A stretch of 64,000 nt of DNA, taken from assembly GCA_021154885.1 (NCBI GenBank), contig JAJKHS010000022.1, positions 1 to 64,000 of the forward strand, read 5' to 3'. The notes beneath the pieces were generated by a model. The model did not search any database and had not been told where the DNA came from. It saw only the letters and a program-made list of their open reading frames with translations. This DNA comes from Thermoanaerobaculum sp. Lineage in GTDB: Bacteria; Acidobacteriota; Thermoanaerobaculia; Multivoradales; UBA5704. The first letter of the stretch is position 1, and each line of letters starts with the position of its first letter. The position numbers and the translations under genes were made by a program. Below are positions 1-64,000 of the stretch, piece by piece.

Positions 1-149
1 AGGTCCCCCTCGTTGAGGGAGAACGCCCAGAGGATGAAGCCGGGAAGCACGGGCGAGCCATCCTCGGCGGTGATGACCGGCAGCGTCGCGCGCAGCCGGT
101 TGACCGGGTTGCGGGCCGGAGAGAAACGGGGAGGAGGATCCAGCAGCAT
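1..149 (-). CDS. 5' part of an unknown protein, cut by the window edge
   Basis: A minus-strand reading frame begins with ATG at 149 and stays open to the window edge, giving about 49 residues that start MLLDPPPRFSP. It follows the stop of the preceding minus-strand gene by only nine bases, and GGGACTGAG lies upstream as a weak ribosome site, so it is probably the last visible gene of the operon that begins near 1598. The visible part contains a stretch like VITAEDGSPVLPGFILWAF that could start a small beta-rich domain, but too little is present to name a family. Function unknown. Confidence 0.5.
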   Translation of the reverse strand, partial: MLLDPPPRFSPARNPVNRLRATLPVITAEDGSPVLPGFILWAFSLNEGD

Positions 150-158
150 TGCGTGGGC

Positions 159-476
159 TCAGTCCCTATCCCCGCGACGGCGGTCAAGGTCCGCGATGGA
201 CCGCGGGTCGTCGTCCTCCTCCACGCTCCCGCTCTCCGGCTGATAGTCGGCCGCCGCGAGGAGGTCGTCGATCAGGGGGTCCAGGCAGCTTTGGATGCCG
301 TTGGCGATGACGGTGCGTATCTCCGTCTCCACGTCCGGCTCGCCGTCGAGGTCTCCCTGCGAAGTCTCCTGCGCCGACGGTGGAACACTCGCCTGTACGC
401 CCAAGAGCCGGTAGCGGATCGACGTCAGATCTCCTGCGACAGCCCACATTTCCTTCCTTGCGCCTTTGATCATCAT
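159..476 (-). CDS. Small acidic hypothetical protein
   Basis: This 105-residue frame starts with a double ATG at 471-476, with GGAGACC upstream. It is rich in Asp and Glu in its second half and ends in a charged tail (EEDDDPRSIADLDRRRGDRD). No known domain is recognised. It lies between a HTH-like gene 32 bases upstream and a partial gene nine bases downstream, all on the minus strand, so it probably shares their transcript. The acidic composition would suit a partner or inhibitor protein, but this is only a guess. Confidence 0.55.
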   Translation of the reverse strand: MMIKGARKEMWAVAGDLTSIRYRLLGVQASVPPSAQETSQGDLDGEPDVETEIRTVIANGIQSCLDPLIDDLLAAADYQPESGSVEEDDDPRSIADLDRRRGDRD

Positions 477-508
477 GACCGTAGGGTCTCCATTCGTCTG
501 CCTGCCGT

Positions 509-805
509 TCAGCCCTCGGCTTCGACACCGCCCTGAACCTCTTGAAGAAGCGCTTCCAGGTCAGACAGGGAGACACCGTAGAAGCGCAGAAGGCTGTCCA
601 GAGTGTCGAGCCGGGGAGTCTTTCCGGGGCGTTCCTGGAGCATCCTGTTGCCGTACCGCCGAGGCGGTCTGTGTTCCAGGAGAGCCAGGTGCTCCTTGAC
701 CAGACCTGCTCCCGCCGCAACCTCCCTCACCGACCTGGCCCCCCGCAGTTTCCGGAGGACGATCGGCAGCCCGGCAAACAGCACCAGCGGTTTGACGTTC
801 GTCAT
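509..805 (-). CDS. Small XRE-like helix-turn-helix protein
   Basis: This 98-residue protein has the helix pattern of a short Cro/C1-type regulator: RKLRGARSVREVAAGAGL in the first half, then PGKTPRLDTLDSLLRFYG and SLSDLEALLQEVQ, which match the last helices of XRE domains. Its ATG at 803-805 overlaps the TGA of the upstream gene at 802-804, so the two are translationally coupled. The recognition helix is not a textbook one, so DNA binding is inferred. It probably regulates its own operon or the nearby TPR regulators. Confidence 0.6.
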   Translation of the reverse strand: MTNVKPLVLFAGLPIVLRKLRGARSVREVAAGAGLVKEHLALLEHRPPRRYGNRMLQERPGKTPRLDTLDSLLRFYGVSLSDLEALLQEVQGGVEAEG

Positions 806-1479
806 GGAATCTCCTCGCGCCCGCCATCGCGGACGATGAGCCTAGCCAAGTCCGCCAGGCGCTCCGCCTCCTCTGCGCTGGGAGAGGTCAACTGGTCCAG
901 GTAGACGAGCTCCGCCGCCAGGAGCTTCCTCAGGGCCTGCACGGCCTCTCGCCGGTTCCGCCCGGAAGCCGTGCTTCCCGCATCGGCGCAGAAGGCAGAG
1001 AAGGCCTTGCCGTCCGAGACCACGGAGACCGGAATCGGTTTTCGTAGCGTCAACCCGACGACGGGGAGCGTGGAGATCCAGGTGGTCGAGGAGGCTGGCC
1101 CTAGCGTCAGTGCCTTGATTCGCCTCCTGGCCAGCCGTGCCATCGCTTCGAGAGTGCTCGCCAGGGTCTTCAGGTCCCGCAGGACGTACCGGTGCTGATC
1201 GACGTCCCCTTCCACCTTGAACTTGGATGCGACCGGCCGTTCCTCATGATGCCGCCTCAGCAGGTCCAGGTCGGCGGGGGAGATGAACAGCCGGCCGGGT
1301 TTTCCCCGATGGACCATCAACAAGCCCTGCCGTTCGAGCTCGTGGACGTACTGCAGCACCAGCTCATACGGAATTCCCAGCAGGGACGAAGCGTCCGTGG
1401 GACTGAGCCTCTCCGCATTCATTTCCAGCCCCCGCGCTATCAGCGCCGCCTCCAGAGCCGGCCGGTCACCTGGAGACAC
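802..1479 (-). CDS. Winged-helix-like putative regulator
   Basis: The frame has a GTG start at 1479 and encodes up to 225 residues. Residues about 20-75 read as a winged helix: SPTDASSLLGIPYELVLQYV followed by LERQGLLMVHRGKPGRLFIS, the usual 'specificity loss plus wing' arrangement. The rest is a mixed helical and strand domain of unknown family. The GTG start overlaps the upstream small gene by 40 bases; an internal ATG, 19 codons in, would remove this overlap, so the exact start is uncertain. The gene is coupled by ATGA to the small HTH gene downstream. Confidence 0.6.
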   Translation of the reverse strand: MSPGDRPALEAALIARGLEMNAERLSPTDASSLLGIPYELVLQYVHELERQGLLMVHRGKPGRLFISPADLDLLRRHHEERPVASKFKVEGDVDQHRYVLRDLKTLASTLEAMARLARRRIKALTLGPASSTTWISTLPVVGLTLRKPIPVSVVSDGKAFSAFCADAGSTASGRNRREAVQALRKLLAAELVYLDQLTSPSAEEAERLADLARLIVRDGGREEIP

Positions 1480-1598
1480 TGCGGACAGCTCGTCAGCAGG
1501 TGGCGGAGGACGGCGCAGGCCTCGGCCCGCGGCGACTCAGCCCGCATGAAGCGCCCGAGCTCGGCCGGCGTCGGGTGGTTGAAGTGTGCGTTGCTCAG
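1440..1598 (-). CDS. Short HC2-like zinc-motif protein with a probable CTG start
   Basis: A 52-residue protein fits a CTG codon at 1596-1598, with AGAGG five bases upstream. Its body, HPTPAELGRFMRAESPRAEA then RHLLTSCPQC, matches the layout of zinc-binding anti-sigma (zf-HC2) domains: a 'length of polypeptide' helix, an acidic-proline turn, and His followed by a CxxC pair. Here the His-Cys spacing is four rather than three. No ATG or GTG gives a sensible start, because a longer ATG frame from 1841 adds low-quality sequence through the divergent promoter region. It is the first gene of the minus-strand operon. Confidence 0.5.
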   Translation of the reverse strand: MSNAHFNHPTPAELGRFMRAESPRAEACAVLRHLLTSCPQCLQVTGRLWRRR

Positions 1599-1824
1599 GG
1601 TTTCCTCTTCTCTCTCAGCTCTGGCCGTATTTTCAGCAGAGCGCCTCTCTCTGGTACTCTGCACACGAGTAGAGGCGTAACTTCGCACGGTCAGAAGACA
1701 AGAAGAGTCATCACTAAGTGCAGAGGATTGTTTGGACCCGAAACTTTCCGGTCTGCGAGTGTCACGTTTGACCCGCTCAGCGCACTCAGCTTTTTGGAAG
1801 ACACTCACAGTGTGGAGGCTCTCG
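1599..1824. promoter_or_regulatory. Divergent intergenic region between the operon and regulator 1
   Basis: These 226 bases separate the minus-strand operon from the plus-strand HTH-TPR regulator, so both promoters should lie here. The sequence is less GC-rich than its surroundings. TTGACC at 1769-1774 could be a -35 element for the plus-strand gene, but no convincing -10 follows. GGAG near 1815 serves as ribosome site for the ATG at 1825. Confidence 0.35.
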
Positions 1825-3309
1825 ATGGCGGACAAGCTCACCTTCCGGCAGACGCTGCTCCAGATGCTCGCGGCCTACTGCAACCTGAGCTTCAAGGAGA
1901 TCGGCGCCCGCTGCGGCATGACCGAGAGGAACGTTTCGCACCACCTGCGGCGCAAACGGAAGCGCGACGAGATGAAGGACGACGTCTTCGAGCGGCTGCT
2001 GAGTGCCTTCCCCTGCTCGCCCGCGGCGGTGAGCGCGGTGGCGGCGTGCCTCGAATCCCTGGCGGACCTCGACTCCGGAGCTTCCGGGGACTTGACGGCC
2101 GAGGAGCTCGCAGAGATCGCGGAGGCGGAGCGCGGCGCCGCGCGCCTGACCCGGAAAGGACTCACCGAGGCCGCCCACCGCACCCGTGCCACCCCGGCCG
2201 AGGAGGGCTATCCGGAGCCGCACGAGGTCGCCCCCGCCCGCCGGCGGGCGGAAAAGCTGTTCCGCCGTCTGGCGGAGCTATCCCCGCCGATCCGGCTGGC
2301 GGTGGTCCGCGTGGTCGACCGGTACCATACTTGGGCCTTGTGTGAGCGGATCTGTGAGGCTTCAGTGAGAGAGGCCTCGCGCGACCTGGAGAGCGCGGCG
2401 GCCTGGGCGCGCACCGCTCGGGAGATCGCGCAGGGAGTCCGCGGGCCGCACTGGTGGCAGCGCCGCGTGCAGGGTTTCGCTGGCGGGTTCGGAGCCAACG
2501 TCGTGCGGGTGAAGGGTGAGCTGAAACCGGCCGCGGCGGACTTCGAGGCGGCCAAGCGGCTGTGGCTCTCCGGCACCGATCCCCTCGGGTTGCTCGATCC
2601 GGGGAGGATGCTCGACCTGGAGGCTTCGCTGCTACGGGATCAGCGCCATTTCCGCGAGGCCCTGACCTGCCTCGACGAAGCCGTGGCTGTGGGCCGAAGC
2701 CCGGAACGGGCGCTCATCAAGAAGGGCTTCACCTTGGAGGTGATGGGCGAGTACGAGCGGGCGATCGAAACCTTGGTGCAGGCGGAGCCTCTGGTGGAGC
2801 GCGTGGGCGATCCCCGCCTTTCGTACATGTTGCCTTTCAACCTCGCCGTATCTTACACCCACGTCGGTCGCTTCGATGAAGCAGCCGAGTTGGCGCAACG
2901 AGTGGGCGACCTTGCGGCGGCCCAAGCAGACGAGATCGAGCTCCTCCGCGTCCTCTGGCTCCGGGGCCGTATTCAAGCCGGCCTTGGGAGAAGGGAAGAG
3001 GCCCACATCCTTCTGGAGCAGGCCCGGCAGGAGTTTGACCGTCAGGGAATGGCGGCTGATGCCGCTCTGGCCCTGCTCGAAGAGGCGGTTCTGCTCCTGG
3101 ACGAGGACCGAATGGGCGAGGTCAAGGCACTGGCTGGCAATCTGACCAAGGTGCTTGTCTCCAAGGGGGTGCACCGGGAAGCCCTGGCCGCACTGCGGCT
3201 CTTTCAGGAAGCGGCCGAGCGCGAAGAGGCCACGGCCGAGCTGGCCCGCCGCGTCCTGCGCTATCTCTTCCGCGCCCGGCACGATCAGGGCCTCCGGTTC
3301 GAGTCATGA
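1825..3309 (+). CDS. HTH-TPR regulator 1 (RRNPP-like architecture)
   Basis: The ATG at 1825 (MADKLTF) has GGAG upstream and is preferred to an ATG at 1732, which adds sequence unlike the paralogue. The 494-residue product has a helix-turn-helix at about residues 21-46 (LSFKEIGARCGMTERNVSHH followed by a basic tail), a linker, and a long C-terminal array of tetratricopeptide-type helix pairs from about residue 180 to the end. From WALCERIC onward it is closely similar to the second regulator at 3648, while the N-terminal DNA-binding regions differ. HTH plus TPR is the layout of peptide-sensing RRNPP receptors. The stop codon overlaps the convergent small peptide gene within TCATGA. Confidence 0.85.
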   Translation: MADKLTFRQTLLQMLAAYCNLSFKEIGARCGMTERNVSHHLRRKRKRDEMKDDVFERLLSAFPCSPAAVSAVAACLESLADLDSGASGDLTAEELAEIAEAERGAARLTRKGLTEAAHRTRATPAEEGYPEPHEVAPARRRAEKLFRRLAELSPPIRLAVVRVVDRYHTWALCERICEASVREASRDLESAAAWARTAREIAQGVRGPHWWQRRVQGFAGGFGANVVRVKGELKPAAADFEAAKRLWLSGTDPLGLLDPGRMLDLEASLLRDQRHFREALTCLDEAVAVGRSPERALIKKGFTLEVMGEYERAIETLVQAEPLVERVGDPRLSYMLPFNLAVSYTHVGRFDEAAELAQRVGDLAAAQADEIELLRVLWLRGRIQAGLGRREEAHILLEQARQEFDRQGMAADAALALLEEAVLLLDEDRMGEVKALAGNLTKVLVSKGVHREALAALRLFQEAAEREEATAELARRVLRYLFRARHDQGLRFES

Positions 3310-3528
3310 GCCGGGGTTGCACCGGCCGTCGGGGTCCATCCCGCAGCCGATGTCTGAAGTTGGCTGCGGTGCAGGCAGGCATCTGCCGTTGGGGTCCATC
3401 CCGCAGCCCTCCTGCGCAGGCTGGCCCCAAAGCGATGAGACGAGGGTCCAGAGCGGCTGGAGGAAGCGGCTGGGAGAGAAGGTCGCAAGGGATGAGGCGA
3501 GGGTTACGGCGACGAGAGTGCGGCGCAT
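3304..3528 (-). CDS. Small secreted peptide 1 with two C-GMDPNGR-C motifs
   Basis: The ATG at 3526-3528 has GGAGG eight bases upstream, a strong ribosome site conserved in the second copy. The 74-residue product starts MRRTLVAVTLASSLATF, a signal-like segment with two arginines and a hydrophobic run, continues with a second hydrophobic patch (LQPLWTLVSSLW), and ends in two units, GCGMDPNGRC and GCGMDPDGRC, each a Cys-X7-Cys loop. It is convergent with regulator 1 and shares the palindrome TCATGA, which holds both stop codons. The paralogue at 5070-5354 has the same first 34 residues with two changes. A secreted signal or modified peptide precursor is inferred. Confidence 0.75.
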   Translation of the reverse strand: MRRTLVAVTLASSLATFSPSRFLQPLWTLVSSLWGQPAQEGCGMDPNGRCLPAPQPTSDIGCGMDPDGRCNPGS

Positions 3529-3647
3529 GGATCAGGACCTCCGCTGCGGCGCCGGCCGCGGGCCACCATGGCTCGGGCGGACCGCGCTCGCCATCTTAAG
3601 GTGCCCGGAAGGCGAAATTACGCCACTTTTCTTGGGGGGAGGGAGGA
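3529..3647. promoter_or_regulatory. Divergent region between peptide gene 1 and regulator 2
   Basis: These 119 bases must carry the promoters of peptide gene 1 (minus strand) and regulator 2 (plus strand). About 50 bases next to the peptide start are identical in the second copy of the module. TAAGAT, on the minus strand at 3593-3598, is a possible -10 for the peptide gene, without a good -35. GGGAGGGAGGA just before 3648 is the ribosome site of regulator 2. Confidence 0.4.
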
Positions 3648-5075
3648 ATGAAACGAGAGAACCTGAAGGCGCGCCTGCTCCGCGCCGTCTCCGGCAAGAC
3701 CCAGGAGCAGCTCGGCGAGGAGATCGGCGTCCATCCCGGGCTCATCGGACAGATCGAGCAGGGCAGGGTCCTGGCGCGGCCGGACTATCTGGAGCGACTA
3801 GCGGCGAACGCCGGCATCACGGCTGCGGACGCGGAGGAGCTCCTCTGCCACTACGAAATGCTCCGCGTTGCTCGCCGCCGGCATGGCCGGAGCGCCGAGG
3901 ACGTTCTGGAAGGGCTTGTCGAGGACCTCCGCTCCCACGCCCGGGCGAGCTACCAGCGGCTGGAGACCCTGCCGCTTCCGGCGAGCGCTCCCCGGGCCGA
4001 GGACCGCGTGCGGGCCGCCGAGCTTTTCGAGCGCCTGGCGGAGCTGTCTCCCGAAGAGCGGCGGACGGTGGTCCGTCTGGAAGAGGAGCTTCAAACCTGG
4101 GCCCTGTGCGAGAGGGTGTGCCACGCCTCAGCCCGAGAGGCCTCTCGCGACGTCGAGCTGGCGACGGCCTGGGCTGGCCTCGCGAGTGAGATCGCGGAGT
4201 TGGTGCGCGGGCCGGAGGGGTTTCCCCTTCGTGTGCAAGGCTACTCCGGGGGGCATGGCGCCAACGTCCTGCGGGTCTTGGGCGAGCTGAAGACGGCGGA
4301 CGTTGCCTTCTCTGCGGCGAAGCGGCTGTGGCTCTCCGGCTCCGATCCTCTCGATCTGCTCGACCAGGGAAGGATGCTCGACCTGGAAGCTTCTCTGCGC
4401 AGAGATCAGCGCCGTTTCGCTGAGGCCCTTGCTCTCCTTGATGAAGCTTTGGTCGTGGGCCGCAGCCCGGAGCGTGCGCTCATCAAGAAGGGCTTCACCT
4501 TGGAGGTGATGGGCGAGTACGAGCGGGCGATCGAGACGTTGGTGCGTGCGGAGCCTCTGGTGGAGCGCGCGGGCGATCCTTGCCTGACGTACATGCTGCC
4601 CTTCAATCTGGCCGTGAACTACACGCACATCCGCCGCTACGACGAAGCGGCCGAGTTGGCCCGCCGGGTGGGTGATCTGGTGGCGGTCCAAGGAGATAAG
4701 ATCGCGGCTCTCCGTGTCATCTGGCTCCGAGGCCGAATTGAGGCCGGTTTGGGCCATAGGCTAGAAGCCCGGAGCCTTCTGGAAGAGGCGCGGCTAGACT
4801 TCAATAGACGTGGGATGGCGGCTGATGCAGCCCTGGCTCTGTTGGAAGAGGCGGCACTGCTCTTAGATGAGGGTCGAAGATCCGAGGTAAAGGCGCTGGC
4901 TGGCGAGCTGACCAAGGTGCTTGACTCCAAGGGAGTACACCGGGAAGCCCTGGCCGCCCTGCGGCTCTTCAAGGAGACAGCAGTGCGCGAAGAGGCCACG
5001 GCCGAACTGGCCCGCCGCGTCCTGGGCTACCTCTTCCGCGCCCGGCACGACCAGGGCCTCCGCTTCGAGTCATGA
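3648..5075 (+). CDS. HTH-TPR regulator 2 (RRNPP-like architecture)
   Basis: The 475-residue product starts at ATG 3648 after a strong GGGAGGGAGGA. Residues 17-40 form a canonical XRE helix-turn-helix (KTQEQLGEEIGVHPGLIGQI), followed by a helical linker and TPR-like helix pairs to the end. From about residue 140 it aligns with regulator 1 almost without gaps, including EALTLDEAL-type helices, SPERALIKKGFTLEVMGEYE and the shared C-terminus RARHDQGLRFES. The two paralogues therefore share a ligand-type domain but use different DNA-binding domains. Its end overlaps peptide gene 2 by six bases, as in copy 1. A transcription regulator sensing a peptide is inferred. Confidence 0.87.
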   Translation: MKRENLKARLLRAVSGKTQEQLGEEIGVHPGLIGQIEQGRVLARPDYLERLAANAGITAADAEELLCHYEMLRVARRRHGRSAEDVLEGLVEDLRSHARASYQRLETLPLPASAPRAEDRVRAAELFERLAELSPEERRTVVRLEEELQTWALCERVCHASAREASRDVELATAWAGLASEIAELVRGPEGFPLRVQGYSGGHGANVLRVLGELKTADVAFSAAKRLWLSGSDPLDLLDQGRMLDLEASLRRDQRRFAEALALLDEALVVGRSPERALIKKGFTLEVMGEYERAIETLVRAEPLVERAGDPCLTYMLPFNLAVNYTHIRRYDEAAELARRVGDLVAVQGDKIAALRVIWLRGRIEAGLGHRLEARSLLEEARLDFNRRGMAADAALALLEEAALLLDEGRRSEVKALAGELTKVLDSKGVHREALAALRLFKETAVREEATAELARRVLGYLFRARHDQGLRFES

Positions 5076-5354
5076 GCCGGGATTGCACCGGCCGCTGGGG
5101 TCCATCCCGCAGCCACCATCGAGCTGCGGCTGGGCTTGCGGCAGGCACCGACCGTTGGGATCCATCCCGCAGCCGATGTCTGAAGTTGGCTGCTGTGCAG
5201 GCTGGCGCCGGCCGTTGGGATCCATCCCGCAGCCTTCCTGGGCCGGCTGGCACCAAAGCGACGAGACGAGGGTCCAGAGCGGCTGGAGGAAGCGGCTGGG
5301 AGAGAAGGTCGCGAGGGCTGAGGCGAGGGTTACGGCGACGAGTGTGCGGCGCAT
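5070..5354 (-). CDS. Small secreted peptide 2 with three GMDPNGR motifs
   Basis: The 94-residue paralogue of the peptide at 3304-3528 starts at ATG 5352-5354 with the same GGAGG ribosome site. The signal-like N-terminus is nearly identical. The tail carries three units, GCGMDPNGRR, GCGMDPNGRC and GCGMDPSGRC, separated by Pro/Gln-rich spacers, so it has one unit more than copy 1, and its first unit has lost the second cysteine. The DNA shows the matching repeated block (GGATCCATCCCGCAGCC on the plus strand). It is convergent with regulator 2. Unit gain by slippage and conservation of the coding frame argue for a real peptide. Confidence 0.75.
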   Translation of the reverse strand: MRRTLVAVTLASALATFSPSRFLQPLWTLVSSLWCQPAQEGCGMDPNGRRQPAQQPTSDIGCGMDPNGRCLPQAQPQLDGGCGMDPSGRCNPGS

Positions 5355-5633
5355 GGATCAGGACCTCCGCTGCGGCGCCGGCCGCGGGCCACCATGGCTC
5401 GGGCGGGCCGCGTCCGCACATCATGGTGCTTCCGGCGCGGCTCGCGGAGGAAATTTCCCGTTCTCATGCTAGTGGCGAGAGCTCCTGCCGGGACAGCGAC
5501 GGCTCCTGCCCGGCCAGCGACGACTGCTGCCGAGGGCAGCGACGGCTCACGCCGAGGTTGCAGGGACCGCGGAGGAGCTTGTGGACCTGACAGGAGGCCG
5601 CCGAGCGCGAGCCTACGCGGCAGAAAAGCCGAA

Positions 5634-5764
5634 GACAAAGACATCAAGGACATCAAGGACATCAAGGACACCAAGGACAGCAGGGACAATAAATACCAGA
5701 CTTGGCATCCTCTCCGTGTCTTTGAGGTCCTTGTCGTCCCTGATGTCCTTGAAGTCCTTGCTTT
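5634..5764. repeat. 9-bp GACATCAAG array forming an inverted repeat
   Basis: About five copies of GACATCAAG (with drift to GACACCAAG and GACAGCAGG) are followed, after some 30 bases, by about five copies of the reverse complement (GTCCTTGAA type). The two arms could fold into a long imperfect hairpin. The element sits between peptide gene 2 and the SEC-C gene; the rest of 5355-5773 shows no gene that I can support. Similar arrays occur at 51604-51700 and, as a single arm, at 36044-36079. Confidence 0.75.
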
Positions 5765-5773
5765 TTGTTTCTG

Positions 5774-7330
5774 CTAAGGAATCTCCTCCCCTTCCTCCAC
5801 CCCCCCGGGATCGAGGACGTCCAGCCATTGCCGCAGCTCGCGCCCCCGGTCCGGCTCGCCCAGGCGCTCCGCCTGGATCGCGGCGGCGACGATCAGCGCC
5901 AGGGCCGAGCCGTTGGGCTCGGCGTTGTCGGGCAGGCGGGTGATCCCGGGATGGGCGGCGAGGGCCTGCCGGACGGCTGCCAGGCCGCGGTCGAGGACCG
6001 GCTTGAGGAGCCGCCGGTCGAGGAAGGGGTAGCGGTCGAGCCCGAGCTCGGAAACGGAGTGGGCGAGGTCCTCCAGGATCTCCACGCTGTCCAGGGCGGC
6101 GGGCTCGTCCAGGAGATAGGCGAGCCAGCGCGCGGCGTCCTCCTCGGACCAGGGATCGAGCTCGTCGTCCTCGTCGTTCTCCTCGTCCCCGTCGGAGTCG
6201 AGCTCCGGGACCGCGCCGAAGAACGCCTGGTCCCAGCCCTCCTCCGCCCGCTGCAGCGCGGCGGGGGGCGCGAGCCGGCCGGCCCCCGAATCGCCGATCC
6301 GCTGGATCTCATAGGTCGCGGCCGGCGCCGGGAGCCGGGCCAGCAGCTCCTGGAGCCGGAGGATGCCGTCCTTGACCTCCTCGCCGAGGGAGAATTCGAG
6401 CTGGGCGGCCTCGGGGTCGGCGGCGACCTTGTCGAGGAACTCCATCCCCACCTCGGTGATCATCCCCGGCTCGCGCCGGAAGCGCTCGCGGAAGAAGCGC
6501 GCCCGCTCGCCGGCCTCCGCCGTCCGCCCCTCGGACATCAGCAGGCTCACCTCCAGAGGGCCGAGGGCGGCGCTCTCGGGATCGTCCTGCCGCGCCTTCT
6601 CCAGAGCCGCCCAGGCCTCGTCGAGCTCGCCCTCGACGGCGTGGGCGCGGACCTGGTTCTCCCAGAGCACGGCGCGCAGGGCCGGCTTGAGGGACTTCGC
6701 CAGCCGCTCCACGGCCGCGGCCTTCTCCTCCAGCAGGTCCAGGTGGTCGTGGGCTTCGAGGAAGGCGTTCAGGGCCGCCGCGTCCCGGTCGTCGAGACGA
6801 TCGGAACGGTCAAACATGGGCTGAACGAGGGCCAGGGCACGCTCGGGATCGCCGTCGTCCAGGAACGAGGTCGCGAGATCGCCCACGAGGTGCCGGGGAA
6901 CCCGGCCGGACTGGCCCAGCGCCTCCACCTGCTCCAGGGGGAGCGCCTCCACGACGAGCCGCCAGATCCCCTCCGGATCGAACGACGGCACCTCCGCCGC
7001 CCACGGTGCGCAGCACTTCTTGTACTTGAGGCCGGAGCCGCACGGGCAGGGGTCGTTGCGCTCCGGCTCGGGGAGAGGCCGGGAGCGGAAGCCGTTGCCC
7101 GGCAGCGGTACCGAGCTCCACAGGGCGCGCCCGAGCTCCGACGCCGAGCTGCGCCGGGCCGCCTCGTCCGGGAGCCGCTCGAACAGTCGTGGCAGGCGGT
7201 CCGCGGCCTCCTGCCGCACCCAGGCCAGGAAGGCCTCGCTGTCCTCCCGCTCCAGAATGCGCGCAATGGCCTCCCGGAAAAAGGTCTCCAGCTCGTCGAT
7301 GGTCTCGTCGTCGAAGGTCTCTTCGGTCAT
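5774..7330 (-). CDS. SEC-C zinc-motif protein with a long helical region
   Basis: The 518-residue protein has a SEC-C motif at residues 92-107 (NDPCPCGSGLKYKKCC), the zinc site best known from the SecA C-terminus. An acidic N-terminal helical region precedes it, and about 400 residues of Ala/Leu/Glu-rich helices follow, which look TPR-like (for example DPERALALVQPMFDRSDRLD), with a very acidic stretch near residue 385. SEC-C usually lies at a terminus, so the internal position is unusual. The family is thought to bind other proteins or ribosomes; the role here is unknown. The gene stands alone, with AAGGCAAG as ribosome site. Confidence 0.8.
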   Translation of the reverse strand: MTEETFDDETIDELETFFREAIARILEREDSEAFLAWVRQEAADRLPRLFERLPDEAARRSSASELGRALWSSVPLPGNGFRSRPLPEPERNDPCPCGSGLKYKKCCAPWAAEVPSFDPEGIWRLVVEALPLEQVEALGQSGRVPRHLVGDLATSFLDDGDPERALALVQPMFDRSDRLDDRDAAALNAFLEAHDHLDLLEEKAAAVERLAKSLKPALRAVLWENQVRAHAVEGELDEAWAALEKARQDDPESAALGPLEVSLLMSEGRTAEAGERARFFRERFRREPGMITEVGMEFLDKVAADPEAAQLEFSLGEEVKDGILRLQELLARLPAPAATYEIQRIGDSGAGRLAPPAALQRAEEGWDQAFFGAVPELDSDGDEENDEDDELDPWSEEDAARWLAYLLDEPAALDSVEILEDLAHSVSELGLDRYPFLDRRLLKPVLDRGLAAVRQALAAHPGITRLPDNAEPNGSALALIVAAAIQAERLGEPDRGRELRQWLDVLDPGGVEEGEEIP

Positions 7331-7426
7331 GGGGATCTTGCCTTTCGGGAACAGATTACGCCGAGACGCTCAAGAGAGGAACGGCCCAATGCCGCAGAAG
7401 CCCACTAAGGCCGCCTTCTATTCCCG

Positions 7427-8842
7427 CTATTCCCGCGCCACCGGCAGGCTGAACCCGAAGACGGAGCCCCGGCCCACCTCGCTCTCCACCCAGACCCGGC
7501 CGCCGTGGGCGGCGGCGAGCTGCTTGACGATGGCGAGCCCCAGGCCCGCGCCGCCCGTGGCCCGACTGCGGGAGGCGTCCGTGCGGTAGAAGCGCTCGAA
7601 GAGGAAGGGGAGGTGCTCCGCGGAGATGCCGGGTCCCGAGTCCTCGACCGTCACCTCGACGTTGCCGTCCGCGGCCCGGGCCTTCACCCGAATGGAGCCG
7701 CCGGGCGGCGCGTGGGTGACGGCGTTGCCCAGGAGGTTGCGGAGGATCTGGGCCAGGCGCCGGGCGTCCGCGTCCACGGCCGGCAGGTCCGAAGGAAACT
7801 CGATCTCGATCCGCACTTCTTTCTCCGCCGCCCGGGGGCGCAGGGCCTTCACCGCCCGGTCCACCTCACGGGCGAGGTCGAGGGGCCCGCGCTCCAGCTC
7901 GAGCTGCCCCGCCTCGGCCAGAGCCAGGTCCTGGAGGTCGTCGATCAGCGTTTCGAGCAGCCGCGCCTCCTCGTGGAGAGACTCCAGGGCCTCGGGGGTC
8001 GCCGGCGCCAGGCCGTCCTGCAGCGCTTCGAGCTGGCAGCGGAGGCTGGTCAGCGGGCTGCGCAGCTCGTGGGCCACGTCGCTCACCAGGTCGCGCCGCA
8101 GCCGCTCGGCCGTGGCCCGGCGCTCGGCCATGGCGTTGAAGGCCCGGGCCAGCCCGGCGATCTCGTCCCGCCCTGCCACCGCGACCCGCTGCTCGAGATC
8201 GCCCGCTTCCATGCGCCGCGCGGCGCGGGTGAGCGCCTCGACGGGCCTCAGGATGCGCCGGGAGAGTGCGAACGAAAGGAGGAGGCCCGCCGTGCCCGCG
8301 GCCAGGGCCGCCAGCAGCAGCGCGCGGTTGATCCGCCCCACGAGCCCGCCACCGCTAATCCCACCCTGAGGTGTCGCCGGGGTGGAGAAGAGCGTTCCCA
8401 GCGCGCTCCCGCCGGCCGCCGTCAGCGTCACGTGGTAGGGCTCCACGAGCTCCAGCTCACCCGTGCCGTGGGGAGTCCGCCGCATGATGGAGAGCCGCCG
8501 GCCACCTTCGCCGATGCGGACGGCGCCGTAGGTCTCGTCCGGGCTGGTGGCCGCCGCGAACCGGCCATCCGCTCCCACCACCAGCAGCTCCCGCTCCATC
8601 CGCCCGCCCGCCGCGGCGAGGATCGCGTGAGCGCCGCTCCAGCTCCCCGTCCGCTGCCGCCAGGCCGCCAGCTCCGTCGCCAGGGCGTCCAGGTCCTCCG
8701 GCCGCGGCCCGCGGGACGCCAGGTACTGCCGGAGCTCCACCGACACCACCCGGGTCGAGAGGAGGGCTACCGCGCCGAGGACGATGGCCAGCACGGCCGC
8801 CACCATCAGCGGCAGGCGGACGCGGAGGCTATGGAACAGCAA
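7427..8842 (-). CDS. Two-component sensor histidine kinase
   Basis: The 471-residue kinase has an N-terminal membrane segment, a periplasmic region of about 130 residues, a second membrane segment near residue 175, a HAMP linker (RRILRPVEALTRAARRMEAG), a HisKA domain with phospho-acceptor His in VAHELRSPLTSLRCQ, and a HATPase domain with N box (LLGNAVTHAPPG), G1 (DSGPGI) and G2 (GGAGLGLAIVKQLA). The layout is that of BaeS/CpxA-type kinases. Its start overlaps the response regulator gene by 14 bases, so the two form an operon. The signal sensed cannot be read from the sequence. Confidence 0.93.
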   Translation of the reverse strand: MLFHSLRVRLPLMVAAVLAIVLGAVALLSTRVVSVELRQYLASRGPRPEDLDALATELAAWRQRTGSWSGAHAILAAAGGRMERELLVVGADGRFAAATSPDETYGAVRIGEGGRRLSIMRRTPHGTGELELVEPYHVTLTAAGGSALGTLFSTPATPQGGISGGGLVGRINRALLLAALAAGTAGLLLSFALSRRILRPVEALTRAARRMEAGDLEQRVAVAGRDEIAGLARAFNAMAERRATAERLRRDLVSDVAHELRSPLTSLRCQLEALQDGLAPATPEALESLHEEARLLETLIDDLQDLALAEAGQLELERGPLDLAREVDRAVKALRPRAAEKEVRIEIEFPSDLPAVDADARRLAQILRNLLGNAVTHAPPGGSIRVKARAADGNVEVTVEDSGPGISAEHLPFLFERFYRTDASRSRATGGAGLGLAIVKQLAAAHGGRVWVESEVGRGSVFGFSLPVARE

Positions 8843-9551
8843 GGGGCTCTCCGGCGAAGCGGTAACCGACGCCGAACACGGTCTCGATCCAGGTGGCCCC
8901 GAGCTTGCGGCGCAGGTTCTTGACGTGCACGTCCACCGTCCGCTCCATCCCTTCGTAGTCCCAGCCGAAGGCCCGCTCCACCAGCTCGGTGCGGGAGAAG
9001 GCGCGGCCCGGAGAGCGGGCCAGGGCTGCCAGGAGCTGGAGCTCGTGGCGGGTGAGGGTCACCCTCTGGCCCCATACCTCCACCTCGCGGCGTGCCAAGT
9101 CCACCCTCAGGTCCCGGAACCGCAGCTCGGCCGGCCCGTCCTCCGTGGCGCCGGTATCGCCGGGATTGCGCGGCCCGGCCCGGCGCAGCACGGCCCGCAC
9201 CCGGGCCACCAGCTCGCGGGGGCTGAACGGCTTGGTGACGTAGTCGTCCGCCCCCAGGTCGAGCCCTCGCAGCTTGTCCGCCTCCGTGGTGCGGGCAGTG
9301 AGGAGGATCACCGGCACCTCGGACTCGGCCTGGAGCGTGCGGCACACCTCCAGGCCGTCCACCTGGGGCAGCATGACGTCGAGCACGACGAGGTCCGGCC
9401 GCAGTGATCGCGCCGCCTCCAGACCCTGCCGGCCGTCGAACGCCAGGGCGACCTCGAACCCCGCGCTCTCCAAATACAGCTTCACCGCCGCGGATGTCTT
9501 GCGATCATCCTCGATGATCAGAATGCTGGGCAGCCGGCCGGCGGGGTCCAT
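8829..9551 (-). CDS. OmpR-type response regulator
   Basis: The 240-residue protein starts at ATG 9551 (MDPAGRLPSILIIEDDR); a longer upstream frame is unrelated sequence. It has a receiver domain with the acidic pair EDD, phospho-acceptor Asp in LVVLDVMLPQVDG, Thr in LLTAR and Lys in YVTKPFSP, followed by a winged-helix DNA-binding domain (LTRHELQLLAALARSPGRAF, then RTVDVHVKNLRRKLG). It is the partner of the downstream kinase, with which it overlaps. A serine hydrolase gene lies upstream on the same strand, 28 bases before it, and may be co-transcribed. Confidence 0.94.
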   Translation of the reverse strand: MDPAGRLPSILIIEDDRKTSAAVKLYLESAGFEVALAFDGRQGLEAARSLRPDLVVLDVMLPQVDGLEVCRTLQAESEVPVILLTARTTEADKLRGLDLGADDYVTKPFSPRELVARVRAVLRRAGPRNPGDTGATEDGPAELRFRDLRVDLARREVEVWGQRVTLTRHELQLLAALARSPGRAFSRTELVERAFGWDYEGMERTVDVHVKNLRRKLGATWIETVFGVGYRFAGEPLAVP

Positions 9552-9579
9552 GCAGGAAGAGTGTAGAGGAGTGTAGAGG

Positions 9580-10653
9580 CTAGTCCCCGAACCCGAACCA
9601 CCCCCGCACGGCCTTGCCCACGTCCATCGCCGCTGGCGGGTCGTAGTTGGAGAGGACGATGAGCGTGTAGCCCTGGTCCATCTGCTCCAGGAGGGCGTTG
9701 CACCCCTCGGTGCCGCCGGCGGCTCCGATCCCCGCGATCTTGCGGCCGTCCGGGAAGAGGGTGCCGGAGCGCAGGGCGGTGTCGAAGCGGAGCATGTCGT
9801 CCACCGTCGAGTAGCCACCGCCGGCCGGGCTGCCCTTGAAGAAGGTGGTGAAGAGGTTGTTCCGCCGGGCCCCGCCGGGCGCCGGGCCCCGCGGGCCCTC
9901 CTTGGTGTAGCCCACCGCGCGGTTCGACACCGGCACGTCCAGCTCCCACGAGTCGGTGCTCGTCATGCCCGCCGGCTTGTAGATATGCTCGCGGACGTAC
10001 TCGTAGTAATCCTGGCCCGAAGCGGCCTCCACGATCGCCCCCAGCACCACGTAGCCCGCGTTCGAGTACTGCTGCTTGCTGCCGGGCTCGAAGAGCAGGG
10101 GCTTGTTGGCGAACAGGACGAAGAGGTCCCGCGGCTTGAGCAGCCGGTCCTTGGCGCCCTTCTCGAACTCCTCGGTGAAGATGTCCCCGAGGCCGGAGCG
10201 CATGTCGCGCAACTGGAGGATCGTCACCCTGGCCGCCGCGTCCTTGTTCGGGTAATCGGGAAGCCACTTGCCGATCGTGTCGTCCAGGGACAGCTTGCCC
10301 GCCAGAGCGAGCTGCTCGACGGCGATGCGGGTGAAGACCTTGTTGATCGATCCCAGGTTGAACTTCGTCTCCGGATTGTTGGGCACCTTGAGGCCGAGGT
10401 CGGCGAAGCCGTACGCCTGGCGGAAGAGCGGCTTGCCATCCCTGGCCAGCAGCACCACCCCCGAGAACTCGTCCGCCGCCGCCTTCGCTCCCATCTCCTT
10501 GCCGAGCGCGGCCACCACCTCCGCCGCGGACATCTTCGCCGTCTTCGCTGTCCTCGTCGTGGCGGGTGCTTTCGCCTCCTGAGCGAGACCGGCCGCCGCC
10601 ACCAGCAGACCGCCGGCGATTCCGGCGGCCACCCATCGTGAGATTTCGTTCAT
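9580..10653 (-). CDS. Beta-lactamase-fold serine hydrolase
   Basis: The 357-residue secreted protein starts at ATG 10653 after AGGGAGGAA and has a signal peptide (AGIAGGLLVAAAGLAQ). It carries the class C/penicillin-binding motifs SxxK in NLGSINKVFT and YxN in QYSNAGYVVLG. The third motif, normally HxG, appears as a shortened GAAGGTEGC, and the preceding region is shorter than usual, so the enzyme may be degraded or specialised. Such proteins hydrolyse peptides, esters or cell-wall fragments. It lies directly upstream of the two-component genes, which suggests a link to envelope sensing. Beta-lactam resistance should not be assumed. Confidence 0.85.
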   Translation of the reverse strand: MNEISRWVAAGIAGGLLVAAAGLAQEAKAPATTRTAKTAKMSAAEVVAALGKEMGAKAAADEFSGVVLLARDGKPLFRQAYGFADLGLKVPNNPETKFNLGSINKVFTRIAVEQLALAGKLSLDDTIGKWLPDYPNKDAAARVTILQLRDMRSGLGDIFTEEFEKGAKDRLLKPRDLFVLFANKPLLFEPGSKQQYSNAGYVVLGAIVEAASGQDYYEYVREHIYKPAGMTSTDSWELDVPVSNRAVGYTKEGPRGPAPGGARRNNLFTTFFKGSPAGGGYSTVDDMLRFDTALRSGTLFPDGRKIAGIGAAGGTEGCNALLEQMDQGYTLIVLSNYDPPAAMDVGKAVRGWFGFGD

Positions 10654-10789
10654 GGCGTTCCTCCCTGAAAGACCGGCGCCGGACTCACCGGCGACCGTGG
10701 GAAGAGCGTAGGGGGGAGTTGTGAAGGAGTGATGAAGGGGTGTGGGCCGGCGCGGAACGCCTCGCCGCCGGGATAGACTCCGCCCCGTC

Positions 10790-11656
10790 ATGTCCTCCTC
10801 CTACGGTGGCCAGAGCATGGTGGCTCCCCTGCGGCGGGTCCTCGTCCGCCGGCCCGGCGAGGCGTTCGGCGGCGCCGACCCGGCCGTCTGGCACTACACG
10901 TCTCGTCCCGACCTGGCGGCGGCCCGGCGCGAGCACGACGCTCTGGTGGAGATCCTCCGGGCGGCTGGCGCCGAGGTCATCGAGCACGCCGAGCCCCAGC
11001 CGCAGCGGGCGGACGCGATCTTCGTCTTCGATCCGGCCCTGATCACCGACCAGGGGGCCGTCCTCCTGCGCATGGGCAAGGCCCTGCGCCGCGGCGAGGA
11101 GGAGGCGATGGGCCGCCGGCTCCAGGAGATGGGCGTCCCCATCCTCGGCGCCCTCCATGGCGAGGCCACAGCCGAGGGGGGCGACCTGCTGTGGCTCGAC
11201 CGCCGCACCCTGGCCGCCGGCCACGGCTTCCGCACCAACGCCGAGGGGCTGCGCCAGCTCTGGGAGATCCTGGACCCCCTGGGCGTTGAGGTCCTGCCCG
11301 TCGAGCTGCCGTACTTCGGCGGCCCCGAGGCGTGCCTCCACCTCCTCTCCCTCATCAGCCTGGTGGACGACGACCTCGCGGTGATCTATCCGCCGCTCCT
11401 CTCCGTCCCCTTCTGGCGCCTGCTGCGCGAGCGGGGGGTCCAGCTTGTCGAGGTCCCGGAAGAGGAGCTCCCCACCCAGGGGCCGAACGTCCTGGCCCTG
11501 GCGCCCCGGAAGGCGCTCCTGCTGGAGGGGAACCCGGTGACCCGCCGGCGCCTGGAGGAGGCCGGCTGCGAGGTGATCACCTACCGCGGCCGGGAGATCT
11601 CCCTCAAGGCCGAGGGCGGGCCGACCTGCCTGACGCGGCCGATCTGGCGGGAGTAG
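10790..11656 (+). CDS. Dimethylarginine dimethylaminohydrolase-like (amidinotransferase fold) enzyme
   Basis: The 288-residue protein starts at ATG 10790, and upstream residues in the frame are not conserved-looking. The fold is the guanidine-modifying alpha/beta propeller: an early VLVRRPGEAF strand, Asp in FVFDPALIT, the EGGDLLWLD motif, His in CLHLLSLIS and a C-terminal catalytic Cys in EGGPTCLTRPI. This pattern fits DDAH or a related arginine deiminase-type hydrolase acting on methylated arginine or similar guanidines. It is divergent from the serine hydrolase and convergent with the EamA gene. The exact substrate is not determined. Confidence 0.83.
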   Translation: MSSSYGGQSMVAPLRRVLVRRPGEAFGGADPAVWHYTSRPDLAAARREHDALVEILRAAGAEVIEHAEPQPQRADAIFVFDPALITDQGAVLLRMGKALRRGEEEAMGRRLQEMGVPILGALHGEATAEGGDLLWLDRRTLAAGHGFRTNAEGLRQLWEILDPLGVEVLPVELPYFGGPEACLHLLSLISLVDDDLAVIYPPLLSVPFWRLLRERGVQLVEVPEEELPTQGPNVLALAPRKALLLEGNPVTRRRLEEAGCEVITYRGREISLKAEGGPTCLTRPIWRE

Positions 11657-11677
11657 AAGGTCTGGACGAAGAGCCGC

Positions 11678-12112
11678 TCACCGCTTGAAGCCGAGAATCA
11701 CCACGCCCACTCCGACCAGCAGGATCCCCAGCCACTCCCGCGGGCTCGGGCGCTCGTGCAGAAAGATCGTGGCAAAGATGGCGACGAGCACGAGGCTCAG
11801 CTTGTCCACCGGCGCGACCTTCGAAGCCTCCCCGATCTTCAGCGCCCGGAAGTAGCACACCCACGAGGCCCCCGTCGCCATCCCGGAAAGCACCAGGAAG
11901 GACCACGTCTTCGTCCGCAGATCGAAAGGATTGCTCCACTTCCCCGTGAAGTACACGAACCCGGCGAGGGCGATCAGGATGACGACGGTGCGGATGAGCG
12001 TCGCGAGATCGGAATCGACGCCTTCCAGGCCGACCTTGGCGAAGATCGCCGTGAGCGCGGCGAAGACCGCCGAGAGCAGAGCCCAGTGAAACCAGCCGGA
12101 AGTCGTAGCCAT
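11678..12112 (-). CDS. Single-domain EamA-type membrane protein
   Basis: The 144-residue protein starts at ATG 12112 after AAAGGAGG. It has about five hydrophobic segments and the features of one EamA half-repeat: FAALTAIFAKVGLEGVD near the N-terminus and KVAPVDKLSLVLVAIFATIF with FLHERPSPREWLGILL at the C-terminus. Full drug/metabolite transporters carry two such halves, so this protein would act as a dimer. The substrate is unknown. It is convergent with the DDAH-like gene, 21 bases apart. Confidence 0.85.
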   Translation of the reverse strand: MATTSGWFHWALLSAVFAALTAIFAKVGLEGVDSDLATLIRTVVILIALAGFVYFTGKWSNPFDLRTKTWSFLVLSGMATGASWVCYFRALKIGEASKVAPVDKLSLVLVAIFATIFLHERPSPREWLGILLVGVGVVILGFKR

Positions 12113-12194
12113 GCAGCGCCCTCCTTTCAGGCGATCCCATTCTAACTGGCGCCGGTCACACTCGCGCGAGCCGCCGAAGCGAGATTGCCGCTTC

Positions 12195-12298
12195 GCGATC
12201 TCTGGTCCGGAGCCCGCGAGCTGCGGTGGAGAGATCTCGATCCCTGTTGCGAGGCTCGCGATCCCTGCCGCGAAACTCGCGAGCCCACGCCGGGGCTC
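12195..12298. repeat. 21-bp tandem repeat array, five units
   Basis: Read from 12195, units of 21, 21, 21, 21 and 20 bases follow each other. They mostly begin GCGA and end CTC, for example GCGATCCCTGCCGCGAAACT(C). Units three and four differ at only a few positions. The array fills part of the 308-base gap between the EamA gene and the secreted protein gene, in which I see no other gene. The period and end bases match the larger array at 54891-55120. Confidence 0.7.
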
Positions 12299-12420
12299 GC
12301 GAGAGCTTTGCCACTGCCGGGCGCGGCTCGCCGGCGGAGTTGCGTGGACGTTTTGGCCGGGCGGATCGCAAAACTTCGTGCAGAACCAGCGCCGGCCGGA
12401 GGACTGTCCCGTCACCGCTC

Positions 12421-12951
12421 CTACGGGTTGTATCCCACTTTGGGGCACCCCGGAGGCATCTTCGGAGGAGGACAACTGAACGCTTCGAGCTTGTTCTGGC
12501 TGCTCTTGGTCCAGTAGTAGGCCGAGGTCCGCTGCACTCCACAGGTCCTGAAGTTGATCGTCTTGGTCCCGATGGTGATCGATCCGCTCAAGGGGCTGAA
12601 CCCGGCGGTCGAATTCATGTTGAAGGTAATCGGCGTGGTCGCGGCCCCACCGTTGAACGTCGTCTGGACGTTCTGATTGTTGGGAGTGTATTGCCATTGG
12701 CTGCCAGAGACGGGGTACACCTCTTGCGAGTTGTTCGTCCTGGTGATGACGATTCGGGGCTCCCGGTAACAGTGATAGTTGGCGCCTCGCTGCAAGCTGA
12801 GCCCGGCGATGTTCTGGACCGTCGGGTCGCTGGGATTGTCACAGTGAAGGATCTCTTCCTGGGCGATCGTCGCGCAATCCACCTGGGCGACGATGCGGGA
12901 GGGACAGAAAGCCAGCAGGGCGCAGACCGGGATCAGCAAAAGCCGTCTCAT
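12421..12951 (-). CDS. Secreted hypothetical protein
   Basis: The 176-residue protein starts at ATG 12951 with AAAGGAGA upstream. A clear signal peptide (MRRLLLIPVCALLAFCPSRI, cleavage near AQVD) is followed by a Cys-, Asn- and Thr-rich domain with six cysteines after the signal (DCATIA, LHCDN, YHCYRE, RTCGVQ, FSCPPP, PGCPK), probably disulfide-bonded outside the cytoplasm. I do not recognise the family. The asparagine/threonine-rich composition resembles beta-rich surface proteins. It has no operon partner. Confidence 0.75.
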   Translation of the reverse strand: MRRLLLIPVCALLAFCPSRIVAQVDCATIAQEEILHCDNPSDPTVQNIAGLSLQRGANYHCYREPRIVITRTNNSQEVYPVSGSQWQYTPNNQNVQTTFNGGAATTPITFNMNSTAGFSPLSGSITIGTKTINFRTCGVQRTSAYYWTKSSQNKLEAFSCPPPKMPPGCPKVGYNP

Positions 12952-13101
12952 CTTGATCTCCTTTCATTGGCAAGGCTTCGTCCCACGCAGGAGGAGCCCT
13001 GCGCCGCGGAATCCGAAGTCCAGATTGCCGTTCGTTCCACTATCCCTTACGGCAACTCGGAGCGTTTCGGATGAGAGCCCGCCCCGCGAAATCGGCAAGC
13101 T

Positions 13102-14136
13102 CTACACTGGGGGCTCACCCGGGCTCAGGATCTCCAGCCAGGCGGCCGTCCCCTGCTTCCCTGGCCCGAGGAGAGGGAGGATCTCCGCACCGGTCCCCGG
13201 CGCAGGCAGGTTGCGACCGAAGAGGAGGCGGACGGCTCCCTCCACTCGCCCGGCCAGGGTCCAGGCCACCCGTCCGAAGGTCATCCGGGCGTTGATCTCT
13301 CCCAGCGGATGGAGGATCTCGCCGCCGCCCTCCTTGCGATACCTCCAGGCGTCGATGCCGAAAGGCCCCGCGTAGCCGGCACGGCGCAAGGCGGCGGCCA
13401 CGGCTTCGACGGTCTCCAGGAGGCGGTCCCGCTCGGCCCCGGAGAGGACCGGCTGGAGATCGATCCCCGCGAACTGGCCTTTGGCGTCCACCCTCTGGCC
13501 ATGGACGCCCACGATATGCAGGCCGGTTTCGGTGAGGAGGGCCGAGACGCCGAAATCGGCCGTGCGATCCATCCATGGTTCGAAGAGGAGGGGACCGTGG
13601 CGGTCGAAGAGGTGCTCCAGTGTCCGCCGGGGCCGCCTTGACCGGGGATCGGAGATCTGCGGACCCATCCTTTCTATATAGCGATTGCGGCCAGAGGCGG
13701 AGAGGGGCGCCTTCACCACCCAGCTTCGAGGCGCCCGCGAGGAGGAGAGGATGCGGTCGAGGTCAGAGAGGGACTCCACCATCCGTGCTCCGGGCAGGAC
13801 GCAGCCGAGCTCTTCGGCGAGCTGAAGGCAGAAGGCGCGGTGGTGGACGGCGGCGGCGATGGCGGAGTGGACACCCCAAGCCAGGACTTCGTCTACCGGG
13901 GGAAGCTCATGAAGTGGACCCGATTCCAGGATCGGCCGGGGGAGGCCCGGCACTTCCAGGACCAGCTCCGGGTCGACTGGTGCCGGGGTCCAGAGGCGGT
14001 CCCCCTCGCGGGCGAAGGCGCGGAGGAGGGTGGCGAGGCCGGAGACGGTCGCCAGGACAGCGCGGGGCGGCGTGGTCCGCCGGCGGGCGAGGTCGTCCTC
14101 CCAGAGGAGGTTGGCGAGGATGCGCCGGCCGGGCAT
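13102..14136 (-). CDS. ATP-grasp-type protein
   Basis: The 344-residue protein has hallmarks of an ATP-grasp ligase: the ATP-lid lysine in SWVVKAPLSASGRNRY, a FEPWMDR strand, and near the end HPLGEINARMTFGRVAW with the metal-binding Glu and Asn. Unlike large ATP-grasp enzymes it has a long N-terminal region with an aspartate-rich ELPPVDEVLAWGVHS. Similar proteins are often linked to peptide or amino-acid ligation, but the substrate is not visible here. No neighbour suggests a pathway. Upstream lies an isolated hairpin at 14297-14327. Confidence 0.72.
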   Translation of the reverse strand: MPGRRILANLLWEDDLARRRTTPPRAVLATVSGLATLLRAFAREGDRLWTPAPVDPELVLEVPGLPRPILESGPLHELPPVDEVLAWGVHSAIAAAVHHRAFCLQLAEELGCVLPGARMVESLSDLDRILSSSRAPRSWVVKAPLSASGRNRYIERMGPQISDPRSRRPRRTLEHLFDRHGPLLFEPWMDRTADFGVSALLTETGLHIVGVHGQRVDAKGQFAGIDLQPVLSGAERDRLLETVEAVAAALRRAGYAGPFGIDAWRYRKEGGGEILHPLGEINARMTFGRVAWTLAGRVEGAVRLLFGRNLPAPGTGAEILPLLGPGKQGTAAWLEILSPGEPPV

Positions 14137-14296
14137 GACGTCGATTCTCCCGCGGAATGTATCCGAGTTGTCACGCTCTCAAGAGCTGGGCGCACTAAAC
14201 TGCTAGCGACATCTACTGAAGTTTTTAGGGAGATGGACCTCCGAATAGGAAAGAGTCCCGCCGGAGGCTTATTGAGAGAGGGTTTGTTTCCGTTCT

Positions 14297-14334
14297 CGCC
14301 GGGTGGCCCCGCTGGGGCACCCGGCGACTTTTCG
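14297..14334. terminator. GC-rich hairpin between minus-strand genes
   Basis: CGCCGGGTGGCCCC pairs with GGGGCACCCGGCG across a three-base loop, with one bulge. ACTTTT follows on the plus strand, but on the minus strand, where the flanking genes lie, no T run follows. It may therefore be a transcript-end structure or pause site rather than a classical intrinsic terminator. Confidence 0.4.
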
Positions 14335-14339
14335 TGTCG

Positions 14340-15113
14340 TCAGCTTTCACTCTCCTCCAGCCGGCGGATGAACTCCGCATCCAGCCCCGCCGCTTCCCGC
14401 CCCTCGCGATCGAAGATCCGCCCCCGGGCCCTGGAGGGGCGCAGGGGCCAGGTGAGATTGGCGCGAAAGGCGTCCCAGGCGGATTCGTCCTCCCCCTTGA
14501 ATCTCTGGAGCCAGGTCCAGCCGAAGCGGACGTGGTCGATCTCGTCGCGATGGACGCGCTCGATCACCGCCGCCGTCTTGAGGTCGCCCGCCCGGCGCGC
14601 CGCCTCGGCGTACTCCTCAGTGTGGTCGAGGTTGGCGTTCTCGAAGGTGAGGGACATGGTGCAGAGGAAGCGCAGAGGGGTGGTGATCGATTCGACCTTG
14701 CCCCAGAAGTAGCCGTGCACGGGGAAGTCGCCGAAGCGGGCGCCCGCGTCCTCCACCCGGGCGATGTACATGCGGGTGTGGCGCTGCTCGTCGTCGAGGA
14801 TGCGCAGCAGGCCACGGCGGAAGTCCGGCGGCGCGTCCGGAAAGGCAAGGAGGGCCCAGGCGAACAGCTCGGCGGCCTGCAGCTCGTGGTTCGCCAGGGC
14901 GTGGAGGATACGCGGCCGCTGGGCCGGGTCGGCCATCCCCACGAGGGACGGCACCTCCACTTTCTGGAAACGCAGGTGGGCCGGCCGCCCCGGCGCCGTC
15001 GCCCGGAAGGCCAGGCCGGGATCGGCGTCCGCCAGCTCGCCCGGAGCCGGCGCGAGCTTGGTGTCGAGATCCTCGGTGAGGAGGACGGTGCGCGCGAAGT
15101 CCCGGATCTCCAT
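14340..15113 (-). CDS. DUF455 ferritin-like protein
   Basis: The 257-residue protein carries the two-helix metal-binding pattern of the DUF455/MiaE-like ferritin superfamily: HALANHELQAAELFAWALLA, LDDEQRHTRMYI, LTFENANLDH and VHRDEIDHVRFGWTWLQRF, each with Glu and His at helix spacing. A di-iron site is therefore expected. It starts two bases after the SGNH-like gene, so the two are co-transcribed. The family reaction is not established, but some members are oxygen-dependent. The PFA-like tail RRLEESES is unremarkable. Confidence 0.8.
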   Translation of the reverse strand: MEIRDFARTVLLTEDLDTKLAPAPGELADADPGLAFRATAPGRPAHLRFQKVEVPSLVGMADPAQRPRILHALANHELQAAELFAWALLAFPDAPPDFRRGLLRILDDEQRHTRMYIARVEDAGARFGDFPVHGYFWGKVESITTPLRFLCTMSLTFENANLDHTEEYAEAARRAGDLKTAAVIERVHRDEIDHVRFGWTWLQRFKGEDESAWDAFRANLTWPLRPSRARGRIFDREGREAAGLDAEFIRRLEESES

Positions 15114-15115
15114 GT

Positions 15116-16441
15116 TCACAGCCCCTGCTGGATACGATCCGCCACCCGCTCCGCGATCTCCCGGGCGAAGGCCGAGGTGTAGTGGAGGCGGTCGACGTAG
15201 AGCGGACGCGTGTCGCCGATCTGGAGGTCGCCGAGCCAGAGGAAATCCCGCCCCAGCGTGGCCGGCGCGGACGTGCGCAGCCGGTCCAGGGCCGCGTAGT
15301 GAGGGGAATCGCCGAGGGCCGCGCCGCTCGTGGCGAAGAGATGGTGGCGGAGATCGTATTTCCAGTTCGGCGTCGGCTGCCAGATGAAGAGGGGCTTGAC
15401 GCCATAGGCGGCGCAGATCCCCTCCGCCATCTTCTTGTTGCGCAGCCAGCGCGCCACCACGTCCTCGCCGCGGGAGAGCGACGGGCTGTCGTCGCGGATC
15501 TGGATGGCCGTCCAGGGTGAACGGACCAGTTGCCGCAGGTAGCCGGTGTAGAAGGGCTCCTGGAAGTGCTCGTTGATGCCGTCGACGAACAGCACCACCT
15601 CCGGCGGCGCGTTGCCGGCTGCGAGGAGGGACTGGAAGAGGGCCAGCTCCTGCCCACTGAAGAAGTAGCCCTGGCCGAAGTTGTAGACGTGGATCGGCGC
15701 TCCGGGATAGCGCCGGCGCAGGGTCTCCTGGAGGTGCGAGGGGATCGTCTCCCAGTCCGCCAGGCCGTAGCCGAAGGTGGTGGAGCCGCCGAAGACCCAG
15801 ACGTTGTGCACCCCCGCCGCCATGGGCCACGGCCCCGGGTCGCGGACCAGCCGCAGGCCCGGCTCGACGACGTTGACGTACCGGCCGTGGAACGGCTTTT
15901 CCTCGAACTCGGTGTACGGCTGGAAACGCAGGGAGCGCCCCCAGCTCTCCGCCTGGAGGTCCGCCACCTGCCGGCGGGTCCAGCCCGGATAGATCAGAGC
16001 GAGCTGGTCGTCCCGCAGGGCCAGAGAGGGCGTACGAGCCCGGCTCCCCGCGAGATGGGCCAGCCGCACGAGGGGAAGCCGCATCATGGGCGAGTCGATC
16101 CCCTCCTCGGACGGCTTGGTCATCCCCTCGGCGTCCGTCAACCGCAGCCCGGCGGCGATCACCAGGTTGAGCAGCAGGAATCCCAGCAGCGTGTTGAAGA
16201 CGATCACGGCCACGCTCACCCAGACCGCGCGGAAGCCTTGGAGCCCTCCTTGAGCCCGGGTGCCGAGGAAGCTCACCGCGAGAACCACGGCGCCCGCGAT
16301 CACCATCAGCCACTGGCGCTCGCCGAATCCCGGCTGGCCGATCCCCAGCAGGTCGGCCCCGAGCCCGAGGAGGAGGAGCCCGAGGGCCGCCGCGCGGACG
16401 CCCCAGAGGAAGAGCTTGCCGGGATTGGCGAGGGTTGCCAT
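15116..16441 (-). CDS. Membrane-anchored SGNH-like hydrolase
   Basis: The 441-residue protein has two to three N-terminal membrane segments (VRAAALGLLLLGLGADLLG, LMVIAGAVVLAVSFLG and VIVFNTLLGFLLLNLV), then a periplasmic domain with SGNH features: the Ser block WVFGGSTTFGYG, the Asn-Gly oxyanion region VVLFVDGINEHF and the C-terminal Asp-x-x-His in YVDRLHYTSAF. Such proteins often esterify or de-esterify envelope polysaccharides. It is followed after two bases by the DUF455 gene. The substrate is unknown. Confidence 0.78.
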   Translation of the reverse strand: MATLANPGKLFLWGVRAAALGLLLLGLGADLLGIGQPGFGERQWLMVIAGAVVLAVSFLGTRAQGGLQGFRAVWVSVAVIVFNTLLGFLLLNLVIAAGLRLTDAEGMTKPSEEGIDSPMMRLPLVRLAHLAGSRARTPSLALRDDQLALIYPGWTRRQVADLQAESWGRSLRFQPYTEFEEKPFHGRYVNVVEPGLRLVRDPGPWPMAAGVHNVWVFGGSTTFGYGLADWETIPSHLQETLRRRYPGAPIHVYNFGQGYFFSGQELALFQSLLAAGNAPPEVVLFVDGINEHFQEPFYTGYLRQLVRSPWTAIQIRDDSPSLSRGEDVVARWLRNKKMAEGICAAYGVKPLFIWQPTPNWKYDLRHHLFATSGAALGDSPHYAALDRLRTSAPATLGRDFLWLGDLQIGDTRPLYVDRLHYTSAFAREIAERVADRIQQGL

Positions 16442-16489
16442 GCGGGGAACGTTATCGCAGGAGGGAGTCGTTGGGTCTTAGAGCTTGAC

Positions 16490-16528
16490 TTGCACGTACA
16501 GAATAAGCAAGACTTATACGTACGGAGA
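16490..16528 (+). promoter_or_regulatory. Promoter and palindromic operator of the PIN toxin pair
   Basis: TTGCAC at 16490-16495 and TTATAC at 16514-16519 are spaced by 18 bases and may be -35 and -10 elements. Overlapping them is an interrupted palindrome in which CGTAC and ATAAG on the left face CTTAT and GTACG on the right. Autorepression by the toxin-antitoxin complex would fit this overlap. GGAGAG at 16524-16529 is the ribosome site. Confidence 0.5.
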
Positions 16529-16535
16529 GACCCCG

Positions 16536-16781
16536 ATGAATACCAAGCTCACATTGAAACTGGACGAAGACGTGATCGAGAAGGCCAAGGCCTATGCCGA
16601 ACGGCGGGGGACCAGCCTTTCGAGAATCGTCGAGGGCTATTTCGCCGGGCTTACGCAGGAGGAGCAGGCGGAGAGGAGGCCGCCCGGAGTGGTCGGCGAG
16701 CTCGCCGGCCTGCTCGCCGGGCTTCAGATCGAGGACGAGAAGGAAGGCTATGCGGAGTACCTTACCAAGAAGTACTCATGA
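16536..16781 (+). CDS. DUF6364-type antitoxin
   Basis: The 81-residue protein starts at ATG 16536 after GGAGAG. It begins MNTKLTLKLDEDVIEKAKAY, the beta-strand and helix pattern of ribbon-helix-helix DNA-binding domains of DUF6364 antitoxins, with the second helix TSLSRIVEGYF. The C-terminal third is acidic and would wrap the toxin. Its stop overlaps the toxin start (ATGA). A long frame from 16485 adds residues inside the promoter and is rejected. Confidence 0.85.
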   Translation: MNTKLTLKLDEDVIEKAKAYAERRGTSLSRIVEGYFAGLTQEEQAERRPPGVVGELAGLLAGLQIEDEKEGYAEYLTKKYS

Positions 16782-17206
16782 TCCGCCGGATCTTCGTCGA
16801 CGCCGACGTCATTCTCGATCTGCTGCTCGCTCGCCAGCCGTTCTTTCCGGCGGCGACCGAGCTGTTTCTGCTGGTTCAAGACGACCAGATCGAGGCTTGG
16901 ACCTCGCCTCTGATCTTCTCCAACCTGTTCTACATCCTGCGCAAACCGCTCTCTGCGCCCGAAGCCATCGCAGCCCTGCGCAAGCTCCGGCTGCTCGTGC
17001 GCGTGCTCCCGGTGGACGAGCGGACGACCGACCTGGCTCTCGCCTCGTCCTTCACTGACTTTGAAGACGCAATCCAATACTACGCAGCGGTTTCTGGCAA
17101 CGTCGACGCCCTCGTGACGCGAAACAAGCAAGATTATCGCTCGGCGAAGCTCCCAATCCTCACCGCCGCTGAATGCGTCGCGTTATACCGCTCCGAGGGC
17201 GGTTGA
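16778..17206 (+). CDS. PIN-domain toxin (VapC-like)
   Basis: The 142-residue protein starts at ATG 16778, inside the antitoxin stop. It has PIN nuclease acidic residues: Asp in IFVDADVILDLLL, Glu near TELFLL/AIAALRK, and Asp in FTDFEDAIQYYAA and DALVTRNKQDY. PIN toxins cleave RNA and are held inactive by their antitoxin. The start MIRRIFVDADVILDLLLARQ is typical of the group paired with DUF6364 antitoxins. It is convergent with the TonB receptor gene. Confidence 0.88.
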   Translation: MIRRIFVDADVILDLLLARQPFFPAATELFLLVQDDQIEAWTSPLIFSNLFYILRKPLSAPEAIAALRKLRLLVRVLPVDERTTDLALASSFTDFEDAIQYYAAVSGNVDALVTRNKQDYRSAKLPILTAAECVALYRSEGG

Positions 17207-17226
17207 TTGCACGGCTGCTGAAGGAA

Positions 17227-17253
17227 GAGGCCGGCGAGGACGCCGGCCTCCCA
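17227..17253. repeat. GGCCGGCG hairpin element, short copy
   Basis: GAGGCCGGCG and CGCCGGCCTC form a perfect ten-base stem around AGGA, followed by CCAGG. It lies between two convergent genes and has no T run, so it may act as a two-way transcript end. The core matches the elements at 20176 and 26114 (GGCCGGCG-n-GACGCCGGC then CCCAGG). Confidence 0.6.
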
Positions 17254-17257
17254 GGGT

Positions 17258-19975
17258 CTAGTAGTGCACGATCACCGACGCCACGAACGCCCGCGGCGAC
17301 GTGAAGTTGGTCCCCTTGCCGAAGTTCGGGTTGTTGGGCTGGTTGTCGGCCGGGCGGCCGAGGATCAGGCGGTCGTCCACCTCCAGGGGGACCTGCTGGT
17401 CGAAGACGTTGGTGACGCGCCCCTCGAGCTGCAGGCCGATCCGCGGCAGCCGGAAGTCCCAGGACGCGAGCAGGTCGACGCCGGTCCAGCCGGGCATGCG
17501 CCGCGAGCCGGCCCTCTCCAGGTAGCGCACGTAGGAGCTGCTGGAGACGTTGGCATCCGGCAGGCCCCGCGCCTCCCAGGCGCCGCCGCTCTGGTAGTGG
17601 ACGAAGGTGCCCAACGTCAATTGCTCCAGGGGCCGGAGGGTGGCGAAGAGCTTGGCGTTGTGGGTGCGGTCGCCGCGCAGGATGCCATCGCGGTTGTCGG
17701 TGATCAGCACGCCGGGCCCATCCTGGATGAAGGAGGAGTTGTAGAACGGCGAGTCGGCCCCGAAGTCGATGTCCCAGTTGCCCGTCAGCCGGCTCCAGGT
17801 ATAGCTGAAGTTGACCCACGGATGGAAGAACCGGTCGGTCACCGGCCGGCGGGTCGCCTCCAGGGTGACGGCCTTGTAGCGGTGGTAGGCGTTGGGGAGC
17901 TGGGCGACGTGGAAGGGACCGTTGCCCAGGCCGTCGGCGGAGACGTCTTCGAAGATGTTGCCGGACCGGCGGTACATGGCCCAGACCTCCGCCGACCAGG
18001 CGAGGCCGAAGGGGCGGGCGTAGCCGAGGAGGACCTCGTCGGTGTACTGCGGATCGAGCCCGGAATCGATGGTCTTGGTCTGGGTGTTGGCCTGGGGCAC
18101 CTCGCGGATCAGGTTGCCCGCGGCGTCGAAGGTGGCGCGGGTGGTGAAGAGGCGGGTCGGCGAGCCGGCCCGGCCCAGCGACTTGTTGTCGGTGTTGTAG
18201 TAGCGGCCGAAGTTGGCGTAGATCTTGTCGCCTCGCTGCGGACTGGGGACGAAGGCGATGCCCAGCCGCGGCTGGAGCTCCTGGCTCCAGTTGAAGTCCA
18301 GGATCTTCTTCTCCCGCTTGGTGCCCGGCACCGAACCCAGCACCTCGCCGAAGTACTCGTCCTTGTTCACCAGCAGGCCGGCGGTGACCGTCGTCCGCTC
18401 GCCGAAGGTCATCTGGTCCTGGCCGAAGACGCCGTAGGAGCGGCCGCGGCCGGTGTGGGGCGGCTGCTGGGAGACGTAGCTCGCCGTGAACTGCTTGGTG
18501 GTGGAGCTCCAGGTGATGGTGCCCCAGCCGTTGGCGCGCCGCTCCAGCTCCTCCAGGTCCATCTCGTAGGTGCCGCCGGCTCGCAGGTCGTGGCGCGAGG
18601 CGCCCCACTCTTTGAAGGCCTGGACGGTGGCCCGCAGCTCGTCGCGCTGGAAGTTCTGGTTGTTGACGGCGAGGCTGGCGCCGCCCACCGTCTGGCCGAC
18701 GCCGGTGGCGCCGCCGACGAGGAAGTCCGGCGTCGAGGTGAACTGCCCCACGAGGTCCGGCCGCGCCGCGTTGAACGCCGGACGGTAGCCGAGGTTGGTG
18801 ACCGGGTTGGTGCCGTTGTCCTCCCGGTCGCGGCTGTACTTGAATTCCGTGAAGCTGTCGGCCGAGAGGGTCCAGGTCCAGGTGAGGGTGCCCAGGTCGA
18901 CGTTCTTGAAGTCGTTGCTACCCACGGTCGGGCTGGCGATGGAGGTGACGTTCGCGTTGTCGTCCGTGCGGTCGCGGCGGCGCAGCCCGAAGGTGAGGAA
19001 GTGCTGCTCGGTCGGGTTGGCCGTGAGCTTGGCGAAATACTCCTTGGTGACGATCTTCTCGTCCGGGATGGAGCCGAGATTGTTCCTGCGGTCGGTGGTG
19101 GTGTTGGACGGGCGGCTGCCCGAGCCGTAGAACCAGAAATGATCGCGCACCAGGGGGCCGCCCAGGGAGATCCCGGCGAAGTCCTGGTTGGTGGTGTTCT
19201 GTACCGTCGAATTTTTGTTGTTGGCGACGAAGCTCGACGGCTGGTCCTCATAGCGCGCCTGGCCGCCGAAGTCGTTGGTCCCCGCGCGGGTGATGGCGTT
19301 GACCACCATGCCGCCCGAGCGGCCGAACTCGGCGCTGATGCCGCCGCGGATGATGCTCACCTCGGAGATGTCGAGCTCGGTGATGTCCGGGAAGATGTCG
19401 CCGTAATCGGGGTTGGAGACGGTGATGCCATCCACCAGGAAGGTGTTGTCCATGCGTGAGCCGCCGGCGTTGGGAGCCGGCCGCCCGTTCTCGCTCACTC
19501 CCGGCGCCAGCTCGAAGAGCCCCTTGTAGGTGCGGGGGACGGGCAGCTCCTCGATCTGTTGGGCGGTGAAGTTGACCTGGGCCTCGGTCGACCTGACGTC
19601 GATGGTGGGCAGCGCGGCGCTGACCGTGATCTCCCCCTGGACCGTGGGCTTGAGGGACAGCTCGAGCTGGGTGTCCTTGTCGAGCTCGACGAGGGCCGGC
19701 CGGCTGACGTTGCCCAGCCCCTCGAGCTCGGCCGACACCTCGTAGCGCCCGGGCTGCAGGCGCTGGAAGCTGAAGGCGCCGTCCGCCGCCGTGATCACCG
19801 AGCGGCCGGCGGGCAGATACGGCCCCTTGACCGTCACCGTGACTCCCGGCAGCCCCGAGCCGTCGGCGGACCGGATCACGCCCGAGATGGAGCCGGTCTC
19901 CGCCGCGAACGCGGCGCCGGTCATGCAGACGATCAGGACGAGCAGACAGAGAAAAACACCACGCCTTCTGGACAT
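17258..19975 (-). CDS. Oar-like TonB-dependent outer-membrane receptor
   Basis: The 905-residue protein starts at ATG 19975 after AGGAGGGAGG and has a signal peptide ending near AAFAAETG. A carboxypeptidase-regulatory-like domain (SGVIRSADGSGLPGVTVTVK) covers about residues 27-110. A plug domain follows (VNFTAQQIEELPVPRTYKGL, RMDNTFLVDGITVSNPDYGD, VSIIRGGISAEFGRSGGMVV), then a large beta-barrel with repeated aromatic strand ends and the terminal VASVIVHY. This is the layout of Oar-type receptors that are numerous in Acidobacteriota, possibly for uptake of peptides or glycans, or for adhesion. No substrate-specific neighbour is visible. Confidence 0.92.
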   Translation of the reverse strand: MSRRRGVFLCLLVLIVCMTGAAFAAETGSISGVIRSADGSGLPGVTVTVKGPYLPAGRSVITAADGAFSFQRLQPGRYEVSAELEGLGNVSRPALVELDKDTQLELSLKPTVQGEITVSAALPTIDVRSTEAQVNFTAQQIEELPVPRTYKGLFELAPGVSENGRPAPNAGGSRMDNTFLVDGITVSNPDYGDIFPDITELDISEVSIIRGGISAEFGRSGGMVVNAITRAGTNDFGGQARYEDQPSSFVANNKNSTVQNTTNQDFAGISLGGPLVRDHFWFYGSGSRPSNTTTDRRNNLGSIPDEKIVTKEYFAKLTANPTEQHFLTFGLRRRDRTDDNANVTSIASPTVGSNDFKNVDLGTLTWTWTLSADSFTEFKYSRDREDNGTNPVTNLGYRPAFNAARPDLVGQFTSTPDFLVGGATGVGQTVGGASLAVNNQNFQRDELRATVQAFKEWGASRHDLRAGGTYEMDLEELERRANGWGTITWSSTTKQFTASYVSQQPPHTGRGRSYGVFGQDQMTFGERTTVTAGLLVNKDEYFGEVLGSVPGTKREKKILDFNWSQELQPRLGIAFVPSPQRGDKIYANFGRYYNTDNKSLGRAGSPTRLFTTRATFDAAGNLIREVPQANTQTKTIDSGLDPQYTDEVLLGYARPFGLAWSAEVWAMYRRSGNIFEDVSADGLGNGPFHVAQLPNAYHRYKAVTLEATRRPVTDRFFHPWVNFSYTWSRLTGNWDIDFGADSPFYNSSFIQDGPGVLITDNRDGILRGDRTHNAKLFATLRPLEQLTLGTFVHYQSGGAWEARGLPDANVSSSSYVRYLERAGSRRMPGWTGVDLLASWDFRLPRIGLQLEGRVTNVFDQQVPLEVDDRLILGRPADNQPNNPNFGKGTNFTSPRAFVASVIVHY

Positions 19976-20175
19976 CGAGAACCTCCCTCCTGGCCGTGCC
20001 GCCCCCGAAGAGAGGCGCGAGCACGGGTACGTATTTCAAGGAGAGCGATCGTAGCATGGGGTGCACCTTCAGGACCCTTACTCCCCGTTGCCCGATCACG
20101 CGGTCGTCAGCGCCCTGCGGGGCTGACCCTCGCTCGCCCAACCCTCTCTCTCCCAGCCTCCCCCCGCCGGCCGGG

Positions 20176-20237
20176 AGAGAAAGGGCTTAAGAAAAAACGG
20201 AGTAAGTGGCCGGCGGGACGCCGGCGTTCCCAGGAGG
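20176..20237. repeat. GGCCGGCG element, full copy 1
   Basis: About 62 bases (AGAGAAAGGGCTTAAGAAAA..., then AACGGAGTAAGTGGCCGGCG, then GACGCCGGCGTTCCCAGG) recur nearly unchanged at 26114-26174. The core forms a hairpin. It lies in the 418-base gap 19976-20393, between the divergent TonB receptor and the secreted protein, which also contains a second element at 20271 and a stem at 20146-20179 (TCTCTCCC facing GGGAGAGA). No gene is seen in the gap. Confidence 0.75.
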
Positions 20238-20270
20238 TCTTGCTTCTGCTTGTTTCAGACTAACCACTCC

Positions 20271-20334
20271 CTCTTCTCCCGGCGGACGGGGGGGAGGCCG
20301 GGAGAAGAGGGCCGGGGTGATGAGGGTCCCCGAC
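20271..20334. repeat. Inverted repeat ending in GGGCCGGGGTGATGAGGGT, copy 1
   Basis: CTCTTCTCCCGGC faces GCCGGGAGAAGAG, and the right arm continues GGCCGGGGTGATGAGGGT. The same right-arm sequence is found at 48990-49019, where it covers the start codon of a VWFA gene. Here no gene starts from it. Confidence 0.65.
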
Positions 20335-20393
20335 GGTGCGACCTGGGCCGGGGTGGTGAGGACCCAACATCTCCAGTACACTGATACTTAACT

Positions 20394-21737
20394 ATGAACG
20401 GAAAACGCCTCCTCCCCGGCCTGCTGGCCCTCGGCCTGCTCTGGGCCACCGCCGCCTTGGCCCAGCCCGGCGGTCCACTCCCTGGTCCCCTGCCGCTGTT
20501 CCCGTCCGACAACTGGTGGAACGTCGACGTCAGCGCGGCGCCGGTCGATCCGGGGAGCGCCGGGTACGTCAACTTCATCGGGCGCGACGTGGGGCTCCAT
20601 CCCGACTTCGGGGGGGATGCGGACGTCTTCCCCGACATCTACGGCATGGTCTACCTCTCGGTGCCCGGGAGCCAGCCGCTGGTGCCGGTCACCTTCGTGG
20701 AGTTCGGCGACGAGAGCGATGCCGGAGCGCCGGGGCGGTCGGCCGGCTATCCCATTCCGCCGGAGGCGAAGACCACGGCCAAATGGATCGAGGGGGGCCA
20801 GCCCGGCACGGACGTAGGGGGCGATCGCCACATGCTCATCGTGGACCGGGACAACCGCATCCTCTACGAGCTGTACCACGCCCACTGGAACCAGGGACGG
20901 AGCCGCTGGGAGGCGGGGTCCGGCGCGGTCTTCCCGCTGACCTCCAACCTGCGGCGGCCCGAGGGGTGGACGAGCGCCGACGCGGCCGGTCTCGCCATCC
21001 TCCCCGGCCTGGTGCGCTGGGACGAGGTGTTCGGCGCCGCCCCCATCCAGCACGCCTTCCGCTTTACGGTGGAAGACTCCAACGGCCACGTCTTCCCGGC
21101 TTCCCACGACGCCGGGGGCACGGCCGGAGCCCTCCCCATGGGCGCCCGACTGCGCCTCAAGGCCGGCAAGGACCTCTCGGGATATCCGCCGGAGGTGCGG
21201 AAGATCTTTCAAGCGATGAAGACCTATGGGCTGATCGTGGCCGACAACGGCTCCAACCTCTACATCACCGGCGCCTACGACACCCGCTGGGACAACGACG
21301 TGCTGAACCCCGCTTTCGCCAGCCTGAAGGCGAGCGACTTCGAGGTGGTCAAGCTCGGCTGGCAGCCCGCGAGCGGCTCCGGGACCTGCCTGCCGGCCGC
21401 AGACAACACGCGCCTCTGCCTCTCCGCCGGCCGCTTCCAGGTGGCGGCCCACTGGTCGACCGGCGCCGGCAGCGGGGCTGGCCAGGCCGTGCGGCTCACC
21501 CCGGACACGGGTTATTTCTGGTTTTTCGACGCCACCAACGTCGAGGTGGTGGTGAAGGTGCTCAACGCCTGCGGCTTCAACCAGCGCTTCTGGGTCTTCG
21601 CCGGCGGCCTCACCAACGTGCAGGTGCGCCTCACCGTGACGGATACCCAGACCGGCGTCGTCAAGACCTACGACAATCCCCAGGGCAGGGCCTACCAGCC
21701 GGTGCAGGACACGAGCGCCTTCGCCACCTGTCCGTGA
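20394..21737 (+). CDS. Secreted protein with an acidobacterial C-terminal domain
   Basis: The 447-residue protein has a signal peptide (LLPGLLALGLLWATAALAQ). The N-terminal two thirds, beginning FPSDNWWNVDVSAAPVD, form a domain with metal-binding-looking motifs such as GGDRHMLIVDRDN and YELYHAHWNQ, resembling secreted polysaccharide- or peptide-active proteins, but I cannot name the family. The C-terminal about 110 residues (RLCLSAGRFQVAAHWST to TSAFATCP) contain GYFWFFDATNVEVVVKVL and CGFNQRFWVFAGGLTNVQ, a domain repeated in many acidobacterial exported proteins. It probably acts outside the cell. No operon partner. Confidence 0.8.
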   Translation: MNGKRLLPGLLALGLLWATAALAQPGGPLPGPLPLFPSDNWWNVDVSAAPVDPGSAGYVNFIGRDVGLHPDFGGDADVFPDIYGMVYLSVPGSQPLVPVTFVEFGDESDAGAPGRSAGYPIPPEAKTTAKWIEGGQPGTDVGGDRHMLIVDRDNRILYELYHAHWNQGRSRWEAGSGAVFPLTSNLRRPEGWTSADAAGLAILPGLVRWDEVFGAAPIQHAFRFTVEDSNGHVFPASHDAGGTAGALPMGARLRLKAGKDLSGYPPEVRKIFQAMKTYGLIVADNGSNLYITGAYDTRWDNDVLNPAFASLKASDFEVVKLGWQPASGSGTCLPAADNTRLCLSAGRFQVAAHWSTGAGSGAGQAVRLTPDTGYFWFFDATNVEVVVKVLNACGFNQRFWVFAGGLTNVQVRLTVTDTQTGVVKTYDNPQGRAYQPVQDTSAFATCP

Positions 21738-21744
21738 ACACGGC

Positions 21745-22398
21745 CTACAGCGCGCGAACGGCGCGGACGATGAAGCGCTTGGGCGCCGAGCCCACGTAGT
21801 AGAAGGGGTAGCAGGTGACCAGGGTCAGCGCCGGGGCGCCGGTGTCGTCGAGCACCTCGGTGTCCTCGGGAGTGACGATCCGGGTCCAGTCGACCCGGTA
21901 CTGGAACGTGCCTTCCAGGGTCTCCAGGCGGATGACGTCATCTTTACGAATGTCTTTGAGGGCGCGGAAAAAACTGTCCCGGTGGGCCGCGATCCCCACG
22001 TTGCCCCGGTCGCCGGGAAGCGAGGTCTCGGGGATGTGACCCGCGCCGCGGCGCAGGGTCGTCGCGTCCACGCCCTCCAGGACGATGGTGGAGACGTCCA
22101 GACGAGGGATGGCGATACGGCCGACGAGGGAGCCCTCAGGCGTCGGCGGCCGGCGCTCCTGGGTCTCGGAGGAGCTCGGCTGGAAGGTGTCGAGGCGGTC
22201 GGTATTCTCTGCGGAGGGGGTGGGTTCGGCCGGCGGCGCGCTGTTGCGAGCCTCGTCCAGGATCTGGGAGTCGCGATACTGAGTGTAGCGCGCGTCGAGC
22301 CAGGCCCACGCCCAGCCGCCGAGGCAGAAGACGGCCACCAGCAGCAGCGCCCGTTCCAGCCAGATCAGAGCGGAGGATTTCTCGGCCACTTTCTGCAT
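21745..22398 (-). CDS. Class D-like sortase
   Basis: The 217-residue form starts at ATG 22398; a GTG start at 22452 would lie inside the hairpin at 22448-22477 and is less likely. It has one N-terminal membrane segment (LIWLERALLLVAVFCLGGWA), a Pro/Ser-rich stalk and a sortase catalytic domain: His in GIAAHRDSFFR, Cys in TLVTCYPF and Arg in PKRFIVRAV. The TLxTC signature and N-terminal anchor fit class D-type sortases. It lies downstream of a gene encoding an LPKTA-containing protein on the same strand, the probable substrate. Sortases are uncommon in diderm bacteria. Confidence 0.88.
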   Translation of the reverse strand: MQKVAEKSSALIWLERALLLVAVFCLGGWAWAWLDARYTQYRDSQILDEARNSAPPAEPTPSAENTDRLDTFQPSSSETQERRPPTPEGSLVGRIAIPRLDVSTIVLEGVDATTLRRGAGHIPETSLPGDRGNVGIAAHRDSFFRALKDIRKDDVIRLETLEGTFQYRVDWTRIVTPEDTEVLDDTGAPALTLVTCYPFYYVGSAPKRFIVRAVRAL

Positions 22399-22447
22399 GA
22401 TCTTCCCGGTAATTCCTGGTGGTTCCCGAAAGTCCCCCTGAGACGGA

Positions 22448-22477
22448 ATCACCTGGCGCCCTGCGGCGCCAGGTGAT
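22448..22477. terminator. Perfect 13-bp hairpin between the sortase substrate and sortase genes
   Basis: ATCACCTGGCGCC pairs perfectly with GGCGCCAGGTGAT around CTGC. It lies in the 113-base gap between the two genes on the minus strand. No T run follows on the minus strand, so partial termination or mRNA processing, giving more substrate than sortase, is more likely than full termination. Confidence 0.5.
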
Positions 22478-22511
22478 CGTTGCTACGTCCTACGTCCTGC
22501 GAAGGGCCGGA

Positions 22512-23081
22512 TCAGGCATTCCGCTTGGCGTAGACGCGAACCGCGAAGAAGGCGCTCAGCGCCAGCAGACCGATCAGGGCCACGGTGGGCAGGTCGCTCG
22601 CGGTCTTCGGCAGACTACGGGTGCTGGTGGTCGTGGAGGTGTTGTCCATCGAGGAGCCGGTTGTGCTCCCGGTTGTCGTGCCGTTGTAGGAGCCGGTCGT
22701 CGTCCCGGTGTTGTTGTTCATCGTGCCGGTCGTCGAGCCGGTGCCGGTCTGGTCGTTGTTCATCGTCCCCGTGGTCGTGTCTGTGGGGGTGGTCGTGGTC
22801 GTGTCCGTGGGGGCGGTAGCAGTCGTGTCCGTGGGGGCGGTAGTGGTGGTGTCCGGGGGGGCGGTCGTGGTCGTCGTGGTCGTCGTCTGGCCGTTCGCCG
22901 GGGGGGTGGCCGGCTTCTGCTGCATCTGCGAGCCCGGGTTCTGCAAGTTGTTGTTGGTCTGGCCGGGCTTGGTCTCCTGCGACGGACCTGGGGCAGGCGT
23001 GTTCAGCGTGCTCTGGGCAAAGATGGCGCCGCCGGCCGTCAGGGCCATGGCCGTCGCGATCGAAAGAATCTGGCGCTTCAT
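22512..23081 (-). CDS. Thr-rich LPKTA-anchored surface protein
   Basis: The 189-residue protein has a signal peptide (ATAMALTAGGAIFAQS), a Pro/Gln-rich region, then a low-complexity Thr/Asn/Gly-rich stalk with Asp-Thr-Thr repeats (TTTTAPTDTT type). At residues 157-161 it carries LPKTA, followed by a hydrophobic segment (VALIGLLALSAFFAVRVYA) and a positive tail (KRNA), the complete sorting signal of sortase substrates. The Ala in place of Gly matches substrates of class D-type sortases such as LPNTA. The sortase is the next gene. A stalk-like surface or periplasmic protein is inferred. Confidence 0.85.
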   Translation of the reverse strand: MKRQILSIATAMALTAGGAIFAQSTLNTPAPGPSQETKPGQTNNNLQNPGSQMQQKPATPPANGQTTTTTTTTAPPDTTTTAPTDTTATAPTDTTTTTPTDTTTGTMNNDQTGTGSTTGTMNNNTGTTTGSYNGTTTGSTTGSSMDNTSTTTSTRSLPKTASDLPTVALIGLLALSAFFAVRVYAKRNA

Positions 23082-23296
23082 ATCGAGCTCCTCTCCTGTC
23101 AGTTTCTCCTTGAAGGTAAACCCCGAGCGGGCTCCTTCGCTTCAACTCGTTACGGCGGGCGGGGAGAGCTTTGGTTGCTTCGAAGTTCGGATGGCGCGCC
23201 GTCAAACCCCATCTCCCCGCCCCCCGCTCCCTACACGCCAAGATTTAAATGCAACGCCGATGCCACATTGCGGCAATCAAAGCTACAATCCCCCAT

Positions 23297-24169
23297 ATGA
23301 ACCTCGACCGCTCCCTCCTCCCTCGCCTGGCCGTCCTCTCTCTCCTCCTCCCGTCGTCCCTGACTGCCCAGACCGACGCCATCGCGGCGGGCGATGCCGC
23401 CTATGCCCGGCGGGCCGAGGGTCACCAGGGGGCCAAGGCCCAGCCGGGGCCCAGCAACGAGGCCATCGCGGACTTCGAGCGGGCGGTCAAGGAGCAGCCG
23501 GACCGGCTGGAAGGCTCGTGGAAGCTGCTGCGGGCCCTTCACTTCAAAGGCGAGTTCGTGGCCCAGACCGACGACGAGAAGCAGAAGGTCTTCGCCCGTG
23601 GCAAGGAGGTGGCCAAGGCGGCGATCAACCGTCTGGCGAAGCGGGCGGGGGGCCGGGCGAAGCTCGACGCCATGACGCCGGCCCAAGCCGCGAAGGCCCT
23701 TGCGGGCGCTCCCGAGGCGCCGCCGCTCTACCTCTGGTCGGCCGTCCACTGGGGCCTCTGGGGGGACGTCTTCGGCCGTCTCGCCGCGGCTCGCCAGGGG
23801 GTGGGGGACAAGGTCCGGAGCTACGCCGAGAACCTCATCGCCCTCGACGAGCGCTACGAGGAGGCCGCCGGCCACCGCGTCCTGGGCCGTCTCCACACCC
23901 TCGCCCCCAAGGTCCCCTTCGTCACTGGCTGGGTGGACCGCGACAAGGCTGTCGCCGAGCTGCGCAAAGCCGTCGCCCTGGGTCCCGACAATCTGGACAA
24001 CCACCTCTTCCTCGCCGAAGCCCTGTTCGAGCACTTCCCCGCCAAGTCGGCCGAGGCGCGAAACATCCTGAAGCAGCTCCTCACCCGCCAGCCGGTGCCG
24101 GAGCTGGTGGTGGAGCAGGAGTCGACGCTCGGGAAGGCTCGGGCGCTGCTGGCGAAGCACCCGGGGTAG
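23297..24169 (+). CDS. Secreted TPR-type (TatT-like) protein
   Basis: The 290-residue protein starts at ATG 23297 with a signal peptide (LAVLSLLLPSSLTAQTD). It is helical throughout, with SNEAIADFERAVKEQPDRL and DKAVAELRKAVALGPDNLDN as clear tetratricopeptide-like helix pairs at both ends, resembling TRAP-associated TatT periplasmic proteins. The partner or ligand cannot be read. An ATG 16 codons upstream is not needed. It is divergent from the sortase substrate gene. Confidence 0.75.
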   Translation: MNLDRSLLPRLAVLSLLLPSSLTAQTDAIAAGDAAYARRAEGHQGAKAQPGPSNEAIADFERAVKEQPDRLEGSWKLLRALHFKGEFVAQTDDEKQKVFARGKEVAKAAINRLAKRAGGRAKLDAMTPAQAAKALAGAPEAPPLYLWSAVHWGLWGDVFGRLAAARQGVGDKVRSYAENLIALDERYEEAAGHRVLGRLHTLAPKVPFVTGWVDRDKAVAELRKAVALGPDNLDNHLFLAEALFEHFPAKSAEARNILKQLLTRQPVPELVVEQESTLGKARALLAKHPG

Positions 24170-24246
24170 GCGGGTCGCGGCCCGAGCTTTGCATTCTCTG
24201 ACCCAGGAACCGGGCGCGGACGCGTTCCGGTGCAAGGAGGTATGCC

Positions 24247-24582
24247 ATGTCGAAGAAACTCTCTTCATCAGCTCTCATGACCCTGCTGGCGGTGCTGGCG
24301 CTCAGCCTGCTGGCGGGCTGCTACGGTTACTACGGGGGTGGCGGCGTCGGCCTCGAAGTCGGCGGCCCGCCGCCGGGACTGCGGGCGGAGGTCGCGATCA
24401 CGTCCCCGGGTCCGGGCTACTACTGGGTTCCCGGCTACTGGGACTGGAACGTGGGCAGTGCCGAGTGGCTCTGGGTGCCGGGCGCCTGGACGCGGCCGCC
24501 GCATGCGCGCGCAGTCTGGGTGGCGCCCCGGTATGCCCGCCATCGTGGGCACTGGCGGTACGAGCGCGGCCGCTGGAGATGA
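24247..24582 (+). CDS. YXWXGXW-repeat lipoprotein
   Basis: The 111-residue protein starts at ATG 24247 after AAGGAGG. Its signal peptide ends in a lipobox (LSLLAGC), so it is probably a lipoprotein. The mature part repeats aromatic motifs (GYYWVPGYWDWNV, WLWVPGAW, RHRGHWRYERGRW) characteristic of YXWXGXW/WXXGXW proteins. Such lipoproteins are envelope-associated with unknown role. The likely terminator at 24668-24732 lies downstream. Confidence 0.88.
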   Translation: MSKKLSSSALMTLLAVLALSLLAGCYGYYGGGGVGLEVGGPPPGLRAEVAITSPGPGYYWVPGYWDWNVGSAEWLWVPGAWTRPPHARAVWVAPRYARHRGHWRYERGRWR

Positions 24583-24613
24583 CCACGGCGTCCTGAGCCT
24601 CTGACGGGCCCCC

Positions 24614-24732
24614 GAACCGGGGAAGCGGCTCCGCGAAGCGGCGGAACAGCCCCGGCGAACGCCCGAAGCGGCCCCAGCAAGCCGGATCGCGGCCCGCAGG
24701 GGCCGCCCCATGGCCTGACGGGGCCGCTTTTT
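24614..24732 (+). terminator. GC-rich repeat ending in a hairpin and T run
   Basis: GCGGCCCC at 24668-24675 can pair with GGGGCCGC at 24720-24727, followed by TTTTT, a reasonable intrinsic terminator with a long loop that holds a second hairpin. The preceding bases show a loose 21-22 base period (GAACCGGGGAAGCGGCTCCGC and similar), possibly a decayed repeat array. The rest of the gap to 25175 holds a promoter at 25092 and nothing else I can support. Confidence 0.5.
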
Positions 24733-25091
24733 CGTCTCGAAATCCCTCCTCTTCGCCTCCTGGGGCCACCAGCCCGGTAATTCGGGCTGGGAGACCGTCG
24801 CCCGGGGCCACCTTCCGGTTAGCCGGGGCGAGCCCTTCGCCCCGCGAAACCGACTCCTCGCCCGGCGGTTCCAGCCCCTAAATACCTCGAAGTGGAGATC
24901 ATCAAGCACGGAATGGGCTCTCCAAGGCTTGATCGGGCTTCCGTGTCAGACTTCTCTTTCCGTGAATACGGACCAGAGCTCGCGGGCCGATGATTCCCTG
25001 CATGAAAGAGCGCATCTCCGTCGCCGCAGGAGCTTTCTTGTCGTCGATATCTAATAAGGCATTTTCGATAGACCATTTTGTCCAAATCCTC

Positions 25092-25119
25092 TTGACTTCT
25101 CTGCGGCTCTATAGATAAT
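25092..25119 (+). promoter_or_regulatory. Promoter of the coiled-coil pair
   Basis: TTGACT (25092-25097) and GATAAT (25114-25119) are spaced by 16 bases, close to sigma-70 consensus, in an AT-richer stretch. The first gene begins about 50 bases downstream of the expected transcript start. Confidence 0.6.
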
Positions 25120-25175
25120 GACGGCTACCGTGCAGCAAATCACTGCCCGTCACGGAACGGAAAGGAGAATTAGTC

Positions 25176-25550
25176 ATGTCCAGCATCAATGCATTTTCAG
25201 GCATCGTGCGCGACTGGGAGGGTCTCCTGGCAGCGTGCAAAGACAGAGCCGGGGAGGTCGCAAACGCAGAGGCCCTTCGTAGCGCCCTGGAGGGACTCCT
25301 GGTCGAAGGCAAGGGCCTCAAGGACCTTCAGGAGTCGCTCGCCAGCGGGCGGCAGCGGGCCACCCAGGAGTTGGGAGGGGTGATCGAGCGGGGGAAAGAG
25401 ACCGCCCGGCGTCTGCGCGGCATCGTCAAGGGCAACCTCGGCACCCGGAACGAGCTCCTGGTGCAGTTCAACATCGCTCCCATTCGCAAGCGCGGTCCGC
25501 GCAAGAAGGCCGCAGCGGCCCAGCCGCCCGGCTCCAACCCGCCGGCTTGA
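25176..25550 (+). CDS. Coiled-coil hypothetical protein A
   Basis: The 124-residue protein starts at ATG 25176 after AAAGGAG. It is nearly all helical with heptad-like spacing (LLVEGKGLKDLQESLASGRQ, LGGVIERGKETARRLRGIVK) and ends in a conserved-looking basic tail, LGTRNELLVQFNIAPIRKRG, followed by a Pro/Ala linker. The tail matches the next gene product at G-x-R, F-x-I and P-I-x-K-R positions, so the two are paralogues. The family looks frequent in Acidobacteriota; no function is known to me. It is first in a two-gene operon. Confidence 0.78.
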   Translation: MSSINAFSGIVRDWEGLLAACKDRAGEVANAEALRSALEGLLVEGKGLKDLQESLASGRQRATQELGGVIERGKETARRLRGIVKGNLGTRNELLVQFNIAPIRKRGPRKKAAAAQPPGSNPPA

Positions 25551-25585
25551 GACCGGCTTTAACGAACTCAGGAAAGGAGAGAGTC

Positions 25586-25972
25586 ATGTCCACGGACAAT
25601 TCGTATCCGAGAGTCACCCGGGAATGGCACGGTATGGCGATCGTGATGAAGCTGAACGAGGAGGCCATGCCCGTGCTCAAGGCTCCGCGGCAGGCGTTGG
25701 AAACCTGTTTGGAGAAGGTCAAGGCGGCAAAGATGCAGCGGGACCGCCTGGAGAGTGAACGCCGGATGGCTACGCGGGAGCTGTCGGAGCAGATGGCAGC
25801 GGCCCGCGAGCTGGTGAGACGGCTGCGCCATCTGGTCAAGGCCGAGCTGGGCTTGCGGGACCCGCGGCTGAAGTCCTTCGGCATCAAGCCGATCCAGAAG
25901 CGGCGGCCGGCCGCGAAGGTGACCCTCATCGACCAGGCCGCCGGCAGGGAGGGGAACCCCGATCAAGGTTGA
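25586..25972 (+). CDS. Coiled-coil hypothetical protein B
   Basis: The 128-residue protein starts at ATG 25586 after AAAGGAGA; an in-frame ATG at 25547 falls at the end of the previous gene. A short N-terminal region (SYPRVTREWHGMAIVMKLNE) is followed by a long coiled coil (LEKVKAAKMQRDRLESERRM to RELVRRLRHLVKAELG) and the tail LGLRDPRLKSFGIKPIQKRR, paralogous to protein A. It might pair with protein A to form a heterodimer. A strong palindromic terminator follows at 26046. Confidence 0.78.
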   Translation: MSTDNSYPRVTREWHGMAIVMKLNEEAMPVLKAPRQALETCLEKVKAAKMQRDRLESERRMATRELSEQMAAARELVRRLRHLVKAELGLRDPRLKSFGIKPIQKRRPAAKVTLIDQAAGREGNPDQG

Positions 25973-26045
25973 ATTCTCCAAGCTCACTCTCCCAACCTCT
26001 CTGTTCTCGGGTGCCGCGCAGCGGCACCCGAAGAGGAATGAAAGG

Positions 26046-26107
26046 GGCCGCCTCCTCGCCCGGGATTGAAATCCCGGGCGAGGAGGCGGCCGTCAAAGAC
26101 TCTTTTT
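26046..26107 (+). terminator. Perfect 22-bp palindromic hairpin with T run
   Basis: GGCCGCCTCCTCGCCCGGGA(TT) and its exact complement form a 22-base stem around GA, followed some ten bases later by TTTTT. It ends the coiled-coil operon. The stem is unusually long and perfect, and its top (CGCCCGGGATT) recurs at 39263-39280. Confidence 0.75.
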
Positions 26108-26113
26108 CAGCAC

Positions 26114-26174
26114 AGAGAGGGCTTGAAGAAAAAACGGAGTAAGTGGCCGGCGAGACGCCGGCGGTCCCAGGGGG
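26114..26174. repeat. GGCCGGCG element, full copy 2
   Basis: This copy matches 20176-20237 with a handful of changes across 61 bases, including the AAGAAAAAACGGAGTAAGTG stretch and the GGCCGGCGAGACGCCGGC hairpin. It lies between a terminator and the convergent sensor kinase gene, ending just before the kinase stop codon. Confidence 0.75.
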
Positions 26175-26180
26175 TTCTTG

Positions 26181-28412
26181 CTACGAACGCACCCCCGGCT
26201 TCGCCAGCGCGGCCGCCACCGCCAGCAGCTCCGCGGACTCGACTGGCTTGGCGACATGCATCTGGAAGCCGGCGGCGAGGGCCGCGACCCGGTCCTCGGT
26301 CCGCGCGCGGGCGCTGAGGGCGACCGCCGGCACCTGGCCGCCGCGCTCGGCGGGCAGGGCCCGCACTTTGCGGATGAGGGAATAGCCATCCTCCTCCGGC
26401 ATTCCGAGGTCCGAGACCAGGAGGTCGGGGAGCCATTGCTCGACCGCGGCCAGCCCCTCGGCCGCCGAGGACGCGGGCCGCACTTCGGCGCCGCTCTGGG
26501 CGAGCAGGGCGCAGACCATGTCGATCGAGTCGGGATCGTCCTCCACCACCACGATGCGCAGTCCGCGCAGGACGGGCTCCACGGCAGGGGCCGGCAGGGG
26601 CGCTTCAAGCTCCGGCCCGTCGCTCGCCGCTGTCCCCAACGTGCGCACGGGGAGCTGCACGGTGAACGTGGAGCCCTGGCCCACGCCATTGCTGGCCACC
26701 GCCACGGTGCCGCCGTGCAGCTCGACGAGGTGGCGCACGATGGCGAGGCCCAGACCCAGGCCGCCATGCCGCCGGGTGGTGGAGCTGTCGGCCTGGCGAA
26801 AACGGTCGAAGACGTGGGGGAGGAGATCGCCGGCGATGCCCGCGCCATCGTCGCGGACGGCGATCTCGACCTGCGAGCCGATGCGGTGGAGCCGCACCTC
26901 GACCTCGCCTCCCTTGGGCGTGAACTTGACGGCGTTCGAGACCAGGTTCCAGACCACCTGCTGCAGCCGGTCGGGGTCGCCCCAGACCGGCCCCGCCGGC
27001 CCGAGGTCGGTCGCGAGGCGGATCTGCTTGGCTTCCGCCGCCGGCCGCAGGGCCTCCACCGCTGCGCACACCACGGGCGTGAGCTCCATCTCGCGCGGCT
27101 CCACGTACAGCTTGCCGGTGACGATGCGGGAGACGTCGAGGATGTCCTCGACGATTTTCGACAGGGCCCGCGCGTTGCGTTCGATGACCTCGGCGGCGTG
27201 CAGGTATGCGTCCTGACTGGTCGTGCCGGTGCGCAGGACGACCGCCCAGCCGGCGATGGCGTTGAGCGGGTTGCGCAGCTCGTGGGAGACGGTGGCGAGG
27301 AACTCGTCCTTGGCGCGGTTGGCCTCCTCCGCCTGGACGCGGGCCAGCCGTTCGCCGGCGGCCAGGCGGTCGCGGTCGCGCTCGAGCTGCTTGCGCTCGC
27401 TGACGTCGCGGAAGACGAGCACGACTCCCAGCGTGTGCCCGTCGGCGTCCTTGATCGGGGCGGCGCTGTCCTCGATCGGGGTCTCCTTGCCGTCCCGGGA
27501 GATGACGACGGTATGGTTGGCCAGGCCCACGATCACTCCCTCGCGGATCGCCTTCGCCACCGGGTCTTCCGCGGTCTCCCGCGTCTCCTCGTTGATGATC
27601 TTGAAGACCTCCGCGAGCGGTCGCCCGGCGGCCTCGTCCGGCGACCAGCCGAGCAGGGACCCGGCCACGGGGTTCAGGAGCCGCACACGGCCGTGCTGGT
27701 CGGTGGCGAGCACCGCGTCGCCGATGCTCGCCAGGGTGGTCTGCAGCCAGTCGCGCTGCTCGGCCAGGGCCCGCGCGCTCCGGCGCTGCTCGTCGAGGCG
27801 GCGGAAGGCGAGGATGGTGAACGCGGCCAGCAGAGCGATGGCCACCAGGTTGGCGATCCACGTCGTGGCTTCAACCGTGGCGGCGCTGCGGTCCGACCCC
27901 TGGGCGCGGACGCCGAGCAGGCGCTGCTCCTCGGCCTGCATGCTGCCGATGACCTCGCGGATGTCAGACATCAGCCGGGCGCCGCGGTCGCTCTCGATGA
28001 CCGGGAGAGCCGCCGCGAGGCCGCCCTTCCGCCTGAGCTCGATCGTCTCTGCGAGCTCGGCCAGCTTCGCCTGGATCCTGGTCTCGAGGAGAGGGATGCG
28101 GCTCTGCTGGACGGGATTGTCCGCGGTGAGCGAGCGGATGCGGGCGAGCCGCGCCGGCACCGCTTTCAGCGCCGTCCGGTAGGGTTCGAGATACTGCTCG
28201 CGTCCGGTGAGGACGTAGCCCCGCTGCCCGGTCTCGGCGTCCGTGACGGTGGACTGCAGGGCTTCGAGCGCGGCCAGCACCTCGTGAGTGTGGGCCACCA
28301 GGCGGACGTTGCCGGTGACGATCCGCACCGCCCGCCGGGCCACGAAGCCGTTCGCCGCCAGCAGCAGGACGGTGGCGAGGAAGGCGAGGAGCAGCCTGGG
28401 TTCCCCTCTCAT
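26181..28412 (-). CDS. Hybrid sensor histidine kinase (CHASE3-PAS-HisKA-HATPase-REC)
   Basis: The 743-residue protein begins with a membrane segment (LLLAFLATVLLLAANGFVA), then a CHASE3-type domain with VTDAETGQRGYVLTGREQYL (residues about 60-85), a second membrane segment near 190, a PAS domain (TLASIGDAVLATDQHGRVRL), a HisKA domain with His in TVSHELRNPLNAIAGW, a HATPase with N box (NLVSNAVKFTPKGG), G1 (DDGAGI) and G2 (GGLGLGLAIVRHLVEL), and a C-terminal receiver (Asp in LLVSDLGMPEEDGY, Lys in HVAKPVES). It probably phosphorylates an unlinked partner, because no response regulator with an output domain lies next to it. Confidence 0.92.
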   Translation of the reverse strand: MRGEPRLLLAFLATVLLLAANGFVARRAVRIVTGNVRLVAHTHEVLAALEALQSTVTDAETGQRGYVLTGREQYLEPYRTALKAVPARLARIRSLTADNPVQQSRIPLLETRIQAKLAELAETIELRRKGGLAAALPVIESDRGARLMSDIREVIGSMQAEEQRLLGVRAQGSDRSAATVEATTWIANLVAIALLAAFTILAFRRLDEQRRSARALAEQRDWLQTTLASIGDAVLATDQHGRVRLLNPVAGSLLGWSPDEAAGRPLAEVFKIINEETRETAEDPVAKAIREGVIVGLANHTVVISRDGKETPIEDSAAPIKDADGHTLGVVLVFRDVSERKQLERDRDRLAAGERLARVQAEEANRAKDEFLATVSHELRNPLNAIAGWAVVLRTGTTSQDAYLHAAEVIERNARALSKIVEDILDVSRIVTGKLYVEPREMELTPVVCAAVEALRPAAEAKQIRLATDLGPAGPVWGDPDRLQQVVWNLVSNAVKFTPKGGEVEVRLHRIGSQVEIAVRDDGAGIAGDLLPHVFDRFRQADSSTTRRHGGLGLGLAIVRHLVELHGGTVAVASNGVGQGSTFTVQLPVRTLGTAASDGPELEAPLPAPAVEPVLRGLRIVVVEDDPDSIDMVCALLAQSGAEVRPASSAAEGLAAVEQWLPDLLVSDLGMPEEDGYSLIRKVRALPAERGGQVPAVALSARARTEDRVAALAAGFQMHVAKPVESAELLAVAAALAKPGVRS

Positions 28413-28848
28413 GCGGGGGATTATATGGGGAGGATGTGGCAGGCGATCTCGCGGTGCTCAGACGCGGGTGGATGGAGACCACCGGGCCGGCATCGCCGCA
28501 GCAGAGACGCCCCGCCGTCCCCGTGGCCGGCAAAAAGGCATCGTAACGGGTCTGGAGCATCTCTACGAACCGTTTAAGGCATGGCGCAAAGGCCGGGATT
28601 CCGGGGAGATTGATCAATTCTCCGGGTGAACGCTCCCGGAACCTTCAGCGTGGGTTATCTCGCCAACCTTCCGTAGAAACGACCCCGTCTCCGCGGCGGC
28701 GATGCCGGCCCGGCGTTGTTCACCCTGGGACATCGGCGGTCATTGGTTCCAACCGTCGGGTCATTTCCCGGCGACCTGACGCGTCGCCCTTGAGCTATCA
28801 TTGTAGCGGAGCAAAACAGCTCAATCTCAAGAGAAGGAGGAAGTGCAG
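28413..28848. other. Intergenic region without a recognised gene
   Basis: These 436 bases separate the divergent hybrid kinase and the small Cys-rich peptide. I see no supported gene. TTGAGC at about 28791 and AT-richer sequence after it may belong to the promoter of the peptide gene, but no -10 element is clear. Confidence 0.4.
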
Positions 28849-29118
28849 ATGCGAAAATTGCGGAGCTTCATCACGTCTCGGTTAGGACTTCTGACGTTCG
28901 CCCTGATCGTCACCGGTGCGGCCTTGTCCTCTCCACCCGCGCCGGCCAACGCCGCGCCGAACTGCTGCGGTCACGCGATGATCGTCACCTACTACAACAA
29001 CGCAGCCCATTCGATGATCGTCGGCCGTTGCTCGTTCCCCTGCGACCAGGACCCGGTCTGCACCGGCACGCAGACCCATTTCTCCACGACCAAACAGTTG
29101 GGTTGCTGTATCTGTTGA
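28849..29118 (+). CDS. Small Cys-rich secreted peptide (DUF6289-like)
   Basis: The 89-residue product starts at ATG 28849 with AAGGAGG at a good distance; an adjacent GTG at 28843 is less suitable. A long signal peptide (LLTFALIVTGAALSSPPAPANAA) precedes a mature peptide of about 50 residues with seven to eight cysteines: NCCGHA, GRCSFPC, PVCTG and LGCCIC. The pattern YYNNAAHSMIVGRC resembles the 'YYSDA...VG...C' core of the DUF6289 group of small secreted bacterial proteins. Function of that group is unknown to me. It lies 228 bases before the AT-rich ATPase module. Confidence 0.7.
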   Translation: MRKLRSFITSRLGLLTFALIVTGAALSSPPAPANAAPNCCGHAMIVTYYNNAAHSMIVGRCSFPCDQDPVCTGTQTHFSTTKQLGCCIC

Positions 29119-29262
29119 GGCCACCCAAGGCTCCGGACCACCGCCTTTCCAAGCGTCCGGGGCCTCACAGGGGACCGCTCTGGAGAGTTCCAGCGAAAAC
29201 TCCCCCGCCGCTACGGTACGGACGGACCGCCGCGCACCGTCAAGAGGAGAGCCTATGTGCCC

Positions 29263-29291
29263 TTGACAGTTCTCCAAAGTTCTCCTACGCT
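29263..29291 (+). promoter_or_regulatory. Promoter of the AT-rich island
   Basis: TTGACA (29263-29268) and TACGCT (29286-29291) are spaced by 17 bases. The first is a perfect -35, the second a fair -10. Transcription would start about 50 bases before the four-TM gene at 29347. Confidence 0.6.
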
Positions 29292-29346
29292 TACCCTCTC
29301 AACCTCGGAGAGGCCGTTTCGCTCCAAAGAGCGCTCAGGAGAAAGC

Positions 29347-29784
29347 ATGACAGAGCCCTCAGCAAATAGAAACAGAAACATCATTAGAGCCATGCTTTCT
29401 GCTTGTTACGAGTACCTGCTCGTCGCTGCTCCGGTCTCACTCTATGTCGTATTGGAGGCAATTAGTTCTGGAGAGCCTAAACGCCTTGCCTTTTCTCCTG
29501 AGTGGTCGATAGCAACTATATTTCTTGCGTATCAGGGCATTGCCCTGTATAGGCAAGATCTAATGAAAACCGGGCGCGAACTCTCCGAAAGCACAGTGAA
29601 CATTCTCTCGTTTCTGTCACTCATAGTCATAATATTGTCCTCCATCAATGCGTACATGTCTTTGAGCAAAGAGACTATTGCGTCCATCGTAGTAAGGATA
29701 GCGCTTTTTTGTGGCGCCTCAATAAGTTTCATTTTATTTGTCGCAGGCGCGAAGTTCGCGTTAATTGCTAAGGAGGACGCCTAG
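29347..29784 (+). CDS. Four-TM membrane protein of the AT-rich module
   Basis: The 145-residue protein starts at ATG 29347 with AGGAGA upstream; a longer frame from 29257 begins within the promoter. It has four predicted membrane segments at about residues 21-39, 53-71, 84-106 and 114-140 (for example SFLSLIVIILSSINAYMSL), short loops, and a basic N-terminus with SANRNRNIIRAML. The DNA is clearly less GC-rich than its surroundings, and codons such as ATA and AGA are frequent. Its stop overlaps the GTG of the ATPase gene (TAGTG). I do not recognise the family. An effector or membrane anchor for the ATPase is inferred. Confidence 0.8.
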   Translation: MTEPSANRNRNIIRAMLSACYEYLLVAAPVSLYVVLEAISSGEPKRLAFSPEWSIATIFLAYQGIALYRQDLMKTGRELSESTVNILSFLSLIVIILSSINAYMSLSKETIASIVVRIALFCGASISFILFVAGAKFALIAKEDA

Positions 29785-31316
29785 TGGCCAGCAAACAGCG
29801 AAGAGACTTGGGAGATCTTGATGCGAAGACAGATCAGCGCTTCAAGAATCATTTTGTTGAGTCAATTGATCTATCGAGGATAAACAATAACAATTCTAGC
29901 ATCGTCTACGGGTCAAAAGGAGCTGGCAAGACAGCGTTGCGCAGGGCTCTAACGGAGCTTAACCGAGATTCATTCCTAACCACCAAAACTATCGACCTCG
30001 ATGAAATTAGCTTCGCACAGGTCCACCAAGCTCTCGCCCGGTTGCGGGATACCAGCAGGGCAGAGATAGCGAACCTCGCCAGAAATACTTGGCGTAACGT
30101 CTTGGCGGTCTATTGCTTGGAAGCTGTTGCAGATACTGTCCCAAAAGAAAGCGTTTTAAGGCGCGAGATTAGGGAGTTCTTAGCTAGTGAAGGCTATATT
30201 GAAATTGAGTCTAGCAATAACAGGATAATAGGACTTATCGAGAGGCTCCTTACCCTTTCGGGTGGAATCGGACTAGAAAGGGGAACTAGTCATTCGCTGG
30301 GTCTGACGAAAACGCAGTTGAGCGTCATTAACGAATTTCCCTATCATCCCGCTTTACGCTCACTGCTGGATAAATGCGCGGGCATAATAGAAGAATCCGG
30401 CAAGTTTGTGCTGATCTGCCTGGACGGTTTCGACTCGATAATTGACCACACTCCGGAATCCAGAAAGGCGATATTTGCTGGACTAATCGATGCGATATAC
30501 AAATGCTCCAAAGATCGTCTTTTTTGCAATTCCTTTTGCTTCAAAGCCTTCCTTCCCAGAGAATTGACCGAGGAAGCAAGAATGATTGTATGGGACGCAG
30601 ATAAGTTCATTCAGAACACTCACTATCTAAGATGGCCAGAGAACAGTTTTCAGGATCTGTTGAGTAGACGCCTACAGTCATACTCCAGAACCAAGAGCGG
30701 GCATTTCAATGACATCTGGCGCGACCTTATGCCGGAAAAAATCAAAAATCCCACGCATGGGGTTGAGGAGTATTCATTCGGTTACATTTTGAGGCACACT
30801 CTCTACAGGCCCCGGCAAGTCTTGACCCACATGCAACGCATTTTTGATTACTGGGACGAGAGTCCCAGCTCATCCTTTCGAGTAGACCCGTCTTTCATAC
30901 CTCCTATAATTGCAAGGACGAATTATGAAATGGCGCAATATGTAGTCAATCAAATGCAGATCACTCACCCCCAGCTAGGTCATTTCATGAAGTCGTGGGG
31001 AGGGTCGTCTAATACAATTTTCGTCGGCGATTTCCAAGATCGGATAGGCAAAATTTTTGGATGTCAGACTCTTCAGGAGACCGGCACCGTCTTCGACAGC
31101 CTATTTAATTTAGGAATATTCGGCCTTGCACGATCATCAGAGATCAAGAACTCCGCTCGATCTACGTCTTTTCGGTTCGGATTTGTAGGCGATACATTCG
31201 CGCCGAATATTCACGCGACGGTGAATAATTTTGACGTCGTCGCATTAAGTCCAATGTTTAGCGAATTTTGCGGATGCACAGCCTCGGATTGGGGGGCCGT
31301 CATACCAACTGAGTAG
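29784..31316 (+). CDS. P-loop ATPase, Sll1717-like
   Basis: The 510-residue protein uses GTG 29784, overlapping the upstream stop, with AAGGAGG nine bases before it. Walker A is GSKGAGKTA at residues 43-51, and Walker B is FVLICLDGFD at about 208-217. The start (RRDLGDLDAKTDQRFKNHFV) and the region after Walker B fit the Sll1717/STAND-like P-loop ATPases, which I recall as single proteins or defence-island members. The C-terminal 150 residues contain YRPRQVLTHMQRIFDYWDE and no nuclease motif. A sample of the DNA gives about 35-48 per cent GC, against about 65-70 outside, so transfer is likely. Confidence 0.82.
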   Translation: MASKQRRDLGDLDAKTDQRFKNHFVESIDLSRINNNNSSIVYGSKGAGKTALRRALTELNRDSFLTTKTIDLDEISFAQVHQALARLRDTSRAEIANLARNTWRNVLAVYCLEAVADTVPKESVLRREIREFLASEGYIEIESSNNRIIGLIERLLTLSGGIGLERGTSHSLGLTKTQLSVINEFPYHPALRSLLDKCAGIIEESGKFVLICLDGFDSIIDHTPESRKAIFAGLIDAIYKCSKDRLFCNSFCFKAFLPRELTEEARMIVWDADKFIQNTHYLRWPENSFQDLLSRRLQSYSRTKSGHFNDIWRDLMPEKIKNPTHGVEEYSFGYILRHTLYRPRQVLTHMQRIFDYWDESPSSSFRVDPSFIPPIIARTNYEMAQYVVNQMQITHPQLGHFMKSWGGSSNTIFVGDFQDRIGKIFGCQTLQETGTVFDSLFNLGIFGLARSSEIKNSARSTSFRFGFVGDTFAPNIHATVNNFDVVALSPMFSEFCGCTASDWGAVIPTE

Positions 31317-31471
31317 CAATCAACAACTCTCTTCAGCACGGCTCTTCCCGAGATTCTGGGGTGGTGGCGACGCGGAGATGGCACCTTGAGCAGGGAGAGT
31401 CTGAACCCGATGGCCATCACCGACAAAGACACCTCCCGTGGACTCTTGACAGGCCGCCTATAATCTAGGCC

Positions 31472-31501
31472 TTGACACCGCTTCCGTCCCGGCCCTACTG
31501 T
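31472..31501 (+). promoter_or_regulatory. Possible promoter of the RND operon
   Basis: TTGACA (31472-31477) and TACTGT (31496-31501) are spaced by 18 bases. The -10 is weak. A second TTGACA at 31446 has TATAAT only seven bases later and cannot form a normal promoter with it. The remaining bases of 31317-31643 contain no supported gene. Confidence 0.45.
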
Positions 31502-31643
31502 ACATATATGAATGACCGCCCTCCCGAGCCGGAGGAGGGCACCGTTGGAGGGACGCCGCCGGAGCGCCCTTCAGGGTGAAAGGGGCCTCAAGGATGATCC
31601 GGCGCATTCTCTGTCCGGTCAATCCGCGCAAGGAGACGCAAGG

Positions 31644-32849
31644 ATGAAGCGTGAACTGGTTCTCGGCCCGGGTGCCGTGCTTGCCGCCCTGGCTTTGGTC
31701 CTCGCGGCCGGCTGTGCCGGCAAGAAAGACACGCCCGCGCCTCCCCCACCGCCTGCCGCGGTGGTCGTCGCCCCGGTCGTGCAGCGCGACGTGCCGGTCT
31801 ACAAGGAGTGGATCGGCACGACGGACGGCAACGTCAACGCCGAGATCCGCCCCAAGGTGGACGGCTATCTCCTGCGGCGGGTGTACACGGAGGGGAGCTT
31901 CGTCCGCCAGGGCCAGCTCCTCTTCGAGATCGATCCCCGCCAATCCCAGGCGCAGCTCCAGCAGGTCCAGGCCGACCTGGAACAGGCGAAGGCCCAGCTC
32001 GCCAAGGCGCATCAGGACGTGGTCCGCTTCCAGCCCCTGGTCGCTCAGAAGGCCATCAGCCAGCAGGAGCTCGATAATGCGCTGTCGGCGGAGCGAGCGG
32101 CGAAGGCGGCCGCGGACGCGCGCGAGGCGGCCGTGCACCAGGCGCGCCTCACCAGCGGCTGGGCGCGGGTGACCTCGCCGATCGGCGGCATCGCCGGCAT
32201 CGCCCAGCAGCAGGTGGGCAATCTCGTGAGCCCCACCACGGTGCTCACCACCGTTTCGCAGGTCGATCCCATTCGTGTGCTCTACCCCTTGAGCGAGCAG
32301 GAGTATCTGCACCTCCAGGAGAGGCTTCAGAAGGAGCCGGCGGTGGCCCGCGAGGACAACCTCGAGCTGGTGCTCGCGGACGGTTCGGTCTTCCCGCACA
32401 AGGGACGCGTCCTCTTCGAGGGGCGACAGGTGGATGTGAAGACGGGCACCATCTCCACCGTGGCCCTGTTCCCCAATCCCGGCAACCTGCTGCGCCCGGG
32501 CCAGTACGCCAAAGTGCGGGGGGTGACGGAGCTCAAGAAGGGGGCGATCCTCGTCCCGCAGCGCGCGGTCAACGAGCTCCAGGGCGGCTACCAGGTAGCG
32601 GTCGTGGGGAGCGATGACAAGGCCGAGATCCGCACTGTCCAGGCCGGAGAGCGGGTCGGCAAGCTGTGGGTCATCGACTCCGGGTTGCAGCCCGGCGACC
32701 GCGTGGTGGTCGAGGGCTTCACGCGCGTCAAGTCGGGCGTCAAGGTGAATCCGAAGGAGGCGCCGCCCGAGGTCGCCGCCGGCGGAGCCGCTGGCGCCGA
32801 AACGACGCCCACGACGCCCACGTCCACTCCGGCGCGGGGAGGGAGATAG
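31644..32849 (+). CDS. RND efflux membrane fusion lipoprotein (MexA/AcrA type)
   Basis: The 401-residue protein starts at ATG 31644 after AAGGAG. A lipoprotein signal with lipobox LVLAAGC leads to a Pro-rich linker, then barrel-sandwich (lipoyl-like) halves around a long coiled hairpin (QLQQVQADLEQAKAQLAKAH, ELDNALSAERAAKAAADARE), the beta-barrel domain (RVTSPIGGIAGIAQQQVGN) and a membrane-proximal domain. This is the periplasmic adaptor of a tripartite efflux pump. It is first in an operon with inner-membrane pump, outer-membrane channel and MarR regulator, three bases before the pump gene. Confidence 0.93.
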   Translation: MKRELVLGPGAVLAALALVLAAGCAGKKDTPAPPPPPAAVVVAPVVQRDVPVYKEWIGTTDGNVNAEIRPKVDGYLLRRVYTEGSFVRQGQLLFEIDPRQSQAQLQQVQADLEQAKAQLAKAHQDVVRFQPLVAQKAISQQELDNALSAERAAKAAADAREAAVHQARLTSGWARVTSPIGGIAGIAQQQVGNLVSPTTVLTTVSQVDPIRVLYPLSEQEYLHLQERLQKEPAVAREDNLELVLADGSVFPHKGRVLFEGRQVDVKTGTISTVALFPNPGNLLRPGQYAKVRGVTELKKGAILVPQRAVNELQGGYQVAVVGSDDKAEIRTVQAGERVGKLWVIDSGLQPGDRVVVEGFTRVKSGVKVNPKEAPPEVAAGGAAGAETTPTTPTSTPARGGR

Positions 32850-32852
32850 GTC

Positions 32853-35800
32853 ATGGCCCGTTTTTTCATCGACCGGCCCATCGTCGCGATCGTCATCTCG
32901 ATCCTCACCGTCCTCCTCGGCCTGGTGGCGATGTCGGGGCTGCCGATCGCCCAGTATCCGGACATCATTCCACCCCTCATCCAGATCCAGAGCACCTTCC
33001 CGGGCGCAGACGCGGTCACCGTCGAGCAATCGGTGGCGACACCCCTCGAGCAGCAGATGAACGGCGTCGAGGACGAGCTCTACATGCAGTCGGTCAACGC
33101 CAACGACGGCACGATCACCTTGCGCGTGACCTTCGATGTCGGCACCGATCGCAACGCCGACCAGGTCAATGCCCAGAACCGGGTCTCGCAGGCGCTGCCG
33201 AGCCTGCCCGCCGACGTCAACTCCATCGGCCTCACCTATCGCAAGACCCAGGGCACGCCGTTGATGCTCATCTCGCTCTATTCGCCGAAGGGGACTTACA
33301 ACGGCCTGTTCCTTGGCAACTACGCGCTGATCAATCTCAACGACGCCATCTACCGGGTGCCGGGAGTGGGTCAGGTCGTGAACTTCGGCGCCTCCGAGTA
33401 CGCCATGCGGCTGTGGGTGAAGCCGGACCAGCTCGCCAAGCTGGGCCTCGCCGTCTCCGACCTGCTGCGCGCCGTGCAGGCGCAGAACACGGTCAATCCC
33501 TCGGGGCAGATCGGCGCCGAGCCGGCACCGGCGGGCCAGGAGTTCACCTACACCGTGCGCGCCCAGGGGCGGCTCGTCACCCCGGAGCAGTTCGGCGACG
33601 TGGTGGTGCGCCTGAACCCGGACGGCTCGGCGGTGCGCATGAAGGACGTCGCGCGCATCGAGCTGGGCGCCCTCTCCTACAAGCAGATCGGGCGCTTCAA
33701 CGGCAAGCCGTCGAGCATCATCGGCGTCTTCCAGGCCCCGGGCTCGAACGCCCTGGCGGTGGCCAACGGGGTGAAGGCGCAGATGGCCCAGCTCAAGGCC
33801 CGCTTCCCCGAGGACCTCGACTACGCCGTCTCCGTGGACACCACCCGGCCGGTGACCGAGGGGATCAAGGAGATCCTGAAGACGCTCGCCGAGGCCATGC
33901 TGCTGGTGCTCCTCGTCGTCTTCCTTTTCCTGCAGAACTGGCGGGCGACCCTGATCCCGCTGGTGGCGGTGCCGGTGTCGCTCATCGGGACGTTCGCGAT
34001 CTTCCCGCTGCTCGGCTTTTCGATCAACGCGCTGTCGCTCTTCGGCCTGGTGCTCGCCATCGGCCTGGTGGTGGACGACGCGATCGTCGTCGTCGAGGCG
34101 GTCGAGCACCACATCGAGGAGGGGATGACGCCGCGCGCCGCGACCCTCCAGGCGATGAAGGAGGTGTCCGGGCCGGTGGTGGCCATCGCCCTCATCCTCT
34201 CGTCGGTGTTCCTGCCGGTCGCCTTCCTGGGTGGCATCCAGGGGCGGCTCAACCAGCAGTTCGCCATCACCATCGCGATCTCGGTGCTGATCTCGGCGTT
34301 CAACGCCCTCTCCCTCTCACCGGCGCTCTCGGCGCTGCTGCTGCGGCCGCGCAAGGAGTCCAGGGGGTTGCTCGCGCGTTTCTTCGGCTCGTTCAACCGC
34401 GGCTTCGACAAGGCGAGGAACGGTTATCTCAGGACCTCCGGCTTTCTGATCCGCAAGGTGGTGATCGCGCTGGCGATCCTGGTGGGGTTCAGCCTGCTCG
34501 CGGGCGGGCTCGGCAAGAAGGTCCCCACCAGCTTCCTGCCCGATGAGGACACGGGTTTCTTCTATCTCGACGTGCAGCTCCCCGACGCCTCGTCGCTCCA
34601 GCGCACGGACGCCGTCTGCCGCCAGGTGGAGGACATCCTCAGCAAGACCAAGGGCGTCCGGTACTTCAACACGGTGGGCGGCTTCAGCCTGCTCTCCTAC
34701 GTCTCGGCCTCATACAATGCCTTCTTCTTCGTCTCGCTCGACCCGTGGGCCGAGCGGGAGGGCAACGGGCGCACGGCGAAGGAGCTGACGGCCAAGCTGA
34801 ACGACGCCTTCCGCGCTCAGATCCCGGAGGCGAACGTCCTGGCCTTCCTGCCGCCCGCCATCCCGGGCCTCGGCACCTCGGGCGGCTTCTCGCTCTGGGT
34901 GCAGGACCGGAGCGGCGGCTCGGTCGAATATCTGAACCAGAACCTCCAGCGCTTCCTCGAAGCCGCGCGCAAGCGGCCCGAGCTACAGAACGTCAGGAGC
35001 TCCTTCCGCGCCGCGGTGCCCCAGGTGCTGGTCGACGTCGACCGCGACAAGGCGCTGAAGCAGGGGGTGCCCATCTCGGACGTGTACCAGACGCTGCAGG
35101 CGTTCCTTGGCGGCTCGTTCGTCAACCAGTTCAACCGCTTCGGCCGGCAGTGGCGCGTCTACCTGCAAGGCGAGGGTCAGGAGCGGACCCGGCCGGAGGA
35201 CATCGGCCAGTTCTACGTGCGCAACAACGACGGCAACATGGTGCCGCTGTCGGCGATCACCACCATCCGCCGTACCGCCGGTCCGGAGTACACGCAGCGC
35301 TTCAACCTCTTCCGTGCCGCCCAGGTCAACGGCGCGGCCGCACCCGGCTACAGCTCGGGTCAGGCCCTGGCCGCCCTGGAGGAGGTCGCGGCGCAAAGCC
35401 TGCCGCGCGAGATGGGCTTCGACTGGTCCGACCTCTCCTACCAGGAGAAGAAGGCGGAGGGCACCACGGGCAAGGTCTTCATGCTCTCGATCATTTTCGT
35501 GTTCCTCATCCTGGCGGCGCTCTACGAGAGCTGGACGCTGCCGTTCAGCGTTCTCCTTTCCGTCCCGGTCGCCGTCTTCGGCGCCTTCCTGGGACTGCTG
35601 CTGCGGCATTTCGACTTCGACGTCTTCGGGCAGATCGGGCTGGTGGTGCTGATCGGTCTGGCGGCCAAGAACGCGATCCTGATCGTCGAGTTCGCCAAGG
35701 CCGAGTTCGAGAAGGGGCGCAGCCTGTCGGACGCCGCGCTCGAAGGGGCGAAGCTGCGCCTGCGGCCCATCCTCATGACGTCGTTCGCCTTCATCCTGGG

Positions 35801-36014
35801 CTGCGTGCCGCTGTGGATCGCCCAGGGCGCGGGCGCCACATCGCGCCAGATCCTGGGCACCGTGGTGGTCGCCGGCATGCTGGCCGCGACCTGCTTCGCC
35901 GTGTTCCTCATCCCGGTGCTCTTCGTGGTGGTCGAGCGCATCGGCGGCGCGGAGCGGAAGCGCGCGGCGGCCGAAGGGGGTGCCCTCCTGCCGGTTCCTG
36001 AGGAGGGCCACTGA
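32853..36014 (+). CDS. RND efflux transporter (HAE1 family, AcrB/MexB type)
   Basis: The 1053-residue protein is full length for the family. It begins [20 protein letters not shown], with twelve expected membrane segments and two large periplasmic loops. The proton-relay motif is seen in [20 protein letters not shown] (Asp-Asp pair) and the matching Lys in [16 protein letters not shown]. Substrate-loop motifs such as [18 protein letters not shown] and the G-loop region are present. It pumps hydrophobic drugs, bile salts or solvents out through the partner channel. Its stop codon overlaps the ATG of the channel gene (TGATG). Confidence 0.96.
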
Positions 36015-37453
36015 TGATCCAGCGTCTCTCCTCCTCTCTTTCTGTCCCTGCTGTCCTTGTCGTCCTTGCTGTCCTTTCTGCCTGCGTCACCGGCCCGCAG
36101 TACCAGCGGCCGGCCGTCACAGTTCCCGAGCAACATCGCGGGCAAGTCACCTCGGCCGAAGCCGCCTCGCTGGCCGACCAGGCGTGGTGGGAGGTCTTCC
36201 GGGACGATGCCCTGAAGGGTTTGATCGCGGAGGCGCTCAAGAACGGCTACGACGTGCGGCTCGCGGCCTGGCGGGTCGAAGAGGCGCGCGCCAACGCGGG
36301 GATCGTCAACGCACAGCGCTTCCCCGCCATCCAGGGGCAGGTGGAGGCGGGGTATGGCCGGCAGTCGCAGTTCTCCTCGTCTCCCGGGGCGCAGGGGGCC
36401 CTGGTGCAGCTCAACGTCAACGCCGCCTGGGAATTCGATCTCTTCGGACGCATCCGCCACCTGAACGAAGCGGCTCTGGCGGAGTACCTGGCCTCCGAGG
36501 AGGCGCGCCGCGGCGTCTTTCTCTCCCTCGTCTCCGAGGTCGCCACGAGCTACTTCCAATTGCGCGAGCTCGATCTCCAACTCGAGATCGCGAAGCGGTC
36601 TTCGGCGGATTTCCAGGAAACCTTCGACCTGTTCAACCGGCGCTTGCAGGGGGGCGCCGCGTCGGCCCTGGAGACCGCCAGCGCCGAGGCCTCGCTCGCC
36701 TCGACTGCGGCCAACATCCCGGACCTCGAGCGGCAGATCGTGGCGCAGGAGAACCGGCTGGCGTTCCTCCTCGGCCGCAATCCCGGGCCGATCCCGCGCG
36801 GCGCGGTGCTGAACGATCAGTTCCTGCCGCCCGCCGTGCCGCCCGGTCTCCCCTCCGACCTGCTCCAGCGGCGGCCCGACCTGCGCCAAGCCGAGCAGAG
36901 CCTCATCGCGGCCAACGCCAACGTCGGCGTCGCCAACGCCGACTTCTTCCCCCGCATCAGCCTCACCGGCGCCCTCGGCCTCGTGTCGCCCCAGGTCTCG
37001 CAGCTCTTTCCGGCGGGACGGACCTGGACGATCGGCGGCGGGCTGCTGAGCCCCCTGTTCCAGGGGCAGCGGCTGCGCGAGCAGTACCGCGCGGCCGTCG
37101 CCCGCTGGGAGCAGGCGCGGGTGGAGTATGAACAGAGCGTGACCAACGCCTTCGGCGAGGTCTCGACGGCGCTGGTGGCGTACCAGAAGCTCGCCGACGT
37201 GGAGCGGGAACGGGCGCGGGCGGTGGCCGCTGACCGCCAGGCGGCCCAGATCTCGAATACGCGCTACGTGGCCGGCCTGTCGTCCTACCTCGAGGTGCTG
37301 CAGGCGCAGCAAAATCTCTACCCGGCCGAAAACCTCCTCGCGCAGGCCCGCTACAACCGGTTGGCCACCCTCGTCCAGCTCTACCGCGCCCTGGGCGGCG
37401 GCTGGAAGCTCGGCGACGCCGAGTGGCCGGCGGCGGCTGGAGGGACGAAATGA
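36014..37453 (+). CDS. OprM/TolC-type outer-membrane efflux lipoprotein
   Basis: The 479-residue protein starts at ATG 36014, overlapping the pump stop. The signal peptide ends in a lipobox (VLAVLSAC), so the protein is a NodT-family lipoprotein. Helical repeats and barrel strands match two outer-membrane efflux domains: WWEVFRDDALKGLIAEALKN at the front and RPDLRQAEQSLIAANANVGV in the middle, with DLLQRRPDL as the family hallmark. Its signal peptide is partly encoded by a 9-bp GTCCTTGCT repeat arm (36044-36079). It overlaps the MarR gene by four bases (ATGA). Confidence 0.94.
   Translation: MIQRLSSSLSVPAVLVVLAVLSACVTGPQYQRPAVTVPEQHRGQVTSAEAASLADQAWWEVFRDDALKGLIAEALKNGYDVRLAAWRVEEARANAGIVNAQRFPAIQGQVEAGYGRQSQFSSSPGAQGALVQLNVNAAWEFDLFGRIRHLNEAALAEYLASEEARRGVFLSLVSEVATSYFQLRELDLQLEIAKRSSADFQETFDLFNRRLQGGAASALETASAEASLASTAANIPDLERQIVAQENRLAFLLGRNPGPIPRGAVLNDQFLPPAVPPGLPSDLLQRRPDLRQAEQSLIAANANVGVANADFFPRISLTGALGLVSPQVSQLFPAGRTWTIGGGLLSPLFQGQRLREQYRAAVARWEQARVEYEQSVTNAFGEVSTALVAYQKLADVERERARAVAADRQAAQISNTRYVAGLSSYLEVLQAQQNLYPAENLLAQARYNRLATLVQLYRALGGGWKLGDAEWPAAAGGTK
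36044..36079 (+). repeat. 9-bp repeat arm within the OprM-type signal peptide
   Basis: Four units (GTCCCTGCT, GTCCTTGTC, GTCCTTGCT, GTCCTTTCT) run in frame and encode the hydrophobic core VPAVLVVLAVLS. The sequence is one arm of the inverted repeats at 5634 and 51604. No second arm is seen nearby. Confidence 0.6.
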
Positions 37454-37899
37454 CGCCTCCCATGGATGCCATGCAGGCGACGCTCTACCCGTCCGAAACC
37501 AGCCGGGTGATGGCCGTGCTGCTGCAGATCGCGCGAGCCCTCGAAAAACGTCTGGAGGAGGGGTTGGAGATGGTGGACCTGTCGGTGGCCAAATACAGCG
37601 CCATCAAGCATCTCGCGCTGGCCGGGGAGCCGCTGGCCCTGAGCGAGCTCGCATCGCGAATGGTCTGCGTCCGCTCGAACATCACCCAGCTCATGGGCCG
37701 CCTGGAGACCGACGGGCTCGTCCAGCGCGTGGAAGACCCCCGCGACCGCCGCTGCGTGCGCGCGGAGCTGACACCGCTCGGCCGCGAGCGCCACGCCGCG
37801 GGCGCGAAGCGGGTCCGGCAGGTGCAAGACGAGATGGCCGAAACGCTCTGCGGACTGGATTGCGCCGTGCTGGAGCGCGCGCTGGCGGCGCTGAAGTAG
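37450..37899 (+). CDS. MarR-family regulator of the RND operon
   Basis: The 149-residue protein starts at ATG 37450, overlapping the channel gene stop. The winged helix is at about residues 55-105: EPLALSELASRMVCVRSNIT (recognition helix) and LVQRVEDPRDRRCVRAELTP, which holds the MarR DxRxxR wing signature. Flanking helices form the dimer. MarR regulators often repress efflux genes and release DNA on binding phenolic ligands; its place as the last gene suggests autoregulation of the whole operon. The 214 bases after it hold no supported gene. Confidence 0.93.
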   Translation: MTPPMDAMQATLYPSETSRVMAVLLQIARALEKRLEEGLEMVDLSVAKYSAIKHLALAGEPLALSELASRMVCVRSNITQLMGRLETDGLVQRVEDPRDRRCVRAELTPLGRERHAAGAKRVRQVQDEMAETLCGLDCAVLERALAALK

Positions 37900-38113
37900 C
37901 CTCAATCCGAGATTCCCCCTGGTTCTTGGTTCCGTCAAGCGCATTGCCTCGGCCGTCGGCGAGGGGTCGATGGCGGTACAGTTTGTGCATAAATATTTGA
38001 AGGAAATGTGACCCCGGTCTCCGCGAGCGTGGCAGCCGGCGAGGATTCGGGTCATGTGGACTCTCCTGCCCCGATGCTCACCCACGGGCGTCAAGTCTTG
38101 GAGCAGAGACCTT

Positions 38114-38596
38114 ATGAAAGAGAGCGGACTCCGCGTCCGTTACGAAGGGTTCCGGCGAAGCTGGCAGACGCTCAGCTTCTACGAACGCTTCGAGCAGGTC
38201 GTCGCGCTGGTCCTCGCCTATCTCATCGCCATCGTCATCGTGATCGCCCTGTGGGATTTGGCCAGGGAGGTCGTATTGCTGGCGCTGCATGACAAGCTCG
38301 ACCCGCTGGACCCCCGAATCTTCCAGGCGCTCTTCGGTCAGATCCTGACGGTGCTCATCGCCTTGGAGTTCAAGCACTCGATCATCAGGGTGATAGCCGC
38401 CGGCGAAAGCATCATCCAGGTCAAAACGGTGTTGCTGATCGCGGTGCTCGCCCTCGCCCGGAAGCTCATCATCCTCGATCTGCACGAATATTCCTCCGCC
38501 ACCATTCTAGCCCTTGCCGCCGTGCTGCTGGCACTGGGGGTGACGTATTGGCTGGTCCGCGAGCAGGATACAAGGCAAGAAGCCCAAGAGCGATGA
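38114..38596 (+). CDS. PsiE-family membrane protein
   Basis: The 160-residue protein starts at ATG 38114 with GGAG upstream. It has four membrane segments (VVALVLAYLIAIVIVIALWD, LFGQILTVLIALEF, VLLIAVLALARKLIIL and ILALAAVLLALGVTYWLV) and the motif LEFKHSI of phosphate-starvation-inducible PsiE proteins. PsiE was first noted in phosphate-starved E. coli, but its role is unclear. It is 73 bases from the HdeD-like gene and may share its transcript. Confidence 0.8.
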   Translation: MKESGLRVRYEGFRRSWQTLSFYERFEQVVALVLAYLIAIVIVIALWDLAREVVLLALHDKLDPLDPRIFQALFGQILTVLIALEFKHSIIRVIAAGESIIQVKTVLLIAVLALARKLIILDLHEYSSATILALAAVLLALGVTYWLVREQDTRQEAQER

Positions 38597-38669
38597 AACA
38601 TGGAGGCCTTGTGTCGACGACAGGCGCCGACGTCGAATAACCGTCTAGTAAGGGAAAGGAGTGTTCAAG

Positions 38670-39248
38670 ATGAACGAAGCAATGAACGACCTCCTATCAC
38701 GGGCCTGGTGGATGCTTGCGCTACGCGGAGTGATCGCCCTGCTGTTCGGCATTCTCGCCCTCCTGTGGCCGGGTTTGACTCTGCTGTGGCTGGTCACACT
38801 GTTCGCGGTCTACGCGCTGATCAGTGGTTTTGTGTCGATCGCCGGCTCAGTGAAGAACCGGACCAGCGATCGGGAATGGTGGCTGATTCTCTTGCTGGGG
38901 CTGGTCAGCGTCGGCGCGGGAATCATCGCCCTCATATATCCCGGCCTGACGGCTCTGGTCCTGGTCCTGGTCATGGGGGCGAACGCATTGATCACCGGCG
39001 TGCTTGAAATCGCCGTGGCGATCCGGCTGCGCAAGGTCGTCGCGGGCGAGTGGCTGCTGATCCTGGCAGGCCTGGCGTCGGTCCTGTTTGGAATCTTCGT
39101 CTTCCTCTTCCCTGGCGCGGGCGCGCTGGCGCTCGTCTGGCTGATCAGTGCACACGCAATCGCGACCGGCATTCTCTTGCTCGCGCTTGCCTTCCGTGCA
39201 CGCGGGTGGGGGCACCACCACCACACCCTGGCGCCGACCCCGGCGTAG
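38670..39248 (+). CDS. HdeD/DUF308-family membrane protein
   Basis: The 192-residue protein starts at ATG 38670 after AAAGGAG; a GTG three codons upstream is possible. It has six membrane segments in three similar pairs, with the DUF308 signature RGVIALLFGILALLWPGLTL, repeated as GLVSVGAGIIALIYPGLTAL and GLASVLFGIFVFLFPGAGAL. HdeD is linked to acid resistance in E. coli. The His-rich tail GHHHH near the end is unusual. It is probably stress-related. Confidence 0.9.
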   Translation: MNEAMNDLLSRAWWMLALRGVIALLFGILALLWPGLTLLWLVTLFAVYALISGFVSIAGSVKNRTSDREWWLILLLGLVSVGAGIIALIYPGLTALVLVLVMGANALITGVLEIAVAIRLRKVVAGEWLLILAGLASVLFGIFVFLFPGAGALALVWLISAHAIATGILLLALAFRARGWGHHHHTLAPTPA

Positions 39249-39262
39249 CAGCAAGGCATCCC

Positions 39263-39347
39263 TTCGCCCGGGATTTCAATCCCTGGCTCTCTGACGGATT
39301 CCTGACATGTCACGGACACGTCAGGAATCCCCGCGATAGCGGGCGAA
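39263..39347. repeat. Nested inverted repeat
   Basis: An outer stem of TTCGCCCG and CGGGCGAA encloses an inner stem (39296-39330) in which GGATTCCTGACATGTC faces GACACGTCAGGAATCC across ACG, with one mismatch. The stem top CGCCCGGGATT resembles the palindrome at 26046. A T run is absent, so it may be a transcript-protecting or binding structure. It lies between the HdeD-like gene and the next small gene. Confidence 0.65.
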
Positions 39348-39461
39348 ACCCCGCGGCCCGAGAGGATTTTCTTGGAAACGAGGAAAAAATCCCTGGCATA
39401 CTCCTTGCCTTTTCTCCGGCTCGTCTGGCACTCTGACAATTCAAGGGAAAGGAGAAGGGCT

Positions 39462-39731
39462 ATGTCCGCGGAGACCAAGGTGACCAATGATGTCGTGATC
39501 GAGCTGAAGCCTGGCCTGTCGGCCGAGATTCCGGGCCATTCGAAAACCACGGTCGAAAATCAGACGGACAAAGAGGGGAAACTGTTCTTCAGGCTCAACC
39601 CCCCGCCGCAGACGCAGGGCACTATCGCGGTGCCGCCTCACAGCGGCAAGGAGGTCGCGCTGGGCGCGACGGGAGGCCTGGTCAGGAATACGGGCAAAGT
39701 ACCGCTCACCATCGTCTACTTTATCGGGTAG
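39462..39731 (+). CDS. Small beta-rich hypothetical protein
   Basis: The 89-residue protein starts at ATG 39462 after AAAGGAGA. It has no signal peptide or membrane segment and alternates hydrophobic strands (DVVIELKPGLSAEIPG, TQGTIAVPPHSGKEVALG, PLTIVYFIG), which suggests a small beta-sandwich. It resembles no family I recognise. It has its own gap on both sides and is convergent with the malate synthase gene. Confidence 0.65.
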   Translation: MSAETKVTNDVVIELKPGLSAEIPGHSKTTVENQTDKEGKLFFRLNPPPQTQGTIAVPPHSGKEVALGATGGLVRNTGKVPLTIVYFIG

Positions 39732-39755
39732 CCGGGGCGCCGGGTCCGGGTCTCG

Positions 39756-41321
39756 TCAATCCAGGTACTGATACGCGGGGATGGTGAGGAACGGTACGAG
39801 CTCTCCGTTGAGAACGAGCCCGTCCAGGATCTCGGCGGCATCCCGGAGGCGGCCCTTGTCGGGGCCTCCGAGAGCGGCGAGCTCCTGGTCGCGGATCTGC
39901 CGGTAAAGATCCGCGGTGACCTGACGGCCGTCATCCAGGTGGGCGTCGTTCCAGATCCATTGCCAGAGCTGGGTACGGGAGATCTCGGCCGTGGCCGTGT
40001 CCTCCATCAGGTTGTCGATGCCCACGGCGCCCTGGCCCTGGAGCCAGGAGCCCAGGTACTGGAGGGCGATGCCGACGTTGGCGCGCACGCCGTTCTCGGT
40101 GATCCTCCCGCCGTCGACCCGGAAGTCCAGGAGCTGGGACTCGGTGACCTCGACGTCCTCCCGCAGGATCTCCTTCTGGTTCGGCCGGTCGCCCAGGCGC
40201 CGGTCGAAGATCTCCTTCGCCACCGGCACCAGATCGGGGTGGGCCACCCAGGTGCCGTCGAAGCCCTGGCTGGTTTCCCGGTCCTTGTCCTCTCGGACCT
40301 TGGTCAGGGCCGTGCGGTTGACCTCCTCGTCGCGGCGGCTGGGAATGAACGCCGCCATGCCGCCGATGGCATGGGCTCCCCGGCGGTGACAGGTGGCCAC
40401 CAGCAGATCGGTGTAGGCCTGCATGAACGGCACGGTCATGGTCAACCGGGAGCGGTCGGGGAGGACCAGGCCGCGGGGGAACTTGCGGATGATGCTGAAG
40501 ATGTAGTCCCAGCGGCCGGCGTTCAAACCCGCGGCGTGGTCCCGCAGCTCCCAGAGGATCTCCTCCATTTCGAAGGCGGCAGGGATGGTCTCGACGAGCA
40601 CCGTGGCCCGGATGGTGCCGACGGGGATCGACAGGGCCTCCTGGGCGGCCACGAAGGCCTGGTTCCAGAGCGCGGCCTCGGTGTGGCTCTCGAGCTTTGG
40701 CAGGTAGAAGTAGGGACCCGTGCCCCGCTTCAGCAGCTCGTCGGCGTTGTGGAAGAAATAGAGGCCGAAGTCGAAGAGGCTGGCCGAGACGGGCAGGCCG
40801 TCCACCAGCAGGTGCCGCTCGGTGAGGTGCCAGCCGCGGGGGCGGACGAGGAGGGTGGCCGTCTTGTCGTGGAGCCGGTACTCCTTGCCCTCGGGGCTGG
40901 TGAAGGCGAGGCGGCGGCGCACGGCTGCGATCAGGTTCGCCTGCCCCTCGACGACGTTCGTCCAGGTGGGGGAGAGGGCATCCTCGAAGTCGGCCATGAA
41001 GACGCTGGCGCCGGAGTTGAGCGCGTTGATCATCATCTTGCGCTCGACCGGGCCGGTGATCTCCACGCGGCGGTCGGCGAGGTCCGGCGGCGCCGGGGCG
41101 ACCTGCCAAGCGGCTTCGCGAAGGTCCGCGGTGTGCTCCAGGAAGCCGAGCCCGATGCCGCGGGAGAGGTCCTCCAGGCGGCGGACGCGGCGCTCGAGGA
41201 GGTCCTCGCGCGCCGCGCCGAGGTTGCGCTGGAGGTGGACGATGAAATCCAGGGCCTCCGGGGTGAGGATCTGGTCTTGCGCGGGGGTGGACGGACCCTC
41301 GACGCGGATGTCGTTCGCCAT
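39756..41321 (-). CDS. aceB: Malate synthase (type A)
   Basis: The 521-residue protein starts at ATG 41321 (MANDIRVEG), 14 bases after the isocitrate lyase stop, and a longer frame on this strand runs into lyase sequence. It has malate synthase A features: [20 protein letters not shown] with the Mg-binding Glu and Asp region, [39 protein letters not shown], and the catalytic Asp region [20 protein letters not shown]. It condenses glyoxylate with acetyl-CoA in the glyoxylate shunt. With the lyase gene it forms an operon for growth on acetate or fatty acids. Confidence 0.95.
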
Positions 41322-41335
41322 GACGCTCCCCCTCC

Positions 41336-42622
<1,287 letters not shown>

Positions 42623-42735
42623 TGGCCCTCCTCCTCTTGCCGCGGTGTTCGCCGCAAGAAACGGGCCAAGTCGAGCTCTTTGCTGCATACTTCCTCCGGG
42701 AGCCTCCGTCTTCGTCTGTGGATAGGAGAACTGTC

Positions 42736-44373
42736 ATGCCTCACCTTCGCCGCCCGCTCGCCGTACTCCTCCTCGCGCTCTCCGTCGGGTCCCTCCTCGC
42801 CCAGGCGCCGGCCGCGGAGGACAGCTTCGGCGAGGCGATCCAGGTCAACGTCGTCAACCTGGACGTCTTCGTCAGCGACCGGCAGGGCAAGCCGGCGGTG
42901 GGGCTCAAGGCGGAGGACTTCGCGGTCACCGAGGACGGCAAGCCGGTCAAGATCACCAACTTCTACACGGAGAAGCGCGAGCCGGCAGCGGCAGCCGGAG
43001 GGAAGGCTGCGGCGGAGCGCCCGCCGGACCAGCGGCTCCGTCTCGTGGTCTTCCTCGACGACGTCAACACCGAGCCGGGGAGCCGCGGCCGGATCCTCGA
43101 CCGGCTGAGCGGGTTCCTGCACCAGGAACTGCTGCCCGGGGACGAGGTGATGCTGGTGCGCTATGCCCAGAAGCTCGACGTGCGGCGGGCGTTCACCTCC
43201 GATCTCGGCCTGATCGACTCCGACCTCGCCGTGCTCAGGGGACAGGCGAGCGACATGAAGAAGTACGAAGAGAGCCGGGACCACGCCATCGACGACATCA
43301 TCGACGCCATCGAGGCGGGCAACGGTTGGGGCCCGCTGGCCGAGGGCCGGATCCGGGCCTGGGCCGATCAGGAGAGCGCGGTGGTCCGCGGGGCCCTGAC
43401 CTCTCTGGACGGGGTGGTGAGCTGGCTCGCGGGCGTCCCCGGCCGCAAGGCCATCCTCTACGTGAGCGACGGACTGCCGCTGACGCCGGGCGCGGACCTC
43501 TTCACCTGGGCGTCCATGCGCTCGAGCTACCGTGGCGGCGGGAAGGTCTCGGGGTTGAGCGGCCAGGAATTCGATCTCTCGAAGCGGTTCCGGGAGGTGA
43601 CCTCCCACGCCAGTCGCAACCGGATCACGATCTACCCCATCGAGGCCTACGGCACACGGGTGGTCCGCGGCACGGCGCTCCAGGAGATCCTGGTCAGCAA
43701 CCGCCAGAACGGCCTGCGCTTCCTCGCCGAGGACACGGGGGGCCGGGCGATGCTCAACGCGGCGGACCCCACGGCGGCCCTGCGCCTGATGAGCGAGGAC
43801 CTCACCACGTACTACTCCCTGGGCTACACGCCGGAGCGCCCCGGGGATGAAGCCGAGCACAAAGTCGAGGTGAAGGTGAGGGTCAAGGGGGCGCACGTGC
43901 GCCATCGCCAGTGGTACCGCGACAAGCCGGTGGGAGAGGCCGTGGCCGAGCGCACCCTGGCGGTGATGCGCTTCGGGCCGGAGGACAACCCACTGGGCGC
44001 CTCGCTGGAGATCGAGCCGCCGAAGCAGCAGAACGGCGCGACGCTGGTACCGGTGCGGGTGAAGGTGCCGATCGCGAAGCTCTACCTGCAGGCGAAGGAC
44101 AAGACCCGCACCGGCCGGCTGCGCCTCTACGTGGTGGCGAGCACCGGCGGCACCACCTCCCCGGTCAAGGAGACCAAGGTGGTGACGGTGGAGCTGCCGG
44201 AGGGCGAAGCCGCGGCCGGGTCCCAGCGGGAATACGTGTACGACGTGGGCATCCCTTTCCAGGCGGGGAGCTGGTCGATCGGCGTCGCCGTGCGGGACGA
44301 GCTGGCGGCGACGACGTCGTATCTGCGGAAGGACTTCACGGTTCCGGGGCCGGTGGGTGCGGCGGGGCGGTGA
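42736..44373 (+). CDS. VWFA-domain secreted protein (acidobacterial type)
   Basis: The 545-residue protein starts at ATG 42736 after ATAGGAGA. A signal peptide (AVLLLALSVGSLLAQAP) precedes VNVVNLDVFVSDRQGKPAVG with LKAEDFAVTEDGKPVKITNF, the opening strands of the VWFA-related acidobacterial domain. The VWA domain follows (RLVVFLDDVNTEPGSRGRIL) but lacks the strict DxSxS metal site, having D-D-V-N-T. A further domain (TTYYSLGYTPERPGDE) resembles the usual end of this family, with an extra C-terminal beta domain. The role is probably surface or periplasmic protein-protein contact. Confidence 0.88.
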   Translation: MPHLRRPLAVLLLALSVGSLLAQAPAAEDSFGEAIQVNVVNLDVFVSDRQGKPAVGLKAEDFAVTEDGKPVKITNFYTEKREPAAAAGGKAAAERPPDQRLRLVVFLDDVNTEPGSRGRILDRLSGFLHQELLPGDEVMLVRYAQKLDVRRAFTSDLGLIDSDLAVLRGQASDMKKYEESRDHAIDDIIDAIEAGNGWGPLAEGRIRAWADQESAVVRGALTSLDGVVSWLAGVPGRKAILYVSDGLPLTPGADLFTWASMRSSYRGGGKVSGLSGQEFDLSKRFREVTSHASRNRITIYPIEAYGTRVVRGTALQEILVSNRQNGLRFLAEDTGGRAMLNAADPTAALRLMSEDLTTYYSLGYTPERPGDEAEHKVEVKVRVKGAHVRHRQWYRDKPVGEAVAERTLAVMRFGPEDNPLGASLEIEPPKQQNGATLVPVRVKVPIAKLYLQAKDKTRTGRLRLYVVASTGGTTSPVKETKVVTVELPEGEAAAGSQREYVYDVGIPFQAGSWSIGVAVRDELAATTSYLRKDFTVPGPVGAAGR

Positions 44374-44379
44374 CGCAGT

Positions 44380-44802
44380 TCAGGCGTCGGCTGGAAGGAG
44401 ACGGAATGGACGCCCCTGTTGGCTCACGACGGCCCGGAAATGGCGGTGGTCGACGGTGAGGACCATAAGAGTTCTGAGGCGCTCGGCAGTAGCCATGACG
44501 GCGGTGTCGGCGAGCCCAAGCCCGAGATCCCGGTATTGAGAGATAATTTCTCGACAGCGTCCCAAATCCTCAACCGTGAAGGGTTCAAAAGTAAAAGCGC
44601 CCTCCTGGAGGCTCTTCAGGAAGTCCAACTCAGCCTGGACTCCGAGATTGGTAAGCAGCAGGTAATCGATCTCTGCAAGAATGGCGACCGGTATGATCAG
44701 CGGCCCCTGGTGGGAGTCCACCACCTTGCGAACGGCAGAGTGGTGCAGGTCGTCAGCGTCGAAGAGCGCATACACCGCGCCCGAGTCCACTACGAGGATC
44801 AT
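44380..44802 (-). CDS. vapC: PIN-domain toxin (VapC)
   Basis: The 140-residue protein has the VapC acidic residues: Asp in LVVDSGAVYALFD, Glu in ILAEIDYLLLT, Asp in LGLADTAVMATAE and Asp in TVDHRHF. PIN toxins are endoribonucleases. Its start overlaps the stop of the upstream antitoxin gene by four bases. It is convergent with the VWFA gene, six bases apart. Target RNA cannot be read from the sequence. Confidence 0.93.
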   Translation of the reverse strand: MILVVDSGAVYALFDADDLHHSAVRKVVDSHQGPLIIPVAILAEIDYLLLTNLGVQAELDFLKSLQEGAFTFEPFTVEDLGRCREIISQYRDLGLGLADTAVMATAERLRTLMVLTVDHRHFRAVVSQQGRPFRLLPADA

Positions 44803-45035
44803 TGGCGCTTACGCGCAGCCTCGAGAAGCAACTCCTCCGCCCGCTCCGAGACGTCAGAGCGACCGCTATGATAGGCACCTATCCCCGTGATTGCGGGGCG
44901 TGGCACCTTTGGAGTGAATGCCGCGAGGGCGTCCTGGACGATCTGTTCCGGGCTCGTCGCGCGGGCTCGGGCAAGCTCGCTCAAAGTCAGCGCTGTCTCC
45001 TCATCAAGGAAAAGAGTCGTCTTTACCATAGTCAA
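44799..45035 (-). CDS. vapB: RHH-type antitoxin (VapB)
   Basis: The 78-residue protein has a ribbon-helix-helix start, MVKTTLFLDEETALTLSELA, then RATSPEQIVQDALAAF and a C-terminal tail to bind the toxin. Two starts are possible: TTG at 45035, with GAGGGG at seven bases, or ATG at 45029, which has worse spacing. I used TTG. Its stop overlaps VapC. Autorepression of the pair is expected, but no palindrome was identified. Confidence 0.82.
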   Translation of the reverse strand: MTMVKTTLFLDEETALTLSELARARATSPEQIVQDALAAFTPKVPRPAITGIGAYHSGRSDVSERAEELLLEAARKRQ

Positions 45036-45047
45036 AATAGTACCCCT

Positions 45048-46148
45048 CTAGGACCCGTGGAGTCCATCACCCGGCTCGAACAACGCGGCCTGAACCTCGA
45101 TTTCCACCTCCTCCTCCTCTGACATCTCCCTCTCCCGCTCCTCCTCGGCGTGAGGCTCCACGAGGTCGAGCAGGGGCTCGGCCGGCCGCTCTTCCACGGG
45201 CGGCAGGTAGACGAAGCGGCCGAGGCCGCGGTGGAACTGCATGCCGGGAGCGGACTCGCGGGAGGCGCGGAGCTGGTTGATCTTCGAGTCCAGGTCGTCG
45301 ATGAAGTGGAGGGCCAGGGCCTCGGGGGTCATCGGCTCCACCGGCGAGGAGAACTCCTTCTTCCCCTGGTGGGAGAGGACCATGTGCTCGAGCAGCAGCC
45401 GCAGGTCCAGGGGGAAGCCCTCGATGGCGGCGCAGCGCTCGATGAGCAGGTCGCGGCCGATGACCACGTGGCCCACCAGGCGACCCTCGACCGTGTAGTC
45501 GTTGGCCGGCATGGCCCCCAGCTCGCGGAGCTTGCCGAGGTCGTGGAAGAGCACGCCCAGGAGCACCAGGTCGCGATCCAGGTCGCGGTAGTGGTCGCAG
45601 ACCCGGTCGCCCAGCTCGGCCATGGAGACCACGTGCTCCAGCAGGCCGCCACGGTAGGCGTGGTGCATGGACTTCGCCGCCGGGTGCTCGCGCAGGGCCT
45701 TGCCGTGGACGGCCAGGGTCTCGGCGGCGAGGCGGCGCAGCACCGGCCGCTCGACCCGCTCGGTGACGAGGCCTTCCAGTCGCCTCCAGAGATCATCGAT
45801 GTCCTCGCGGGTGGACGGAATGAGCTTCGATTCGTCGAAGCCGTAGGTGCGGTCGCCGTCGGTGGCCTCGCGGCAGTCGTCGATGCTGAGCTGGAGCTGA
45901 TCGCGGTAGTTCTTCACCGAGCCGCGGAAGGCCACGAACTGGTGGGGCTCGAAACGGGCGTTCAAGGCCGGGCTGTCCGCCCAGACCTTGGCGACCATGG
46001 AGCCGCTGGCGTCGGCCAGCTCCATGTCCAGAAAGCTCTTGCCGTTGCGGTCCTGCCGCTGCTCCTTCTTGGTGAGCAGGGCGAAGCCCTGGACGTTGTC
46101 GCCAGCCTCCCAGGTGCGGATCGGTGCGTTGCGCAGGATTTTCGGCAT
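45048..46148 (-). CDS. HD-domain 3'-5' exoribonuclease (YhaM-like)
   Basis: The 366-residue protein starts at ATG 46148 (MPKILRNAP); a longer frame from 46205 covers the divergent promoter. The N-terminal OB-fold (VQGFALLTKKEQRQDRNGKS, AKVWADSPALNARFEPHQFV) is followed by an HD domain with HAYRGGLLEHVVSMAELGDR and LGVLFHDLGKLRELG (His-Asp), then LLLEHMVLSHQGKKEFSSPV. OB plus HD is the layout of YhaM-family nucleases. The C-terminal acidic run (EEEEVEIEVQ) is unusual. It lies upstream of VapBC on the same strand. Confidence 0.87.
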   Translation of the reverse strand: MPKILRNAPIRTWEAGDNVQGFALLTKKEQRQDRNGKSFLDMELADASGSMVAKVWADSPALNARFEPHQFVAFRGSVKNYRDQLQLSIDDCREATDGDRTYGFDESKLIPSTREDIDDLWRRLEGLVTERVERPVLRRLAAETLAVHGKALREHPAAKSMHHAYRGGLLEHVVSMAELGDRVCDHYRDLDRDLVLLGVLFHDLGKLRELGAMPANDYTVEGRLVGHVVIGRDLLIERCAAIEGFPLDLRLLLEHMVLSHQGKKEFSSPVEPMTPEALALHFIDDLDSKINQLRASRESAPGMQFHRGLGRFVYLPPVEERPAEPLLDLVEPHAEEEREREMSEEEEVEIEVQAALFEPGDGLHGS

Positions 46149-46260
46149 ACGAGCGTGCCCCCATAGTAGTCTCTCCCCGGAGCCGTGCCAACCGGCCCCT
46201 TTCAACAGGGTGTCCGCTCAAGCTCTGAACGTGGCACCGGCCATGCAAAGAGGCAACGCC

Positions 46261-48819
46261 GTGAAACTTCGTACCGCGACCTTCTCTCTCGTCTTGCCCC
46301 TCGCTCTCTGCGCCTTCCTGGCCGCCGGCCCGCTCCGGGCCGAAGGTCTGGGGGACAACGATCCCACCCTCTGGCCCGAGCCGGAGCGCGCCTTCTTCCA
46401 GGATGGCCCCGGCCTGCTCCTCACCCCGGAGCAGCGCACCGAGCTGCTGGGCCTGAGCCCCGAGGCGCGGGCGCGCTGGATCGAGGAGTTCCTCGAGCGC
46501 GATCCGATCCCAGAGACGCCGAAGAACGAGCTGCGCGAGGCGATCTCGCGCCGCATGGCGCTCGCCACCGATCAGTTCCTCTCCCCTCAGGACGTGCGGG
46601 CGCAGATCCTGTTCCTGAACGGTCCTCCCAAGGACCGCACGGTGCTCGACTGCGCCATGGTGCTCAAGCCGCTGGAGATCTGGACCTACCCCGGGCCGAC
46701 CGGGACGGACGGCAAGCCCCAGGACCGCATGCTCGTGGTCTACAGCCCGGGCCCGCACAAGGCCTGGAAGCTGTGGCTCCCCAGCGACTCGAAGCGGGGG
46801 CTCTACACCCCCATCATGGAGTATTACCTGGAGCAGTGGGAAGAGCTGCCGTCGACGATGTCGGCCGTGCGCTTCGACCTCCAGAACTGCAAGGAGGCGA
46901 GGCACCTGGACGAGGCCACCGGCGTCCCCGGCCTGACCGGCGCGGTGGCGTCGAGGGGAAGACATCGCGTCCGTCCCAGGGACGCCTCCTCGTTCCTGGC
47001 CCCCCCCAAGGACCTCGCCCACTGGGCGCGGGCGGCGGCGGCCACCGAGCTGCCGAACCTCGCTCCGCACCTGAAGGTCGCCTCGGCCGAGATGCACTTC
47101 CCCGACCGCGATGGCCAGCGCATCGTCTCCCGCGCCCTGGTCTCCCTGCCGGCGGACGCGGGGTTCAAGCTCGCTCCCGAGAAGCCCGAGGTCCACCTGG
47201 TGGTAGAGGCGCTGGTGGAGCAGGACGGCACGCCGTTCGACGAGTTCCGCATGCGGTTCCAACTGCCCGCACCGAAGAGCGGGGAGCCGCTGGTCCTGGC
47301 CATCGACCGGCCGCTGCGCCCGAAGTCGAGCTTCATCATGCGCCTCAAGGTGAAGGACGAGCTGGGGGGCGGCGAAGCCTGGCTCTCGCGGGCCTTCCGG
47401 GTTCCCCAGGAGCCAACACCCGAGCCTCTCCCCGCCAGCGCCCAGGGGGGCCAGCTCGTGCCCGTCACCACGGCCTCCGGCAAGGACAGCCTCCTCCTCC
47501 TGCCCGCCACGGACGACATCGTGATGGGGCTGTGGCGGGCCTCGACCATCGTCACCGGCGAGCGCATCCAGAAGGTGGTCTTCCTGGTGGACGGCAAGAC
47601 CCAGCTCACCACCACCAAGGCACCCTACAGCGCCGAGCTGCGGCTGGAGAAATATCCCACCGAGCAGACGGTGCGCGCCGAAGGCTACGATGCGGAAGGC
47701 AAGCTGGTGGCCTCGGACGAGGTGATCATCAACCAGCCCAAGGGCGCCTTCAACGTGCGCGTCGTCTCGCCGGGCAAGGGGACCCGGGTGACGGGCAAGA
47801 CCACCCGGGCGCGGGCCGAGGTGGTGATCCCCGACGGCCGCAAGGTCAAGTCGATCGATTTCCAGATCAACGACAAGACCGTGGGCTCGCTCGCCAAGCC
47901 ACCCTGGGAGCTGGACGTGCCGGTGCCGGATGGCGACCTCGTCTACCTGACCGTCCAGGCCGTCCTCGACGACGGCTCCAAGGCCGAGGCCGTGCGCTAT
48001 CTGCGGGCACCGGCGAACATGTCGCAGGTGGACGTCAACCTCGTCGAGATGTACGTGGCGGCGACCGACCACTCGGGCAACCTGGTGCGCGACCTCAAAC
48101 AGGAGGATTTCGAGGTCCTGGAGGCGGGCAAGCCGCAGGAGATCGCCAAGTTCGAGCTGGTGCAGAACCTGCCGCTCACCATCGGCATCCTCGTCGACAC
48201 CTCGGGCTCCATGGCGGGCTCCCTGGTGGAGGCGGAGAAGGCGGCCGCCGGCTTCCTCCAGAGCGTCATGACCCCCAGGGACAAGGCCTTCCTGGTGAGC
48301 TTCGCCCTGCGGTCGCGCCTCGACATGCCTCCCACCGACGACGTCGGCGCCATGGTGCAGGCCATCGAGGGGCTGCAGGCCGTGGGGGACACGGCGCTCC
48401 ATGACGCCCTGGTGCACAGCCTCTACTACTTCCGCGGCGTGCAGGGGCAGCGGGCGATGGTGCTGCTGTCCGACGGCGACGACAACTCGAGCTACATCTC
48501 CTTCAAGGACGCCATGGAGTACGCGTCGCACAGCGGTGTCGCCGTCTACGCCATCGGCCTCAACCTCTCGGTTTTCGACCAGGGCATCAAGTCGAAGCTC
48601 AACGAGCTGGCCGCTTCCACGGGCGGCCGGGCCTTCTGGACCAACAACTCCACCGAGCTGCCGGCCATCTACAAGCAGATCGAGATCGAGCTGCGCAGCC
48701 GTTACCTGGTGGCCTACAACTCGACCAACACCGACGCCCAACCCGGCTTCCGCCCGGTGGAGGTGAAAGTCAAAAGGAGCGGTATCAAGGCCCGGGCGGC
48801 GCGCGGGTACTACCCGTGA
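46261..48819 (+). CDS. GWxTD- and VWFA-domain secreted protein 1
   Basis: The 852-residue protein starts at GTG 46261 with AGAGG at eight bases; an ATG at 46243 is possible. A signal peptide (ATFSLVLPLALCAFLAAGPL) precedes a region with DNDPTLWPEPERAFF and ILFLNGPPKDRTVLDCAMVL, which resembles GWxTD domains. Beta-sandwich repeats follow, then the VWFA domain: LTIGILVDTSGSMAGSLVEA has a complete DxSxS metal site, with TGGRAFWTNNSTELPAIY near the end. The paralogue at 49011 is similar throughout. Probably a periplasmic or surface adhesion protein. Confidence 0.88.
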   Translation: MKLRTATFSLVLPLALCAFLAAGPLRAEGLGDNDPTLWPEPERAFFQDGPGLLLTPEQRTELLGLSPEARARWIEEFLERDPIPETPKNELREAISRRMALATDQFLSPQDVRAQILFLNGPPKDRTVLDCAMVLKPLEIWTYPGPTGTDGKPQDRMLVVYSPGPHKAWKLWLPSDSKRGLYTPIMEYYLEQWEELPSTMSAVRFDLQNCKEARHLDEATGVPGLTGAVASRGRHRVRPRDASSFLAPPKDLAHWARAAAATELPNLAPHLKVASAEMHFPDRDGQRIVSRALVSLPADAGFKLAPEKPEVHLVVEALVEQDGTPFDEFRMRFQLPAPKSGEPLVLAIDRPLRPKSSFIMRLKVKDELGGGEAWLSRAFRVPQEPTPEPLPASAQGGQLVPVTTASGKDSLLLLPATDDIVMGLWRASTIVTGERIQKVVFLVDGKTQLTTTKAPYSAELRLEKYPTEQTVRAEGYDAEGKLVASDEVIINQPKGAFNVRVVSPGKGTRVTGKTTRARAEVVIPDGRKVKSIDFQINDKTVGSLAKPPWELDVPVPDGDLVYLTVQAVLDDGSKAEAVRYLRAPANMSQVDVNLVEMYVAATDHSGNLVRDLKQEDFEVLEAGKPQEIAKFELVQNLPLTIGILVDTSGSMAGSLVEAEKAAAGFLQSVMTPRDKAFLVSFALRSRLDMPPTDDVGAMVQAIEGLQAVGDTALHDALVHSLYYFRGVQGQRAMVLLSDGDDNSSYISFKDAMEYASHSGVAVYAIGLNLSVFDQGIKSKLNELAASTGGRAFWTNNSTELPAIYKQIEIELRSRYLVAYNSTNTDAQPGFRPVEVKVKRSGIKARAARGYYP

Positions 48820-48873
48820 GACCTCGGCCGATCCCGGCGGAATTCCATCTCCGGCGGTCTCCCCGCCGCCGGG

Positions 48874-49017
48874 CCCTCACCCCTGTCCCCTCTCCCGCCC
48901 CCTCCCACCCCCCTCACCGGGAGAGGGGAACCCGGTTGGAGCCGTCTTGCTGTTCTCCCTCTTCTCCCGGTGAGGGGGGTGGGAGGGGGCGGGAGAAGAG
49001 GGCCGGGGTGATGAGGG
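48874..49017. repeat. Long inverted repeat covering a gene start
   Basis: A left arm of about 55 bases (CCCTCACCCCTGTCCCCTCT..., CTCCCGCCCCCTCCC..., CTCACCGGGAGAGGGG) faces a right arm that is nearly its complement (CTTCTCCCGGTGAGGG..., GGGCGGGAGAAGAGGGCCGG, GGTGATGAGGG). The loop is about 28 bases. The right arm ends inside the start codon region of the next gene. A shorter relative lies at 20271-20334. Confidence 0.8.
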
Positions 49018-51575
49018 TCTTGGGTGGGGGCGTTCTGTGGCTCCTTGCCCTCCTCGCCCTCCCCGTCTTCGCCCAGACGCCGGCACCCGCTGCCGACGCC
49101 GACCCCGCCCTCTGGCCCGAGGCGCAGCGGGCCTTTTTGCAGGACGGCCCCGGCCTGCTGCTGACCCTGGATCAGCGGGAGACCCTCCTCTCTCTCGACG
49201 CGGCGGGGCGCGAGGCGTTCATCGGGGAATTCCTCGGCCGCGATCCGAAGCTCCTGGAGGGGATCGCGCGCCGCCGGCGGCTGGTGGCCGGCGAGCCACA
49301 GTCTCTCCTGCCGCAGGACGCCCGGGCCCAGCTCCTCTTCCTGCGCGGCCGGCCCGCCGAGCGGCTGGTGCTGGACTGCGCGGCCATCTTCAAACCGCTG
49401 GAGGTCTGGTCCTACCCGGCGGACGACGGCACGAAGAAGGACCTGGTGCTCTACCGGCCGTCCAGCGGCGAGCCTTTCGTCCTCTGGCTCCCCATCGACG
49501 CCAAGCGCGCCCTCTATATCGGCGAGGCGCAGTACTGGCTCGATCAGGCGGAGGCGTCGTCGGGGGTGCGGCGGATCGACCGCTTCTTCTGCCCCGACTC
49601 CAAGCGCGTGGACCAGGTCACGGGCATGGACGGCATCCAGCGCAAGCAGACAGCCGGGACGGGGCTCTCCCGTTGGGACCTGCGGGGGCGGAGCGAGGAG
49701 ACGATGCAGGACTTCCGCTGGGCCCGGCCGCGGGAGCGGGCCGCCTTCCTGGCCGCCCCGGCCGACCTCGCCGCCTGGGCCCGCGCCGCGGCGGCCACGA
49801 CCCTCCCCCCGGAGCCGGCGCGGCTGCGGACCGGGGACGTGGCGGTGGACTTTCCGAGCTGGCAGGGCCAGCGCCTGACGACGCGGGTGCTGGTCCCGCT
49901 CCCCTCCCCGGAGGGGATGACGATCACGCAGGTCGACGGCAAGCCACGGGTGCGGCTGACGGTGGACGGCGTGCTCGACGCGGGCGGCGCGCCTTTCGAG
50001 ACCTTCCGCCTGCGCTACCAGGTGCCACCCCCGACTGACGGAGCTCCCACGATGCTGCTGCTGGAGCGGGCCCTGCGTCCGGGCCAGAGCTTCGTGCTGC
50101 GGCTGCGCCTGCGGGACGAGACCAGCGGCGCCGTGGCCACCATGGCCCGCGGCTTCCGCGTCCCGCCGCGGCTGACGACGCTCCTGCCGGCCGCGGCCAC
50201 CGCCGCCGCGGTGGGAGGCGAGATAGTGCGCACCGGCGTCGTCGGCCAAGACACCCTCCTCCTTCTGCCACCGCCCGCCGAAGTGGTGCTCGGCACCTGG
50301 GAGGCCCAGACGGTGGTGACGGGGGACCGCATCGCCAAGGTGGTCTTCCTGGTGGACGGCCAGCCCCAGCTCTCCCGCACGCGGGCGCCCTATGCCGCCG
50401 ACCTGCGCCTCGCCACCTTCCCCCGCGAGCAGGTGGTGCGCGCCGAGGGCTACGACGCCAGTGGCGCGCTGGTGGCCTGGGACCAGGTGGTGCTCAACCA
50501 GGCGCGGGGCGGTTTCCGAGTGCTGATCACCGATCCTCGCCGGGGGACCCGCGCCACGGGCAAGGTCCTGGCCCATGCCGAAGTGGTGGTGCCGGAGGAC
50601 CACAAGATCGCCGAGGTGGAGTTCCGCGTCAACGACCGCAAGATCGCCTCCCTCTCGCAAGCCCCCTGGCAGACCGAGGTGCAGGTCCCCGCCGAGGATC
50701 TGGCCTGGATCTCGGTGGTGGCCGTCCTCGACGACGGCACCCGGGCTGAGGACGTGCGCTTCCTGCGGGCGCCGGCCAACCTGAGCGAGGTGGAAGTCGA
50801 TCTGGTGGAGCTCTACGCCACGGTCCTCGACGGCGCCGGGCATCCGGTGCAGGGGCTGCCGGCCACGGACTTCGAGGTGCGCGAAGGCGGCCGGCCGCAG
50901 AAGCTCTCCCGCTTCGAGCAGGTGGGGAACCTCCCCCTGTCGCTGGGGATCGTCATCGACACCTCGTTCTCCATGGCCTCGTCGCTGCACGAGGCGCAGC
51001 GGGCCGCCACCGGCTTCATCAAGCACCTGGTGACGCCGCGCGACCGTTGCTTCACCCTCTCGTTCTCCTCCCGGCCGGTGCTGCTCATGCCGCCGGTGGA
51101 CGACGCCGAGGCCGCCGCCCTGTCGCTCGAGGGGATCACGGCCTACGGCCGCACGGCGCTCTACGATGCCGTCCTCGCCAGCCTCTACTACTTCCGGGCT
51201 CAGCACGGCCAGCGCGCCCTGGTGATCCTGACCGACGGCGCCGACACCTTCAGCCACTCCACCTGGGAGGACGCCCTGGGGTACGCCCGCCGCAGCGGCG
51301 TCGCCCTCTACACCATCGGCCTCGGCCTGAAGCAGCACGAGCGCGGCCCGAAGGCCAAGCTCATCGAGCTGGCCGAGTCCACGGGCGGCCGGGCCTTCTT
51401 CATCGACCGGGCGGAGGACCTCGCCAGCGCCTATGGCCAGATCGAGGCCGAGCTGCGCAGCCGCTACTACCTCGCCTACCAGTCCGACCGGCCGGCGGAC
51501 AAGGACGGCTTCCGGGAGATCGAGGTGCGGACGAAGAAGGGCAGGGCGCGGGTGTCGCGGGGGGTGTATCCCTGA
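49011..51575 (+). CDS. GWxTD- and VWFA-domain secreted protein 2
   Basis: The 854-residue paralogue of the 46261 protein starts at ATG 49011, which lies in the right arm of an inverted repeat; GAGGGCCGGGG acts as the ribosome site. The signal peptide is GGVLWLLALLALPVFAQTP. The GWxTD-like region includes ADPALWPEAQRAFLQDGPGL and LLFLRGRPAERLVLDCAAIF, and the VWFA domain begins LSLGIVIDTSFSMASSLHEA, keeping the DxSxS site. The C-terminus ends SRYYLAYQSDRPADKDG. An alternative upstream start at 48816 would read through the repeat. Confidence 0.87.
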   Translation: MRVLGGGVLWLLALLALPVFAQTPAPAADADPALWPEAQRAFLQDGPGLLLTLDQRETLLSLDAAGREAFIGEFLGRDPKLLEGIARRRRLVAGEPQSLLPQDARAQLLFLRGRPAERLVLDCAAIFKPLEVWSYPADDGTKKDLVLYRPSSGEPFVLWLPIDAKRALYIGEAQYWLDQAEASSGVRRIDRFFCPDSKRVDQVTGMDGIQRKQTAGTGLSRWDLRGRSEETMQDFRWARPRERAAFLAAPADLAAWARAAAATTLPPEPARLRTGDVAVDFPSWQGQRLTTRVLVPLPSPEGMTITQVDGKPRVRLTVDGVLDAGGAPFETFRLRYQVPPPTDGAPTMLLLERALRPGQSFVLRLRLRDETSGAVATMARGFRVPPRLTTLLPAAATAAAVGGEIVRTGVVGQDTLLLLPPPAEVVLGTWEAQTVVTGDRIAKVVFLVDGQPQLSRTRAPYAADLRLATFPREQVVRAEGYDASGALVAWDQVVLNQARGGFRVLITDPRRGTRATGKVLAHAEVVVPEDHKIAEVEFRVNDRKIASLSQAPWQTEVQVPAEDLAWISVVAVLDDGTRAEDVRFLRAPANLSEVEVDLVELYATVLDGAGHPVQGLPATDFEVREGGRPQKLSRFEQVGNLPLSLGIVIDTSFSMASSLHEAQRAATGFIKHLVTPRDRCFTLSFSSRPVLLMPPVDDAEAAALSLEGITAYGRTALYDAVLASLYYFRAQHGQRALVILTDGADTFSHSTWEDALGYARRSGVALYTIGLGLKQHERGPKAKLIELAESTGGRAFFIDRAEDLASAYGQIEAELRSRYYLAYQSDRPADKDGFREIEVRTKKGRARVSRGVYP

Positions 51576-51603
51576 GGCTTGGCCTGCGCGCCAGAAGGCC
51601 GAA

Positions 51604-51700
51604 GACAGGGACGGCAGGGACACCAGGGACGCCAGGGACAGGCAGACTCGAGGCTGGAGCTTTGTCCCTGACGTCCTTGCAGTCCCTGCTGTCCCTGCTC
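51604..51700. repeat. 9-bp repeat array forming an inverted repeat
   Basis: Four GAC-rich units (GACGGCAGG, GACACCAGG, GACGCCAGG, GACAGGCAG) are followed after about 20 bases by four GTC-rich units (GTCCCTGAC, GTCCTTGCA, GTCCCTGCT, GTCCCTGCT). They can fold as a long hairpin and belong to the same family as 5634-5764. The array lies between the VWFA gene and the rhomboid gene. Confidence 0.72.
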
Positions 51701-51765
51701 TCCTCCACCAACCCTGCCTGCGGCCTGGCGAGACGCCCTCCCCCGATTCACGATACGATGTTCCT

Positions 51766-52362
51766 ATGCCCCTCGGAGCCCGGACCCCTGTCACCACGTT
51801 CCTGCTGGTGGCGATCACCGCCGTCTTTTTGCTGGAGACCCTGCGCGGCGGCTCGAACGATCCACGGGTGCTCCTCGCCCTGGGGGCGGACTACCCGCCG
51901 CTCGTCCAGCAGGGCCAGTACTGGCGACTGGTGACCAGCATGTTCCTGCACATCGGCGTGCTCCACCTGCTGGTCAACGGCTGGGCCCTCTACCAGCTCG
52001 GCGGCCTGTTCGAGCTCCTCCTGGGCTCCGGCCGGCTCCTGCTGGTCTACTTTGTGAGCGGCATCGTGGGGTCGATCGCCAGCAACCTCTTCACCCGCTC
52101 CCTCTCGGCCGGCGCCTCGGGAGCCATCTTCGGCGTCATGGGCGCCCTCATCGCCTTCCTGATGAAGCGGCGGGGAATGTTGACTCCCCAGGCCAAGTCG
52201 CTTCTGATGCAGCTCCTCCTCTGGGCCGGGATCAACGTCTTCCTGGGCTCCACGACTCCGGGCATCGACAATGCCGCCCACCTGGGGGGCTGTGCCGCGG
52301 GGCTCGTCATCGGCTTCTTCCTCAACGAGCGCCCGCGGTACGAGCCCGCGCCGGGATTGTGA
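51766..52362 (+). CDS. Rhomboid-family intramembrane serine protease
   Basis: The 198-residue protein starts at ATG 51766. It has six membrane segments and the rhomboid motifs: WRLVTSMFLHIGVLHLLVNG (HxxxxHxxxN), the catalytic Ser in LSAGASGAIFGVMGALIA and the catalytic His in DNAAHLGGCAAGLVIGFFL. Rhomboids cleave membrane-spanning helices within the bilayer. The length fits short bacterial GlpG-like enzymes. No substrate gene is obvious nearby. Confidence 0.92.
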   Translation: MPLGARTPVTTFLLVAITAVFLLETLRGGSNDPRVLLALGADYPPLVQQGQYWRLVTSMFLHIGVLHLLVNGWALYQLGGLFELLLGSGRLLLVYFVSGIVGSIASNLFTRSLSAGASGAIFGVMGALIAFLMKRRGMLTPQAKSLLMQLLLWAGINVFLGSTTPGIDNAAHLGGCAAGLVIGFFLNERPRYEPAPGL

Positions 52363-52517
52363 CGGCCCGCCGTAACGTTTTGCTACAATAGGGCGTCCGG
52401 GCCAGGCTGTCGCCTGTCGCCCGCTCCACCCGCACAAACTCGAACCGGGTCCTGGATTCCGCCCCATGGCGGCCGTGCGAGACCGCACGAGCCCCGCGAC
52501 CCTGGAGGATCGCCGCA

Positions 52518-53069
52518 ATGGCAGCACGCAGAATGATGAACCGCCTCTACTACTTCACCATCGAGGACGAGAGCATCCTCGCGGAGGCGTTTGCCCAATT
52601 GGACAAGGAGGTCTACGCCATCTCCTACAAGGTCAGCGGGACGGAGGACGTCTTCGTCACCACCAGCGAGACCAAGGACGCGATGGACCGCAACGACATC
52701 CCCTACAACCTCCTCGCCGAGGAGGATGGCGCCAGGATCTCCGTCTACCACTCGCCCCTCTCGCGCGAGGAGCTGGCGGACTACGAGGACGCCATCAAGG
52801 CCCTGGCCCTGGCCTACCGCGCCATCGCGGTCGCCTGCGTGGGGGTCAACGGCGAAGCCAACCTCGGCTTCGACCTCTCGGGAGGCGGCTCCAAGCCCTA
52901 CACCTACTTCACCGCTCCCGCCGGCCACACCTTCATCTGGCGCCTGTTCCGGGAGCGCGAGGAGGCGGTGGAATTCCTCAGCCGGCTGACGGCCGGCGAG
53001 AAGAAGGCGGTCGAGTGGGCGGAGTCGATTCCCCTCAATTCGACCAGAGAGCTGAAGTCGTATCATTGA
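52518..53069 (+). CDS. Conserved-looking hypothetical protein
   Basis: The 183-residue protein starts at ATG 52518 after GGAGG. It is mixed alpha/beta (RLYYFTIEDESILAEAFAQL, DVFVTTSETKDAMDRNDIPY, then a C-terminal IWRLFREREEAVEFL) and has no signal peptide or membrane segment. No known domain is recognised. The following XseA frame begins about 25 bases later or even overlaps, so the gene probably belongs to the XseA/XseB operon. The function may be linked to nucleic acid processing, but only by position. Confidence 0.7.
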   Translation: MAARRMMNRLYYFTIEDESILAEAFAQLDKEVYAISYKVSGTEDVFVTTSETKDAMDRNDIPYNLLAEEDGARISVYHSPLSREELADYEDAIKALALAYRAIAVACVGVNGEANLGFDLSGGGSKPYTYFTAPAGHTFIWRLFREREEAVEFLSRLTAGEKKAVEWAESIPLNSTRELKSYH

Positions 53070-53094
53070 GCGCCGGAGCGCCCGGGAGACCCGC

Positions 53095-54465
53095 CTGACC
53101 CTCTTCTCCTCGCTCGAGCCCACCTACAGCGTCTCCCAGCTCTGCGGTGAGGTGCGCGACTTCCTGGCGGAGGCCTTCTCCTCCGTCTGGGTGGTGGGCG
53201 AGGCGCAGCGGGTGCGCCCCAGCGCCCGTGGCCACGTCTACTTCGAGCTGGTGGAGAAGGGGGAGCGCGACGAGATCGTGGGCAAGCTCGACGCGGTCAT
53301 CTGGAAGGGGGACTTCCTCAAGGTCCAGCGCCTCCTCGCCGCCTCCGAGCAGCGGCTGGTGGACGGCGTCCAGATCCGCTGCCGGGGGGGGCTCGACTTC
53401 TACGCTCCCTCGGGGCGCCTGCAGCTCTGCGTGCGCGAGGTGGACCCCGCCTTCACCCTCGGCCAGATGGAGCGGCGGCGGCGGGAGACCCTGGCGGCCC
53501 TGGCCGCCGCCGGCCTGCTGGAGCGCAACCAGGGGCTGGCCCTGTCCGACCTGCCGCTGTCGATCGCCCTCATCACCTCCGAGGGGAGCGCGGCCTATCA
53601 CGACTTCCTCTCGGGGCTGGCGGAGAGCGGCTTCGGCTTCCGCGTCCTCTTCATCCATGCCGCCATGCAGGGGCGGGACGCCGAGCGCGAGGTCGTTTCG
53701 GCCCTGGCCTCGCTCGCCGGCCTGGCGATCGACGCGGCCGTGCTGATCCGCGGCGGCGGCTCGCGCACCGACCTCGCGGCCTTCGACAGCCGGGCCATCG
53801 CCGAGGCGGTCGCCCGCGCGCCGTTCCCCGTGCTCACCGGGCTGGGGCACGAGATCGACCGCGCCATCGCCGACCTGGTGGCCCACACCGCCTTCAAGAC
53901 CCCGACCAAGGTGGCCGAGTTCCTGGTGGAGCGCATGGCCCGGGCCGAGCAGATGCTGGCGGACCTGCGGCGCACTCTCCTGCGGGAGTCCCTGGAGCCC
54001 CTGCGCGCCGGCCGCGAGGCCCTGGGGCGTGCCGAGCGGGGCGTGAGCCTGGCCCGCATGCGCCTCGCGGCGGCCGGCTCGCGCATCGAGGAGCACGCCC
54101 GGGCCCTGGGCCGCCTGGGCCGCGGCGTCCTGCGTGACGCCGGGCGCCGGCAGGACGACGTGCGGAGCCGGCTCGCCGACCTGGCGCCTCGGCTCCTGAA
54201 CGCGGCCGGGCGGGAGCGGGTCCGCCGCGGCGAGCGCATCGCCGCCGCCGCCCGCGGCCGGGTGCGGGAGACCGCCGCCACGCTGACCGGCATGGAGCGC
54301 CTCTGCCAGCAGCTCGCCCCGGAGCGCACCCTGGAACGGGGCTTCAGCCTGACCCGCGACGCTACGGGCAAAGCCGTCCGCCATCCCGGCCAGGTGCGGC
54401 CGGGAGACGTCGTCGCCACCCGGGTCGCCGGGGGAGAGTTCAAGAGCCGAGTGGAGGACCAATGA
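53095..54465 (+). CDS. xseA: Exodeoxyribonuclease VII large subunit
   Basis: A frame without ATG or GTG near its true start is open from 53056. I place the start at CTG 53095, with GGGAG six bases upstream, giving a 456-residue protein that begins LTLFSSLEPTYSVSQLCGEV, as the OB-fold start of XseA proteins should. A GTG at 53152 would cut off the start of the OB domain. The rest has VWVVGEAQRVRPSARGHVYF, the catalytic core (IALITSEGSAAYHDFLSGLA, VLIRGGGSRTDLAAFDSRAI, GLGHEIDRAIADLVAHTAFK) and a C-terminal coiled coil. It degrades single-stranded DNA with XseB. The stop overlaps xseB. Confidence 0.88.
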   Translation: MTLFSSLEPTYSVSQLCGEVRDFLAEAFSSVWVVGEAQRVRPSARGHVYFELVEKGERDEIVGKLDAVIWKGDFLKVQRLLAASEQRLVDGVQIRCRGGLDFYAPSGRLQLCVREVDPAFTLGQMERRRRETLAALAAAGLLERNQGLALSDLPLSIALITSEGSAAYHDFLSGLAESGFGFRVLFIHAAMQGRDAEREVVSALASLAGLAIDAAVLIRGGGSRTDLAAFDSRAIAEAVARAPFPVLTGLGHEIDRAIADLVAHTAFKTPTKVAEFLVERMARAEQMLADLRRTLLRESLEPLRAGREALGRAERGVSLARMRLAAAGSRIEEHARALGRLGRGVLRDAGRRQDDVRSRLADLAPRLLNAAGRERVRRGERIAAAARGRVRETAATLTGMERLCQQLAPERTLERGFSLTRDATGKAVRHPGQVRPGDVVATRVAGGEFKSRVEDQ

Positions 54466-54716
54466 AGGAACCGAGCGAACCGAAAGTAAGCACCGCCGCG
54501 AACGGCGGCGAGACACCCTTAAGCTTCCGCGAGGCCATGGACGAGCTGGAAGGCATCCTCGAGCGCATCGAGGGCGAGGAGATCGACATCGACCAGCTCG
54601 CCGCCGAGCTGCGCCGCGCCGCCCAGCTCCTCGACCTCTGCCGCGGCAAGATCCGCAAGGCCGAGGTCGAGGTCACCCAGATCGTGCAGAGCCTGGAGGA
54701 GCCCGAGGAGGGGTGA
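54462..54716 (+). CDS. xseB: Exodeoxyribonuclease VII small subunit
   Basis: The 84-residue protein starts at ATG 54462, overlapping the large-subunit stop by four bases. It has the XseB core FREAMDELEGILERIEGEEI and DIDQLAAELRRAAQLLDLCR with GKIRKAEVEV, the three-helix signature of the small subunit. Several copies bind the XseA coiled coil. The N-terminal 20 residues are a variable tail. The stop overlaps a GTG of the next frame. Confidence 0.95.
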   Translation: MKEPSEPKVSTAANGGETPLSFREAMDELEGILERIEGEEIDIDQLAAELRRAAQLLDLCRGKIRKAEVEVTQIVQSLEEPEEG

Positions 54717-54727
54717 GGACGACGAGA

Positions 54728-54967
54728 ATGCTGGACGCGCACATTGAAATCACACCCGGAGTCACCGGCGGCCAGCCTTGGATCGCCGGGCGGCGCATCA
54801 CCGTGCAGCCAATCCCCGACGAGGCCAAGCTGCTCATCATCGGGGAGGGAGGGGCACGCCCGCGGGACAAGGGTGCGCGCTTGCGCATCAGCGAACCCGG
54901 TGCAGAGATCCGCGAGCCCTGTGTAGGGCCTCGCGAAGCCCGGTCCGGGCTTCACGAATTCTCGTAA
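54728..54967 (+). pseudogene. Truncated DUF433 gene ending in a repeat array
   Basis: ATG 54728 opens with MLDAHIEITPGVTGGQPWIA and GRRITVQ, the N-terminus of DUF433 proteins (a short antitoxin-like family with HxEINP...GG-P-I-GTRI). After about 25 residues the frame leaves the family and continues into a GC-rich stretch and then the 21-bp array, ending at a stop in its fourth unit. A full DUF433 protein is about 75 residues with a winged helix, which is missing. Array insertion or a deletion broke the gene. Confidence 0.6.
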
Positions 54968-55120
54968 CGGCCTCGCGAAGCCTGGTCCGGGCCTCACGAA
55001 TTCTCGTAACGGCCTCGCGAGTTTTGCTCGGGGCCTCGCGAAGCCCCGTCCGGGAATGGCGAGCCCCGGTCCGGGGATGGCGAGCCCTTACACAGGTTTC
55101 CCGAGTCTCTACACAGGGCC
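54891..55120. repeat. 21-bp tandem repeat array, eleven units
   Basis: Ten exact 21-base units and a last unit of 20 bases run from 54891. Most begin GCGA or ACGA and end CTC, for example GCGAAGCCTGGTCCGGGCCT(C); units three and five are almost the same, and units four and six (ACGAATTCTCGTAACGGCCT(C)) are identical, so the array shows a two-unit higher-order pattern. The core GCCCGGTCCGGGC is a dyad. As 21 is a multiple of three, each frame reads as a seven-residue repeat. There are no unique spacers, so this is not CRISPR. It fills most of the gap 54968-55320. Confidence 0.85.
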
Positions 55121-55219
55121 GGCGGGGCGGACCACGCGGCGGAGAGCGCAGGGACCGGTGCCGGGGTGCGAGGGGCTCAGACCTCGGTGCAGACCCCTTG
55201 GAGCGAGGTCCCGACCGCG

Positions 55220-55247
55220 TTGAGATCGGCGCCGGAGACGCTATACT
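55220..55247 (+). promoter_or_regulatory. Promoter of the secreted protein gene
   Basis: TTGAGA (55220-55225) and TATACT (55242-55247) are spaced by 16 bases, close to sigma-70 consensus. The start codon follows about 70 bases later, with TGGAGG before it. Confidence 0.55.
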
Positions 55248-55320
55248 ATTCGCTTCAACTGAGAGCGGTCCGCCAGCGGCTTCCTTCTCTCGCTACTTCA
55301 ACCACACTGGAGGTTGACGC

Positions 55321-56364
55321 ATGAATCGAGTCCTCGTCTCCTGTCTGCTCGTGGCCGGGCTGGTCGCGGGTGGTGCCGCGTACGCCGGCAGAACGTCCAT
55401 CCCGGACCGCCTGACGGCGGGCCGCGCGAACCAGACGGTGAGCCTGCCGGGCCTCGTCTCCGACACCTCGCGCACGACCGACCTCAACCTCGTCAACCTC
55501 GCCGGCTCGGCCGCGACGTGCACTGTCAGCCTGGTGGACGCCGACGGCGCGGCGATCGGCGAGGCGGCGACGGTGGCGCTGCAGCCGCGCTCGCAGCGTT
55601 CTCTCGCCGACGTCTTCAGCCGGCTGGGCGCGAGCGGCGTCTCCGAGGCGCAGGCCGCAGTGAGCTGCACGCGGGAGTTCTATGCCTGGGCCGTGATCCC
55701 CGACCGCGCCACGGGCCGGGCGTCCGTGGTCAAGCCCGTGGCGGCCGAGGCGGTCGCGGACAAGCGCGGCGGCAACAGCGACGGCAAGCCCTGCGGCACG
55801 GGCATCCTCTGCTTCGAGCGCAAGGGCGTCGTCCACCGGCCGACGCCGGAGGAGCCGGTCAAGCGGCTGGCCTTCGCCGTGCCGCCGGGGACCTACAAGC
55901 GGGTGAAGATGGGGCTCGACGTCACCGTCGGTCCCTGGTTCACGGGCCAGCCGGACGGCAAGCACCTCATCTACTGGTTCGTGCTCAACAAGAACTTCGA
56001 CATGCTGGGGATGCTCTACTTCCGGGGACCCGACTCCTACACCGCGCTCGCCCGCTATGGCATCCACCTGCTCCACCCGGACAAGCTCAAGCTGGTGAAG
56101 CCGTTCCAGGCCGTCCCGGGCCACACCTACCGCTGCGAGAACGACCTCGACATGGCCGGTGGCACGATCACCATCACCGTCACCGACCGGGGGACCGGCC
56201 AGGTCACCAAGCTGGTCGGCGCGGCCAACGTCAGTCAGCTCACGACCAAGGCGAAGGACAAGTTCCTGATCGACATGGCCTTCCCCGAGGACGTGAACCC
56301 GGACGAGGTCCCGGGCTACGGCTGGACGTACGCGAACGTGCAGATCCAGGCCTACACCCGGTAG
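55321..56364 (+). CDS. Secreted hypothetical protein with two domains
   Basis: The 347-residue protein starts at ATG 55321 after TGGAGGTTG. The signal peptide (VLVSCLLVAGLVAGGAAYAG) is followed by a beta-rich domain of about 110 residues (TVSLPGLVSDTSRTTDLNLV), a short linker with KRGGNSDGKPCGTGILCFER, and a second domain rich in aromatic strands (VTVGPWFTGQPDGKHLIYWF, YTALARYGIHLLHPDKLKLV) of about 190 residues. The latter has a jelly-roll look and could bind carbohydrate or lipid. I do not recognise either family. Confidence 0.8.
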   Translation: MNRVLVSCLLVAGLVAGGAAYAGRTSIPDRLTAGRANQTVSLPGLVSDTSRTTDLNLVNLAGSAATCTVSLVDADGAAIGEAATVALQPRSQRSLADVFSRLGASGVSEAQAAVSCTREFYAWAVIPDRATGRASVVKPVAAEAVADKRGGNSDGKPCGTGILCFERKGVVHRPTPEEPVKRLAFAVPPGTYKRVKMGLDVTVGPWFTGQPDGKHLIYWFVLNKNFDMLGMLYFRGPDSYTALARYGIHLLHPDKLKLVKPFQAVPGHTYRCENDLDMAGGTITITVTDRGTGQVTKLVGAANVSQLTTKAKDKFLIDMAFPEDVNPDEVPGYGWTYANVQIQAYTR

Positions 56365-56433
56365 GTGCTCACCATCCCAGCCCTCCTCTCCCCTGGGGAG
56401 AGGAGGGGAAAAGCAGGAATTACCGGCCGGGAT

Positions 56434-57168
56434 CTACAAAACCGCCGGATCGAGCTGGCCCTCGTTCCGCCCCTTGCCCCGGCGGATGCGGCTCGCCAGC
56501 CGTCCGGGACCGGCGTTGCTCACCCCGCGGGCCAGCAGGCCGAGCCCCACGGTGCGCAGGGCGATCCCCAGCGGTCCCTTCTTCTTGAAGCCCGCCACCG
56601 CCAGGGCGCCGCCGGCCGTGCCCGCCAGCACGCGGGTGCCGGTGGGAACCCATCGCCGGTGCGCGAACCGTGACGCCGCGGCGCCGTCCGCCTGGAACGC
56701 GGGGTGGTCCTCGGAGCGCTCGTGGAGGTCGAACCGGCACTCCACGTCCCGCACGCCCTTGACCGAGCGCACGGCGTCCAGCAGGCGATCCGCCTCCAGG
56801 GCGAGCACCGGGCCGCTGAGGGTCACCCGGCCGTCCTCGGCCGTCACCTCCAGGGCCGATGGGTGAGAGATGGCGTGGCCCAGCTTGGAGCGCACCCGGT
56901 TGCACAGCACCTGGTCGTCGACCCGGACGTCCTCGCCCTGGCGTAGCCTGGACCCGACCTGGGCCACCAGGCCCTTGGTGCGGTTGCCGAGGTCGCGGGA
57001 GGTCTTCTTCACGGCGTCGCCCCCCTTGTTGAGAGCGCTCACGGCCTTGTCCCTGGCCACGGCGCGGCGGCGGCGTCCGCCCTGCGGATCGAGGAGATAC
57101 ATGAGGCCGGCGCCCAGCCCGGCCCCAGCGCCGGCGCTCCCCATGAGAGTCCACGTCTGTCTGTCCAT
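56434..57168 (-). CDS. BON-domain membrane-associated protein
   Basis: The 244-residue protein starts at ATG 57168 after GGAGG. An N-terminal glycine-rich hydrophobic segment (GSAGAGAGLGAGLMYLLDPQ) and a basic run (GGRRRRAVARDK) resemble YtxH/glycine-zipper anchors. At about residues 80-150 a BON domain is seen (VDDQVLCNRVRSKLGHAISH, VTAEDGRVTLSGPVLALEAD, VKGVRDVECRF). The C-terminal part has a second glycine-rich hydrophobic patch. BON domains bind membranes or ligands; OsmY-like stress proteins are the best-known. Confidence 0.88.
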   Translation of the reverse strand: MDRQTWTLMGSAGAGAGLGAGLMYLLDPQGGRRRRAVARDKAVSALNKGGDAVKKTSRDLGNRTKGLVAQVGSRLRQGEDVRVDDQVLCNRVRSKLGHAISHPSALEVTAEDGRVTLSGPVLALEADRLLDAVRSVKGVRDVECRFDLHERSEDHPAFQADGAAASRFAHRRWVPTGTRVLAGTAGGALAVAGFKKKGPLGIALRTVGLGLLARGVSNAGPGRLASRIRRGKGRNEGQLDPAVL

Positions 57169-57269
57169 ACTGCCTCCTTCCGTCGGTCAAGAAAATCACG
57201 GGGATCGCTCCCCGCAAACCCTTGGGACCTGCAAGCGATGTACCGGTGAGATTCAATAGACTACCCGGC

Positions 57270-58361
57270 ATGCCCCTGCACCAGGACACCCTCGTCATCG
57301 ATGCCCATACCGACGTTCCCACCCGGCTCTGGGAGAGCCCGGCGGACCTCTCGCAGCACCTGACCGACCGCCACGTCGACCTCCCGCGTCTGCGGCAGGG
57401 CGGGGTGAGCGCCCTCGTCTTCGCCCTGTACGTCCCGGCCGAGCTCGACCCGCAGCGGGGGTGGGAGCACGCCAAGGCGCTCCACGAGGTTTCCGAGCGG
57501 GCCCTGATCCCGGGCCAGCTCGTCCAGGTGGCCACGGCGGACGACCTCCAGCGCTCCGCCCGGCGGGGCGAGGTGGCCGTCCTCTTCGGCCTGGAGAACG
57601 GCCGCCCCCTGACCGTGACCGGGGCCCTCGACCACTGCGCCAGGATCGGCGTCCGCTACGTCACCCTAACCCACTGGGCGAGCCACGAGTGGTGCGACGC
57701 CTCGACCGGCAAGCCCCTCCACGACGGCCTCTCCGCCGAGGGGGAGGGGATCGTCCGCCAGATGAACCGCCTGGGTATTCTGGCGGACGTCTCCCACGTC
57801 TCCGATGCCGCCGTCCTCCACACTCTGGACGTCGCCACGGCCCCGGTGATCGCCAGCCACAGCTCCGCCCGCGCCCTCTGCGACCACCCGCGCAACCTCC
57901 CCGACCCCCTCATCCGGGAGATCGCCCGCAAGGGGGGGCTGGTGATGGCCAACTCCTACCCCGGCTTCGTCGATCCCGAAGCCTCCAAGGCCGACGCCGC
58001 GCGCGGCAAAGAGCTCCGGCCGATCCTGGAGGAGACCCTGGAGGAGTACCTCCGTAACCCCGGCAAGCTCTGGCAGGAGAGAGAGCGCCTCTTCCAGGAC
58101 CATCCCCTCCCCAAGGTCCCGCTCTCCGCCTACGTGAACCACCTCATCCACCTCCTCGAAATCGGCGGAGAAGAGCACACCGGCATCGGCACCGACTTCG
58201 ACGGCATCCCCGACGTCCTCGAGGGCTTTGAAGATCCCTCCAAGTTTCCCGACCTCACGGCGGCGCTGCTGGACCGGGGAGTGGACCGGGGCGGGGTGCG
58301 GTTGATCCTGGGAGGAAATTTCCTGCGGGTGCTGCGGGAGGGGGAGCGGCGGGCGGGGTAG
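57270..58361 (+). CDS. Membrane dipeptidase (peptidase M19)
   Basis: The 363-residue protein starts at ATG 57270. It carries the zinc ligands of M19 dipeptidases: HxD in VIDAHTDVPTRLW, Glu in LFGLENGRPL, His in LADVSHVSDAAVLH and His in ASHSSARALCDHPRNL, plus IGTDFDGIPDVLEGF near the C-terminus. No signal peptide is seen. It probably cleaves dipeptides, including D-amino-acid forms. It is not linked to the genes beside it in any obvious operon. Confidence 0.93.
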   Translation: MPLHQDTLVIDAHTDVPTRLWESPADLSQHLTDRHVDLPRLRQGGVSALVFALYVPAELDPQRGWEHAKALHEVSERALIPGQLVQVATADDLQRSARRGEVAVLFGLENGRPLTVTGALDHCARIGVRYVTLTHWASHEWCDASTGKPLHDGLSAEGEGIVRQMNRLGILADVSHVSDAAVLHTLDVATAPVIASHSSARALCDHPRNLPDPLIREIARKGGLVMANSYPGFVDPEASKADAARGKELRPILEETLEEYLRNPGKLWQERERLFQDHPLPKVPLSAYVNHLIHLLEIGGEEHTGIGTDFDGIPDVLEGFEDPSKFPDLTAALLDRGVDRGGVRLILGGNFLRVLREGERRAG

Positions 58362-58400
58362 GAGCTTGAAACGATACAATGCGCTGGTGAGCCCCAACCC

Positions 58401-59060
58401 ATGCTTATCCCACGCCTCGACATCCTCCCTGCCTCCCAGCGCCGGCTCTGGGACGAGTTGGGCGTGATTCCGGCGGGGTTCGTCCTCTACGGAGGAACCG
58501 CCCTGGCTCTGCGGCTGGGACACCGGCCGTCCGAGGACTTCGACTTTTTCTCCAATCTGGATTTTCGCCCGGATGACCTGGAGCGGCAGGTCCCATTTCT
58601 CGAAGGGACACAGAGAGCCCAGTCGTCACCGAACACTCTGGTCTCGATGGTCGAGAAAGGGGGACCGGTCAAGGTCTCGTTCTTCGGAGGCTTGACCTTG
58701 CGGCGCGTCCGCGATCCGGAGCGGGTGGTGGGACCTGGCTTCCCTGTGGCATCCCTCCTGGATCTCGCGGCCACCAAGGTCAAGGTGGTCCAGGACCGCG
58801 CGGAGGCGAAAGACTATCTGGACCTTGGCCGGCTTTTCGAAGAGGGAATCGATCTCGCCGAGGCCCTTGCGGCCGCCCGGGCGGTTTATGGCCAAGTCTT
58901 CAATCCTCTGCTGAGCCTGAAGGCCCTTACCTACTTCGACGACGGAGACCTTCCGACTGTGCCGAAAAGTCTCCAGTCGAAGTTGACCCAAGCTGTCCGG
59001 GAAGTTGACTCCGACAGGCTCCCCATGCTTGGTGCTCTTCCGGGAGGGCTGCAGGCGTGA
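58401..59060 (+). CDS. AbiEii-like nucleotidyltransferase
   Basis: The 219-residue protein has the nucleotidyltransferase signature FVLYGGTALALRLGHRPSED with the acidic pair FDFFS, and further motifs (LLDLAATKVKVVQDRAEAKD, KDYLDLGRLFE) seen in AbiEii/DUF1814 toxins. Such enzymes modify tRNA or other nucleic acids. Its stop overlaps the start of a 91-residue partner gene (ATGA), so a two-gene toxin-antitoxin or defence module is likely. The ribosome site is weak (GGTGAG). Confidence 0.85.
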   Translation: MLIPRLDILPASQRRLWDELGVIPAGFVLYGGTALALRLGHRPSEDFDFFSNLDFRPDDLERQVPFLEGTQRAQSSPNTLVSMVEKGGPVKVSFFGGLTLRRVRDPERVVGPGFPVASLLDLAATKVKVVQDRAEAKDYLDLGRLFEEGIDLAEALAAARAVYGQVFNPLLSLKALTYFDDGDLPTVPKSLQSKLTQAVREVDSDRLPMLGALPGGLQA

Positions 59061-59332
59061 CCGATCTGGAACAAGTCGCCAAACGTCTTTTCTGGTGGAA
59101 GTCGCCTGCCGAAGCCCTGGCGGACTCGAACCGCTTTCTCGCCCAGGTGATGACGTATGGGACGATCGAGGACCTTGCCGTCGTGCGGCGCCATTTCCCC
59201 GACAGCGCCCTGCGGGACGTCCTGGCCAATCCTCCCGCCGGCGTCTTCGATCCCCGTTCCTGGAGCTACTGGCACGTGCGGTTTGGTCTCCAGCCGCCCT
59301 TGGAGCTACCGAAGCGGCGATTCCCTGCTTGA
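59057..59332 (+). CDS. Small partner of the nucleotidyltransferase
   Basis: The 91-residue protein starts within the nucleotidyltransferase stop. It is helical and ends with FDPRSWSYWHVRFGL, a pattern seen in small proteins often encoded beside AbiEii-type enzymes (WWKSPAEALADSNRFLAQVM at the front). In most pairs I know, the small gene comes first, so the order here is reversed. The 3' end overlaps the convergent glycosyltransferase-like gene by 27 bases. Antitoxin role is inferred. Confidence 0.75.
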   Translation: MTDLEQVAKRLFWWKSPAEALADSNRFLAQVMTYGTIEDLAVVRRHFPDSALRDVLANPPAGVFDPRSWSYWHVRFGLQPPLELPKRRFPA

Positions 59333-60790
59333 GTCCCCCGCCGGCAGCACGTCCGGCCACCATCCCCCCGGCACGTTCATCGGCCAGGGGCAGGTCTGCT
59401 GGATGTTCAGCTCGCGAAACATCGGGCTGTCGTACCTGAGGTTGAAGTTGAAGCTGTCCTCCGGCTTATGGCCAGCGCAGCGGTAGAAAGGGGTGCCGAA
59501 GGCGATGGCGAGGAGGAAGGCGACTTCGGCGACGGCGTAGGCACGGGTCCAGGAGATCGTCCGGGCAGCGTAGCGGGTGCGGGCAAGGGGACCCGCCCAG
59601 AGGACCATGGGGAGGATGGCGGCGTGGAGGAGGATCAGCCCCTGCCACATCATCACGGTCGTAGGGGAGAGGGAGAACACGATCAGGGCCGCCACGAAGC
59701 AGATCCGGACGTACCCCTTCACCCAGGAGCGGCCGGAGGTGCCGCGACCGGAGATACCGAGCCGGTGACGCCAGACAACCCGGCCCCACGCCCGCAGCCG
59801 CGCGAGACGCGTCGGAGGAATCGGCCGGGTCCGCCGCACCCGCCACAACCGGACGTTGGCGATCAGGGGGAAGAGGACGGAGAGAGAGAGGACCGTGCTC
59901 GAGAGGAGGCGGAGCCCCGGCCCCAGCCAGCGGTCGGAGCCGCCGAGGATTTCGGAGAAGTTGAAGTCGTCCATCCGCCAGGAGACGGACAGCGAGGCGT
60001 ACCGCAGCCAGTAGGCGACCCCCCGCGGCAGCCCGGAGATCAGGCCGCGCCCGAGGAATCCTTTCTTGGCCTCGGTCACGATGGCGGGGTGGGACAGCAC
60101 CTCGAACGCCCACGGGATGAGCGGGAGAGCGGCCACGGCCCCGCCGGCGATGAGGCCCGGCCAGTGGACCCGGAAGAAGCGGCGCAGCCAGAGCAGGACC
60201 GAGGCCACGGCCAGCAGCAGGACCGAGGCGTGGATCTGGAAGGCGAGCACCAGCCCGGCGGCGTGCAGGAAGGAGGGCCAGAACCGGGCCCGCTCGCGCT
60301 GCGCCAAGGCGCTCCACAGGTGGAGCGAGCCGAAGAGGAAGAGGTAGTTCGGGTTCCAGAGGAACGAGGCGAAGAAGAGCTGCCAGGGGTTCAACCAGTA
60401 GAGCAGGGCGAGGAGAACCCGCTCCCAGGGCGACAGGATGCGCTTGAGCGCGCCGTCCAACAGCCAGTAGCCAGCGACGTGGAACAGCAGGACCAGGACC
60501 GTCGGCGCCCGGTGGTCCCGCCAGAGCATCAGCGGCAGACCCACTAGGACGGTGGTGATCCCCCCGGGCGCCTTGCCCCCCGTCGACATGGGATTGCCGT
60601 AGGGGATGAAGCGCCCCTTCTCGGCCAGCAGCCACCCCCGGGCCAGGAGGTTGAGCTGGTCGCCCCCCACCTGGCTGCGGACCAGCATGAGGATGGCGAG
60701 GGCGAGCCCGAGGACGAAGAGGCTCCAGATGATCCAGAGGGTGTGGGTCGCCGCCGCCGGGGAGAGCCGGGATGGAGTCAGGGGAGGCAT
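59306..60790 (-). CDS. Polytopic membrane protein, glycosyltransferase-39/83-like
   Basis: The 494-residue form starts at ATG 60790 (MPPLTPSRL); a longer frame from 60883 overlaps the divergent gene. It has about ten membrane segments (WIIWSLFVLGLALAILMLVR at the start), an early luminal loop with GGDQLNLLARGWLL and FIPYGNPMSTGGKAPGGITT, and a C-terminal periplasmic loop. The layout is that of lipid-linked sugar transferases (GT-C fold), though the catalytic Asp pair is not the standard one. It is divergent from the two GT-C-like paralogues that follow. Confidence 0.65.
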   Translation of the reverse strand: MPPLTPSRLSPAAATHTLWIIWSLFVLGLALAILMLVRSQVGGDQLNLLARGWLLAEKGRFIPYGNPMSTGGKAPGGITTVLVGLPLMLWRDHRAPTVLVLLFHVAGYWLLDGALKRILSPWERVLLALLYWLNPWQLFFASFLWNPNYLFLFGSLHLWSALAQRERARFWPSFLHAAGLVLAFQIHASVLLLAVASVLLWLRRFFRVHWPGLIAGGAVAALPLIPWAFEVLSHPAIVTEAKKGFLGRGLISGLPRGVAYWLRYASLSVSWRMDDFNFSEILGGSDRWLGPGLRLLSSTVLSLSVLFPLIANVRLWRVRRTRPIPPTRLARLRAWGRVVWRHRLGISGRGTSGRSWVKGYVRICFVAALIVFSLSPTTVMMWQGLILLHAAILPMVLWAGPLARTRYAARTISWTRAYAVAEVAFLLAIAFGTPFYRCAGHKPEDSFNFNLRYDSPMFRELNIQQTCPWPMNVPGGWWPDVLPAGDSSRESPLR

Positions 60791-60837
60791 CGGGGGGACC
60801 GGTTCGAAAAGGGGAGCTGAACTATACTCTGCCGTTC
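60791..60837. promoter_or_regulatory. Short divergent promoter region
   Basis: Only 47 bases separate two divergent starts. TATACT (60823-60828) is a good -10 for the plus-strand gene, but transcription would then begin only a few bases before the GTG at 60838, so the message may be almost leaderless. No clear -35 is seen. Confidence 0.45.
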
Positions 60838-62610
60838 GTGAACGAGGAAAGGACGACGGCCCCGGACCTTCCGGCATGGACACGCGCTCTCACCTGGACA
60901 GCGGTGGCCGGCCTCTACACGGCGCTCACCCTCGTCTACTTCTGGCCATTGCCCCGGCTCTGGAGGGATCACCTCGGTCCTGAGCTGGGGGACCCTCTCT
61001 TCGTCCTCTACGTCCTCAAGTGGGGAGTGCACCAGATCCACCTGGGGCTGCCGGACTTCTGGAACGCCAATCTCTTCTATCCCACCCAGGGTGCGCTGGC
61101 GCTGTCCGAACACATGCTGGGGCCGGCGGCCCAGCTCGCCCTGTTCGAGACGGTGATCCCCAACGCCATTGCCGGCTACAACTTCCTCTTCCTGACGTCC
61201 TTCATCGCCAGCGCCCTGGCGACCTGCTGGGTGCTCCGTCGCTGTGGGCTCTCCTGGGTGGCCGCCGGGCTGGCGGGCTGGATGTTCGCCTATTCGTCCT
61301 TCAAGGTATCTCAGACGTCCCATCTCCAGATGCTGATCGCCCAGTGGATCCCCCTCACCCTCTGGTTCTGGGACCGGCTGCTGGTGGAGCGCACGGCGAA
61401 GAATGCCGTTCTCTTCCTCCTCTTCTACCTGCTGAACCTCTCGGGGGCCTGCTACTACGCCTACATGATCCACTTTCCGCTGGCGGCGATCCTGGTCAGC
61501 CGTGCCCTGGAGCAGCGGCGGGAGCTGATCTCGGCCCGCTCGCTGCGGCTCTTCGTGCCGGTGGCCCTGGTGGCGGGCGCCGCCGCCGCCTTTCTCTTCC
61601 TGCCGTACGTCCGGATCTCCCGCACCCTGGGGCTCACGCGGACACACGCCGAGATCCAGGAGTTTGGCGCGACGGTGGTGAGCTACTTCAGCCCCAGCTA
61701 CCAGAACCTCTACTTCGGCCCGACGACGGACCGGTTCCTCCGCTCCATCCTGGGGAGCGCGGCCGAGCTCTTCTTCCGCCCGGAGAACTCCCTGTTCGCG
61801 GGCTTCCTGCCGACGATCTTCTTCTTCGTGGGGGCCGTCGGCGCCTGGCGCGGGCGGCGCGACCGCGGCGACCCGGCGCGGGACGTCTGGGCGCGCGGGC
61901 TCGCCCTCTCGGGCCTGATCTGCTTCGCGCTCTCGCTCTCCATTGTTTATGAGCCGTTGATGCGGGTGGTCCCCGGTCTTTCGGGGATGCGCGTGCCCGC
62001 CCGCTTCTACACCTTCGTCTCGTTCACCCTGGTGTACTTCGCGGCCCGCGGGATCGATATCCTGATGAGCCGGCTGCCCAAGCCCCGGGTGCGGATGGCC
62101 GTCGCCGCGGGACTGGCCGTCGTCCTCGCCGTGGAGCTGGCTCCCCGGCGCATCGACTGGGAGCCCCTGGCGAGCGAGGAGGAGATGCCGAAGGTCTACG
62201 CCTGGATCCGGGACCAGCCGGCCATCCGCTCCCTCATCGAGCTGCCCATCTTCACGGACACCCGGGAGAACGACTACCTCTACGCCGCCACGGTGCACTG
62301 GAAGCCGATCGCCAACGGCTACAGCGGCTACATCCCGGAGAGCCACCAGCTCCTGACGGATCGCATCCGCTACCTCCCCGGCCAGGGCGGCCTCGAGCTG
62401 CTGCGCAGCCTGTGGATCTCCCACATTCTGGTCCACGCCCGGAGGGCGGGGCGCGCCGAGGCCCTGCGGGCCTGGGAGGAGAAGTTCGGCACCGGTCCGG
62501 AGCGACAGGTGGAGAGGGTGTACGCGGCCGATGGATACTACGTGTACCGGCTGCTCGATGTCTCAGGCATTTCCGGCGGCTCGGGAGCACCGGTGCGGAA
62601 CGGCTCGTGA
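60838..62610 (+). CDS. Polytopic membrane protein of the GT-C-like type, copy 1
   Basis: The 590-residue protein is assigned to GTG 60838, because the second copy also starts GTG-AAC and the first residues (VNEERTTAPDL) then match in layout. It has about 11 membrane segments, an early loop with WRDHLGPELGDPLFVLYVLK, and a C-terminal soluble part (IDWEPLASEEEMPKVYAWIR, GYSGYIPESHQLLTDRIRYL) that is typical of membrane proteins in envelope glycan assembly. Its stop overlaps the second copy (GTGA). The substrate is unknown. Confidence 0.75.
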   Translation: MNEERTTAPDLPAWTRALTWTAVAGLYTALTLVYFWPLPRLWRDHLGPELGDPLFVLYVLKWGVHQIHLGLPDFWNANLFYPTQGALALSEHMLGPAAQLALFETVIPNAIAGYNFLFLTSFIASALATCWVLRRCGLSWVAAGLAGWMFAYSSFKVSQTSHLQMLIAQWIPLTLWFWDRLLVERTAKNAVLFLLFYLLNLSGACYYAYMIHFPLAAILVSRALEQRRELISARSLRLFVPVALVAGAAAAFLFLPYVRISRTLGLTRTHAEIQEFGATVVSYFSPSYQNLYFGPTTDRFLRSILGSAAELFFRPENSLFAGFLPTIFFFVGAVGAWRGRRDRGDPARDVWARGLALSGLICFALSLSIVYEPLMRVVPGLSGMRVPARFYTFVSFTLVYFAARGIDILMSRLPKPRVRMAVAAGLAVVLAVELAPRRIDWEPLASEEEMPKVYAWIRDQPAIRSLIELPIFTDTRENDYLYAATVHWKPIANGYSGYIPESHQLLTDRIRYLPGQGGLELLRSLWISHILVHARRAGRAEALRAWEEKFGTGPERQVERVYAADGYYVYRLLDVSGISGGSGAPVRNGS

Positions 62611-64000
62611 ACGTGGCGGAGGCAGAGGCGACGACGCAGCGAGGGGGATGGCCAGGGGTTCTGACCTGGCCGGCGGTGGCCGGCCTCTACACGGCGCTGA
62701 CCCTCGTCTACTTCTGGCCATTACCCCGGCTCTGGAGGGATCACCTCGGTCCCGAGCTGGGGGATCCCCTCTTCGTCCTCTATATCCTCAAGTGGGGGGT
62801 GCACCAGATCCACCTGGGTCTGCCGGATTTCTGGAACGCCAACCTCTTCTATCCCACGCGGGGTGCGCTGGCCCTGTCCGAGCACCTTCTCGGTCCGGCG
62901 GCCCAGCTCGCCGTTTTCGAGACGGTGATTCCCAACGCCATCGCCGGCTACAACTTCCTCTTCCTCAGCTCCTTCGTGGCCAGCGCTCTCGCGACCTGCT
63001 GGGTGCTCCGCCGCTGCGGGCTCTCCTGGGTGGCGGCCGTGCTGGGGGGCTGGATGTTCGCCTACTCGCCTTTCCGGCTCACCCAGACTCCCCACCTCCA
63101 GATCCTGATCGCCCAGTGGATCCCCCTGACGCTCTGGTTCTGGGACCGGCTGCTTACCCGACGAACGGCGAAGAACGCCGTCCTCTTCCTCCTCTTCTAC
63201 CTGCTGACCCTCTCGGGCGGCTGCTACCTGGCCTATATGATCCACTTCCCGCTGGCGGCGATCCTGGTCAGCCGCGCCCTGGAGCAGCGGCGGGAGCTGA
63301 TCGCGGTCCGTTCGCTGCGGCTCTTCGTGCCCGTGGCCCTGGTGGCGGGCGCCGCCGTCGCCGCTCTTTTCCTGCCGTACATCCGGATCTCCCGCTCTCT
63401 GGGGCTCACCCGGACGCCGGCCGAGGTCCAGGAGTTTGGAGCGACGCTGGTGAGCTACTTCAGTCCCAGCTACGAGAGCTTCTACTTCGGCAAGCCCACC
63501 CGGCAGCTCCTGCGCTCCATCCTGGGGGGCGCCGCCGAGCTCTTCTTCCGCTCCGAGAACTCCCTGTTTGCCGGTTTTTTACCGACGCTCTTCTTCTTCG
63601 TAGGGGCCGTCGCCGCCTGGCGCGGGCGGCGCAATCGGGGAGACCTGCCGCGGGACGTCTGGGCGCGCGGGCTCGCCCTCTCGGGCCTCGTCTGTTTCGC
63701 CCTCTCGCTCGCCGTCGTCTATGAGCCGTTGATGCGGGTGATCCCCGGCCTCTCGGGGATGCGGGTGCCCGCGCGTTTCTATGCCTTGGTCTCCCTCACC
63801 GTGGTGTACTTCGCCGCCCGCGGGGTGGATCTCCTGCTCGGCCGCCTGCCCGGGCCCAAGGCGCGGGCGGCCGTCGCCGCGGCCCTCGCCGTCCTCCTCG
63901 CCGTGGAGCTGGCGCCCCGCACCCTCCCTTGGAGGCCCCTGGCGAAAGAGGACGAAATGCCGGAGGTCTATCGCTGGATTCGGGATGAGCCGTCGGTCCG
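62607..64000 (+). CDS. Polytopic membrane protein of the GT-C-like type, copy 2, cut by the window
   Basis: GTG 62607 overlaps the stop of copy 1, and the frame is open to the window edge (about 464 residues). The product, beginning VNVAEAEATTQRGGWPGVLT, is very close to copy 1 from WPAVAGLYTALTLVYFWPLP onward, with the same loops and membrane segments. It is a tandem duplicate in the same operon. The C-terminal part lies beyond the window, so its integrity cannot be judged. Confidence 0.8.
   Translation, partial: MNVAEAEATTQRGGWPGVLTWPAVAGLYTALTLVYFWPLPRLWRDHLGPELGDPLFVLYILKWGVHQIHLGLPDFWNANLFYPTRGALALSEHLLGPAAQLAVFETVIPNAIAGYNFLFLSSFVASALATCWVLRRCGLSWVAAVLGGWMFAYSPFRLTQTPHLQILIAQWIPLTLWFWDRLLTRRTAKNAVLFLLFYLLTLSGGCYLAYMIHFPLAAILVSRALEQRRELIAVRSLRLFVPVALVAGAAVAALFLPYIRISRSLGLTRTPAEVQEFGATLVSYFSPSYESFYFGKPTRQLLRSILGGAAELFFRSENSLFAGFLPTLFFFVGAVAAWRGRRNRGDLPRDVWARGLALSGLVCFALSLAVVYEPLMRVIPGLSGMRVPARFYALVSLTVVYFAARGVDLLLGRLPGPKARAAVAAALAVLLAVELAPRTLPWRPLAKEDEMPEVYRWIRDEPSV

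Follow-up and report, generated by a model that had tools for sequence, protein, structure and literature searches.

Genetically encoded peptide signalling via cytoplasmic TPR receptors has been described in Firmicutes and in the mobile elements they carry. The closest described systems are those of the RRNPP group (Rap-Phr, NprR-NprX, PlcR-PapR, PrgX and Rgg; also AimR-AimP), which share with the acidobacterial locus considered here an adjacent gene pair, a TPR receptor that carries an N-terminal HTH in one class, a small exported-type pro-peptide with its presumed active unit near the C-terminus, and multiple paralogous pairs. The locus lies in a window of 64,000 nucleotides from the uncultured acidobacterium Thermoanaerobaculum sp. 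(contig JAJKHS010000022.1), the whole stretch of DNA that was analysed. Unlike the RRNPP systems, it belongs to a diderm host, its receptor lineage appears nested in ECF-sigma-linked finger-TPR proteins, its peptide units are repeated (G-x-x-phi-DP[ND]G) and often Cys-stapled, its HTH class is convergent with the peptide gene, and dozens of pairs occur in one genome.

Pairs of an ECF sigma factor and a ZAS/zf-HC2 anti-sigma factor offer another comparison. Many finger-TPR proteins have an H-x3/4-C-x2-C N-terminus and some are encoded directly behind an ECF sigma gene, but they carry a TPR domain where a partner-sensing part is usual, zf-HC2 is barely matched, and the sigma gene has been lost at most peptide-bearing loci. 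ECF42 sigma factors, which carry a C-terminal TPR extension (PMC8999054), likewise bring a TPR module together with an ECF sigma factor, but as a fusion within one polypeptide; in the present family the TPR domain belongs to a protein of its own, joined to a finger or HTH and paired with a peptide. No description of this peptide-TPR system was found in the literature searched, and the two-gene unit looks like an undescribed peptide-sensing system with an origin separate from the Gram-positive ones.

Organisation of the locus

Regulator A (1825..3309, + strand; 494 aa), defined by its ORF, Pfam matches and TPR-family membership, combines a TPR domain (Pfam TPR_12, 1e-7) with an HTH that gives a weak, sub-cut-off match to sigma-70 region 4 (Pfam, 6.1e-5). 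Regulator B (3648..5075, + strand; 475 aa) has an XRE-type HTH (Pfam HTH_31, 4.8e-9, and HTH_3) and a TPR superhelix, as judged from its ORF, Pfam and a structural model. The lengths of these TPR-bearing proteins lie within the range used as a criterion for RRNPP receptors (250–500 aa). Their TPR parts are about 75% identical and their N-terminal parts unrelated, in agreement with the first-pass annotation, which had described alike TPR domains joined to different DNA-binding domains.

Each regulator gene is met tail to tail by a small gene that overlaps its 3′-end by 6 bp, an arrangement of two HTH-TPR genes and two convergent partners for which the earlier gene calls and coordinates agree with ours. 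Peptide gene A (3304..3528, − strand; 74 aa) encodes a signal-like N-terminus, a W-rich segment and two C-x7-C units, GCGMDPNGRC (3379..3408, − strand) and GCGMDPDGRC (3319..3348, − strand). Peptide gene B (5070..5354, − strand; 94 aa) is built in the same way but with three units, GCGMDPNGRR (5205..5234), in which the second Cys is replaced by Arg, GCGMDPNGRC (5145..5174) and GCGMDPSGRC (5085..5114), all on the − strand. The divergent starts of peptide gene A and regulator B are separated by an intergenic region (3529..3647), the peptide-A side of which is near-identical to the DNA upstream of peptide gene B.

A divergent operon upstream of regulator A begins with the gene for a 225-aa winged-HTH-like protein (802..1479, − strand), a homologue of which is found at one other HTH-TPR locus. 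Beyond it lie the genes for a 98-aa HTH-like protein (509..805, − strand), with homologues at three other HTH-TPR loci, and a small acidic protein (159..476, − strand; 105 aa) predicted to form a helical hairpin. The small acidic family was found only beside TPR genes, mostly divergent from the leading HTH-TPR gene. It and small XRE genes are the only recurrent neighbours of the pairs; no recurrent enzyme, transporter, immunity or modification gene was found beside them at most loci. Before regulator A lies a GTGTCACG-N15-GCA element (1759..1784, + strand), a putative promoter or operator of the form GTGTCACR-N15-GCA that is common to leading HTH-TPR genes genome-wide. The ECF41 promoter, TGTCACA-n16-CGTC (PMC3426412), has nearly the same −35, whereas its −10-like part is unlike that of the HTH-TPR element. 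ECF41 was rejected as the user of the element, since the genome holds no ECF41-type sigma factor above the model cut-off.

Linkage of peptide and receptor genes

A profile of the peptide alone picked out 31 places across the genome (8.2 Mb), each of them within 1.4 kb of a TPR-family match (73 such matches), where about one would be expected by chance. Positions no more than 1.5 kb from a TPR-family gene make up just 3.0% of the genome, and the pairing is therefore not due to chance. Peptide genes lacking a TPR regulator, which the first-pass annotation had named as the case that would speak against a peptide-sensing system, did not occur among the 31 places in this genome.

The layout is set by the N-terminal domain of the receptor: HTH-TPR genes have a convergent peptide gene, and in front of finger-TPR genes (H-x3/4-C-x2-C) the peptide gene lies immediately upstream, in some cases accompanied by an ECF sigma gene. 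Several families of the order retain the linkage, which takes three forms (peptide gene upstream, upstream together with sigma, and convergent); in the convergent HTH form it persists even though the two genes are not co-transcribed. Some second-copy HTH-TPR genes have no detected peptide (for example the second copies at L097 and L099). Several rows of the locus table were amended after visual inspection: the peptide listed as L101_3056 is false, a few loci were duplicated, and L103 and L108 were listed in the wrong frame, a real peptide being present at both.

The peptide family

The collection comprises 71 distinct peptides of 45–192 aa, with up to nine units and in many cases a W-rich segment; the window's peptides, at 74 and 94 aa, compare with an RRNPP criterion of 10–100 aa, which the longest relatives exceed. 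The constant core of the unit is G-x-x-[IMLVW]-D-P-[ND]-G, and the last unit lies at most 6 aa from the C-terminus in 56 of the 71. The shortest type consists of a signal sequence and a single C-terminal unit (for example 45 aa, ending GPAMDPDG); signal-like N-termini were judged by inspection and composition, a hydrophobic N-terminus being one criterion of the motif-based peptide search. Relatives with and without cysteines occur across the class. The Cys-X7-Cys repeats described earlier are present in the window, but as a general feature they do not hold: they are a sub-family trait, and many units are Cys-free.

The search over the phylum covered 396 genomes, with 11 candidates scored per genome, and at least three genomes have a peptide match; the relatives in named records are uncultured MAGs. 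Comparison of the peptide with NCBIfam, PHROGs and PADLOC gave no meaningful E-value, and Pfam gave one chance match (E 0.4). A defence or phage element was rejected, the PADLOC and PHROG matches being only to generic HTH/TPR, and a spurious antisense ORF was rejected by the 71 homologues and the constrained frames.

The peptide frames are under protein-level constraint. The window pair has dN 0.077 and dS 0.295, and units of other peptides are identical as protein while differing in DNA at silent sites; dN/dS is not low in all pairs (about 0.7 in the L094 pair). At variable positions, agreement is 74% among units of one peptide but 35% among units of different peptides, and none of 1000 label shuffles reached the observed value. 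Peptide and TPR distances co-vary (Mantel r 0.58; 0/2000 permutations; 62 pairs), a correlation that, like joint duplication, is also expected from simple tandem inheritance and gene conversion.

TPR and peptide are homogenised within a locus, with conversion tracts spanning both. At three loci the TPR part is 76–81% identical within the locus against 58–66% between loci, whereas the HTH parts of the same loci are 38–65% identical by type across loci against 15–22% within a locus. An earlier suggestion that one signal family may drive two regulons is strengthened by this pattern of TPR parts alike within each locus and DNA-binding parts that match by type between loci.

Origin of the receptors

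In 35 finger-TPR proteins the H, C and C residues do not vary (spacing H-x3/4-C); one of these proteins is weakly matched by Pfam zf-HC2 (1/35; E 0.009). Both window regulators lack an H-x3-C-x2-C finger, and there is no ECF sigma gene next to the window locus. Of the 107 TPR rows classified, counting duplicates, 20 have a full sigma gene, for the most part at peptide-free loci; single-copy relatives without a peptide stand directly behind an ECF sigma gene at L178–L183, L186 and L188–L190. Peptide, sigma and finger-TPR genes occur together at L148, L161, L171 and L175, and region-2-only sigma remnants at L108, L110, L170 and L173. In a quick tree of the TPR part, all HTH-TPRs form one clade nested inside the finger-TPR genes with peptides.

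RRNPP-specific Pfam and NCBIfam models gave no match at the thresholds used, and a PDB sequence search gave a PlcR match confined to the HTH (E 0.54). Regulator B was modelled as a TPR superhelix (pLDDT 89.2), and the solved structures matched in its fold search include RapI and RapJ with bound pheromone (4gyo, TMq 0.49–0.50); the fold is that of a generic TPR superhelix, and LGN and kinesin light chain score equal to Rap. Because the TPR tree nests the receptors in finger-TPR proteins and no RRNPP-specific model was matched, the receptors are, judged from sequence, not RRNPP members by descent. Of the RRNPP-like peptide-sensing circuit first proposed for this locus, the receptor-peptide pairing and layout are thus well supported, but RRNPP membership by descent is not. 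The best reading is a family of peptide-sensing receptors whose mode of action would resemble that of RRNPP systems and whose descent is from ECF sigma/anti-sigma-like loci.

Proposed mechanism and alternatives

On balance, each locus probably comprises a cytoplasmic TPR receptor and its own exported pro-peptide as ligand, which together control nearby transcription. The receptor ORFs start with an HTH or finger domain and show no obvious signal sequence. The signal sequence of the pro-peptide would carry it out of the cell, and the G-x-x-phi-D-P-[ND]-G unit or units near its C-terminus would be freed or exposed, the DP[ND]G turn forming a tight hairpin that a C-x7-C disulphide may staple in the window's subfamily. 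As the host phylum is diderm, an exported peptide would need to pass through two membranes and come back; the genome encodes two SBP_bac_5 oligopeptide-binding proteins. Units that re-enter would bind the TPR superhelix and change how the HTH-TPR form binds DNA, or how the finger-TPR form binds its partner. Transcription of nearby genes would then shift, the divergently transcribed small acidic gene and the receptor's own gene being the first candidates, and many paralogous pairs with different units could act as parallel, mostly private channels.

The peptide may instead be an output, an exported effector (antimicrobial, surface or matrix) controlled by a TPR regulator that senses something else. 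Such a role, which we consider unlikely, would suit peptides that mostly exceed a bare pheromone precursor in length (45–192 aa), many of them W-rich and with up to nine units; the C-x7-C units could serve as disulphide-stabilised effector modules, and regulator genes linked to product genes are common. However, genes for transport, immunity or modification do not recur next to the pairs, some peptides amount to a signal sequence plus a single C-terminal unit, receptor and peptide co-diverge, and the linkage outlasts changes of layout and of DNA-binding domain.

It is less probable still that the TPR protein acts as a chaperone or export gauge, binding the peptide before it leaves the cell or while it is being exported, with free receptor reporting the precursor's exit and no extracellular signalling. 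The receptor appears cytoplasmic from its HTH or finger N-terminus, and so would be located where the precursor starts, TPR proteins are common chaperones, and the two-membrane return would be avoided. Units that are repeated, identical as protein and near the C-terminus nevertheless look more like a processed or multivalent ligand than like a binding site for a chaperone, and the HTH and finger outputs suggest regulation.

We regard as very unlikely a system that is first of all an anti-sigma-type switch without an intercellular signalling function, in which the finger-TPR contacts an ECF sigma factor, the peptide adjusts that contact and the HTH forms are late re-wiring. The peptide-free single-copy relatives directly behind ECF sigma genes point that way, as do the loci with peptide, sigma and finger-TPR and the region-2-only remnants, but the peptide is retained at mostly sigma-free loci, and with zf-HC2 so weakly matched anti-sigma activity is only putative. 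Linkage from tandem duplication alone, in which duplication and conversion have multiplied a cassette of two functionally unconnected genes, would agree with copies that are paralogous and often tandem and with conversion tracts that cross TPR and peptide, but is highly improbable given linkage in several families and three arrangements with constrained peptide frames, and duplication by itself cannot re-pair genes once the layout changes.

Beyond peptide sensing at each locus, a wider reading is put forward tentatively, as possible but short of likely: cell-cell peptide communication in a diderm, of RRNPP-independent origin from ECF sigma/anti-sigma-like TPR proteins, with tens of parallel private channels per cell, in which homogenisation of TPR and peptide keeps tandem receptors of different DNA-binding domains matched to one local peptide.

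Implications

If the system did arise separately in a phylum that is diderm and mostly uncultured, the design of peptide signalling through TPR receptors would be repeatable, and the suggested route to it would be a sigma/anti-sigma-like TPR locus that gained a peptide and then had its finger swapped for an HTH. The family would also offer a large natural collection of peptides matched to receptors, from which the specificity code may be read, and function candidates for dozens of otherwise anonymous genes per genome.

Regulator and peptide genes in the window

Regulators A (1825–3309) and B (3648–5075) form a tandem pair, and a small peptide gene (3304–3528 and 5070–5354, reverse strand) runs tail to tail into each, overlapping it by 6 bp. 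The TPR parts of the two regulators are ~75% identical and their DNA-binding parts are without relation. Just past the cassette end, at positions 5630–5770, a run of short GACATCAAG-type tandem repeats gives way to an imperfect inverted copy. The product of the next gene (5774–7330, reverse strand) is 518 aa long and has a SEC-C-like motif, CPCGSGLKYKKCC; no link to the finding was seen.

Peptide genes across the genome

The genome searched comprises 8.2 Mb in 161 contigs, the window being C22:1–64000, and its named relatives are uncultured Acidobacteria, including ‘Holophagales bacterium UBA5704’ and ‘gp7 AA5’. A single-peptide query (E up to 10) and a profile built from 25 peptides (E up to 0.001) each matched 31 places, and a profile of the TPR part matched 73. 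Each of the 31 profile-found peptide places has a TPR place no more than 1.34 kb away, whereas 3.0% of the genome lies within 1.5 kb of one. The refuting condition set by the first-pass annotation, peptide genes widely present without TPR regulators, was thus answered in favour of the pairing. Inspection of the sequence around nearly all TPR places revealed further peptides below the profile’s reach, some of a single unit. Three tandem peptide genes occur at each of two loci (L113:3310–5145 and L092:4083–5629); the TPR gene closest to those at L113 is a fragment. Outside the class no peptide was seen, in a search of limited sensitivity.

The 71 distinct peptides surveyed contain 158 units. The unit runs from a G through two variable positions and a residue that is hydrophobic in most cases to D-P, usually N or D, and a second G. 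The D, P and second G were fixed by the search itself; the first G is present in 146 of the 158. The C-x7-C of the window represents one sub-family, and Cys is absent from many units. DP[ND]G is a classic tight-turn former, and on this general ground the unit may form a small hairpin. Among units of a single peptide 74% of the variable positions agree, versus 35% between peptides. At two loci (L156 and L149) the units have identical or near-identical protein sequences yet differ at silent sites, so the protein sequence of the unit is under selection. Pairwise peptide dN/dS is ~0.2–0.4 in most comparisons (0.26 for the window pair), reaching up to 0.76 in two.

Receptor types and their surroundings

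The TPR domain is common to three N-terminal types, namely an XRE-like HTH, a sigma-70 region-4-like HTH, and a finger in which H, C and C are invariant. HTH forms have a convergent peptide (16 loci, one false call removed). In finger forms, degenerate fingers included, the peptide lies upstream on the same strand, usually directly adjacent (~45 non-redundant loci), with the exception of one locus with a convergent peptide. The AlphaFold model of regulator B is a TPR superhelix (pLDDT 89) whose top solved-structure matches include LGN, RapI and RapJ-pheromone; the predicted fold is compatible with peptide binding, though not specific for it.

At eight loci (L100, L118, L119, L123, L124, L125, L143 and L156) the finger-TPR gene is followed, tail to tail, by a small gene for an XRE-type HTH, possibly a separate DNA-binding partner where the receptor has no HTH. 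A 797-aa open frame at L091:1442–3835 carries two successive HTH-TPR units and could be a fusion or an assembly joint. In the window, the finger sequence HPTPAELGRFMRAESPRAEACAVLRHLLTSCPQC ends an ORF (1440–1841, reverse strand) with no TPR after it, likely what is left of a finger-TPR gene next to the HTH-TPR locus.

A small acidic protein (105 aa; window 159–476, reverse strand), predicted to fold as a helical hairpin and without a match in NCBIfam, has 11 genome copies, all beside TPR genes and 10 at HTH-TPR loci, where its gene is typically divergent from the leading HTH-TPR gene. In the window it belongs to a divergent three-gene block (159–1479, reverse strand) with genes for a 225-aa winged-HTH-like and a 98-aa HTH-like protein. 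The block recurs at another locus (L099) beside a receptor with another HTH type, upstream block and receptor type thus being shuffled. Leading HTH-TPR genes of whatever HTH type share GTGTCACR-N15-GCA upstream of the start, a putative promoter or operator. Ten of its 23 genome matches lie at leading HTH-TPR loci, at a close finger-TPR relative (L106) or at the remnant locus C28; the reversed control pattern had 11 matches in all.

Homogenisation and probable origin

Tandem receptors were compared at three loci (the window, L094 and L097). Their HTH parts are 38–65% identical by type between loci versus 15–22% within a locus, whereas their TPR parts are 76–81% identical within a locus versus 58–66% between loci. 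At two of these loci, the window and L094, the tract of similarity also spans the peptide gene and the sequence upstream of it. Conversion between neighbours explains this within-locus likeness, and through it the same peptide type faces both receptors of a locus, as the first-pass annotation had guessed.

In a quick, unrooted tree of 99 TPR domains, a single branch (support 100) takes in all HTH forms. Closest to this branch are peptide-bearing genes of the finger type (L106/L109, followed by L104/L111/L117/L167). Other families of the order have many single-copy TPR genes directly behind an ECF sigma gene, without a peptide, and intermediate loci carry peptide, sigma and finger-TPR genes or a region-2-only sigma remnant. 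The likely path starts from sigma plus finger-TPR and leads through gain of the peptide and loss of the sigma gene to a stage at which an HTH took the place of the finger and the peptide shifted to the convergent position; since the tree is unrooted, this direction is inferred. Mini-genes of sigma-70 region 2 alone (~77–101 aa) lie between peptide and finger-TPR at L108:2823–3128, L110:4330–4572, L170 and L173, and are kept in two families. The sigma protein and the peptide in one record titled Deltaproteobacteria (L161; JAHZIX010000044.1) are identical to their counterparts in an acidobacterial genome of the same order (L168), and the record is probably a mislabelled MAG.

Proposed function

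RRNPP systems are described for Gram-positive Firmicutes by RRNPP_detector, the source of the five layout criteria applied here (PMC10075063). Literature searches, which covered few subscription journals, found neither RRNPP combined with Acidobacteria nor a description of this peptide/TPR-regulator system, which is likely novel. The analysis established linkage, conservation of frame and unit, joint divergence, homogenisation and a predicted fold. The most likely mechanism is that the TPR domain senses the peptide and acts on transcription. The peptide would be exported, processed and imported across two membranes, import being possible given two SBP_bac_5 genes in the genome, and its binding by the TPR domain would then lead to the transcriptional output.
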